Positions 1 through 36,143 of a stretch of DNA of 36,143 nt are shown piece after piece; position 1 is the first letter of the stretch, and every line of letters begins with the position of its first letter. A model generated the notes under the pieces. That model did no database searches. It saw nothing but the letters and a program-made list of their open reading frames with translations, and was not told the DNA's origin. This stretch comes from Haloferax mucosum ATCC BAA-1512 (GTDB lineage Archaea > Halobacteriota > Halobacteria > Halobacteriales > Haloferacaceae). The translations under genes and the position numbers were made by a program. The stretch is from NCBI RefSeq assembly GCF_000337815.1, contig NZ_AOLN01000008.1, positions 1 to 36,143 of the forward strand. The letters run 5' to 3'.

Positions 1-123
1 GTCAATGTTGATTGTTCCGTCGTTGAATAAGTCAAATAGGGGCTTCACACGGTCCAAATTCGCCTCGAGAATCGACTCTTCGTCTACGACGAGTTCGCTT
101 TGGATGTCATCTTTGAGTGTCAT
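1..123 (-). CDS. 5'-end fragment of a hypothetical protein, last visible gene of a coupled operon
   Basis: The reverse strand starts with ATG at 123 and reads 41 codons without a stop to the window edge (MTLKDDIQSELVVDEES..., acidic). The start overlaps the stop of the preceding gene as ATGA (120-123), so translation is probably coupled. I do not recognise the family; the visible part has no motif. Its position as third gene after two small helix-turn-helix-like proteins suggests a member of the same accessory operon. The rest of the gene lies outside the window. Confidence 0.6.
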   Translation of the reverse strand, partial: MTLKDDIQSELVVDEESILEANLDRVKPLFDLFNDGTINID

Positions 124-503
124 TCGTCGTTACCTTCCGTGACAAATTTCTCACCATCGGCGGTGAGAACCCAGTTTTGAAGTCGTCCTTCTTTCCCATC
201 CCTCATCGCCAACCCTTCTTTTTCTGCCCCTGCGAGGATGTCGCTCATATTTGCGGGCTCTTGAATTTTGCATTCCCGGTAACCGTCGGTAATGTCTTCG
301 ACAGTGAAATTATTCTCTCCACGTCCATGTTCGATGAAGTACCCAATCACAACCGCACGCTCTTTGTGTGTATCTGGGTCCCAATCCTCTACGAATGAGC
401 GGATTTCGCTCTTTGAGGCCGGTTGTGCTTGGCCGGCTATCTGTCCTTCAAGTGAACTAACACGGTCTTCTAAGTCAGATAACCTTTTTTTGAAATCAGT
501 CAC
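120..503 (-). CDS. Small coiled-coil protein with a predicted winged-helix-like domain
   Basis: 127 residues. The first 25 residues (KKRLSDLEDRVSSLEGQIAG) have a heptad pattern typical of a short coiled coil, followed by a Ser/Ala/Gln linker. Residues about 50-127 look like a helix-rich winged-helix fold: helices around FIEHGRG, DITDGYREC and ILAGAEKEGLAMRDG, then a strand pair ending in LTADGEKFV, which resembles the wing of archaeal HTH proteins. Both ends overlap neighbours by ATGA (500-503 and 120-123), so three genes form one coupled unit. Function unknown; a DNA-binding or adaptor role is inferred only from the fold guess. The region is lower in GC than the core genes to the right, in keeping with accessory DNA. 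Confidence 0.65.
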   Translation of the reverse strand: MTDFKKRLSDLEDRVSSLEGQIAGQAQPASKSEIRSFVEDWDPDTHKERAVVIGYFIEHGRGENNFTVEDITDGYRECKIQEPANMSDILAGAEKEGLAMRDGKEGRLQNWVLTADGEKFVTEGNDE

Positions 504-973
504 TCGTCATCACCTCCGATATACGACTTAATTGTCTCAAGGTTGTACATGGGAATACTATAGGACCCGTCGTCGTTCTGGGCAATTCCGTCATCTTCGA
601 GTTGCCGAACAGCGGGGTAGACAGTTCCTTTCTTTATTCCACTGGCATTGCTGATTTCTGAAGGGGTAAGCCACCTATTTTCCGCTTTTCCTAATTCAAC
701 TCTCGCGTGCTGCGCAAGGAGGATAATGGCAGATTTTTCTCTGGAATTCAAATTGTTAAATCCCGGTTGAAGAATTATCCCTCCACTGTCGTTTCCTATC
801 CGGATGTAATCGGCGAGGAGGCCATACAGGAGTTCCTCGTTCAGTTCGTCCTCATCAACTAATAAGTCGTCAAGAGTATGATTCTGTTTAGACACGCTTG
901 CAATCCCGTTTGAAACCGTGGATAATAAAGCCACGCTTGAATCTTGTATCTGGGAAGAATAGCTCACCGGCAT
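500..973 (-). CDS. Winged-helix DNA-binding protein, first gene of the left operon
   Basis: 157 residues. The C-terminal 75 residues contain a recognisable winged-helix DNA-binding region: LTPSEISNASGIKKGTVYPA followed by VRQLEDDGIAQNDDGSYSIP, that is helix, recognition helix, and a beta wing, as in PadR/MarR-like archaeal regulators. The N-terminal half (DDLLVDEDELNEELLYGLLADYI) is acidic and helical and could be a dimer or partner surface. The ATG at 973 is preceded by a TATA-like TTTAAC about 23 nt upstream, so the transcript may be leaderless. The gene heads a three-gene overlapping operon running out of the window. Specific function unknown; such proteins are common in haloarchaeal proviruses and plasmids. 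Confidence 0.7.
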   Translation of the reverse strand: MPVSYSSQIQDSSVALLSTVSNGIASVSKQNHTLDDLLVDEDELNEELLYGLLADYIRIGNDSGGIILQPGFNNLNSREKSAIILLAQHARVELGKAENRWLTPSEISNASGIKKGTVYPAVRQLEDDGIAQNDDGSYSIPMYNLETIKSYIGGDDE

Positions 974-993
974 ATAAGTTCTATCTCAAAATA

Positions 994-999
994 GTTAAA
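994..999 (-). promoter_or_regulatory. TATA-like element for the left operon
   Basis: TTTAAC on the reverse strand, centre about 23 nt before the ATG at 973, inside an A/T-rich stretch. Position fits a haloarchaeal core promoter driving a leaderless or near-leaderless mRNA. Confidence 0.4.
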
Positions 1000-1068
1000 C
1001 CTGGAATTTTTAGAAGGCAACATTCAAAAATAAGCCAATTAAGAAAATGACTAGTTCTCTCGCTTAAA

Positions 1069-1328
1069 TTGATGACACCCACGAAGCGCTCAACTAGTTC
1101 CGCGCTGTCGACCCAAAGGCGTCTTCCACGAACGCATCAACCACGGGGTGAACTCCGAACTGTACGTCGAGGCACTTCGAGAACGCGGCGTCGCAGTTTG
1201 AAGCCCTCCTCGACGACGAGACGTGGTCAAGTACGCGCTTGAGCAGATCCAGATGGTCTGGGAAAGTTGCCGAAGAACTGGGTGCCCCCGCGATTCACAC
1301 CTGGCCCGATAGGGAGTGGTTCGGGTGA
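1069..1328 (+). pseudogene. Shredded coding relic, family unknown
   Basis: No open frame survives, but pieces in alternating frames have haloarchaeal codon use and read as one protein: VFHERINHGVNSELYVEALR..., then EALLDDET, then VVKYALEQIQMVW, then VAEELGAPAIHTWPDREWFG and a stop at 1328. At least three frameshifts and one in-frame stop (near 1105) separate them. I do not recognise the family. The gap from 974 to 1521 contains nothing else that I can support. The relic shows that this side of the window is decaying DNA. Confidence 0.5.
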
Positions 1329-1521
1329 CGAGTGGAGAGACGAGAGACGAGCTGGTGAGGATGAAGAAGCAAGTTTCTGAGGAGAGGTGGTGATGGGTAG
1401 AATAACCTAGTTTTCAATCCCGATTTGACTGATACTCAGAGAACCCGATAATCTAAGAGTGATGAAATAATTGGGGTAGATAACATCGCAGTCACCGAGT
1501 TCGATACCCCCTGATTCACAG

Positions 1522-1914
1522 ATGAACAACAATCTACTACAGGTATTCAGCAGCCACGACCTATTCGGGAAGTCTGTTCCTAGTGCGGTTCTGCTTCTTG
1601 GGGCGCTTTCGTTTCTCCCGATGGATCTGCTCTCTCTGGGGGTTCTCGACGACGGTCTCTCGCTCCTGAACATCGCAGCACTCGTCTTGATACTGCTGCT
1701 TGTGGGCCTCACTCTCGGTCAGGGGATTCACACAATCGCTGACAACTTTGAGAAGATGTTTCTATGGCTTGCGAAACTGCTTCGACGCCTATTCAATACA
1801 GTTCGAGTTTGGTCGATAAATCGGTGTGACCACGACCCAAGTCTGGACACGGTGAAAGCTGAGGATGGTGGGATACGGAATCTAATCGTAGAGTGGATTC
1901 GTCGACGATACTAG
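1522..1914 (+). CDS. Membrane protein, probably truncated
   Basis: 130 residues from ATG at 1522. Two hydrophobic segments are evident, about residues 20-45 (SAVLLLGALSFLPMDLLSL) and 48-67 (LNIAALVLILLLVGLTLG), followed by an amphipathic region (NFEKMFLWLAKLLRRL). After about residue 85 the sequence becomes polar and ends in a basic WIRRRY, which looks less like a continued membrane protein, so the gene may be a 5' portion whose 3' part was lost. The next gene lacks its own 5' end only 43 bases downstream, pointing to a deletion junction near 1900-1960. Function unknown. Confidence 0.5.
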   Translation: MNNNLLQVFSSHDLFGKSVPSAVLLLGALSFLPMDLLSLGVLDDGLSLLNIAALVLILLLVGLTLGQGIHTIADNFEKMFLWLAKLLRRLFNTVRVWSINRCDHDPSLDTVKAEDGGIRNLIVEWIRRRY

Positions 1915-1957
1915 GGGTCGTACGATCACTGGTGAGTCATCGATATCTATTCGCGAA

Positions 1958-3420
1958 GTGGATTCAGTGGAACTTCGGATCCAGAAAACGAGGTTCGATG
2001 GGAACACGAGTCTAAATTCGACTGGACTCACCGGGACTCTGTCTGAAGGTCAGACTGCAAACTTGTCGGTAAACGAGCCGTGGATTCAGTCGGGAGAGAA
2101 CACTATCCAGTTCAGAGTTGGTAACGGTTCCTTATCAGATGACGCTCCAACTCCGAGCGTGAATCTCTCACTCTCTCATACAGCACGCGACCAGCAATCG
2201 GTCAGTTACGAGTCCTCGAAGTGGCGAGAGTCGTACAACGTCAGCAAGACATTCACCGGTGACCAAACTGGTGTGACCCCCCTCGATTCCGTTTGCCGGA
2301 AACATCGCGCAAACCAAGTCCATCGAAAAGCGGCACAACGGTGGAAGTTGGTCCACCGTAGTACCGGAAGATTACGACTTCGACGGAACAGCACTGGTTG
2401 TCGGTATGGGTCCGGTTTCTGGTGGTGATTCGGTCTCGCTCCGTGCTACGGGACAGAGGTTGGTGGCCTCGAACGGTTCTCTTACGGTGACAGGTCCGAC
2501 ACCACTCGGTGAGCGTCTCGATTCCAAGGTCAGACTCGACTCGTGGGCAAACGACTCGTATATCTCGTTGGGCGGGTCCCCAGACGAAGCTCGACTTCAC
2601 TACACGTACAACGAGTCGTTCGGTGATTCTGAATACGACGAGGTGACGCAACCGGATATCACCGCCTTCGCTTGTCGGGTACGTCTGCATCCTCGACGTT
2701 CCGCGTTTCGACGATTCCAGTTCGTGTCGACGTTGCGACCGGAGAGACCCGGTTCCGCATCACCGAACCGTCGACGACCGAACCGAGGATTTCGGTGATG
2801 CCCGGTGAACACTCTGGCGACGGCGTTTCTTTCGAGTTCTTGGCCCCGTCTGCTGGTGATACCTACCTCCTCTATTCGATGACGAAGGGGGCGCAACGTG
2901 ATTCGGCACTCGCTAGAGAGACCGTGTCGCTGTCGGACGACGACTCCGAAGAGATTCTCCACATCCGGAAGTCGACGTCGACTGAGTCGGCATCCAGTGG
3001 TCCCGAATTCTTTGGGTCCGGCGGTGGTTCCGTCACGGACGTCGCGAACGACTACGGCCCCACAATGCCAGTTCTGAACCCCGGCCTCGTCGCCGCTCTC
3101 GTCTTGGTCATTGTCGCGGGCGCAGTCGCGTACACGGAACGGCGCACATCCTCGACGTGCTCGAAGCCAGTGTCGAGCGACCGTTGGTGCTCTTGGCGCT
3201 GGTTGTCGCGGCGTTCATCGGCATCTTGCTCATCTCGCCAGAGTCCATCACGGACCCAGTTCGGTCGGCACTTGACACTGCGCTTCCACTGGCGTCGGTT
3301 CTGGGTGTGACACTTCTCGTCGGTGGCATCGGTTACTGGTGGTACACGCGACGGCAGGCACGGGTTGCCGAGGCGAAGACACCCGAGAACGTTTTCCAAC
3401 TCGGAGGTGACGAGAAGTAA
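1958..3420 (+). pseudogene. Frameshifted sequon-rich surface protein with C-terminal membrane segments
   Basis: Three frame changes (about 2289, 2665 and 3145) break one long reading frame. Joined, it gives roughly 480 residues: a beta-rich, Ser/Thr/Gly-rich ectodomain with many N-X-S/T sequons (NTS, NST, NLS, NGS, NVS, NDS, NES), then a hydrophobic segment VAALVLVIVAGAVAYTERR and two more (LVLLALVVAAFIGILLI; LASVLGVTLLVGGIGYWWY), ending FQLGGDEK. Sequons plus membrane anchor fit an archaeal cell-surface or virion-surface glycoprotein. No proper start is visible, so the 5' end is missing too. The stop TAA overlaps the next ATG (TAATG at 3418-3422). The coupled membrane protein and MCM downstream suggest a virus- or plasmid-borne structural/replication unit; equating it with a pleolipovirus-type spike would be inference only. 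Confidence 0.6.
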
Positions 3421-3730
3421 TGGACGTCGCCCGTGAGGTGGTGTCCCGGACACTCGCGTCGGTCGGTATCGAGGGCGTCTCCGTCGTGGGACTGCTCGTG
3501 TTGCCGGTCGTGGTGAGCTACGTCCACAAGGCGTCGAAAGCCGGGTCGCTGGTTGCGGGTGCGGCGTCGACAGCCGCTCACGACGCGAAGGTCATCGCGC
3601 TCACACTCGCGGCTCTCTAGTCCTCGGTATCGTCTCGCTGAACGTTACTCGCGGTCGTGAACTCGCCTCGATGGCTCTCGAACGAGCGCTGTCGTTCGAC
3701 TGGATGTCGCTCCTCGGGGTGTTCGGATGA
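3420..3730 (+). pseudogene. Small membrane protein, single frameshift
   Basis: Starts ATG at 3420 overlapping the previous stop. The first frame gives MDVAREVVSRTLASVGIEGV, a hydrophobic segment VSVVGLLVLPVVVSYV and a second one AKVIALTLAAL before a premature TAG at 3618-3620. Shifting frame there continues as LVLGIVSLNVTRGREL ... LSFDWMSLLGVFG and stops at 3728-3730, overlapping the MCM start as ATGA. So the intact gene was about 103 residues with two or three membrane segments, lying between and coupled to both neighbours. Function unknown; its context is a surface protein and a replicative helicase. Confidence 0.55.
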
Positions 3731-5647
3731 GCTACGACGAGCGGCTCACTGACGTGCTCGAGTCGGTCGCGATGGACGACATCTACGAGCTGGGGAAGGC
3801 GTATCCCAACGAGACGCGTCTCGAACTCGACTGGCAGACCATCGCCCGCTACGAGGAGGGAGTCGACGAGGACGACGAGGTGTCGATGTCGGACGTGTCG
3901 AGTGTTGCGAGCGACCTCATCGCTCGACCCGAGACTACACTCGAAGCGCTCGAAAACGCTGTTCACGAGTTCGACGTCCCCGGGCGGGAGAAACCGATGG
4001 CTCGGGCGTCGGTCTCGGTGGTGAATCTCCCGGACGATGCGACGTTCCCGGTCGGCGGGTTTTCTCCGGCGGACTTGTCGGCCCGGATGTTCGCCCTCGA
4101 AGGGCAAATCATGAAGCGGACTGAGGTGGATCCGATGGTCGAGGAGGCGGCATTCAAATGCCTGCGCTGCGGGACGATGACTTACATCCCGCAAACCGGC
4201 TTCGGGACGCTACAAGAACCCTACGAGTGCCAAGGGTGCGAGCTACAGGAGCCGTTCCGCCTAGACGAGACGCAATCGTCGTGGTGCGACTATCAGAAGA
4301 TTCGCCTCCAGGAACCGCCGGAGAACGCCCGCGGGGAGACCGAGCATATCGACATCCACCTGAAAGACGGCCTCCCGGGGAACTCCCGGGTTGAGGGCGG
4401 CACGCGAACGACGTTTTACGGTCGTGTTACCCCGGTGTGCACCGGAGAGGTAGTATTCGAGAAGAACCTCGTCGGCACGGGCTACACAGTCGAAAAAGGT
4501 GGGTTCGTGGATGCCGACCTTTCGGCGTACGAAGACGTTATCGAAGATGTTGCGTCAGCGCCAGACACGTTCGACATCCTCGTCGAGTCGTTCGCGCCGT
4601 CGCACCAGGGCCACCGTCACGTCAAAGAGGCGCTGGTGCTCCAACAGTTCGGCGGCTGGGCACGCACGGCAGAGGACGGCACGCGCCATCGTGGCGACTC
4701 GCACATGCTCCTCCTCGGCGACCCCGGTACTGGGAGACGTTGCTCCTTGAGGTGGCCTACGACACGGCGCCGCGCGGAGCGCTCACCGACGGTACTGGGT
4801 CGTCGAGTGCGGGACTTACCGCAGCCATCGTGAAGGACTCGTTCAGCAACGAACAGTTCTCCATCGAGGCGGGAACGTTGGTTCGGGCGAACAAAGGCAT
4901 CGCTGTCCTCGACGAACTCGATAAGGGGGACACGTCCGACCCCGATGCGCTGCACACCGCACTCGAATCCCAACAAGTGCACGTCTCGAAGGCAGGCAAG
5001 AACGCGACGCTCTCCGCCGAGACGGCACTTCTAGTTGCAGGGAACCCAAACAGGTGGTCACTTCGACCCATCGAAGGACATCGCCGAACAGGTGGAGTTG
5101 AAGTCGCCGCTACTGTCTCGGTTCGATCTCATCTTCACGATTCGGTCAGAGGAGGACGAAGAGAAGATGCGGGAGATCCCCGGGACGATGGTCAGCTCAC
5201 GTCAGCGTGCGGCCCGGCGTGCCGCTGGTGACGAGGTCGAAGATGATGATTCTGGGCCGTTCAGTCCGGTTGGACCGCGACGAGTTCACCGCCTACGTCA
5301 CGGCCGCGAAGGCTATCCAGCCGGTCGTTCGCGATGACGCGGTCGAGCGCGAGATGCGCGAGTGGTTCGTCGAGACGAAGACGTCACTCCCCGAACGGTA
5401 CGCCTCTAAAATGGGGCAGTCAAACTACGACGGACCACCGCTTCCGATTACGGCCCGGAAACTCGATGCACTGCAGCGTCTCTCGGAGGCATCAGCGCGG
5501 ATGCGGATGTCCGAAACAGTCGAGATGTGTGATGTCGAACGAGCAAAACCACTTATCGAGCGGTCACTCGCTGATATCGGGATTGCTCCAGCGGATAGTT
5601 CGTCATTCAGTCGCTCTGAGGCCGAAGCCACGGAGATTGGGCTGTAG
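3727..5647 (+). pseudogene. mcm: Decayed MCM replicative helicase of virus/plasmid type
   Basis: MCM proteins are hexameric AAA+ helicases that unwind DNA at replication forks. The first frame (residues 1-335) carries the N-terminal domain with a zinc site C145-X2-C148 ... C168-X2-C171. The frame breaks inside Walker A (GDPGTG at about 4730, the Lys-Ser part is lost). The second frame has Walker B in GIAVLDELDKGD, the MCM-typical sequence LDELDK, and sensor 1 AGNPN. A second break near 5045 leads to GGHFDP and the arginine-finger region SPLLSRFDLIF. A third near 5250 leads to the C-terminal helical part ending at 5645-5647. At least three frameshifts make it non-functional. It is distinct from the chromosomal mcm and belongs to the coupled element operon at 1958-5647. 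Confidence 0.85.
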
Positions 5648-5707
5648 ACTTCAAAACTCAGGGTTCTGGCTCTCTTGATTTTTCAGATGGTAGCTGGAGC
5701 TACGAAT

Positions 5708-6001
5708 CTAAGGATGTGCACCCAGGAAGTGCCTGGATGAGCGCTTGCATATCCTATAGCCGAATTTATGAGTATCGTCGTGGTCAGACGCGTCTGACAT
5801 CATCCGTTTGTACGCCGACCGATTCGTTTCGGTTCCCGTCGACTTGTCTCGGTAGACTTCCAGTTCGTCGAGTCCGACACCGAACGTCTCGCGGGCGTAC
5901 TGCTGCGTCGCGTCGATTTGTCGGTCGAGGTTCTGGTCCGTTGTCGAGACACGAGTGTAGCAGGCAATCATCTCGTACACTCGCACAGGGTGGTCTGACA
6001 C
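5708..6001 (-). pseudogene. N-terminal fragment of a serine recombinase/resolvase
   Basis: The reverse strand encodes MIACYTRVSTTDQNLDRQI (ATG at 5971; a GTG at 6001 gives ten extra residues), the N-terminus of resolvase/invertase-family serine recombinases; the catalytic Ser is the one in TRVS. It continues through LEVYRDKSTGTETNRSAY, then after about residue 70 loses family character (HKFGYRICKRSSRH...) and stops at 5708. Full-length haloarchaeal homologues of this kind are near 200 residues, so the catalytic-domain C-terminus and DNA-binding part are missing. It is probably a remnant of a mobile element's recombinase, in line with the decay on both sides. Confidence 0.7.
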
Positions 6002-6103
6002 TTAATGAAGCGAAGATATGGACGGTCTGTACGGGAACCTTCGTTGTTGAACAGGTTCAGCAAACCCGCACTCCTACGAGCTGGGCACCAAGCCTCCCCG
6101 TTG

Positions 6104-7261
6104 CTACCTAACAGTCGAGCGTTCCAATATATCGAAGATATCGACCGCCTTATACTCCTGATTACGCTTCTTTCCGGTCACTTCGACGATCAAGCCCTCG
6201 TCTTCTAGCTCCTCAATGGCGTTGTATGCGGTCTGGCCACTGACGTCGAATCTCTCTTCCACCTCGCTCGCGGTGAAGTATGGAAGGTCGAACAGGCCAC
6301 GCGCAAGTTTGTGACTTGTCTTCTTATTTGGATACTGTTTTTCGTACTCCCGGCGAAGCCCAATGAGTTCGAAAGTCCGCTTGTAGGAGTCCTGTGCTTG
6401 CTCTTCGATACCCTCGACGAAGAATAAGACCCAGTCACGCCAGTTCCCTTCTTCGCTGACCGCGCGCATCTTCTCTACATACTCCTGCTTGTTCCGGTTG
6501 AAGTAGGCACTTGGATAGAGATACGGGTCAGAGAGATACCCTGCCTCGTGTAGTTGGAGAACAATTAGGATACGGCCAAGTCTCCCATTGCCATCCGAAC
6601 AGGGGTGGATAGTCTCGAATTGGTAGTGAGCGATTGCAAGGTCGATCAATGGATGGTGTTGCCTGCCCATCTGAATGTACGCCTCGAGTGAGTCCATCAA
6701 CTCCGGGACTTTGCTATGCGGGGGTGGAACGAATGGGGGTTGACTTCCACGCGGTGATGGGATACGGACATCGCTGTCTCGCCAGTCTCCGACGACGTCG
6801 CCCTCGTTCCGAACACCACCAAGGAGCGTTTTGTGGAGCGATTTGAGTAGTCCGAGTGTGATTGGATTTCCGCTCTTGATAGCTTTGAATCCATCCTGGA
6901 GTGCTCGCTCGGCGTTGAGGACCTCTTGTAGATCTCGACTTACATCAATCGTCTCAGTAGACTTACTCTGTGTATGATACGCATAGACTTCGTCCACATC
7001 GACGTCTGCACCCTCGATTTCGGCCGTTTCGACTGCCTCAAGTCGAATGAGGGACGTGTAGAGCACAGGTGAGAAGTCTACGGCCGGACTGATCCCATCG
7101 ATACGCCCAAGCTGGAACGTCGCATCAGAGAGAGCTGATGCAAGTTCTTCGTCCATTCTAATTTTGGACGAAAGCGGTAGTTTGTCTGGAATGTAGTATG
7201 GATTCGGATGGGACTCGCGATAGTGCCCGGGCGCATCTTCTGGGAGATCTCGAGTCCTCAT
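6104..7261 (-). CDS. Fic-domain protein (probable AMP transferase), class II, with C-terminal winged helix
   Basis: 385 residues, intact, unlike its neighbours. Fic enzymes transfer AMP (or another nucleotide) to hydroxyl groups of target proteins. The inhibitory helix motif [S/T]-X3-E-[G/N] is present upstream of the core as T79-A-E-I-E83-G84, which makes it class II, where Glu83 would block ATP gamma-phosphate binding. The catalytic loop is H219-P-C-S-D223-G-N-G-R227-L-G-R230; the usual Phe of HPFxDGNGRxxR is Cys221. Residues about 320-385 (YFTASEVEERFDVSGQTAYN...) form a winged helix, as in Fic/DOC proteins that bind DNA or autoregulate. Upstream (7262-7519) I see no gene. It may be an accessory toxin-like or regulatory protein of the dead element. 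The AMP-transfer role is from family knowledge; target unknown. Confidence 0.85.
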   Translation of the reverse strand: MRTRDLPEDAPGHYRESHPNPYYIPDKLPLSSKIRMDEELASALSDATFQLGRIDGISPAVDFSPVLYTSLIRLEAVETAEIEGADVDVDEVYAYHTQSKSTETIDVSRDLQEVLNAERALQDGFKAIKSGNPITLGLLKSLHKTLLGGVRNEGDVVGDWRDSDVRIPSPRGSQPPFVPPPHSKVPELMDSLEAYIQMGRQHHPLIDLAIAHYQFETIHPCSDGNGRLGRILIVLQLHEAGYLSDPYLYPSAYFNRNKQEYVEKMRAVSEEGNWRDWVLFFVEGIEEQAQDSYKRTFELIGLRREYEKQYPNKKTSHKLARGLFDLPYFTASEVEERFDVSGQTAYNAIEELEDEGLIVEVTGKKRNQEYKAVDIFDILERSTVR

Positions 7262-7519
7262 TTTGACTAAGACTGTATCCGAGGCAAGTTAATCATATTG
7301 GACTTAAACGGGGTTGAATACTGTGTGTTGAGTTCTGGCTAAATCAAAATCGAAGTGAGTAGATAGACTAACGAGTACCAACTGGGTCTCTGAGTTCACG
7401 TTTGTGGCTGAATTTGTATTCCGAGGCAGATTCGGCACACTATTCAAATCAGATTCATACTCACTTGAACAGTGGACCACCGTGAGTGCGAGATTCAATT
7501 CTTTTCGGGGAGATGTTGA

Positions 7520-8856
7520 TTACTGAACTCGTGACAAGCCGCGTTGAGTAGGCGCGGCGACCCCTGTTTCATCTGTTTCATCCGGAGGCCCCGCAGGGGC
7601 CGGAAGTAATCTTGGAGTGTGGATCTTTAGCCACACATCTAACGGAGAATTACGGGTCCCCCCGTAATTCGAAGTGACGCCGGTGGCGGTCGCTGGAAAG
7701 TCGAGACGACGTCCAGAAAAATACAGCTTCCAACGTTCTGAAATACGGAAATCGTTGCCGATACCACCGTCGGTCAGTAGTGTTACCACTCAAGAAACAA
7801 GACGTCAGCCGACGAGCTGACGCAGTTCGCCGAGGCGCTCGAGAGAATCGTGGACCGTACTGTGGCTTTCCCGATTCTATCCGCAAGATCGGCTGGAGAA
7901 AGGTCACCACCGCCGGTAACGAGTTCCTCGACGGCCCCGAGATCTGTCTCGTTCATGTTGCCAGCGACAGTGAACCTCCGAATCTCGTCGTCCTGTTGCT
8001 GAGCAATTCGTGGGAGAGGATTGTGGACGATTTTGACCATCCGAGCCTGCCCCTCGACTGCGAAGTAGTTTCGAGTAGCCGCTGTGCTCACCACCAAGAA
8101 TCAGTGCGATGCGGTGAAGCATGCCGTCGAAAGCGTACACTCTGCCGATTTCACTCTTCTTTGCGCGCACGTATAGCTCGGCGTCGGTGATGTTCGACGA
8201 GTCGTGGACGTTCTCCGGCGAGAGCGACTGGTAATCGATTCCAGTAAACGAGTCCCAACCGAATTCGTCTTGCCGCTCGCGAAGTTCTCGCAACGTCTCG
8301 AATAGGACAGCCGGGTACTGGTCGCACTCGAAATAGCTCCCACGAGTCTCGATGTCGACGCCGAGGGTTCCATGCGGATTCGGAATGACGTCCCGCTCTT
8401 GGACTCGATACCGGGCTACTGCGGCCGGACGCGGAAGTACGCGCGTTTCCGGTTGTCGTCCTTCGCCTCCTTGAATGAGGGGTAGGCCGATGGGTAGACG
8501 CGGACGATGAACTCGGGGACTCCGTCTTTCCCGAGGCGCCAATCGAACCGACCTCGGTCGGTATCGTCGTCAGGTGTGGTGAGCCCGGGGTCGTCGGCGT
8601 AGCTGAATTCGACGGTCCACTCTTCGTTGGCGAACTCGATACCGGCGCGCAAATTCCCGTACTCCTCGAAGTCGTGCATCTTGTAGAGTGAGACGAGACG
8701 GAAGTACGTGGATAGGGAATTGTCCCACTTCAGGTACGCCGAGAACTCGTGGGGTTGTGGAAGGAGGAACTTCCGAAGCCCTGAAACGGCTGTCTTCGCG
8801 TCCTGACCGCGCATCGTCCGGGCGCGAACACCGCGCTTGTGGCGACGCTCGTGCAT
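7520..8856 (-). pseudogene. Frameshifted accessory-element protein with winged-helix-like end
   Basis: One protein is spread over several reverse frames. From ATG at 8856 the first reads MHERRHKRGVRART ... FRLVSLYKMHDFEEYG ... EFIVRVYPSAYPSFKEAKDD to a stop near 8416. A second frame (about 8400-8100) continues ETRGSYFECDQYPAVLFETL ... AELYVRAKKSEIGRVYAFDG. A third (about 8095-7783) reads KIVHNPLPRIAQQQDDEIRR ... GDLSPADLADRIGKATV, which looks like the start of a helix-turn-helix. A further open frame down to 7520 (LLTDGGIGNDFRISERWKLY ... VAAPTQRGLSRVQ) may be the original C-terminus. At least three frameshifts. I do not recognise the family; charged, Tyr-rich proteins of this sort occur next to zinc-finger genes in haloarchaeal proviruses. 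Confidence 0.55.
7587..7670. repeat. Cluster of three inverted repeats
   Basis: Three perfect hairpins lie within 84 bases: GGCCCC-GCA-GGGGCC (7587-7601), GTGTGG-8 nt-CCACAC (7617-7636), and GAATTACGGG-TCCC-CCCGTAATTC (7647-7670; 10-bp stem, 4-nt loop). They fall in the probable 3' end of a decayed reverse-strand gene, so they may be coding coincidence, a transcription terminator region, or the folded end of a transposable element. No transposase is next to them. Confidence 0.5.
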
Positions 8857-9210
8857 CTCTGCTTCCGCGCACGAGTAGAATGGTCCTCACGAACGTCCTT
8901 CCGGATGTGCGTGCCGCCACAGAAGCGGCACTCGCCGGTGGGTCTAGGTCGCAGTTCCACTCGTGAGCGAGCGCATCTTCTTCAGTCTCGAAGGTCGCCT
9001 GGCAGTAGCGGCATGCCGCGACGTACTCCGGCATCTCGAAGTCGACGTTCTTGCGTTCGTCCTGGACGTCTTCGTCGAGGTGGTCTGGAGTGTACTCGCC
9101 TCCAACGGTAGACATGACAGTGTCGCCTTCGTCTGAGGTAACGATGTCAGGTCAGCATCGTCGAGGACAGAGAACTCCACGACGATCTCTCCGGGCGACT
9201 CGTCACTCAC
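8857..9210 (-). pseudogene. Frameshifted small zinc-finger protein
   Basis: Start GTG at 9210, with AGAGGTGA about 6 nt upstream as a good ribosome-binding site. It begins MSDESPGEIVVEFSVLDD, shifts frame near 9150 to DIVTSDEGDTVMSTVGGEY ... VDFEMPEYVAACRYCQATF, with a first zinc site CRYC ... HEWNC (C2HC-like). A second shift near 8945 leads to TGECRFCGGTHIRKDVREDH, a second CxxC...H site. Zinc-finger proteins of this size are common in haloarchaeal viruses and plasmids and are thought to bind nucleic acid or partners. Two frameshifts make it non-functional. It is directly upstream of the 7520-8856 relic; whether the two were one gene or two is not certain. Confidence 0.6.
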
Positions 9211-9243
9211 TGGCGGTCACCTCTGTGCAGGACCTAACTGCCA

Positions 9244-9265
9244 CCACGACCGCCGCTGGTCGTGG
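9244..9265. other. 8-bp hairpin next to the element/tRNA boundary
   Basis: CCACGACC (9244-9251), 6-nt loop, GGTCGTGG (9258-9265): a perfect stem upstream of the GTG start at 9210 and about 100 bases from the tRNA-Met 3' end. There is no T-tract on either side to support a terminator. Role unknown. Confidence 0.4.
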
Positions 9266-9361
9266 CAGACATCAGAGAGACTCCCCCACTGTTTCCAGGA
9301 AAAATCAGGAGACGGCGTTACGACTCTCCTTTCTAATTGGGAATGTGAAGGAATTGAGTAG

Positions 9362-9510
9362 TGCCCGGGGTGGGCTCCGAACCCACGATCTCCGCATGTC
9401 CCAGGTACGAGGCCGGCATGACCTCGTGAGGGGCGGAGGCTTCCAAGGCGTTCCGCACCGATTGTGAAACCCTATGAGTGCGGCGCTATGTCCAGCTAAG
9501 CCACCCGGGC
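9362..9510 (-). tRNA. Elongator tRNA-Met (CAT) with a 75-nt intron
   Basis: Acceptor arms GCCCGGG (9510-9504) and CCCGGGC (9369-9363) pair perfectly, with discriminator A at 9362 and no encoded CCA. The anticodon stem CCGCA/TGCGG encloses loop CTCATA-A, anticodon CAT. Exon 1 is 9473-9510 and exon 2 is 9362-9397, leaving an intron at 9398-9472 (75 nt) after position 37, the canonical archaeal site cut by the splicing endonuclease at a bulge-helix-bulge. The T arm GTGGG-TTCGGAG-CCCAC is complete. The 75-nt intron matches the known size of the Haloferax volcanii elongator tRNA-Met intron. The 3' end faces the decayed element, fitting use as an integration site. Confidence 0.95.
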
Positions 9511-9608
9511 TCATCTTCGCGTTGTACGCTGGTTGTATTTAAGCTTCTCATCTCGAGCGGCCTCGTGTTGAGTCACCACAGCACTTGATTCGGTCCATCA
9601 CCCACGGA

Positions 9609-9614
9609 TTTATG
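9609..9614 (+). promoter_or_regulatory. TATA-like box of the 9639 gene
   Basis: TTTATG centred 27-28 nt before ATG 9639, the standard distance for a haloarchaeal leaderless transcript. It supports ATG 9639 over the GTG at 9627. Confidence 0.55.
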
Positions 9615-9638
9615 CCCTAACACCGGGTGGACACACGC

Positions 9639-10745
9639 ATGAGCCAACCGGAGATCGTCCAGTCCGTCCTTGGTGAGGAAGACGTGGTGACTCGCGTCCA
9701 CCTCGGGGGCGAGGACGAACTGTTTGTAACTCCGACGCGGACGCTCGTCTATCGAGCAGAAGGTCTCCTCTCGGACGAGTCCGTTGACGAGTTTTCGCAC
9801 GGTGCCGAGCGACTGTCTGTGAGCGAAGGGCGCAGAAAGGCGAAAATCTCGCTCGATTACGGACTCGACGGAAGCGAGACGTTCTCACTGTCGGCGAAAC
9901 GCCTCGACGACGCGCTCCAACCAATCGTTGGCGGCGTGCTCGCGGCCGCGGGCGTGACAGACGACGGCGAGACGGTCATACAGACGTTCCGCTTCAGTGA
10001 ACTCACGTTCGTCGTCACCGACGCGCGGGTCGTCCGCCACATCGGGAGTGCGGTCTGGGACGAAGACTACGAATCGTACCACTACAGCGACGTCACCGAC
10101 TTAGAGTTCGAGTCCGGAAGCGTCGCAACGACCGTCGTCCTCACGGTTGACGGCCGGCAGGAACGCTTCAAGATTCCGAACGAGGAAGCGCGACTCGTCC
10201 GCGAGAAACTCTCCCGGGCGCTCTCGGACTACCACGGCGTCGGCAGTCTCGAAGAGTTCCGTATCAAGATGGCCGAAGCGCAAGCCGAGGCCGAATCGGA
10301 GACCGACCGCGAGCGCGACAACACCGACTTCGGTGCGGGTCCCGACCCGCTGAGCGCGAACCCCGGCGAGCTATCCGAAGAACCCGCAAACGCGACTCGT
10401 TCCGAGGGCGAACAGCCGGCCGAGTCAACTCCCCGTCAGCCGGTCGAAGCGACATCGACGACGGGGTCGGTGTCAGAACCCCAATCGACGCAGTCGGCGC
10501 AGTCAGCACAGTCCGTCCAGTCGCCCCAGACCATCGATTCCGAACCAGACAACGTCGCCGACACTTCGGACCTCGGATTCGAGGGGTCTGGATTCGAGTC
10601 CGCCACCGAGTCCGAGGCAAATCAGGCCGACCTCGCCGCGGAAATCCAATCGCTCCGCGAGACCGTCGAGGCACAAACCGAGCAACTCCGCTATCAGCAG
10701 GAACTCGTCGAACAACTCATCGACGAACTCCGTCGCGGGCGGTGA
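9639..10745 (+). CDS. Conserved haloarchaeal protein with PH-like repeats and C-terminal coiled coil (DUF7115-like)
   Basis: 368 residues from ATG 9639; a GTG at 9627 would add four, but the TATA box position favours the ATG. The N-terminal 210 residues contain two similar beta-rich stretches (VTRVHLGGEDELFVTPTRTL and FRFSELTFVVTDARVVRHIG), each reading like a bacterial PH-domain-like unit with a conserved strand. A long acidic, Gln/Ser-rich disordered linker follows, including the short repeat QSAQSAQSVQS. The last 45 residues (EIQSLRETVEAQTEQLRYQQ ...) form a clear coiled coil. I associate the N-terminal domain with the haloarchaeal family DUF7115 from memory. It is cytoplasmic, of unknown function, and likely oligomeric. 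First core gene after the tRNA-Met. Confidence 0.85.
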   Translation: MSQPEIVQSVLGEEDVVTRVHLGGEDELFVTPTRTLVYRAEGLLSDESVDEFSHGAERLSVSEGRRKAKISLDYGLDGSETFSLSAKRLDDALQPIVGGVLAAAGVTDDGETVIQTFRFSELTFVVTDARVVRHIGSAVWDEDYESYHYSDVTDLEFESGSVATTVVLTVDGRQERFKIPNEEARLVREKLSRALSDYHGVGSLEEFRIKMAEAQAEAESETDRERDNTDFGAGPDPLSANPGELSEEPANATRSEGEQPAESTPRQPVEATSTTGSVSEPQSTQSAQSAQSVQSPQTIDSEPDNVADTSDLGFEGSGFESATESEANQADLAAEIQSLRETVEAQTEQLRYQQELVEQLIDELRRGR

Positions 10746-10819
10746 GGCGACAGCGGGTTCGGTCGTCACAAGACGACTAGTAGCCCGAGACAACGTCCCG
10801 AACCACGGCGGCACCCCGA

Positions 10820-11197
10820 CTACTCACGACCGAGCACTTTTCTGATGCACGACGAGCCGAACGGCCCGAGTTCGCCGGATTCGAATCGCACGAAGTGACC
10901 CGTCGAGAGAGACGCTCCGCACCGCCGACAGTCGAACTCGCCCTCGCGTTGGACGACCTGGCTCTCGAAGCGGACGAACGTCCCGCCGCGTTGGTGACGG
11001 ATGCGGCCGCCCTCCCGTTCGATGATGCCGCGAAGCTCCGCGGTGTCGAGGATGTCGCGCGTGAGCGTCGGGTCGGTCGTGACCGTCTCGATGCGGTCTA
11101 CGACCGCAGAAAGTGGAAGATCGTCCGCTTCCACGTGGGCGAGTAAGTCGAGGGCGAGCTCCACACGTTCGTCGCGGGAGTAGTCGGGGTCCGTCAC
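10820..11197 (-). CDS. DUF5830 family protein
   Basis: 125 residues. The N-terminal two thirds form a helical, winged-helix-like region (LALDLLAHVEADDLPLSAVV ... TLTRDILDTAELRGIIEREG), with a strand pair (IRHQRGGTFVRFESQVV) as the wing. The C-terminus has a small zinc-ribbon-like unit with Cys90-X2-Cys93 and Cys117 (FDCRRCG ... FGSSCIRKV). This arrangement and the phrase RRCGASLSTGHFVRFESGEL match the haloarchaeal family DUF5830. No experimental function is known to me; a nucleic-acid-binding role is inferred. It is convergent with the preceding gene and divergent from 11288. Confidence 0.85.
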   Translation of the reverse strand: MTDPDYSRDERVELALDLLAHVEADDLPLSAVVDRIETVTTDPTLTRDILDTAELRGIIEREGGRIRHQRGGTFVRFESQVVQREGEFDCRRCGASLSTGHFVRFESGELGPFGSSCIRKVLGRE

Positions 11198-11287
11198 GAA
11201 TCAGGAGTCAATCGAACCGCATCGGGCTAAAGCCCTCCGAAGCACAAAGCGTTTGGTCGCGGCGCGACGACCCAGCGTAGAGTACCC

Positions 11288-11920
11288 GTGTCCCGCCCGC
11301 GTCTCGCCGCCGGTCTCGCGCTCGCTGTCGTCATCGTCGGTGTCGTTCTCTCCTCCCCACAGGCAGTCGTCTCGCGTGCGACGTGGGTCGCCGCCGACCC
11401 AGTTCGCCTCGTCCTCGTGGTGAGCGCGCTCGCGGTCGTCCGCCCACTTCTCGCGTGGCCGACGACGCTCCTCGCGCTTATCGTCGGCTACGGACTCGGC
11501 CCCGTCGGCATCCCATTCGCGCTCGGGCTTATCGTACTCACGAGCATTCCGCCGTATCGCTTCGCTCGTCGCTACCGCGGAACGAACAGGCTGGCCGAGA
11601 TGGGCGAACAGACCATCGCCGTCACCGGCTCTGTGCGGGGCGTCACCGCCAGCCGTCTCCTTCCGATTCCGTCCGATGTGGTGTCGGTCGCGGCGGGGGT
11701 CTCGAACGTCGGTCTCGGCGCGTTCGCACTCGGAACCGCGCTCGGCGAACTCCCGTGGGCCATCGGCGGCGTCCTCGCCGGCGCGTCAGTCGAGACGCTC
11801 ACGACCGAATCGCTCGGAGCGGTCGTTCGACCCGAGTTTATCGCGCTCGCGGCGGTCGCTGGCGTCGCGCTCCTCTTTCCGACCGTCTACCGGCGCTATC
11901 GGACCGCCGCAGAAGCGTAA
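11288..11920 (+). CDS. Multi-pass membrane protein of VTT/TVP38-like type
   Basis: 210 residues from GTG 11288. Hydrophobic segments: about 7-25, 38-60, 62-90 (with LIVGYGLGPVGIPFALGL), 135-165 and 185-203. A polar stretch with ASRLLPIPSDVVSVAAGVS sits between them; the pattern G-Y-G-hG-P and R-hh-P-hP-hDhVShhAGhS matches the VTT (SNARE-associated/TVP38/DedA-like) family, which includes lipid scramblases in bacteria and eukaryotes. The role in haloarchaeal membranes is unknown. A TATA-like element is not obvious upstream. Confidence 0.75.
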   Translation: MSRPRLAAGLALAVVIVGVVLSSPQAVVSRATWVAADPVRLVLVVSALAVVRPLLAWPTTLLALIVGYGLGPVGIPFALGLIVLTSIPPYRFARRYRGTNRLAEMGEQTIAVTGSVRGVTASRLLPIPSDVVSVAAGVSNVGLGAFALGTALGELPWAIGGVLAGASVETLTTESLGAVVRPEFIALAAVAGVALLFPTVYRRYRTAAEA

Positions 11921-11948
11921 GAAACCCGTGTCGCGGTCGGTTGCGGCC

Positions 11949-13565
11949 CTATTCCAGCAGTGATTCGCCGGTCATCGCCGACGGCTGGTCGAGTTTGACG
12001 AGTTCGAGAAGCGTCGGCGCGATGTCACAGAGCGACCCGCCGTCGCGGACGGTGCGACCGCCAGAGAGCGGCCGGTCGGCGACCGACTCCGTTCCCGTAT
12101 CCGAACCCTGTCCCGTCTCTGTCTCCGAACTCTGTTCTGTCTCCGTGTCCGCATCGTGAGGTGCTTCGCTGTCCTCGGCCGCGAGATAGACGAACGGGAC
12201 CGAATTGAAGGTGTGTGCCGTATGTGGATCGTCTTCCGTGCCCATATCGTCGGCGTTGCCGTGGTCGGCGGTGATACAGACGTGCCCGCCGTGGGCGCGG
12301 ACGGTCTCGACGAGGCGAGCGAGTTGTGTATCGACGGCTTCGACGGCCGCGATGGCGGCCTCGTAGTCACCGGTGTGGCCCACCATGTCGGGGTTCGCGT
12401 AGTTGAGGACCATCACGTTCGGGTCGTCGGTCTCGACGATGTCGATGGCCGCGTCGGTGAGTTCGACCGCGGACATCTCGGGCTGGAGGTCGTACGTCGG
12501 AACGTCCGGACTCTGGATAATGTTCCGGATTTCGCCGTCGAACTCGACTTCGCGGCCGCCGTTGAGGAAGTACGTGACGTGAGGGTACTTCTCGGATTCG
12601 GCCATCCGCATCTGCGTCATTCCCGCCTCGGCGAGCACCTCGCCGAGCGTGTCTTCGGGTTGCTCCGGCGGGAACGCGACGGACACGTCGAACGTCTTGT
12701 CGTACTGCGTCATCGTCGTCATGAGAATCTCCGGCGGCGTCGTCTCGAACGCCCAGTCGGGTTCGATGTCGCAGAGCATTCGGACGAGTTGGCGCGCGCG
12801 GTCCGCGCGGAAGTTGAAGAAGATGACCGAGTCGCCGTCTTCGAGCGCGGGCGCGTCGGCAACGAGCGTCGGCTCGACGAACTCGTCGGTGTCGCCGCGG
12901 TCGTAGGATTCGGTGACGGCGTCAACGGCCGTCGCTGCGGACCACTCGCTTTCGCGGTTGACGATGGCGTCGTACGCGCGCTTGGTGCGCTCCCAGTTTT
13001 GGTCGCGGTCCATCGCGTAGTAGCGTCCGGAGACGGTTGCGACCTCGCCGGTTCCCTGTTCGTCCGCGACGGCTTCGAGGTCGGCGAGGTATTTCTCGCC
13101 GCCGGTCGGGCTGGTGTCGCGGCCGTCGGTGAAGGCGTGAGAGACGGCTTCGACGCCGCGGTCGGCGGCGAGTTCGATGAGCGCGTGGAGGTGCTTTTGG
13201 TCGGAGTGGACGCCGCCGTCGGAGACGAGTCCCATGAGGTGGACGCGGCCGCCGGTCTCTTCGGCGTGGTCGTAGGCGGCCGTGATGGCTTCGTTCTCGT
13301 AGAACGAGCCATCTTCGATGCTGTCGCCGATGCGGGTGTATGCCTGCTTGACGACGCGGCCAGCGCCGATATTGAGGTGGCCGACCTCGCTGTTGCCCAT
13401 CTGGCCGTCCGGGAGACCGACGCGTCGGCCGTCAACGATGAGCGTCCCGAACGCTCCGGTGTCGCGGTAGCGGTCGAAGTTCGGCGTGTCCGCGGCTTTG
13501 ATCGCATCGCGGTGGTCGTGCTCGCCGAGACCCCAGCCGTCGAGAATGATGAGGGCTGCGTTCAT
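11949..13565 (-). CDS. gpmI: 2,3-bisphosphoglycerate-independent phosphoglycerate mutase
   Basis: 538 residues from ATG 13565. It interconverts 3- and 2-phosphoglycerate in glycolysis/gluconeogenesis using two Mn ions and a phosphoserine. Visible: N-terminal metal site LIILDGWGLG (Asp9), catalytic Ser59 in LPDGQMGNSEVGHLNIGAG, SHAFTDGRDTSP in the middle, and C-terminal metal sites in NYANPDMVGHTGD and CITADHGNADDM. Residues about 465-499 are an acidic, Thr/Glu-repeat insertion (DTETEQSSETETGQ...) between the last metal site and the C-terminal helix, unusual for the family and probably a surface salt adaptation or hypervariable loop. Upstream in-frame codons to 14387 are antisense to the DUF1405 gene and are not part of the protein. 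Confidence 0.95.
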   Translation of the reverse strand: MNAALIILDGWGLGEHDHRDAIKAADTPNFDRYRDTGAFGTLIVDGRRVGLPDGQMGNSEVGHLNIGAGRVVKQAYTRIGDSIEDGSFYENEAITAAYDHAEETGGRVHLMGLVSDGGVHSDQKHLHALIELAADRGVEAVSHAFTDGRDTSPTGGEKYLADLEAVADEQGTGEVATVSGRYYAMDRDQNWERTKRAYDAIVNRESEWSAATAVDAVTESYDRGDTDEFVEPTLVADAPALEDGDSVIFFNFRADRARQLVRMLCDIEPDWAFETTPPEILMTTMTQYDKTFDVSVAFPPEQPEDTLGEVLAEAGMTQMRMAESEKYPHVTYFLNGGREVEFDGEIRNIIQSPDVPTYDLQPEMSAVELTDAAIDIVETDDPNVMVLNYANPDMVGHTGDYEAAIAAVEAVDTQLARLVETVRAHGGHVCITADHGNADDMGTEDDPHTAHTFNSVPFVYLAAEDSEAPHDADTETEQSSETETGQGSDTGTESVADRPLSGGRTVRDGGSLCDIAPTLLELVKLDQPSAMTGESLLE

Positions 13566-13682
13566 GCTCAGTGGTTCGACACCCCGGGCTAATTGTCCTT
13601 TGTTCTCGGCAGTGGGTGAGACTGCATCGCGTGGCGCGCCGCCCCGACGGCCTTTTCTTTCACCGCCGCGTCCGACTCGGCG

Positions 13683-14363
13683 ATGCGCCTGCGAGACGAC
13701 CTCGACGTGGCTATCGACGAGTGGGTCGAGTACTACCTCGGAAACGGCCCGAGTCTCGTCGTTTTTCTCGTTCTCAACGCCTCCGCGTTCCTCGTCGGAA
13801 TCAGTTTCTACGTCCACTCCGACCCCGCGCTCTCCGACCTGCCGACGTTCCTCTATCCGCTCTTCGGCGACTCGCCGACCGCGCTCGCGTTGATGACGCT
13901 CTCGGCCGCGACGCTCCTCCCGAACCTCGGCCGACGCGTCGCCGACGCACCGGTCAACAGACCACTCGCGTACCTGCACACGCTCGCGTTCGTCTGGTTG
14001 GTCAAATACGGCATCTGGACGGTCGTCGCGCTCAACCTCCGTCCGGACCTCTACGTTGGGTTTTCGGGAGCCGCGCTCTGGGATTACTGGGGAATCATGT
14101 TCACGCACGCGGGCTTCCTCGCACTCGCCGTCGTCGTCCCTCGCTACGGCACGACGACGAACGGCGCACTCGGCTTCGCGCTCGTCCTCGCGCTCGTAAA
14201 CGACGTGTTCGACTACGGCTTCGGTTACTATCCCCCGCTGAAGTACGACGCTGGCCTGCTCCTCGCCGCAATCACGGTCGGTCTCTCTGTCGTCTCGGTC
14301 GCGCTCGCGGCGCGGTCGTTCGACCGACTCTCGGACGTGGCTCCGAGTCGTCAGAATAGCTAA
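13683..14363 (+). CDS. DUF1405 family membrane protein
   Basis: 226 residues. About six hydrophobic segments (for example LVVFLVLNASAFLVGISFYV, ALALMTLSAATLLPNLG, FVWLVKYGIWTVVALNL, LALAVVVPRYG, LLLAAITVGLSVVSVALAA) with short loops. The pattern YVHSDP ... KYGIWT ... LWDYWGIMFTHAGF ... ND.FDY matches the family DUF1405 (Bacillus YpjA-like), whose function is not established. It is divergent from gpmI with 117 bases between the starts. Integral to the cytoplasmic membrane. Confidence 0.85.
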   Translation: MRLRDDLDVAIDEWVEYYLGNGPSLVVFLVLNASAFLVGISFYVHSDPALSDLPTFLYPLFGDSPTALALMTLSAATLLPNLGRRVADAPVNRPLAYLHTLAFVWLVKYGIWTVVALNLRPDLYVGFSGAALWDYWGIMFTHAGFLALAVVVPRYGTTTNGALGFALVLALVNDVFDYGFGYYPPLKYDAGLLLAAITVGLSVVSVALAARSFDRLSDVAPSRQNS

Positions 14364-14406
14364 TCGACCGACTGCGGCGAGTACCACATGAGTCAGGCTT
14401 TTGGCC

Positions 14407-14423
14407 GCTCATAGTCTATGAGC
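14407..14423. promoter_or_regulatory. Palindromic operator candidate at the ArsR-like regulator start
   Basis: GCTCATAG-T-CTATGAGC: perfect 8-bp arms around one base, ending 5 nt before the ATG at 14429. In a leaderless gene this covers the core-promoter to start-site region, so a dimeric regulator bound here would block initiation. The adjacent product is a winged-helix protein, so autorepression is the simple reading. Confidence 0.55.
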
Positions 14424-14428
14424 AGATA

Positions 14429-15082
14429 ATGGACTCCGCGGTACTGCTAGACCTACTCGGGAACGAAAACCGCCGCCGAATCCTGCGGTTGCTCTCGCAC
14501 AAACCGTGCTACGTAACCGAGATTAGCGAGTACCTCGGCGTCAGCCCCAAGGCCGTCATCGACCACCTCCGGAAATTGGAGGACGCGGGACTCATCGAGT
14601 CTCGGACCGACGACCAGCGGCGAAAGTACTTCAACATCTCTCGGAACCTCAGACTCGAGGTGAACGTCTCGCCGTACGGATTCGGCGCGAAGAGTGCCTA
14701 CCCACCGAGTCCGAGCCTCGACATGGCCGGCCGGTGTCCGCACGTGTTGCTCGAAGTCGAGCGCCCCGAAACGGACGATATCTCCGATTTGGCGCGGGAA
14801 CTCGGCAAACTCGAAGACCTCGACAACGAACTATCGCTGGCCCAACGGTGGGTACAGGGACGGCTCACCGAAATCCTCGACCGTATCAACGACCGTCTCG
14901 GCGTCGATTCTGACAGCCGGTTTTACGCCGAGATTCTCGCCTCGCTCGCAAACGGCTCGCAGACGGTTCGCGGCGTCGCAGACGACCTGAACGCGGACCC
15001 GGCGGTCGTCGATACGGCACTACAGCATCTCGAAGAGGGCGGTCTCGTCGCCACGGACGGCGACGGCTGGCGAATCGATTGA
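14429..15082 (+). CDS. ArsR-like winged-helix transcriptional regulator with a second HTH
   Basis: 217 residues. Residues 1-70 are a classic ArsR/HTH_20 winged helix: LLGNENRRRILRLLSHKPCY, recognition helix YLGVSPKAVIDHLRKLEDAG, wing LIESRTDDQRRKYFNIS. A middle segment (VSPYGFGAKSAY...) and a Leu-rich helix (DLARELGKLEDLDNELSLAQ) likely make the dimer interface. The last 55 residues form another HTH-like unit (ILASLANGSQTVRGVADDLN ... ALQHLEEGGLVATDGDGWRI). The HTH-core-HTH architecture is frequent in haloarchaeal regulators. Target genes unknown; the palindrome just upstream suggests autoregulation. Confidence 0.85.
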   Translation: MDSAVLLDLLGNENRRRILRLLSHKPCYVTEISEYLGVSPKAVIDHLRKLEDAGLIESRTDDQRRKYFNISRNLRLEVNVSPYGFGAKSAYPPSPSLDMAGRCPHVLLEVERPETDDISDLARELGKLEDLDNELSLAQRWVQGRLTEILDRINDRLGVDSDSRFYAEILASLANGSQTVRGVADDLNADPAVVDTALQHLEEGGLVATDGDGWRID

Positions 15083-15164
15083 GCACCAGTCGTCACTCGC
15101 CAGTCGCCATTCATCATTCGGCGTCCAGAATAGTCCGACACCGACGCCGATGCAATTTCGGTTC

Positions 15165-15659
15165 CTATATCTCCTGTGTCAGCCCGTTCCGCAGGTCGCG
15201 CCCGAAGTAGTGTCCGACGAGTCCGGCAATCCCGCCACCCAGCGCGCCCGCGCCAGCGATGACGACGCCGTACTCAGCGAGTAAATCGACCGCGACGGGC
15301 GCGAACACCGAGAACAGCGTCGAGAGAACGAACGCGAGACCGGCGGCGATAGCTCCTGCGACTCCGATTTCGGCGTAGCGTCGATTCGACCCGACGAGAC
15401 CGATGAGGAATCCGGCGGCGGCGATACCGACGAAGCGACCGATGAACCCGACAATCGGGACTGAACCGCCGACGACGAGGCCGCCGATAGAGAGGAACAG
15501 CGCCGCGAGGAACGCGCGCGGGGAGAAGTACCCGCCCAACCGGCCGCCGTCGCCACCCGTCGATTGAGCCGTCGCCGTCGATTCGTCGCCGTCGCGGGTC
15601 AACTCCGAGAGGACATCGTCTACCGACTGCTCAGACTCCCGTTGGTCCGACCGTTGCAT
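15165..15659 (-). CDS. Small Gly/Ala-rich membrane protein
   Basis: 164 residues. A polar N-terminus of about 45 residues (acidic and Thr/Ser-rich) is followed by four hydrophobic segments: FLAALFLSIGGLVVGGSVPI, FVGIAAAGFLIGLVG, IGVAGAIAAGLAFVLSTLFS and VVIAGAGALGGGIAGLVGHY. Glycine-rich packing motifs suggest tight helix bundles. I do not recognise a family with certainty; similar proteins are annotated as DUF5518-like or plain membrane proteins. It lies between the ArsR-like regulator (convergent) and a small PLDc_N protein. Confidence 0.75.
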   Translation of the reverse strand: MQRSDQRESEQSVDDVLSELTRDGDESTATAQSTGGDGGRLGGYFSPRAFLAALFLSIGGLVVGGSVPIVGFIGRFVGIAAAGFLIGLVGSNRRYAEIGVAGAIAAGLAFVLSTLFSVFAPVAVDLLAEYGVVIAGAGALGGGIAGLVGHYFGRDLRNGLTQEI

Positions 15660-15751
15660 GCGTGACAGGACGAGAGCAAGGGTGATGGCTCTTGTGCTGT
15701 CCCGAGTTGGATAGCGCGGTCAAAAAGACGGTCCGGGGTCTCGTCGCGTCG

Positions 15752-15955
15752 CTAGGCGTTCCGTCCGAGGAGGATGTACAGCACGATGCCGAGAAGCGGC
15801 GCGAGAAAGACGACGACCGCCCAGAGAAACGCCGGGTGCGTGCTGTTTCGCCTCGCGTCGCTGTACGTCCAGATAACCATCCCGAGAAGGAGGATGAGGA
15901 TGATAAAGAAGAGCGCACCGCCACCACCTGATTGGAGGAGTACACGAGGGAGCAT
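15752..15955 (-). CDS. PLDc_N-type small membrane protein
   Basis: 67 residues with ATG at 15955. Two membrane helices: ALFFIILILLLGMVIWTYSD and HPAFLWAVVVFLAPLLGIVL. The spacing W-T-Y-S-D-A-R-R ... F-h-W-A-h3-h2-A-P-h2-G-h-V-L-Y-h2-L-G-R-N matches the PLDc_N domain (phospholipase D nuclease N-terminal-like), usually found as a short anchor on its own or fused to larger proteins. An in-frame ATG at 15979 would add eight residues, but a TATA-like TTTTAT is centred 25-26 nt before 15955, favouring the shorter leaderless form. Function unknown. Confidence 0.8.
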   Translation of the reverse strand: MLPRVLLQSGGGGALFFIILILLLGMVIWTYSDARRNSTHPAFLWAVVVFLAPLLGIVLYILLGRNA

Positions 15956-15977
15956 ACTGTAGCCGATACGCTTCTCC

Positions 15978-15983
15978 ATAAAA
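15978..15983 (-). promoter_or_regulatory. TATA-like box of the PLDc_N gene
   Basis: TTTTAT on the reverse strand, centre 25-26 nt from ATG 15955. It decides the start between 15955 and 15979. Confidence 0.55.
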
Positions 15984-16082
15984 TGGCTTCTGTTTGTCAT
16001 ACTTTCGCCGTGCGCGAGCCACCGAAGCCGACTCGAACGGTAAAAGGTGGGTTTGAAGTCCGACCCCGCGGTATCCCGCGAT

Positions 16083-17330
16083 ATGAACGCAGGGGACCGT
16101 GTCCGCGTCACCCGCGCGGACGTTACAAACGAAGGCGTGCTCATGCCGTCTTCCACAGAGGACTATCTCGTCGTCAAACTCGACGGCGGCTACAACGTCG
16201 GCATCGAGCGCGACGGTGCGGATGTCGAAGTTCTCGAATCGGACGTCTACGACATCGAAGACGCACAGTCCGACGACGACAGCACCTCCGAGATCGAGTT
16301 CGACGAGGACCTGCCGACCATCTCGCTCATCTCGACCGGTGGAACCATCGCTTCGACCGTCGATTACCGCACGGGTGCCGTGACGGCACAGTTCGACGCC
16401 GAAGACGTGCTTCGCGCTGTGCCGGACCTCGCGGGCCGAGCCAACTACCGCGGGCGCGTCGTCGCCAACATCCTCTCGGAGAACATGACGACCGACGTGT
16501 GGGTTGCCCTCGCGGAGGCCATCGCCGAAGAGATCGAGGCGGGTGCCGACGGCGTCGTCGTCATGCACGGAACCGACACGATGCAGTTTTCGGCATCGGC
16601 GATATCGTACATGCTTGACACGCCCGTTCCAATCGTCTTCACGGGCAGTCAGCGCTCGGCGGACCGGCCGTCGTCCGACAACGTGATGAACGCCGTCTGC
16701 GCCGTCGAGGCCGCGAAGGCCGACGCCGCCGAGGTTATGATTTGTATGCACGCCTCGGAGTCCGACGACGTGTGCGCGCTCCACGAGGGCACGCGCGTCC
16801 GCAAGAACCACACGTCTCGGCGCGATGCGTTCCGGACAATCGGCGCGAAACCGCTCGGGGAAGTCGATTACGAATCTGAGACTGTCACGTTCCGCCGCGA
16901 GTACGCCGCCCGCGACGAAGCGGACCTCGCGCTCCACGCCGACCTCGACGCGGACGTCGAACTGATGAAGTTCACGCCGGGAATGGACCCCGCCGCGCTC
17001 GACTACCTCGACGGGAAGTCCGGTCTCATCATCGAAGGTACCGGACTCGGCCACATCCACACCGACCTCATCCCTCGAATCGAGGAACTCGTCGAAGACG
17101 GGACGGTCGTCGCCATGACCTCGCAGTGCCTCGAAGGCCGCGTCTGCGACCGCGTGTACGACACCGGCCGCGACCTGCTCGATGCGGGCGTCATCGAAGC
17201 GGGCGACACCCTCCCCGGCACGGCGAAGGTGAAACTCATGTGGGCGCTTGCGAACCTCAGCGACCCCGAAGACGCGATGGGTCGGAATCTCGAAGGCGAA
17301 CTCACCGAGCGGTCGGTTCCGTGGGAGTGA
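16083..17330 (+). CDS. gatD: Glutamyl-tRNA(Gln) amidotransferase subunit D
   Basis: 415 residues from ATG 16083. GatD is the asparaginase-like subunit of the archaeal GatDE complex, releasing ammonia from Gln (or Asn) for GatE to convert Glu-tRNA(Gln) to Gln-tRNA(Gln). Residues 1-60 form the small beta-barrel tRNA/GatE-interacting domain (GDRVRVTRAD ... LVVKLDGGYNVGIE), then an acidic linker. The asparaginase domain shows both active-site loops: L82-I-S-T-G-G-T88-I-A-S and M161-H-G-T164-D165-T-M. Residues DRPSSDNVMNA and HEGTRVRKNHTSRRDAF also match GatD. The C-terminus ends ERSVPWE, typical of archaeal GatD. It lies 4 nt from the next gene, so they share a transcript. gatE is not in the window. 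Confidence 0.95.
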   Translation: MNAGDRVRVTRADVTNEGVLMPSSTEDYLVVKLDGGYNVGIERDGADVEVLESDVYDIEDAQSDDDSTSEIEFDEDLPTISLISTGGTIASTVDYRTGAVTAQFDAEDVLRAVPDLAGRANYRGRVVANILSENMTTDVWVALAEAIAEEIEAGADGVVVMHGTDTMQFSASAISYMLDTPVPIVFTGSQRSADRPSSDNVMNAVCAVEAAKADAAEVMICMHASESDDVCALHEGTRVRKNHTSRRDAFRTIGAKPLGEVDYESETVTFRREYAARDEADLALHADLDADVELMKFTPGMDPAALDYLDGKSGLIIEGTGLGHIHTDLIPRIEELVEDGTVVAMTSQCLEGRVCDRVYDTGRDLLDAGVIEAGDTLPGTAKVKLMWALANLSDPEDAMGRNLEGELTERSVPWE

Positions 17331-17334
17331 GCTA

Positions 17335-18243
17335 ATGGAGGTACGACCCGCGCGACCGGACGACTACGACGCGGTCGCCGCCTTCACACGCGATACGTGG
17401 GCCGACCGCGGCGGGTCGGATTACATCCCGGACATCTACCACGAGTGGATTGCCCCCGACGACCCCGAACAGGCGACGCTCCTCGTTGACATGGGCGACG
17501 AGACGCCCTCTGACGAGATTGCGGCCATCGCGCAGGTCGTCATGCTCTCGGCGTACGAAGGCTGGGCGCAAGGGATGCGCGTCGCGCCCGACTACCGCGA
17601 ACAGGGGATTGCGACTCATCTGACCCACGCGCTGTTCGACTGGGCGCGCCAGCAGGGCGCACGGCGAGTGCGGAATATGATTCACTCGTGGAATTCACCG
17701 AGTCTCTCGAACGCCCGCAGTGTCGGCTTCGACCCGGGCGCGGAGTTTCGGTGGGCGACGCCCGAACCGGATTCCGACGCGACGCCTGCGCTCTCGGTCA
17801 CCGACGATGCCGATGCCGCGTGGGCGCTGTGGACCGGAAGCGAGATGCGAACCGCGCTGTCCGGTCTCGTGCTCGACCCCGACGAGTCGTGGGCGCTGTC
17901 GGAACTAACCCGCGAGCGGGTACACGACGCCGCGGCCGACGACCGACTGTTCGTCGTCGGCGACGACAACACCAGCGGCTTCACGTACCGGAACCGAACC
18001 TACTCGCGTGAACTCGAAGACGAAGGCGAAGTGACGTGGGCCGAGTACGCCGTCGCCGCGTGGGACGACCTCGACGCCTGTCGGGCCGTTATGGACGCCG
18101 TTCGGCGCGATGCCGCATCCGTCGGTGCCGACCGGACGCGCGTCCTCGTTCCCGAGAGCGTCCGCTGGGTATCTGACGCGTCGGCGACCCGAAGCGACGT
18201 CGCCGACGAACCGACGTTCGTGATGGAAGCCGACCTCTCGTAA
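17335..18243 (+). CDS. GNAT family N-acetyltransferase
   Basis: 302 residues, ATG 17335, 4 nt after the gatD stop. GNAT enzymes move an acetyl group from acetyl-CoA to an amine. The N-terminal half shows a GNAT fold: MEVRPARPDDYDAVAAFTRD at the start, strand AIAQVVML, strand GMRVAPDYR and the CoA-binding loop R88-E-Q-G-I-A (RxxGxA type), then HLTHALFDWARQQGARRVR. The C-terminal half (about 150-302) has weaker similarity and could be a second, degenerate GNAT-like domain, with repeats of acidic helices and a final strand TFVMEADL. Substrate unknown. The link with gatD is conserved context in some haloarchaea to my recollection, not proof of a shared role. Confidence 0.85.
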   Translation: MEVRPARPDDYDAVAAFTRDTWADRGGSDYIPDIYHEWIAPDDPEQATLLVDMGDETPSDEIAAIAQVVMLSAYEGWAQGMRVAPDYREQGIATHLTHALFDWARQQGARRVRNMIHSWNSPSLSNARSVGFDPGAEFRWATPEPDSDATPALSVTDDADAAWALWTGSEMRTALSGLVLDPDESWALSELTRERVHDAAADDRLFVVGDDNTSGFTYRNRTYSRELEDEGEVTWAEYAVAAWDDLDACRAVMDAVRRDAASVGADRTRVLVPESVRWVSDASATRSDVADEPTFVMEADLS

Positions 18244-18272
18244 TCTCGGAAGCGACGAGCGGAACGGTCTTC

Positions 18273-19361
18273 TCACAGCCATTCGACGCCGGTCACTCCG
18301 AATCTGGCACCGCCAAGTTCCGAGTTCGAAACGCTGAACGTCCAGCCGTGGAGGTCGGCGATTCGACCCGCAACCGACAGCTGTACCGACTCGTAGTCAA
18401 CCCCGAGCAGTTGGTCCGGGTTCGTCGTCGCCTGCTCTCTGGCCGAGGGACGCGGCCCGTCGTCGTCAACGTAGAAGCCGTCGGCCGTCGTGCCGACCAG
18501 CATCTCCGTGGGGTACCCGGGCACCGAACTCCGGCGGATGCTGTTCGTCAGAAGCGACCTGATGAGTAGTCCGAGCAGGTGGGAATCCGCCGAGAGCGTC
18601 CCGTCGCCGACGACGCGAAACGACGACTCGGTGTCTTCGTCGAACTCGCGCCACGCCTGCATCGCACACTCTCGAAACGCGACCGTTTCGAGTTCGACCG
18701 CGTTTGCCTGCGTGACGAGACCGATTCCTCGGTCGATGACGGTTCGGATACGCGAAAGCGCCTCCGAGAGCGCGATGGCGTCGTTTCCGTCAAGCCCCAC
18801 GAGTCGCGTGGCCGACTCCATCGCCGATTCGAGCGGCGGCTTCAGTTCCGACGAGAGAACGGTAACGAGCGCCGAGAGCTGTCGGTTCTTCTCGTTGACC
18901 TGCAACTCGGCGAGTCGCCTGTCGGTGATGTCGAGGTGGACGACGAGGGCGAAACGACCGTGTCTCGGCGTGTCGAACGGAACCGCTCGAAGCAGAAACC
19001 ACCGGTAGACCGACGGCGAGTGACACGGATACTCCGCGGTGAACAAATCGCGCTCACCCCGGAGTAGCGACCGGAGACCGTCTGCGACGGCCCCCGCGAG
19101 TTCGTCGGTGTCGCTCGCGGCGTCGCACACGTCGAGATAGTTCTCACCGATGGAGGTGACGTCGCCGACGTAGTCGTTGGCGTGGGCGAACGTCCGCCAC
19201 GCGCGGTTGGTGTAGACGATATCCCCCTGTCTGTCGAGGAGGGCAACCTCCGCGGGGAGTTCGTCGAACCCGCGCTCGATGAGCGATGCGCCGTCCATCA
19301 CTGAAAGTAGGTCGCGCAACTGTTTGATGGTTTCTCCGAGACCGAAACCTGACCGACCCAC
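18273..19361 (-). CDS. PAS-domain sensor with a degenerate histidine-kinase module
   Basis: 362 residues from GTG 19361 (ATG 19298 is an alternative). A PAS domain spans about residues 33-150 (VALLDRQGDIVYTNRAWRTF ... ALVVHLDITDRRLAELQ). The following helix aligns with the kinase H box but reads LSSELKPPLES, with Ser171 where the phosphorylated His should be. The ATPase region keeps N-box-like LLTNSIRRSS and DDDGP, yet the G2 glycines (GTGLGL) are replaced by DYESVQLSV before the normal ending ADLHGWTFSV ... GGARFGVTGVEW. So it resembles haloarchaeal PAS kinases but probably neither autophosphorylates nor binds ATP well. No membrane segment, so it is soluble. It may be a pseudokinase or signal-binding protein. 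Confidence 0.85.
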   Translation of the reverse strand: MGRSGFGLGETIKQLRDLLSVMDGASLIERGFDELPAEVALLDRQGDIVYTNRAWRTFAHANDYVGDVTSIGENYLDVCDAASDTDELAGAVADGLRSLLRGERDLFTAEYPCHSPSVYRWFLLRAVPFDTPRHGRFALVVHLDITDRRLAELQVNEKNRQLSALVTVLSSELKPPLESAMESATRLVGLDGNDAIALSEALSRIRTVIDRGIGLVTQANAVELETVAFRECAMQAWREFDEDTESSFRVVGDGTLSADSHLLGLLIRSLLTNSIRRSSVPGYPTEMLVGTTADGFYVDDDGPRPSAREQATTNPDQLLGVDYESVQLSVAGRIADLHGWTFSVSNSELGGARFGVTGVEWL

Positions 19362-19449
19362 GACTCGGCATCGGCGCAGTGGCCGATACCAAAGGCTACG
19401 AGGCGAAAAACGAGCGGAGAGCGAGACGGTGACTGCTTGCGCGAGCGGA

Positions 19450-20529
19450 TTAGTCCGCGATAATTCGACGCTTACGGCCGTTTCCCGCCGAGTCGGACAT
19501 CGAGAGCACGTCGTCGAAAAAGCCCAGAGAGTCGTGGGGACCGGGGTGCGCCTCGGGGTGGTACTGACGGGTGATGACGTCCAGTTCCTCGCTTTCGAGA
19601 CCTTCGGCGGTGTCGTCGTTGACGTTAATCTGCGTCACGTCGAGGTGCTCGCCGGGGTCCGCGACCGTGTAGCCGTGATTCTGCGTCGTCATGACGACTT
19701 TGCCGGTCTGAAGGTCGCGGACGGGTTGGTTGACGCCGCGGTGCCCGAAGGCCATCTTCTCGGTCGTGCCGCCGAGTGCGCTGGCGACGATTTGCTGGCC
19801 GAGACAGATGCCTGCGAGCGGAATCTCTCCCGCAAAGTCCTCGACGAGTTCGCGCGTCGCCGTGTAGTTCTTCGGGTCACCGGGACCGTTCGAGATGAAG
19901 AGCACGTCGGGTTCGAGTGCGGACACGTCCTCGGCGCTCGCGTCGTAAGGGAGCACGTGAACCGTCGCGCCGCGTTCGACGAGGGAGTCGGCGATAGACT
20001 GCTTTGCGCCGCAGTCAACGAGCGCGACCGTCGTGTCACCGTCGCCTTCGAACGTCGTCAGTTCGGGCGTCGAGACCTGTGCGCCGATATCGACGTGGTC
20101 GCTCATGCCCTTGCATTTCGCCAGTTCCGCTTTCGCGTCTTCGGGGGTCGCGTCCTCGCCAGCGGCGATTCCGACCTTCATCGCACCCTCCTCACGAATC
20201 GACGTCACGAGGTCGCGGGTGTCGAGGTGGTCGACTGCCGGGATACCCTCTTCGGCGAGCCACGAAACGACTTCGTCAGTGAACTCGCGTGCGACGGCGG
20301 CACGAGGGTGGACACGGTCGGACTCGAATCGCTCGGCTCGGACGCCGTAGTTTCCGATGAGGGGGTACGAGAAGGTGAGGACCTGTTCCTCGTAGGAGGG
20401 GTCAGTCAAACTCTCTTCGTACCCGGTGTATGCGGTTGTGAACACCAGTTCCCCGCGTGTGCGACCCGGAGCACGACCACGTGCTTCGACCACGCGACCG
20501 TCTTCCAAGGCCAGATAGGCGTCCGACAT
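19450..20529 (-). CDS. carA: Carbamoyl-phosphate synthase small (glutaminase) subunit
   Basis: 359 residues from ATG 20529. CarA hydrolyses glutamine and channels ammonia to CarB for carbamoyl phosphate, feeding arginine and pyrimidine synthesis. The N-terminal domain has YLALEDGRVVEARG and FTTAYTGYEESLTDPSYEEQ, typical for the family; the C-terminal class I glutamine amidotransferase domain has the nucleophile Cys242 in LAGICLGQQI and His324/Glu326 in RQYHPEAHPGP, all present. FISNGPGDP and GVNQPV are also diagnostic. The C-terminal basic tail GNGRKRRIIAD is slightly longer than usual. carB is not next to it within the window. It is divergent from an Lrp-family regulator with a palindrome between, so regulation by that protein is plausible. 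Confidence 0.96.
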   Translation of the reverse strand: MSDAYLALEDGRVVEARGRAPGRTRGELVFTTAYTGYEESLTDPSYEEQVLTFSYPLIGNYGVRAERFESDRVHPRAAVAREFTDEVVSWLAEEGIPAVDHLDTRDLVTSIREEGAMKVGIAAGEDATPEDAKAELAKCKGMSDHVDIGAQVSTPELTTFEGDGDTTVALVDCGAKQSIADSLVERGATVHVLPYDASAEDVSALEPDVLFISNGPGDPKNYTATRELVEDFAGEIPLAGICLGQQIVASALGGTTEKMAFGHRGVNQPVRDLQTGKVVMTTQNHGYTVADPGEHLDVTQINVNDDTAEGLESEELDVITRQYHPEAHPGPHDSLGFFDDVLSMSDSAGNGRKRRIIAD

Positions 20530-20555
20530 TACGAGAAACGAACGGAACACGGGTG

Positions 20556-20561
20556 CATAAG
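20556..20561 (-). promoter_or_regulatory. TATA-like element upstream of carA
   Basis: CTTATG on the reverse strand, centre about 29 nt before ATG 20529. Reasonable haloarchaeal core promoter position; the match to consensus is weak. Confidence 0.4.
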
Positions 20562-20580
20562 TGTTGCTTTCGAAGCCGAG

Positions 20581-20595
20581 TTACGAAATTCGTAA
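20581..20595. promoter_or_regulatory. 15-bp palindrome between carA and the Lrp gene
   Basis: TTACGAA-A-TTCGTAA, perfect 7-bp arms around one base, in the 97-base divergent gap. The centre is 39 nt from the Lrp-family ATG and 59 nt from the carA ATG. Size and symmetry fit an Lrp/AsnC dimer operator, so it may control either or both genes. Confidence 0.55.
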
Positions 20596-20626
20596 TCGGT
20601 AAGTCACTGCGGCTGGCACGTGGGGT

Positions 20627-21040
20627 ATGGACGAGTTGGACCGACGCATCCTCGATATCCTTCGACGGGACGCTCGGACCCCGAACACCGAGATTGCGGC
20701 CGAAGTCGGAACTTCGGAAGGGACCGTCAGAAACCGCGTCGAACGGTTAGTTGACGAGGGCGTCATCGAACGCTTCACCATCGCAACCCGGACCGGGAAC
20801 CTGAAAGCGATGGTCGAAGTAACCGTCGCGGTGGACGTAGACACGAACGACGTCTCGGAGCTAATGGCCGAGTGGAAGGACGTCGATTTCGTCTGGCAGG
20901 TCTCCGGCGAAGAGGACATCGTACTCGTCGTTGACGCGGCGGACACGCGGGCGGTCAACGACCTCATCACCCGTGCGCGCGAGCACGACGACGTAAAGAG
21001 CACGAAGACGCGCCTGATTCTCGACGAGCGCATCAGCTAA
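20627..21040 (+). CDS. Lrp/AsnC family transcriptional regulator
   Basis: 137 residues. N-terminal AsnC-type helix-turn-helix: MDELDRRILDILRRDARTPN, TEIAAEVGTSEGTVRNRVER, LVDEGVIERFTI. C-terminal RAM/ligand domain about 65-137 with alternating strands and helices (AMVEVTVAVDVDTNDVSELM ... VWQVSGEEDIVLVVDAADT ... TRLILDERIS), where VSGEEDI occupies the usual place of the effector loop (G-x-x-D-h). Lrp proteins sense amino acids or nucleobases and act as octamers; in haloarchaea members regulate glutamine and amino-acid metabolism. Divergent placement beside carA suggests it answers to nitrogen or arginine status. Effector unknown. Confidence 0.93.
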   Translation: MDELDRRILDILRRDARTPNTEIAAEVGTSEGTVRNRVERLVDEGVIERFTIATRTGNLKAMVEVTVAVDVDTNDVSELMAEWKDVDFVWQVSGEEDIVLVVDAADTRAVNDLITRAREHDDVKSTKTRLILDERIS

Positions 21041-21101
21041 CCGACGCCAGACGCCGTCCGGCATCGAAGCTTAGTTTACCCCCGACGAAGACGAGACGGA
21101 C

Positions 21102-21671
21102 ATGAGCGACGCACAGGCCGGCGAGGCCACGGAACCCCACGAGAACGCGAAGCAAGATGTTATCGCCGTTGACGCCGACGACAACGCCCAAGGGCTCGTC
21201 AACCGACTCGAAGCCCACACGGGCGACGGCATCCGCCACCGTGCGTTTACGTGTCTCGTCTTCAACGAGGAGGACCAACTGCTTCTCGCCCAGCGCGCAC
21301 CCGGCAAGCGTCTGTGGGACACCCACTGGGACGGCACCGTCGCCTCCCACCCCGTCGAGGGTCAAACCCAAAAGGAGGCGACCGAAGAACGCCTCGAAGA
21401 GGAACTCGGCATCACGCCCGACCAGTACTCCGACCTGCGCGTGACGGACAAGTTCGAGTACAAGCGCTACTACGGCAACTCCGGACTGGAGTGGGAGGTC
21501 TGTGCCGTCCTGAAGGTCACGCTCGAAGACACTAGCCTCGACCCCGACGAAGACGAAATCGCGGGAATGCTCTGGGTCGATTACGAGCACCTCAACGACC
21601 ACCCCAAGTGGTACCGCCAACTGCGTCTCTGCCCGTGGTTCGAGATTGCGATGCGCCGTGACTTCGAATAG
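21102..21671 (+). CDS. idi: Isopentenyl-diphosphate delta-isomerase, type I
   Basis: 189 residues. It interconverts IPP and DMAPP, the starting units for archaeal ether-lipid and carotenoid synthesis. A Nudix-type fold is evident: HRAFTCLVFNEEDQLLLAQR with catalytic Cys51, LWDTHWDGTVASHPVEGQT with metal-ligand His83, and the Nudix-like helix QKEATEERLEEELGI. The second active-site region is WEVCAVLKVTLED, and WVDYEHLNDHPKWY follows; the end LCPWFEIAMRRDFE resembles bacterial type I enzymes. Haloarchaea often have both type I and type II idi; only type I is here. A JAMM fragment directly follows. Confidence 0.94.
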   Translation: MSDAQAGEATEPHENAKQDVIAVDADDNAQGLVNRLEAHTGDGIRHRAFTCLVFNEEDQLLLAQRAPGKRLWDTHWDGTVASHPVEGQTQKEATEERLEEELGITPDQYSDLRVTDKFEYKRYYGNSGLEWEVCAVLKVTLEDTSLDPDEDEIAGMLWVDYEHLNDHPKWYRQLRLCPWFEIAMRRDFE

Positions 21672-21960
21672 CCTCGCTCTCGAACCGTCCGCTTCGACGT
21701 CGATACGCTCGCACGCTCGTGAGGGTACCGAACGAGACCCCACAGAGACCGTCGCCGCCTTCGAGGAAGCCGAATCCGAGGACGACGACATCGTCGGCTT
21801 CTATCACTCACACCCCGATACCGACCCGTTTCCGAGCGACGCCGACAGAGAACAGGCGTCGTGGCCGGGGTACGTCTATCTGATTTGTCACCCCGACGGC
21901 CGAGCCACCGCACACGAGTGGAACGGCGACGAGTTCCGAGCGTTGGACCTCGAAGTGTGA
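21672..21960 (+). pseudogene. C-terminal remnant of a JAMM/Mov34 metalloprotease gene
   Basis: The frame after the idi stop reads LEPSASTSIRSHAREGTERD ... and contains a full JAMM zinc motif, FYHSHPDTDPFPSDAD (H-x-H-P-x6-S-x2-D), then WPGYVYLICHPDGRATA and a stop at 21958-21960. JAMM proteases cleave isopeptide bonds of ubiquitin-like SAMP modifiers in haloarchaea (as HvJAMM1) or process sulfur carriers. The usual first strand with the catalytic Glu, EEVCGVL-like, is absent; only a shred RSHAREG remains before PTETVAAFEEAESEDDDIVG. The frame opens inside idi at GTG 21658 with no independent start, so I read it as a 5'-deleted gene. Translation from that GTG cannot be excluded. Confidence 0.65.
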
Positions 21961-22025
21961 TGCGCGTCGGCGACCGCTCGCGCCGCTTCGGTGAGAATAT
22001 CCTTGCCGAGTCCACAGTGTCGCCT

Positions 22026-22724
22026 ATGGAACCAACCGTCTACGACGACCTCGACGGACAGGTTGCGCTCGTCACCGGCGCGAACCGAGGAATCGGCCGC
22101 GAAATCGCCGCAAACCTCCGCGACCTCGGCGCGACGGTCTACGCTGGGTCCCGAAGCGTCACGAACGAGACGCCCGACGGGACAGAGCGCGTCCTCCTCG
22201 ACGTGACCCAAGCGGGCGACATCGAGGACGTCGTCGATGGCATCTTCGCCGACCAGGGGAAACTCGACATCCTCGTCAACAACGCAGGTATTGGCGGCGA
22301 CGGCGAAGACATCGTCGCCGAACCGACAGACAAAATCGACCGCACCCTCGCCGTCAACCTCCGCGGGCCGATGCTCCTGTGCAAACACGCCGTGCCGCTC
22401 CTCCTCCAGAGCGACGCGGGTCGTGTCGTCAACGTCTCGTCCGGGATGGGCGCGCTCGAAGAGGGACAATCTGGCGGCGCTCCCTCGTATCGAATCTCGA
22501 AGACTGGTCTCAACGGTCTCACCGTCTACCTCGACGGACAGTACGGCGACGACGGTCTCATCGCCAACTCGGTCTGTCCCGGCTGGGTCCGAACCGACAT
22601 GGGCGGCGAGGAAGCCGACCGGTCTGTAGAGAAAGGTGCCGAGACGCCGACGTGGCTTGCGAGATTCGAAGCGGGCAGTCCGTCGGGGAGGTTCTGGCGC
22701 GATAAAGAGGTTATCGACTGGTAG
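22026..22724 (+). CDS. Short-chain dehydrogenase/reductase
   Basis: 232 residues from ATG 22026. Classical SDR: dinucleotide-binding T17-G-A-N-R-G-I-G24, structural NNAG at 85-88, catalytic Ser138/139 in VVNVSSGMGAL, and Y155-R-I-S-K159. The segment NSVCPGWVRTDMGGEEADRS is the usual PGWVxTDM after the active site. The resemblance is strongest to carbonyl-reductase-type SDRs (as the plant and animal NADPH carbonyl reductases), where PGWVRTDMGG is typical; the substrate here is unknown. The C-terminus GRFWRDKEVIDW is the standard end of that subfamily. It is convergent with kynU, with an 18-bp duplication in between. Confidence 0.92.
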   Translation: MEPTVYDDLDGQVALVTGANRGIGREIAANLRDLGATVYAGSRSVTNETPDGTERVLLDVTQAGDIEDVVDGIFADQGKLDILVNNAGIGGDGEDIVAEPTDKIDRTLAVNLRGPMLLCKHAVPLLLQSDAGRVVNVSSGMGALEEGQSGGAPSYRISKTGLNGLTVYLDGQYGDDGLIANSVCPGWVRTDMGGEEADRSVEKGAETPTWLARFEAGSPSGRFWRDKEVIDW

Positions 22725-22776
22725 AGAGTCGAATTGGCTGGCGAGACGCGTATCGACTGACAAGACACGATTGTTA

Positions 22777-22812
22777 CGGCGTCTGCGTCTCTTCCGGCGT
22801 CTGCGTCTCTTC
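22777..22812. repeat. Perfect tandem duplication, 2 x 18 bp
   Basis: CGGCGTCTGCGTCTCTTC occurs twice back to back in the 93-base space between the convergent SDR and kynU genes. Each unit ends pyrimidine-rich, so the pair could act as a transcription end region; a simple slippage duplication is just as likely. Confidence 0.7.
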
Positions 22813-22817
22813 TATAC

Positions 22818-24092
22818 TTACGTCACCCCGCCGCGCTTCCGTTCAAACGATTCGTATTCTTCGGCATCCAGAACCTCCCGCAGATGCTCGACCGTCCGAA
22901 AGACATCTTCGAAGCCGACGTAGGATGGAATCGGCGCGATGCGAACGACGTTCGGTTGGCGGAAGTCCACGACGACGCCGCGCTCCTTGAGCGCGAGGCT
23001 GATGCGGTACGCTTCGGGATGTTCGACCGCGACGTGTCCACCGCGGGAAGCAGGGTCCCGTGGCGTGCCGACCTCGCACTCGGGGAGTCGCTCGTCTACG
23101 AGTTCGATGAGGAAGTCGGTGAGCGCGAGCGATTTCTCGCGGAGCGCGGCCACGCCACCGGCGTCTTCGACGATGTCGAGTGCGCCATCGAGCGGTGCAG
23201 TCGAGAGAATCGGAATCGTTCCGGTCTGAAACGCGGCGGCCGAGTGGGCGGGGTCGTAGGTCAGTGACATGTCGAACTGCGTCTCCTTCGCGTTGCCCCA
23301 CCAGCCGGCGAGCGCGGGCGTCACGCCGAAGTGGCGCTCGTTGACGTAGAGACCAGCAATCGCGCCGGGACCGGCGTTGAGGTACTTGTAGTGACACCAG
23401 ACCGCGAAATCGACGCCGACCTCGGAGAGGTCGTGCGGGACGGTCCCAATCGAATGTGCGAGGTCAAATCCGGCGAGTGCATCAGCGTCGTGGGCCGCCT
23501 CGGTAATCGCCTCGATGTCGAACAGTTGGCCGCTCCGGTAGAGAACCGATGGGAGAAACACCATTCCGACATCGTCGTCGATGGCCGCGAGCACGTCTTC
23601 GGTCTCGATTGTCCGCCCGTCGCGGCTTTCGACGACGCGGAGGGCTTCGTCGGGGTCGCGGCCGCGCTGACGGAGTTGCGCCCGAATGGCGTAGTGGTCG
23701 GTCGGAAAGTCGAGGTCGTCAACGACGATTTTCTCGCCGCGGTCAGGGTCGTAGAACGTCCCGACGAGCGTGTGGATGTTGACCGTCGTGGAGTTGGCGA
23801 CGACGACTTCCTCGGGGGCCGCGCCGACGAGCGAGGCGAGGCGCTCCCCGAGTCGCTCGCCGTAGGTGTGCCAATCGGGGTCGGCGTCGGTCCACCCGAG
23901 AATCGCATGTTCGCGCCACTCCTCGACGACGTGTTCGAGAGCGGCCTCGGCGTCCTTCGAGAAGAGGCCGAGCGAGTTGCCGTCCATGTACAAGCAGTCC
24001 TCGGGGATGTAGAATCGCTCTCGGAGGTCGGAAAGCGGGTCCGACGCATCCATCTCCCGAGCGGTTTCGGCAGTGTGTTCGTCATTATCCAT
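22818..24092 (-). CDS. kynU: Kynureninase
   Basis: 424 residues from ATG 24092. A PLP enzyme that splits kynurenine (or 3-hydroxykynurenine) to anthranilate (or its hydroxy form) and alanine in tryptophan breakdown. Diagnostic parts: LYMDGNSLGLFSKDA at the start, ANSTTVNIHTLVGTFY, AGFDLAHSIGTVPHDL with PLP-contacting Asp210 and His213, and VWCHYKYLNAGPG with the Schiff-base Lys236. GGWWG-like AGWWGNAKETQFDMSLTY and FQTGTIPILS match too. The C-terminus DFRQPNVVRIAPIPSYVGFE is complete. It is not joined to tryptophan dioxygenase or anthranilate genes in this window. Confidence 0.95.
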   Translation of the reverse strand: MDNDEHTAETAREMDASDPLSDLRERFYIPEDCLYMDGNSLGLFSKDAEAALEHVVEEWREHAILGWTDADPDWHTYGERLGERLASLVGAAPEEVVVANSTTVNIHTLVGTFYDPDRGEKIVVDDLDFPTDHYAIRAQLRQRGRDPDEALRVVESRDGRTIETEDVLAAIDDDVGMVFLPSVLYRSGQLFDIEAITEAAHDADALAGFDLAHSIGTVPHDLSEVGVDFAVWCHYKYLNAGPGAIAGLYVNERHFGVTPALAGWWGNAKETQFDMSLTYDPAHSAAAFQTGTIPILSTAPLDGALDIVEDAGGVAALREKSLALTDFLIELVDERLPECEVGTPRDPASRGGHVAVEHPEAYRISLALKERGVVVDFRQPNVVRIAPIPSYVGFEDVFRTVEHLREVLDAEEYESFERKRGGVT

Positions 24093-24214
24093 GTAGCTTG
24101 CTAAGCCGGCACACGACAAGTAGATTCACGACCCACACGGCGTGGGCTTTTTGGCGGTTCATCGCTCGATTCGGGCGCAGTTGGGTGCAGTAGCAGAGTG
24201 TTTCGCTGGCGACG

Positions 24215-25270
24215 CTACGGCTCGGGTTTGTCGGAGTCGCTGGTTGCCGTCTCGCTTTGCGTGGCAAGTCGGTCGTAGGCCTCCCACGACGGGTCCACGT
24301 CGGGGTGGTCGATGCGTTCGCCGTCGATGACGACGCCCTCGCCGGAGATGACAGTGCCAGCGACGCCGACCGGGGTGCCTCTGGCGTTGAGCGCGGCGAT
24401 TACGTCGTCCGTCACGGCGGGGTCAGTCGCGATGACGAGCGACCCCGCGGTAGTCGAGCGCCACGGGTCGATGTCGAGGAACTCACACACCTCGCGGACG
24501 CCCGGGCAGAACGGGATGCTCGATTCGTCGATTTCCAGTTGGACGCCGGCGCTTCCCGCGATTTCGTTGAGCGCGCCGTAGACGCCGCACTCGGTGGCGT
24601 CGTGCATCGCGTGGACGCCGGAGCCGCCGGCGGCCGACGTGGTCATCGCGTCACGGACGGCGTCGGTCTCGTCCAGTCGCTCCTGTGCGGTTGCGAGGGT
24701 TTCGGCGTCGAGACCGTCGAACCCGTCGGGAAAGAGCGTCGTCAAGAGGCCGGTCGTCTCGACCGCCGGACCCTTGGTGACGAGCACGTCGTCGCCGGGT
24801 CGCGCGCCGTCGGGGCGAATCACGTCGTCGTGGTCGCCGACTGCGAGGGCGGTTGCGCCGCCGACCCACGGGTACGAACACCCCGAGTAGCGGGCGGTGT
24901 GGCCGGTGACGATACTCACGCCGAGGTCGTCGGCTTCGTCGTGCATCGCGCCCCAAAGGTCGGCGAATTCCGCGTCCGTCATCTCCGGTGGGAGCGTGAA
25001 CGAGACGGCGAGATGCGACGGGTCGAGACCGGAGACGGCGATATCAGAGAGGACGATATCGATTGCGAATCGGCCCGCACGCTCGAAGCCGAGCGCCGGA
25101 AGCACGGAGATGGGGTCGGTCGCAAGTGCGACCGCGGTCCCGTCGATGTCGAGAAGGCCGAAATCGACGCCGTGTGCCGGACCGAGGGCCACGTCGTCTC
25201 GGGCGGCCCCGAGACGGGGATAGATGTACTCGTCGAAGAAGTCACGATTGACCTTTCCGAGGTCGGTCAT
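24215..25270 (-). CDS. AIR-synthase-related (PurM/HypE-like) protein
   Basis: 351 residues. Two-domain PurM-like ATP-binding fold: N-terminal VDFGLLDIDGTAVALATDPI with the Asp metal/ATP ligand, IVLSDIAVSGLDPSHLAVSF, and EFADLWGAMHDEADDLGVSI; C-terminal DDVLVTKGPAVETTGLLTTL, MHDATECGVYGALNEIAG (HD-TEGG-like loop seen in HypE and relatives) and WRSTTAGSLVIAT. Family members include HypE (hydrogenase maturation), PurM, ThiL and SelD; the haloarchaeal AIR-synthase-related subfamily has no assigned reaction that I know. No hyp genes are near, so HypE activity is unlikely. The C-terminal tail is acidic and disordered. Confidence 0.88.
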   Translation of the reverse strand: MTDLGKVNRDFFDEYIYPRLGAARDDVALGPAHGVDFGLLDIDGTAVALATDPISVLPALGFERAGRFAIDIVLSDIAVSGLDPSHLAVSFTLPPEMTDAEFADLWGAMHDEADDLGVSIVTGHTARYSGCSYPWVGGATALAVGDHDDVIRPDGARPGDDVLVTKGPAVETTGLLTTLFPDGFDGLDAETLATAQERLDETDAVRDAMTTSAAGGSGVHAMHDATECGVYGALNEIAGSAGVQLEIDESSIPFCPGVREVCEFLDIDPWRSTTAGSLVIATDPAVTDDVIAALNARGTPVGVAGTVISGEGVVIDGERIDHPDVDPSWEAYDRLATQSETATSDSDKPEP

Positions 25271-25601
25271 ATCCGATGTGAGGGGGCCGCGAGTAAGAAC
25301 GTACTCATCCGCCGGCGGCGGCGAGATGCCGACGTCAACGCCGAGCGAGACGAGACTATTGAGCGGCGACGTGGCGACTCCGCGGGTGAAAGTGGGACGG
25401 TCCCCCGTCCCTGCTCATGAAGAAGGACGCGGAGACGGTTCGAAGGGGTATGAAAGTCCCACCACCGGACTGCAACCGCGTCAACTCGACCTGAAAGCCG
25501 GACGTACAAGAACCTCGCTAAGTCCCCTCGATGGACCTATATAGGTGAATGTAGGTGGCGACAAATACTGCCGCCTCCGGGGTGACGACGTATCTCGTGA
25601 T
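25271..25601. other. Intergenic gap with one TATA-type palindrome
   Basis: I see no supportable gene in these 331 bases between divergent-side sequence of the AIR-synthase-like gene and the 3' end of the hydrolase gene. The only pattern is ACCTATATAGGT (25535-25546), a perfect 12-bp palindrome containing a TATA core. No plus-strand coding sequence starts after it, so it could serve a short non-coding transcript or be chance. Confidence 0.5.
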
Positions 25602-26552
25602 TTAGACTGGTCGATGGCCCGTCTCGTCGGGTGTATTGTTCGGTGTCCGCCACGCGTCGTCGAGGTGTTCGATAATCGCGCGGGCGACGACGACCGGTTC
25701 TTCGTGGTGTACCCAGTGGGTCGCCTCGTCGAACGTCCGAAGGTGGCCGTCGGAACAAAACGACAGACTCTCTCTCGCCATCTTCGACCGCAGGAATCGG
25801 TCGCGGGACCCCCAGACGACGAGAGTCGGAGCGTCAACCGTCTCGGCTCTCGGTTGCGGACGCTCGCGGACGACCGCTCGGTACCAGTTGACCATCGACT
25901 GATACGCGCCGGGAACGGACCACGCCGAACGATAGTGCTCCATATCCTCCGGCGAGAACGTTCCGGGAAGCGCGGAGTCCGTCATCGTCCGCTCTAAGAC
26001 GGCCCAATCACCGAGCGGACCGAGGAGTTCCGGAAGCTTCGGCATCTGGAAGAACAACACGTACCAACTGCGGAGTTGCTGTGCGGGGTCGCGCTTGAGG
26101 TGCCGCGTGAAGACCGTCGGATGCGGGAGGTTAATCGCCGTGAGCGACCGCACCCGGTTGGGATGGTGGAGCGCGGTCCACCACGCGACGGCGGCACCCC
26201 AATCGTGTCCGACGATGTGTGCCTTTTCGCGGCCGAGTGCGTCGAGTAGCCCGACGACGTCACCGGCCAGTTCGTCGATGCTGTACCACTCGATTCCGTC
26301 GGGGCGGTCACTGAGGTTGTAGCCGCGCTGGTCGGGGACGACGACTCGGTAGCCCGCATCCGTGAGCGGACGCAGATAGTCCGCCCAGCCGTACCAACAC
26401 TCCGGAAACCCGTGTAGGAGGACGACTAGCTCGCCGTCTTCCGGTCCCGCCTCAACGGCGTGGAGCGTCACCTCACCCACGTCGATGCGGCGGTCAGTCG
26501 CCTCGACGAGCAACTGTACGTCATCGCAGGCCAGCCCTGATTGCTCCGACAT
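25602..26552 (-). CDS. Alpha/beta hydrolase, epoxide-hydrolase-like
   Basis: 316 residues from ATG 26552. Oxyanion motif HGFPECWYGW (47-56), nucleophile elbow VGHDWGAAVAWW with Asp117, and catalytic His in DEATHWVHHEEP. The Asp nucleophile with the HGFPE and GHDWGA signatures places it in the epoxide hydrolase/haloalkane dehalogenase branch; the HGFPE pattern favours soluble epoxide hydrolase. The cap domain (about 140-220) includes TVFTRHLKRDPAQQLRSWYV and has the Tyr-containing segments from which epoxide-activating Tyr residues usually come. Cytoplasmic. Physiological substrate unknown. Confidence 0.9.
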   Translation of the reverse strand: MSEQSGLACDDVQLLVEATDRRIDVGEVTLHAVEAGPEDGELVVLLHGFPECWYGWADYLRPLTDAGYRVVVPDQRGYNLSDRPDGIEWYSIDELAGDVVGLLDALGREKAHIVGHDWGAAVAWWTALHHPNRVRSLTAINLPHPTVFTRHLKRDPAQQLRSWYVLFFQMPKLPELLGPLGDWAVLERTMTDSALPGTFSPEDMEHYRSAWSVPGAYQSMVNWYRAVVRERPQPRAETVDAPTLVVWGSRDRFLRSKMARESLSFCSDGHLRTFDEATHWVHHEEPVVVARAIIEHLDDAWRTPNNTPDETGHRPV

Positions 26553-26641
26553 ACCCTCCGCTACGCAGGCGAGAGACAAATGTGCCGCGGCGAGCGCGCA
26601 AGGGCCGCACGCGACGTCGAACGCGGACTGTCCGAGCGGCG

Positions 26642-28885
26642 TTAGCCGAAGAGTCGCTCGCGGAGACTGCGGGTGCGACTCCGTTCGGCCAGCAGGACCG
26701 AACAGCCGACGTCGTCGATGACATCCATGACGAGCGTGCCGCGGACGAGACGTGACAGGAGTCCGCGCTCTGTCGCCCCGATGACGAGAAGCGATGCGTC
26801 GTCTGCGTGGTTTTCGATAGCCGTCTCGACGTCGCCCGTCTCGACGGTCAACTCGGCGTCTCCGAGACCGTGGTCGTCCGCCCACTTGCGGAGGAACGCT
26901 TCGCCTTCCTGCGTCTCGTCTGCGACGTGGAGGAGCGTCACCTCGGCCCCGCAGAACTCGCGGAGCACCGATGCGATGGACGCAGAGAGGTCCGAGTCCG
27001 GGCCGCCGGCGGTCGGGACGAGCACGCTCGACGGGTCGAACCCGCGGTCTTTCAACACCAACACGTCGTAAGGGAGCGTGCGACTCATCTCTTCGAAGGC
27101 GCTTTCGGCCCGGCCTGGTGCGCCGTGGCTGTCGGTCCCCCACCCCATCACGACGAGGTCGGCACCGTACGACTCGGCGGCGTCGAACACTTCCTCGAAC
27201 GAGCGGTGCGAGAGAACGGTGTGCGTCTCGATGTCTACGCCGAGTTCGTCGGCGTCGAGCCGCGCCTGTTCGAGTAGTTGGTCCGCTTCCGAGAAGTCGT
27301 ACTCCTCACGGGCGGATTCGAGCGCCGTCTGGTCTGGCACTTGAACGATGTGGATGCCGACGAGCGTCCCGCCGTGTGCCTTTGCGACAGCCCCGCCGAG
27401 CGAGACGAGGTCGTGTTCACTTTCGGGGTTCGCAAGCGGAACCATGACGCGATAGCCACCGTCGGGTTGTACCGTCGATGCCGCGGAGACGGCCGCGTCC
27501 GGCATCGCGTCGGAGCGCGAGAGCACGTACTTCGAGAGGATACCCCGCTTTTCGGTCTTTCCACGGGCGTAGACGAGATACCAGAGGACGCCGAAGCCGA
27601 CGAAGCCGAACGAGAGGGCGATTTCGATTGGTTCGAGGAACCTGATGAGACCGAACGAGAAGACCGCGCCGAGAATCGGCGTAATCGGGTACAGCGGCAC
27701 GGTGAACTCGGGTTCGTACTCGGGTGCGTCGGACTCGCGCATCACGATGAGCGCGAGGTTGAGCAGGCCGTAGACGATAAGGTGCAGGGCGCTTCCGGCC
27801 TTCGCCAGTATCTTGATGTCGCCGATGCCGATGAGAAAGAGGATGATAAGTCCGGTGACCGCGGTAGAGCGGTACGGCGTGGCGAACCGCGGATGAATCT
27901 CGTTGAGCCACGGGGTGATGAGTTTGTCACGGCCCATTGCGAAGTTGATGCGTGACGAGGCGAGAATCGATGCGTTTGCGCTCGACGCGGTTGCGAGCAG
28001 GCCGCCGAAGATGATGAGACCGGCACCGACACCGCCGAGTCCGAGCGCGGCCTCGAAGGAGAGTTGTGCGACTTCGACGACGGGGTCAGCACCGTCCGCG
28101 GCGAGTGCCTGCCACGGCTTGACTGCCGCCATGACGACCATCAGGATGGCGTACATCGTAGTGACGATGAGGACAGACCCGACGACCGCGAGCGGGAGAT
28201 TTCGACCCGGATTTTTGATCTCCTCTGCGACGGTCGTAATCTTCGCAAAGCCGAGGAACGAGACGAACACCAGTGCCGTGCCGGGGAGGACCGCCCCGTA
28301 TCCGCCGAGTTCGCTCGGCGCGAACGGCCGGAGCGTCGAGAGGTCCGCTTGGAGGAATCCGAGCACTGAGAAGACGGTGAGGATGGCGACGAGCAGGAGA
28401 ACGATAACGACCTGTAGCGCGCCCGTCTCCTTCGCACCGACGTAGTTGATGCCGATAAACAGGAGTCCGGCGATGAATGCGCCGACCTGAACTGACGACA
28501 ACGAGAGAACCCCGAGTTGTATCGCCGGAATCGAGACGACACTGGCGAGAAAATCACCGAATCCGATGACGTAGAACGCGGACGCGAACGCGAGTCCCAT
28601 CCAGTTTCCCATGCCCGCGATAGAGCCGAATAGCGGTCCGAGAGCGTGGTTAACGTAGTAGTAGCTTCCGCCCGCTTTCGGCATCGCGGTTCCGAGTTCG
28701 GACGCCGAAAGCGCGGTGAAAATTGAGACGACACCGCCGACGACGAACGACAGTGCGACCGCAGGCCCGGCGATACTGTACGCCTGTTGCGGGAGGACGA
28801 AGATACCCGCTCCAATCATCGTCCCAACGCCGATGGTCAAGGCGGCGAGTGGGCCGAGGTCTTTTGCGAGTTCTTCGTCTGTCAT
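26642..28885 (-). CDS. APC-family amino-acid transporter fused to two universal-stress-protein domains
   Basis: 747 residues. Residues 1-450 form an APC (amino acid-polyamine-organocation) transporter: GVGTMIGAGIFVLPQQAYSI in helix 1, LGTAMPKAGGSYYYVNHALG, FAKITTVAEEIKNPGRNLPL (conserved E-E-hxNPxR), and about 12 hydrophobic helices. The last 290 residues carry two UspA-like domains, about 475-610 (YRVMVPLANPESEHDLVSLG ... DLVVMGWG) and 615-740 (SVLVPTAGGPDSDLSASIAS ... LLVIGATERGLLSRLVRGTL); the second keeps the G-x2-x9-G-[S/T]-like ATP loop, and GATERGLLSRLVRGT is typical. USP domains probably sense nucleotide and gate transport. The ATG overlaps the stop of the next upstream gene (ATGA, 28882-28885). 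Substrate unknown. Confidence 0.93.
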   Translation of the reverse strand: MTDEELAKDLGPLAALTIGVGTMIGAGIFVLPQQAYSIAGPAVALSFVVGGVVSIFTALSASELGTAMPKAGGSYYYVNHALGPLFGSIAGMGNWMGLAFASAFYVIGFGDFLASVVSIPAIQLGVLSLSSVQVGAFIAGLLFIGINYVGAKETGALQVVIVLLLVAILTVFSVLGFLQADLSTLRPFAPSELGGYGAVLPGTALVFVSFLGFAKITTVAEEIKNPGRNLPLAVVGSVLIVTTMYAILMVVMAAVKPWQALAADGADPVVEVAQLSFEAALGLGGVGAGLIIFGGLLATASSANASILASSRINFAMGRDKLITPWLNEIHPRFATPYRSTAVTGLIILFLIGIGDIKILAKAGSALHLIVYGLLNLALIVMRESDAPEYEPEFTVPLYPITPILGAVFSFGLIRFLEPIEIALSFGFVGFGVLWYLVYARGKTEKRGILSKYVLSRSDAMPDAAVSAASTVQPDGGYRVMVPLANPESEHDLVSLGGAVAKAHGGTLVGIHIVQVPDQTALESAREEYDFSEADQLLEQARLDADELGVDIETHTVLSHRSFEEVFDAAESYGADLVVMGWGTDSHGAPGRAESAFEEMSRTLPYDVLVLKDRGFDPSSVLVPTAGGPDSDLSASIASVLREFCGAEVTLLHVADETQEGEAFLRKWADDHGLGDAELTVETGDVETAIENHADDASLLVIGATERGLLSRLVRGTLVMDVIDDVGCSVLLAERSRTRSLRERLFG

Positions 28886-29355
28886 GTCTCACGCTCCTCG
28901 TCGGCAGTGGCGTCTGCGTCCGGAGCCGGTAGGACGACCACGGGGCGGTCGCTATCCCGGACAAGGCGCTTCCGAACCGCACCGGAAAACAGGTCCCACC
29001 ACGACCGACCGCCGCGAGGAGTAAACACGATGGCCGTCGCGTCGATGTCGTCTGCGGCCGCAAGAATGGAATCGCCGACGTCGGTGTCGAACCGAAGGTC
29101 GGTGTGCAGGTCGATACCGGCCTCGTCGGTGGCCCGGCGACAGATGTCGAACACACGGTCTGCGACCGCCTCGCGCTGTTCGACGCTCGCTTTGTCCGGT
29201 GCGCCGCCGGCTTTTTCGATGACGTGGACGACCGATGCGCGTCCACCTGCGGCGGCGATTCGAGGCAGTGCGACTTCGCAAGTGCGTTCCGCATCCGTTT
29301 CGTTCGCAAGCGGAAGCAGCGGTCGTAAAAACAGCGGTTCGACGTGTTCAGTCAT
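28882..29355 (-). CDS. Universal stress protein (UspA family)
   Basis: 157 residues from ATG 29355. Rossmann-like USP fold: FLRPLLPLANETDAERTCEV, RASVVHVIEKAGGAPDKASV, then DIDATAIVFTPRGGRSWWDL and FSGAVRKRLVRDSDRPVVVL, where FTPRGGRSWWDLFSGAVRKRL occupies the G-x2-x9-G-S-type ATP-binding loop in altered form (FSGAV rather than GSVS). Its stop overlaps the start of the APC-USP fusion by four bases, so the third USP is made together with the transporter and may be a regulatory subunit of it. The long upstream in-frame extension is not supported. Confidence 0.85.
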   Translation of the reverse strand: MTEHVEPLFLRPLLPLANETDAERTCEVALPRIAAAGGRASVVHVIEKAGGAPDKASVEQREAVADRVFDICRRATDEAGIDLHTDLRFDTDVGDSILAAADDIDATAIVFTPRGGRSWWDLFSGAVRKRLVRDSDRPVVVLPAPDADATADEERET

Positions 29356-29577
29356 CGTCTGAAATCCCTGATGCGGGGGTGTGCAGTAAGTGGTTCGACC
29401 CGGCGGAACGGGATTGTGCCGGAACGGACGGTCCCGATTCACAATTTGACCGTCGGGAATTCATGTCGCTAATTTGGGAGGCAAACGGTTTAGACGTTCC
29501 CAAACAGTAGCGACGAACCGGTGATATTCGCCAACTAAAGGTGACGTCCGTCCGATTCGTCGGAGGAGAAGTACTGC

Positions 29578-29667
29578 ACTGGTTTGTGGTCTAGGTAGGA
29601 GTCCCGAACCAGCCTGTGGTCGGGACGGACGCACCGAACCAGTCTATCGTCGAGGCGGGAGTCCCGA
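29578..29667. repeat. Three imperfect tandem repeats with exact 30-nt period
   Basis: Units at 29578-29607, 29608-29637 and 29638-29667 are each exactly 30 nt, beginning AC(T/C)(G/A)G and ending CCGA; units 1 and 3 share GGAGTCCCGA as the last ten bases, and units 1 and 2 share TGTGGTC inside. A degraded fourth copy may start at 29668 (GCCGGTGTATTCGG). They sit in the 337-base gap 29356-29692, in which I find no gene. Not a CRISPR array: units are contiguous. Role unknown. Confidence 0.65.
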
Positions 29668-29692
29668 GCCGGTGTATTCGGTGAACTGTCCC

Positions 29693-30088
29693 TCAGATTG
29701 CGCAGACCCACGCGTTGTAGTCGTCGTCGCGGTCGTACACCGCCTGAAACACGCGGTCTGCAAAGCCCGCGAGGCGGTTTGCGTCCGAGCGAGCGGTGAT
29801 TTTAATATTCGTTCCCTCCGCCTCGTCGGGACTTTCGAGTTGGTCGATTCGGAAGTCGGGGAACTCGGAGAGCAGGTCTTTGAGTCTGTCGAGTTCCTCG
29901 TCTGTCACGTCCATGTTGAACGTCTCTTCGGCGAACTGAATCCACGGTCCGGGTCCCTCTCCGTCGATGTCGGGGTTGCGGTCGGCCTCGATGGTGAGAA
30001 ATGCGCTGCCGCGGTTGCGGTGGGCGACGACCGCATCGGCGAAGAGTTTCCGGCGCTCGCGGGGCGTGTCGGCCTCGAATCGAGTCAT
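29693..30088 (-). CDS. Conserved haloarchaeal acidic protein
   Basis: 131 residues from ATG 30088; a TATA-like element is not clear. It starts MTRFEADTPRERRKLFADAV, continues FLTIEADRNPDIDGEGPGPW and IQFAEETFNMDVTDEELDRL, and ends FADRVFQAVYDRDDDYNAWV. The alternating strands and helices suggest a compact alpha/beta fold with a helix-loop-helix in the middle. I recognise it as a widespread haloarchaeal hypothetical but cannot give a verified family name. No catalytic motif is visible. Cytoplasmic by composition. Confidence 0.8.
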   Translation of the reverse strand: MTRFEADTPRERRKLFADAVVAHRNRGSAFLTIEADRNPDIDGEGPGPWIQFAEETFNMDVTDEELDRLKDLLSEFPDFRIDQLESPDEAEGTNIKITARSDANRLAGFADRVFQAVYDRDDDYNAWVCAI

Positions 30089-30145
30089 GGGCGTGGCTAC
30101 TCTCGCTCGGTACAAAAACGACCCGCGTCTCGGTGCAGTGGTTCG

Positions 30146-31141
30146 TCAGAAAAACAGGAGCACCGCTGTGAGCGCCAACGTGCTGATAGCCAGTAGTTGC
30201 ACGCCGAGGACGGCGAGCGGGGCGACGCCCGTCTTCCGCATCGCGGCGAGGCGGATATCCAGCCCGAGACCGACGAACGCGAGCGCGAAGAGGGCGTCGC
30301 TGGCGGTTCCGACCGCGGTCAGCGCGTCTCCCGAGAGGATGCCGAGGTTTGCGATGAGAGCGACGAGTCCGAACCCGACGAGGAATCTCGGGACGCCTTC
30401 GAACAGAGACCGGAGACCGCTCGTGTCCCCATCGGCGTAGCGAATGGCGTACCAAAGCGCGACGAGGCCGAGCATCGAATTGCGTGCGAGTTTCGTCACG
30501 GTGGCCCACTGGCCGGCGATTTCGGAGTGTGCGAACCCCGCGGCGGTCACCGGTCCGGTGCTGAACATGCTCAACCCGGCCCACACGCCGAACTGACGGC
30601 CGCTGAGGGGAAGTAGGTCGCCAGCAATCGGGAACGCGGCAAGCGTGAGTGCGTCGAAGAGCAGGACCGCGGCGACGACGTGTGCGAGCGCCTCGCCGTC
30701 TGCGTCGATAGTCCCAGCGATAGCGGTGGCCGCCGAGACGCCGCAGACGCTCGCTCCGGCCGCGAGGAGCGACCCGGTTTCGTCGGCGAGGTCGAACACG
30801 CGCCCGGAGACGACTTCGACGAGGACGACGCCGGCGACGACCGTGGCGACCACGAGGGCGACGAGCGCCGGTCCCGACGCGACGAGTTCGTCGAGCGCGA
30901 TTCGAGCGCCGAGGAGGACGATGCCGGTTTCGAGGAGGAGTTTCTGCGTCTCGACGCCGGGGCGCGCCCAGTCGGACAGGCCGACGGTGTTGGCGACGAC
31001 CGCGCCGAAAAAGACGCCGAGGAGGAGCGCGTTGACGCCGGGGACTGCCCCAGCGACGACTGTTGCGCCGCCAGCGAGGACGACGAGGAGGGCGAGACCC
31101 GGAGCGAGACGGCCAACGCGAGCGAGTGCCCCGTCGCTCAC
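30146..31141 (-). CDS. YeiH/UPF0324-type membrane transporter (putative sulfate exporter family)
   Basis: 331 residues from GTG 31141. About ten membrane helices; diagnostic parts of the YeiH/UPF0324 family are LLLGVFFGAVVANTVGL, KLLLETGIVLLGARIALDEL, SLLAAGASVCGVSAATAIAG, FGVWAGLSMFSTGPVTAAG (with the family's conserved hydrophilic residues in helices) and the end FVGLGLDIRLAAMRKTGVAP. The substrate of most members is not proven; sulfate export is only an automatic annotation. The GTG start lies within GTGA overlapping the stop of a 47-codon gene, so the two are coupled. Longer in-frame starts up to 31342 run through that small gene and are less likely. Confidence 0.88.
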   Translation of the reverse strand: MSDGALARVGRLAPGLALLVVLAGGATVVAGAVPGVNALLLGVFFGAVVANTVGLSDWARPGVETQKLLLETGIVLLGARIALDELVASGPALVALVVATVVAGVVLVEVVSGRVFDLADETGSLLAAGASVCGVSAATAIAGTIDADGEALAHVVAAVLLFDALTLAAFPIAGDLLPLSGRQFGVWAGLSMFSTGPVTAAGFAHSEIAGQWATVTKLARNSMLGLVALWYAIRYADGDTSGLRSLFEGVPRFLVGFGLVALIANLGILSGDALTAVGTASDALFALAFVGLGLDIRLAAMRKTGVAPLAVLGVQLLAISTLALTAVLLFF

Positions 31142-31281
31142 GGCCCAACCACGGCGATAGCGGCTATGACTCCGAGACTGAGGACGGTCGCTCGCCACCC
31201 GCGTTCGAGGGCGCGCCAGCGACCGTAGGCGCGGGCGAACGCCACTTGGAGCGCGTCGCGCATGCGTAACGAATCGCTCAT
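31138..31281 (-). CDS. 47-residue peptide coupled to the YeiH-type transporter
   Basis: Short reverse-strand frame from ATG 31281: MSDSLRMRDALQVAFARAY, basic middle GRWRALERGWRA, then one hydrophobic segment TVLSLGVIAAIAVVGP and stop. The stop overlaps the transporter's GTG start (GTGA at 31138-31141), the pattern of translational coupling used elsewhere in this window. Positive residues before the single hydrophobic segment fit a small membrane protein with its N-terminus inside. It might be a transporter subunit or a leader peptide; it could also be chance in GC-rich DNA. Confidence 0.5.
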   Translation of the reverse strand: MSDSLRMRDALQVAFARAYGRWRALERGWRATVLSLGVIAAIAVVGP

Positions 31282-31461
31282 TGGATGGTGTGATGCGACC
31301 CGACCCGTTGAACGTATCGCCTCGCGTCGGTGGAATCGGCAATTATATCCGATACTATCGGCTGGTTCCGGGTCGTTTAGTGATTTAGTCCGTGAATCGG
31401 TGCAATATATTCCGTATCCTCTGACGAAGTCTGTCGCAGAACTGAGCAGGTATCTTCAACA

Positions 31462-31467
31462 CTATAT
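31462..31467 (+). promoter_or_regulatory. TATA box of adk
   Basis: CTATAT centred 26-27 nt before ATG 31491, consistent with a leaderless adk transcript and with that start rather than 31479. Confidence 0.65.
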
Positions 31468-31490
31468 GCTCTCGCCGGATGGTGGTATCT

Positions 31491-32117
31491 ATGGGAAAGC
31501 GCATCCTCCTGCTCGGAGCGCCGGGCGCAGGTAAGGGCACACAGTCGAAGCGACTCGCCGAAACGTACGACATCGAGCACGTTACGACGGGTGACGCGCT
31601 CCGTGCGAACAAGGACATGGAAACCGAGTTCGGAACGCCTCGGTCGTTCATGGAGAAGGGCGAACTCGTCCCCGACGCGGTCGTCAACGAAATCGTCGAA
31701 GCCGCACTCGAAGACGCCGACGGCTACGTCCTCGACGGCTACCCGCGCAATCTCTCGCAGGCCGAATACCTCTCCGAAATCGCCGACCTCGACGCCGTTC
31801 TCTACCTCACGGTCGCCGAATCGGAACTCGTCGAGCGGCTCACCGGTCGCCGGGTCTGTGACGACTGCGGCACGAACTTCCACGTGAAGTTCAACCAGCC
31901 CGAAGAAGAGGGCGTCTGCGACGACTGCGGCGGCGACCTCATCCAGCGTGACGACGACACCGAAGAGACCGTCCGCGAGCGGCTTTCGGTCTTCGAGGAA
32001 AACACCGAACCCGTAATCGAACACTACCGCGACGAAGGCGTTCTCGTCGAAGTCGACGGCGAACAGACGCCAGACGAAGTATTCGACGACATCGCCGACA
32101 CGCTCGACGACGCGTAA
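31491..32117 (+). CDS. adk: Adenylate kinase
   Basis: 208 residues from ATG 31491. It equilibrates ATP, AMP and ADP. P-loop G9-A-P-G-A-G-K-G-T17, AMP-binding [13 protein letters not shown] and [15 protein letters not shown], and a LID domain with a four-cysteine zinc site C123-X2-C126 ... C143-X2-C146 (CDDCGTNF ... CDDCGGDL), the long-type enzyme of bacteria and haloarchaea. The arginines of ERLTGRR and [19 protein letters not shown] match the family. The next genes are DUF106, cmk and truB on the same strand, the standard archaeal order. Confidence 0.97.
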
Positions 32118-32248
32118 TCGACGCGTAATCGACGCGCACAGCCGCTTTTTTCGCCGCCAACGGACGACTCGACACACCAGCGGTCGCTGTGTGTCGGCTC
32201 GGCCGGAGAGTAAAACCTTGATAACGGCCGGTTGCTAAAGGGGTCGTA

Positions 32249-33163
32249 ATGGCACGAATCGAATCTAGGGTGCGCGACCTCGTCGGCTCTGACGCCGACA
32301 TGCGCGCCGCCGTCGATACCGTCCTCGAACGGGCGGACGACGGAGAAGTCGCGTGGGCTGACGTTCGTGACGAGCTCACGAGCGGCCAGTGGGGCCGCCT
32401 TATCGAGAAGGGAATCCTCGTCGATGGCGACGAAGGCTTCCGGCTTGCCGACGCGGCGGCGACTCGCGCCGGTCTCGAAGACGACGGCTCGTCGTCCGGG
32501 TCAAGTGGTTCGTCGGTCTCCATCGACACCGGTGGCTCCTCGTGGTCGAAGTACGATAAGGGTGCGGCGGTCGTGACCGTCGGCCTGTTCCTCGGCTACT
32601 CGGTCTCCGAAGTCCGAAATCTCATCGGTGGGGCCATGGACCTCGCGCTCGGGCCGGTCGCCGAGATGCTCCCGTTCTACGCCGTCGTGATGGTAATCGC
32701 GCTCGCGACCGGTCTCTACTCCACGCTCCTGCAGGCGAATCTCATGGACATGGAGAAGATGGGCAAGTACCAAGAGCGGATGAAGGACATCCAACAGCGA
32801 CAGAAGGACGCCAAAGAACGCGGTGACGACGCGGCACTGGAGAAAATTCAGGAAGAGCAGATGGAAGCCATGGGTGACCAGATGGGGATGTTCAAAGAGC
32901 AGTTCCGCCCGATGGTCTGGATCATGTTCCTCACTATCCCGGCGTTCCTCTGGATGTACTGGGCTATCGGCGTCGGCGGGAACGCCCAGCCGCACATTCA
33001 GGTCGAGAGTCTCGTCCTTCCGCTCAAGGGGACCGTCGAGTGGACCGAGGGCGTTCTCGGACCCATGCAGGCGTGGATTGTCTGGTACTTCCTCTGCTCG
33101 ATGGGCTTCACCCAGATCATCCGCAAGGCGCTCAACATCGACATGTCGCCGTCGGCGTCCTAA
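32249..33163 (+). CDS. EMC3/TMCO1-like DUF106 membrane protein (YidC/Oxa1 superfamily)
   Basis: 304 residues. The N-terminal 95 residues are soluble and helical with a Ser/Gly linker. Then come the three membrane segments of DUF106: AAVVTVGLFLGYSVSEVRNL/LPFYAVVMVIALATGLYSTL, a cytoplasmic coiled hairpin rich in Met, Lys, Gln and Glu (KMGKYQERMKDIQQRQKDAK ... MEAMGDQMGMFKEQFRPM), and VWIMFLTIPAFLWMYWAI followed by IVWYFLCSMGFTQIIRKAL. This is the archaeal Ylp1/EMC3-type insertase of the Oxa1 superfamily, which helps insert membrane proteins. The N-terminal extension before the first helix is a haloarchaeal feature. Lies between adk and cmk, as usual in archaea. Confidence 0.93.
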   Translation: MARIESRVRDLVGSDADMRAAVDTVLERADDGEVAWADVRDELTSGQWGRLIEKGILVDGDEGFRLADAAATRAGLEDDGSSSGSSGSSVSIDTGGSSWSKYDKGAAVVTVGLFLGYSVSEVRNLIGGAMDLALGPVAEMLPFYAVVMVIALATGLYSTLLQANLMDMEKMGKYQERMKDIQQRQKDAKERGDDAALEKIQEEQMEAMGDQMGMFKEQFRPMVWIMFLTIPAFLWMYWAIGVGGNAQPHIQVESLVLPLKGTVEWTEGVLGPMQAWIVWYFLCSMGFTQIIRKALNIDMSPSAS

Positions 33164-33285
33164 GCGGACGCGCCGACTGCCCACCGCATCTACCGATCTG
33201 TTCACGATTTTCGAGCACCACCGACCGAGCGGTCGCCTGGCGGCTGTGAGAAGTCACCACAGAGACCGTCGCCAACGATAACCTC

Positions 33286-33291
33286 TTTTAG
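33286..33291 (+). promoter_or_regulatory. TATA-like box of cmk-truB
   Basis: TTTTAG centred 24-25 nt before ATG 33313 (only 18-19 nt from the alternative ATG 33307). It supports ATG 33313 as the cmk start. Confidence 0.5.
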
Positions 33292-33312
33292 GCAACCCCA
33301 CCGAGCATGGAT

Positions 33313-33891
33313 ATGTTACTAACTGTCTCCGGACCGCCGGGCAGTGGAAAGAGTACGACCGCCGCCGCGCTCGCCGAGGCGTTCGACCTCGAACACATAA
33401 GCGGTGGAGACATCTTCCGAGAACTCGCCGCGGAGCGCGACATGACCGCCGTCGAGTTCAACAAACTCGCCGAGGAAGACGACCAAATCGACCGCGACCT
33501 CGACCGTCGTCTCCGAACCATCGCGCTCGAACGCAACGACGTGCTCCTCGAATCCAGACTCGCCGGATGGTTGGCCGGAGACGCCGCCGACCTTCGGTTC
33601 TGGCTCGACGCGCCGGTTGCCGTCCGTGCAAAACGGATCGCCGACCGCGAGGGCAAAGCCATCGACGTCGCCCGCGACGAGACTGTCACCCGCGAGGAAA
33701 GCGAGAAGCTCCGCTACGACGAGTATTACGATATCGACATCACCGATCTCTCTATCTACGATATCGCACTCAACACGGCTCGCTGGGGCGAAACGGAAGT
33801 ACCGGAAATCATCACCGCCGCCGTCGAATCGTACGACGCCGCGGACGACGAAGGCAAATACCCCGTCGAAGGCGTCCGCTACGACTTCTGA
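33313..33891 (+). CDS. cmk: Cytidylate kinase, archaeal type
   Basis: 192 residues from ATG 33313 (an ATG two codons upstream is possible). It phosphorylates CMP/dCMP with ATP. P-loop G7-P-P-G-S-G-K-S-T15 in [15 protein letters not shown], substrate region [17 protein letters not shown], and [40 protein letters not shown] and [18 protein letters not shown] complete the small archaeal CMP kinase. TruB starts 2 nt after its stop, so the pair are co-transcribed and probably co-translated. Confidence 0.95.
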
Positions 33892-33893
33892 CC

Positions 33894-34763
33894 ATGCTCC
33901 GCAACCCACCCGAAGACAGAAGCGTCGGCGACCTGCTCTCGTTCGGCGTCGTCAACCTCGACAAACCGCCGGGGCCGTCGGCCCACCAGGTGACCGGGTG
34001 GGTCCGTGATATGGCCGGTCTCGACCGCGCCGCCCACTCGGGGACGCTCGACCCAAAAGTGACTGGCTGTCTTCCTATCCTTCTTGGCGACGCGACCCGC
34101 ATGGCGCAGGTCTTTCTCGAAGGCTCGAAAGAGTACGTTTCCGTGCTCGAACTCCACGGTCCTGCCCCTGCCGATATCGAGACGACCGTCGCGGAGTTCG
34201 AGACCAAACTCTACCAGAAACCGCCGCGGAAATCCGCTGTCTCTCGCCGTCTCCGCGTCCGCGAAATTTACGACCTCGACCTCCTCGAAGTCCAGGACCG
34301 ACAGGCGCTCTTGTGTATTCGCTGTGAGTCGGGAACCTACATCCGAAAACTCTGTCACGACCTCGGTCTCGCACTCGGTACCGGCGGCCACATGGGCCAC
34401 CTGCGCCGCACCGCGACCGACCCCTTCGACGATTCGACGCTCGTTGACCTCCACGACCTGAAAGACGCGCTCGCCTTCGCCGAAGAGGGCGACGAGTCCT
34501 GGATTCGGGATATCGTCTCGCCCGCCGAACGGGCGCTGACCCACCTTCCGGCGGTCACTATCGCCCGAAGCGCCGCCCGCGAAGTCGCAACAGGTGCACC
34601 AGTCTACGCGCCCGGTGTGTTCGACGTGGACGACGACGCCAGCCGCGGCGACCTCGTGGCCTGTTTCACCGACGACGGAGCGGCCGTCTGCCTCGGAGAA
34701 CTCGTCGGCGACGCCGATGCCGACTCCGGCGAGGTCGTCTCGCTGGAAGCCGTGTTACTCTAA
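33894..34763 (+). CDS. truB: tRNA/rRNA pseudouridine synthase (Cbf5/TruB family)
   Basis: 289 residues. Catalytic loop HSGTLDPKVTGCLPILLGDA with Asp53. Upstream GVVNLDKPPGPSAHQVTGWV is the family motif, and KEYVSVLELHGPAP, RRLRVREIYDLDLLEV and CESGTYIRKLCHDLGLAL are further signature blocks. GGHMGHLRRTATDPF is archaeal Cbf5-specific. The C-terminal PUA domain is about 210-289 (LPAVTIARSAAREVATGAPV ... ). As archaeal Cbf5 it works with Nop10, Gar1 and L7Ae in H/ACA RNPs and also makes tRNA Psi55. Cluster position after cmk is as in other archaea. Confidence 0.95.
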   Translation: MLRNPPEDRSVGDLLSFGVVNLDKPPGPSAHQVTGWVRDMAGLDRAAHSGTLDPKVTGCLPILLGDATRMAQVFLEGSKEYVSVLELHGPAPADIETTVAEFETKLYQKPPRKSAVSRRLRVREIYDLDLLEVQDRQALLCIRCESGTYIRKLCHDLGLALGTGGHMGHLRRTATDPFDDSTLVDLHDLKDALAFAEEGDESWIRDIVSPAERALTHLPAVTIARSAAREVATGAPVYAPGVFDVDDDASRGDLVACFTDDGAAVCLGELVGDADADSGEVVSLEAVLL

Positions 34764-34766
34764 GCG

Positions 34767-35051
34767 CTACTTTCTTCGGCGTTTCTTTTCCGCGTCGGCG
34801 AGCATCTCCGCCTGCTCGTGAACCGACGACACCTCTCGTTTCGCATCAGACTTGTCGAGGTCGTAGACGTAGCGCCACGACGCCAACGGATAGCCGTGTG
34901 ACTCCTCCGGGCGGTCAGCCGGTGGTTCCGGTTCTGAGCCGCGGCGAATCGACCACCACCGGACGACTGCGACGCCCAACGCGAGGAGGACTGCAAGCAT
35001 CAACACGACGGGGAGAAGGCCGAGTGGGATGCTCTGGAGTAACGTGGCCAT
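34767..35051 (-). CDS. Small single-pass membrane protein
   Basis: 94 residues from ATG 35051. One membrane segment about residues 10-30 (LLPVVLMLAVLLALGVAVVR) followed by a cytoplasmic tail with WSIRRGSEPEPPADRPEESH, a conserved-looking YPLASWRYVYDLDKSDAKRE and the basic end EKKRRRK. Convergent with truB, 3 bases apart. A TATA-like TTTTAT is 26-27 nt upstream of the ATG, arguing for this start over longer frames reaching the tRNA-Pro. Function unknown. Confidence 0.75.
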   Translation of the reverse strand: MATLLQSIPLGLLPVVLMLAVLLALGVAVVRWWSIRRGSEPEPPADRPEESHGYPLASWRYVYDLDKSDAKREVSSVHEQAEMLADAEKKRRRK

Positions 35052-35074
35052 GTGCCGTCGTTGTCTTCGGAGCG

Positions 35075-35080
35075 ATAAAA
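35075..35080 (-). promoter_or_regulatory. TATA-like box of the 94-residue membrane protein gene
   Basis: TTTTAT on the reverse strand, centre 26-27 nt before ATG 35051. Confidence 0.55.
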
Positions 35081-35215
35081 GTGCACCCGCGAAACGCGTT
35101 CGATGGAGTCGAACCGCGATGTGACAGTGCGGTTTCGTAGCACGGCATCTCATCCCCACCTCACAACGAAACGAAGGGCTTAACCGCAAGACACGCATCG
35201 CTTTGAATACACCCT

Positions 35216-35286
35216 GGGACCGTGGGGTAGTGGTATCCTCTGCCGATGGGGTCGGTAGGACCTGAGTTCGACTCTCAGCGGTCCCA
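35216..35286 (+). tRNA. tRNA-Pro (GGG)
   Basis: Acceptor stem GGGACCG/CGGTCCC pairs fully, discriminator A at 35286, no encoded CCA. The anticodon stem TGCCG/CGGTA encloses ATGGGGT, giving anticodon GGG (one G-T pair in the stem). T arm CTGAG-TTCGACT-CTCAG is intact. 71 nt without intron. The 3' end points right, towards an unrecognised gene and a CRISPR leader, so it could be an integration site. Confidence 0.95.
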
Positions 35287-35374
35287 CTTCTCACTTTCAG
35301 GAGTTAAAATTACTAGTAGTACAGGCTCTATCTGTACATTTTACTCTTGAAGGGGTTTCGGAATTAACTAGCTG

Positions 35375-35380
35375 TTTAAA
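35375..35380 (+). promoter_or_regulatory. TATA box of the gene before the CRISPR leader
   Basis: TTTAAA centred 27-28 nt before GTG 35405. A good haloarchaeal consensus match at the leaderless distance, making GTG 35405 the likely start. A small inverted repeat GTACAG-7 nt-CTGTAC (35319-35337) lies further upstream. Confidence 0.6.
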
Positions 35381-35404
35381 TAGTCCTTCCACGGGGTGGT
35401 CTGC

Positions 35405-35887
35405 GTGAGTCTCGCGCCCTCTCGGAAGGCGGGAGACACCGTCGAATCGACGCTTCTCCAGGACCACACAGAACTGCGTCACGTCTCGGACCACGAGCAC
35501 GAACATCACGACGCGCTCACCACCGAGTTACTCACGTCGAGTCGTGAGCTTCCGTTCGTCGGCATCTGTCTCCTCGAACCCGGGACTGTCGTCGAGATCA
35601 AGAGCGCGATGGTCGTCTACGGCGAAGCGCAGCGCCGCGGACGGTTCTTACTCCGACGGAGCCAACACGACCACCTGCTCGAAGCCGGCGGTGTCTACCT
35701 CTTCGCCGTCTGTGCGCCGACCCCTTCGCGTGGTATCATCGCCGCGAAGATCGTCCCGGCGAGCCTCGTCGATGAATTTGACTTCTCGGAAATTCGTTTT
35801 GAGGATTCTCCTAAATTTCCATCGACCTCCAGGGGTTTGGGGGTTATTGGAGGTCGACGGAAACTGTTGAGTGTGGGCAGTGCATAG
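35405..35887 (+). CDS. Unrecognised haloarchaeal protein between tRNA-Pro and the CRISPR leader
   Basis: 160 residues from GTG 35405. The N-terminus is His- and Glu-rich (DHTELRHVSDHEHEHHDALT). The middle has LPFVGICLLEPGTVVEIKSA with E64-I-K66, then RRGRFLLRRSQHDHLLEAGG and VYLFAVCAPTPSRGIIAAKI. A hydrophobic strand followed by E-x-K and a later Gln/basic helix resembles PD-(D/E)XK nuclease folds, but this is only a suspicion. From about residue 125 (VDEFDFSEIRFEDSPKFPST) the code changes to AT-rich, and the last 20 codons lie in the CRISPR leader, so the C-terminus is probably truncated or replaced. It is not a recognised cas gene. Confidence 0.6.
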   Translation: MSLAPSRKAGDTVESTLLQDHTELRHVSDHEHEHHDALTTELLTSSRELPFVGICLLEPGTVVEIKSAMVVYGEAQRRGRFLLRRSQHDHLLEAGGVYLFAVCAPTPSRGIIAAKIVPASLVDEFDFSEIRFEDSPKFPSTSRGLGVIGGRRKLLSVGSA

Positions 35888-35915
35888 AACGTTGTGTGCC
35901 CCTGAATTGGGCATG
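35788..35915 (+). promoter_or_regulatory. CRISPR leader
   Basis: The 128 bases before the first repeat change in composition: AT-rich runs (TTTTGAGGATTC, CCTAAATTTCC), then a G-rich block. A perfect 10-bp inverted repeat TCGACCTCCA ... TGGAGGTCGA (35822-35831 and 35848-35857) brackets a 16-base GT/G-rich core. Placement on the left with array to the right sets transcription to the + strand. The left limit is estimated from composition and overlaps the 3' end of the preceding frame. Confidence 0.65.
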
Positions 35916-36143
35916 GTTACAGACGAACCCTAGTTGGGTTGAAGCGCTGACCCCAACGTGTGGACGTCTATCTTCGCCGAGTTACAGACGAACCCTAGTT
36001 GGGTTGAAGCGGGCGACACGAATCCCATCCATCTCGACGAGGAGTAGTTACAGACGAACCCTAGTTGGGTTGAAGCACGGATGTTTTGCACGGGGAGTGC
36101 GACCTCTTGGTGTGTTACAGACGAACCCTAGTTGGGTTGAAGC
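35916..36143 (+). CRISPR. CRISPR array, leader end: four repeats and three spacers, continuing beyond the window
   Basis: Four identical 30-nt repeats start GTTACAGACGAACC and end TTGGGTTGAAGC, at 35916-35945, 35981-36010, 36047-36076 and 36114-36143. Spacers are 35, 36 and 37 nt (35946-35980, 36011-36046, 36077-36113). The repeat is of the Haloferax type I-B kind; Cas6 cleavage would leave the 8-nt handle GTTGAAGC on crRNAs. No cas gene is in the window. Because the leader is on the left, these are the most recently acquired spacers. The array is cut exactly at the end of the fourth repeat. Confidence 0.97.

Follow-up and report, generated by a model that had tools for sequence, protein, structure and literature searches.

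The second spacer of the CRISPR array at the right end of contig C8 is a real, recent acquisition, taken from a haloarchaeal maoC/phaJ-like gene. It was probably captured from a foreign haloarchaeon, in which the gene would have been chromosomal or megaplasmid-borne. The spacer suggests that the target of this immunisation was not a virus but ordinary DNA of a cell or plasmid. The phenomenon has already been described in haloarchaea, and spacer 2 is a further instance of it.

Array architecture and the type I-B system

The analysed window is the whole of contig C8 (36,143 bases), from a 3.37-Mb genome in 20 contigs with a completeness of 97.8%. Four perfect repeats and three unique spacers terminate the contig (Table 1), the final base of which is also that of repeat 4. 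The array was thus truncated by the assembly and continues across an unassembled join. The 100 nt immediately preceding repeat 1 recur in front of five other arrays of the genome, with ungapped identities per 100 positions of 93 (C7), 89 (C11), 79 (start of C14), 70 (start of C9) and 58 (end of C14). This places the leader on the left, so that the array reads from left to right, spacer 1 is the newest and spacer 2 the second-newest. The closest known relatives of the array-leader sequences are on Haloferax plasmids.

Table 1. Features of the CRISPR array in the window
Feature	Position	Strand	Basis or remark
CRISPR leader (promoter/integration region)	35787..35915	+	similarity to leaders of five other arrays; left boundary approximate
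CRISPR repeat 1, GTTACAGACGAACCCTAGTTGGGTTGAAGC	35916..35945	+	perfect 30-nt repeat
Spacer 1 (35 nt), newest	35946..35980	+	position next to leader
CRISPR repeat 2	35981..36010	+	perfect 30-nt repeat
Spacer 2 (36 nt), MaoC/PhaJ catalytic signature GDTNPIHLDEE(Y)	36011..36046	+	frame 2 translation
CRISPR repeat 3	36047..36076	+	perfect 30-nt repeat
Spacer 3 (37 nt)	36077..36113	+	lies between repeats 3 and 4
CRISPR repeat 4	36114..36143	+	last base is the end of contig C8

Contig C14 carries a type I-B operon, Cas6-Cas8b-Cas7-Cas5-Cas3-Cas4-Cas1, flanked on either side by an array that has a leader and the same repeat. Cas6, Cas8b/Csh1, Cas7/Csh2, Cas5b, Cas3, Cas4 and Cas1b all scored above the NCBIfam cut-offs of the I-B-specific models. 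The features of a type I-B locus are therefore present, namely invariant direct repeats separated by unique spacers of comparable length, a cas operon in the genome, and an upstream leader giving the polarity. The system resembles the type I-B CRISPR-Cas of Haloferax mediterranei and H. volcanii in its repeat, leader, Cas set and pair of arrays flanking the cas operon, and we noted no structural difference in the host.

We also observed that contigs C4, C6, C7, C8, C9, C14 and C19 terminate inside arrays with the same repeat; with so many contig ends inside CRISPR arrays, the arrays were evidently broken by the assembler. A tRNA-Pro(GGG) gene lies at 35216-35287, about 630 bp upstream of the C8 array. 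Between the two, a 163-aa ORF (35396-35887) without a Pfam match extends into the leader; owing to the common leader, its final part resembles the region before the arrays of C7 and C11.

The MaoC signature and its closest homologues

Read from its second base, spacer 2 (GGGCGACACGAATCCCATCCATCTCGACGAGGAGTA) runs from the codons GGC GAC to GAG GAG and leaves a final TA, giving GDTNPIHLDEE, exactly the reading made in the initial annotation. The assignment of this peptide to the MaoC/(R)-enoyl-CoA hydratase signature was likewise upheld: G-D-x-N-P-[IL]-H-x-D is present in frame, and haloarchaeal MaoC genes match the spacer at the DNA level. With up to three mismatches allowed, 126 of 392 haloarchaeal genomes matched the degenerate DNA pattern of GDTNPIHLDEEY, the array of the host being counted among them. 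When 84,980 species were scanned with degenerate DNA encoding the exact peptide, only four gammaproteobacterial MaoC genes were returned, identical to the spacer at 27-29 of 36 positions.

The best DNA relative of spacer 2, G506:C1:686941, belongs to another haloarchaeal family and is identical at 32 of 35 positions, or 33 of 36 with the first base. The match lies in frame within a 197-aa protein containing a MaoC domain (PF01575, E=1.8e-22). The neighbouring ORFs would encode a putative PhaC with the lipase box GYCMGGT, a PhaE-like protein and an AbrB-like regulator. Among plasmids, the best blastn matches of the 36-nt spacer were haloarchaeal MaoC-type genes from Haloarcula, Halobaculum and H. 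mediterranei (29-30/36).

The closest gene of the host itself, on contig C12, also encodes a MaoC domain and is also located beside apparent pha genes. It differs from spacer 2 at eight of 36 positions (1, 13, 15, 17, 22, 31, 33 and 36); some of these are synonymous, and others replace P by R, I by L and E by A. Its 5' flank is CAG, which is non-functional. Apart from the array, the host genome contains no sequence within three mismatches of spacer 2. In the PHA cluster of H. mediterranei (PMC4823750), PhaJ1 (HFX_5217) is likewise a MaoC-domain protein beside phaC/phaE-like genes, as are the products of the C12 gene and of the best foreign homologue. Spacer 2 encodes P-I at a point where R-L or P-L occurs in the PHA-linked haloarchaeal proteins encountered, which makes the exact paralogue uncertain.

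Origin of spacer 2

Searches of the host genome, some 478 haloarchaeal species genomes, phages, plasmids and IMG/VR (the last with the exact pattern) yielded no exact protospacer of spacer 2 and hence none with a functional PAM. Nor did a near-exact one, with at most two mismatches, appear anywhere. Comparison with the replicons of possible mating partners yielded only diverged homologues among these genomes and plasmids. In consequence, the donor allele appears to be unsampled. The near-exact virus or plasmid match outside maoC that would have spoken against the initial annotation did not appear, and maoC-like nucleotide matches do occur in haloarchaea.

The lack of a known exact protospacer is also what could be said for a coincidence, in which a MaoC motif would have arisen by accident in unrelated DNA. 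We regard this as exceedingly improbable: a random 35-mer fits the exact motif pattern with a probability of ~1e-17, a 32/35 DNA match (up to three mismatches over 35 nt) is expected ~7e-7 times by chance in the DNA searched, and the reversed GDTNPIHLDEEY control pattern matched none of the 392 haloarchaeal genomes, which we count as a refutation. Acquisition from the host's own genome, with the source later lost or changed, would fit the readiness with which Haloferax takes self-derived spacers (PMC7521656) and the existence of one exact self match in this genome (secF, see below). Nevertheless, eight mismatches in 36 are more divergence than expected for a recent spacer, and a missing paralogue is unlikely at 97.8% completeness. 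Together with the CAG flank, these mismatches led us to reject the self origin, to which we give little credence. The 10-nt seed takes in position 1 (PMC8387396, H. mediterranei), so that the closest own-genome sequence lacks both an intact seed and a PAM, and spacer 2 is not autoimmune.

A donor that was a mobile element, plasmid or virus, with maoC/phaJ as cargo would make spacer 2 a case of ordinary anti-element immunity. This possibility is a good deal less probable than capture from an ordinary haloarchaeal gene, but several observations point to it: haloarchaeal plasmids of 239-505 kb harbour four of the best plasmid matches (29-30/36), one match lies near an IS110 transposase and another near phaC, and another spacer of the host targets, with a TTC PAM, an integrase that a small Haloferax lucentense plasmid also carries. 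Against it, a 1.57-Mb contig holds the closest match (33/36), which adjoins apparent PHA genes, and the degenerate GDTNPxHLD pattern is absent from 2.9 million viral contigs. A viral origin was unsupported throughout, since IMG/VR gave no match with the exact and two degenerate patterns and none of the 80 spacers from the genome's arrays matches a phage record. We favour a cellular or megaplasmid source over a virus. The initial annotation had proposed a chromosome, either self or that of a mating partner, as the source; the part concerning a haloarchaeal MaoC-type gene agrees with the 33/36 match and with the viral contigs lacking the motif, whereas the self origin does not stand. Twelve codons are too few to place the donor phylogenetically.

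For capture from a foreign haloarchaeon, we propose that mating (cell fusion), plasmid transfer or DNA uptake would bring the donor chromosome or megaplasmid into the cell, and that Cas1-Cas2-Cas4 would integrate the maoC fragment beside the leader. The spacer 2 crRNA would then direct Cascade/Cas3 at incoming DNA with that maoC allele. The host phaJ would be spared by its CAG flank, the mismatch at seed position 1 and the seven further mismatches. We consider it very unlikely that the crRNA, with its 9/10 seed match, mildly represses or primes the host phaJ, and that memory against the phaJ (polyhydroxyalkanoate) locus of partners couples CRISPR to carbon storage.

Spacer 2 is equally compatible with mating, megaplasmid transfer and DNA uptake. 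Chromosome-derived spacers and spacer acquisition during inter-species mating are documented in Haloferax (PMC7521656, PMC12814878), which bears out the initial annotation on this point and makes mating a plausible entry route. As far as the work of Turgeman-Grott et al. 2019 is described in these two sources, the mating-acquired Haloferax spacers are comparable in that the host is likewise type I-B and the spacer corresponds to a cellular gene found in other haloarchaea rather than to the own genome. The present case differs in that only diverged homologues of the spacer were found, and the maoC/phaJ target is specific to it. If the donor was a chromosome, spacer 2 adds a further natural record of CRISPR memory against ordinary haloarchaeal genes, possibly across family distance, and bears on whether CRISPR limits or shapes inter-species gene exchange.

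PAM, orientation and the other spacers

The first base of spacer 2, G, is the wobble base before GGC GAC, so that a preceding Ser would have to be TCG (flank NTC) and a preceding Thr ACG (flank NAC). The NTC group includes TTC, and the NAC group includes CAC and TAC; judged by the codons, Thr ACG would be an equal alternative to Ser TCG. TAC is the motif chiefly used for adaptation in H. volcanii (PMC7521656). The closest homologue (33/36) also begins with G, preceded by the Ser codon TCG; another homologue with a first base G has the flank CAC. Of the initial prediction of a TTC PAM, the TCG Ser codon is seen in the closest homologue, but the triplet there is GTC, not TTC, and TTC may be regarded as a possible PAM for spacer 2. 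We rejected a flipped insertion, since the reverse-strand flanks of the homologues are GCG, GCA or GCC, none of which is a known PAM.

Spacers 1 and 3 gave no plasmid match covering 80%. The reading of spacer 1 as prephenate dehydrogenase (ADPNVWTSIFAE) was unsupported, as its degenerate pattern matched nothing in 167 family genomes outside its own array. With both spacers lacking a target, acquisition as one batch from a single donor cannot be shown.

Compared with plasmid records, the 80 spacers gave one good match, spacer 5 of the array at the start of C6 (L027). It is identical at 33 of 35 positions to an integrase-like gene (G010:C6:215954-215988) with a 5' TTC PAM, which supports TTC at the 5' side, and it also matches the integrase of a 10.8-kb Haloferax lucentense plasmid. 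The genus-wide spacer search scored only the best candidate regions of each genome, so more chromosomal matches may exist.

In the array at the end of C9 (L030), the spacer CCGAGATGACGACGGCGATAGAAGGGACGAACGACCG matches a secF-like gene of its own genome (C7:43039-43075) perfectly (37/37); in seven relatives the counterpart of this gene is 86-97% identical. On its 5' side the target has ACG, a non-PAM, and the reverse strand has TTC; it would therefore seem that the spacer was acquired with a proper PAM but integrated in flipped orientation. Judged by these flanks, the flipped orientation would spare the host from autoimmunity. Moreover, the second spacers of the arrays at the ends of C14 and C19 are near-identical (TACCAGCGAGGAATTGCAGTGC...) and were apparently taken from two variants of a single target. 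A 25-nt stretch (GTCCACCGGCTCTGGCGGCGGTCGA) recurs, in shifted register, in spacer 3 of the C11 array and in the partial spacer that opens the array at the end of C9, indicating that the same target was sampled twice.
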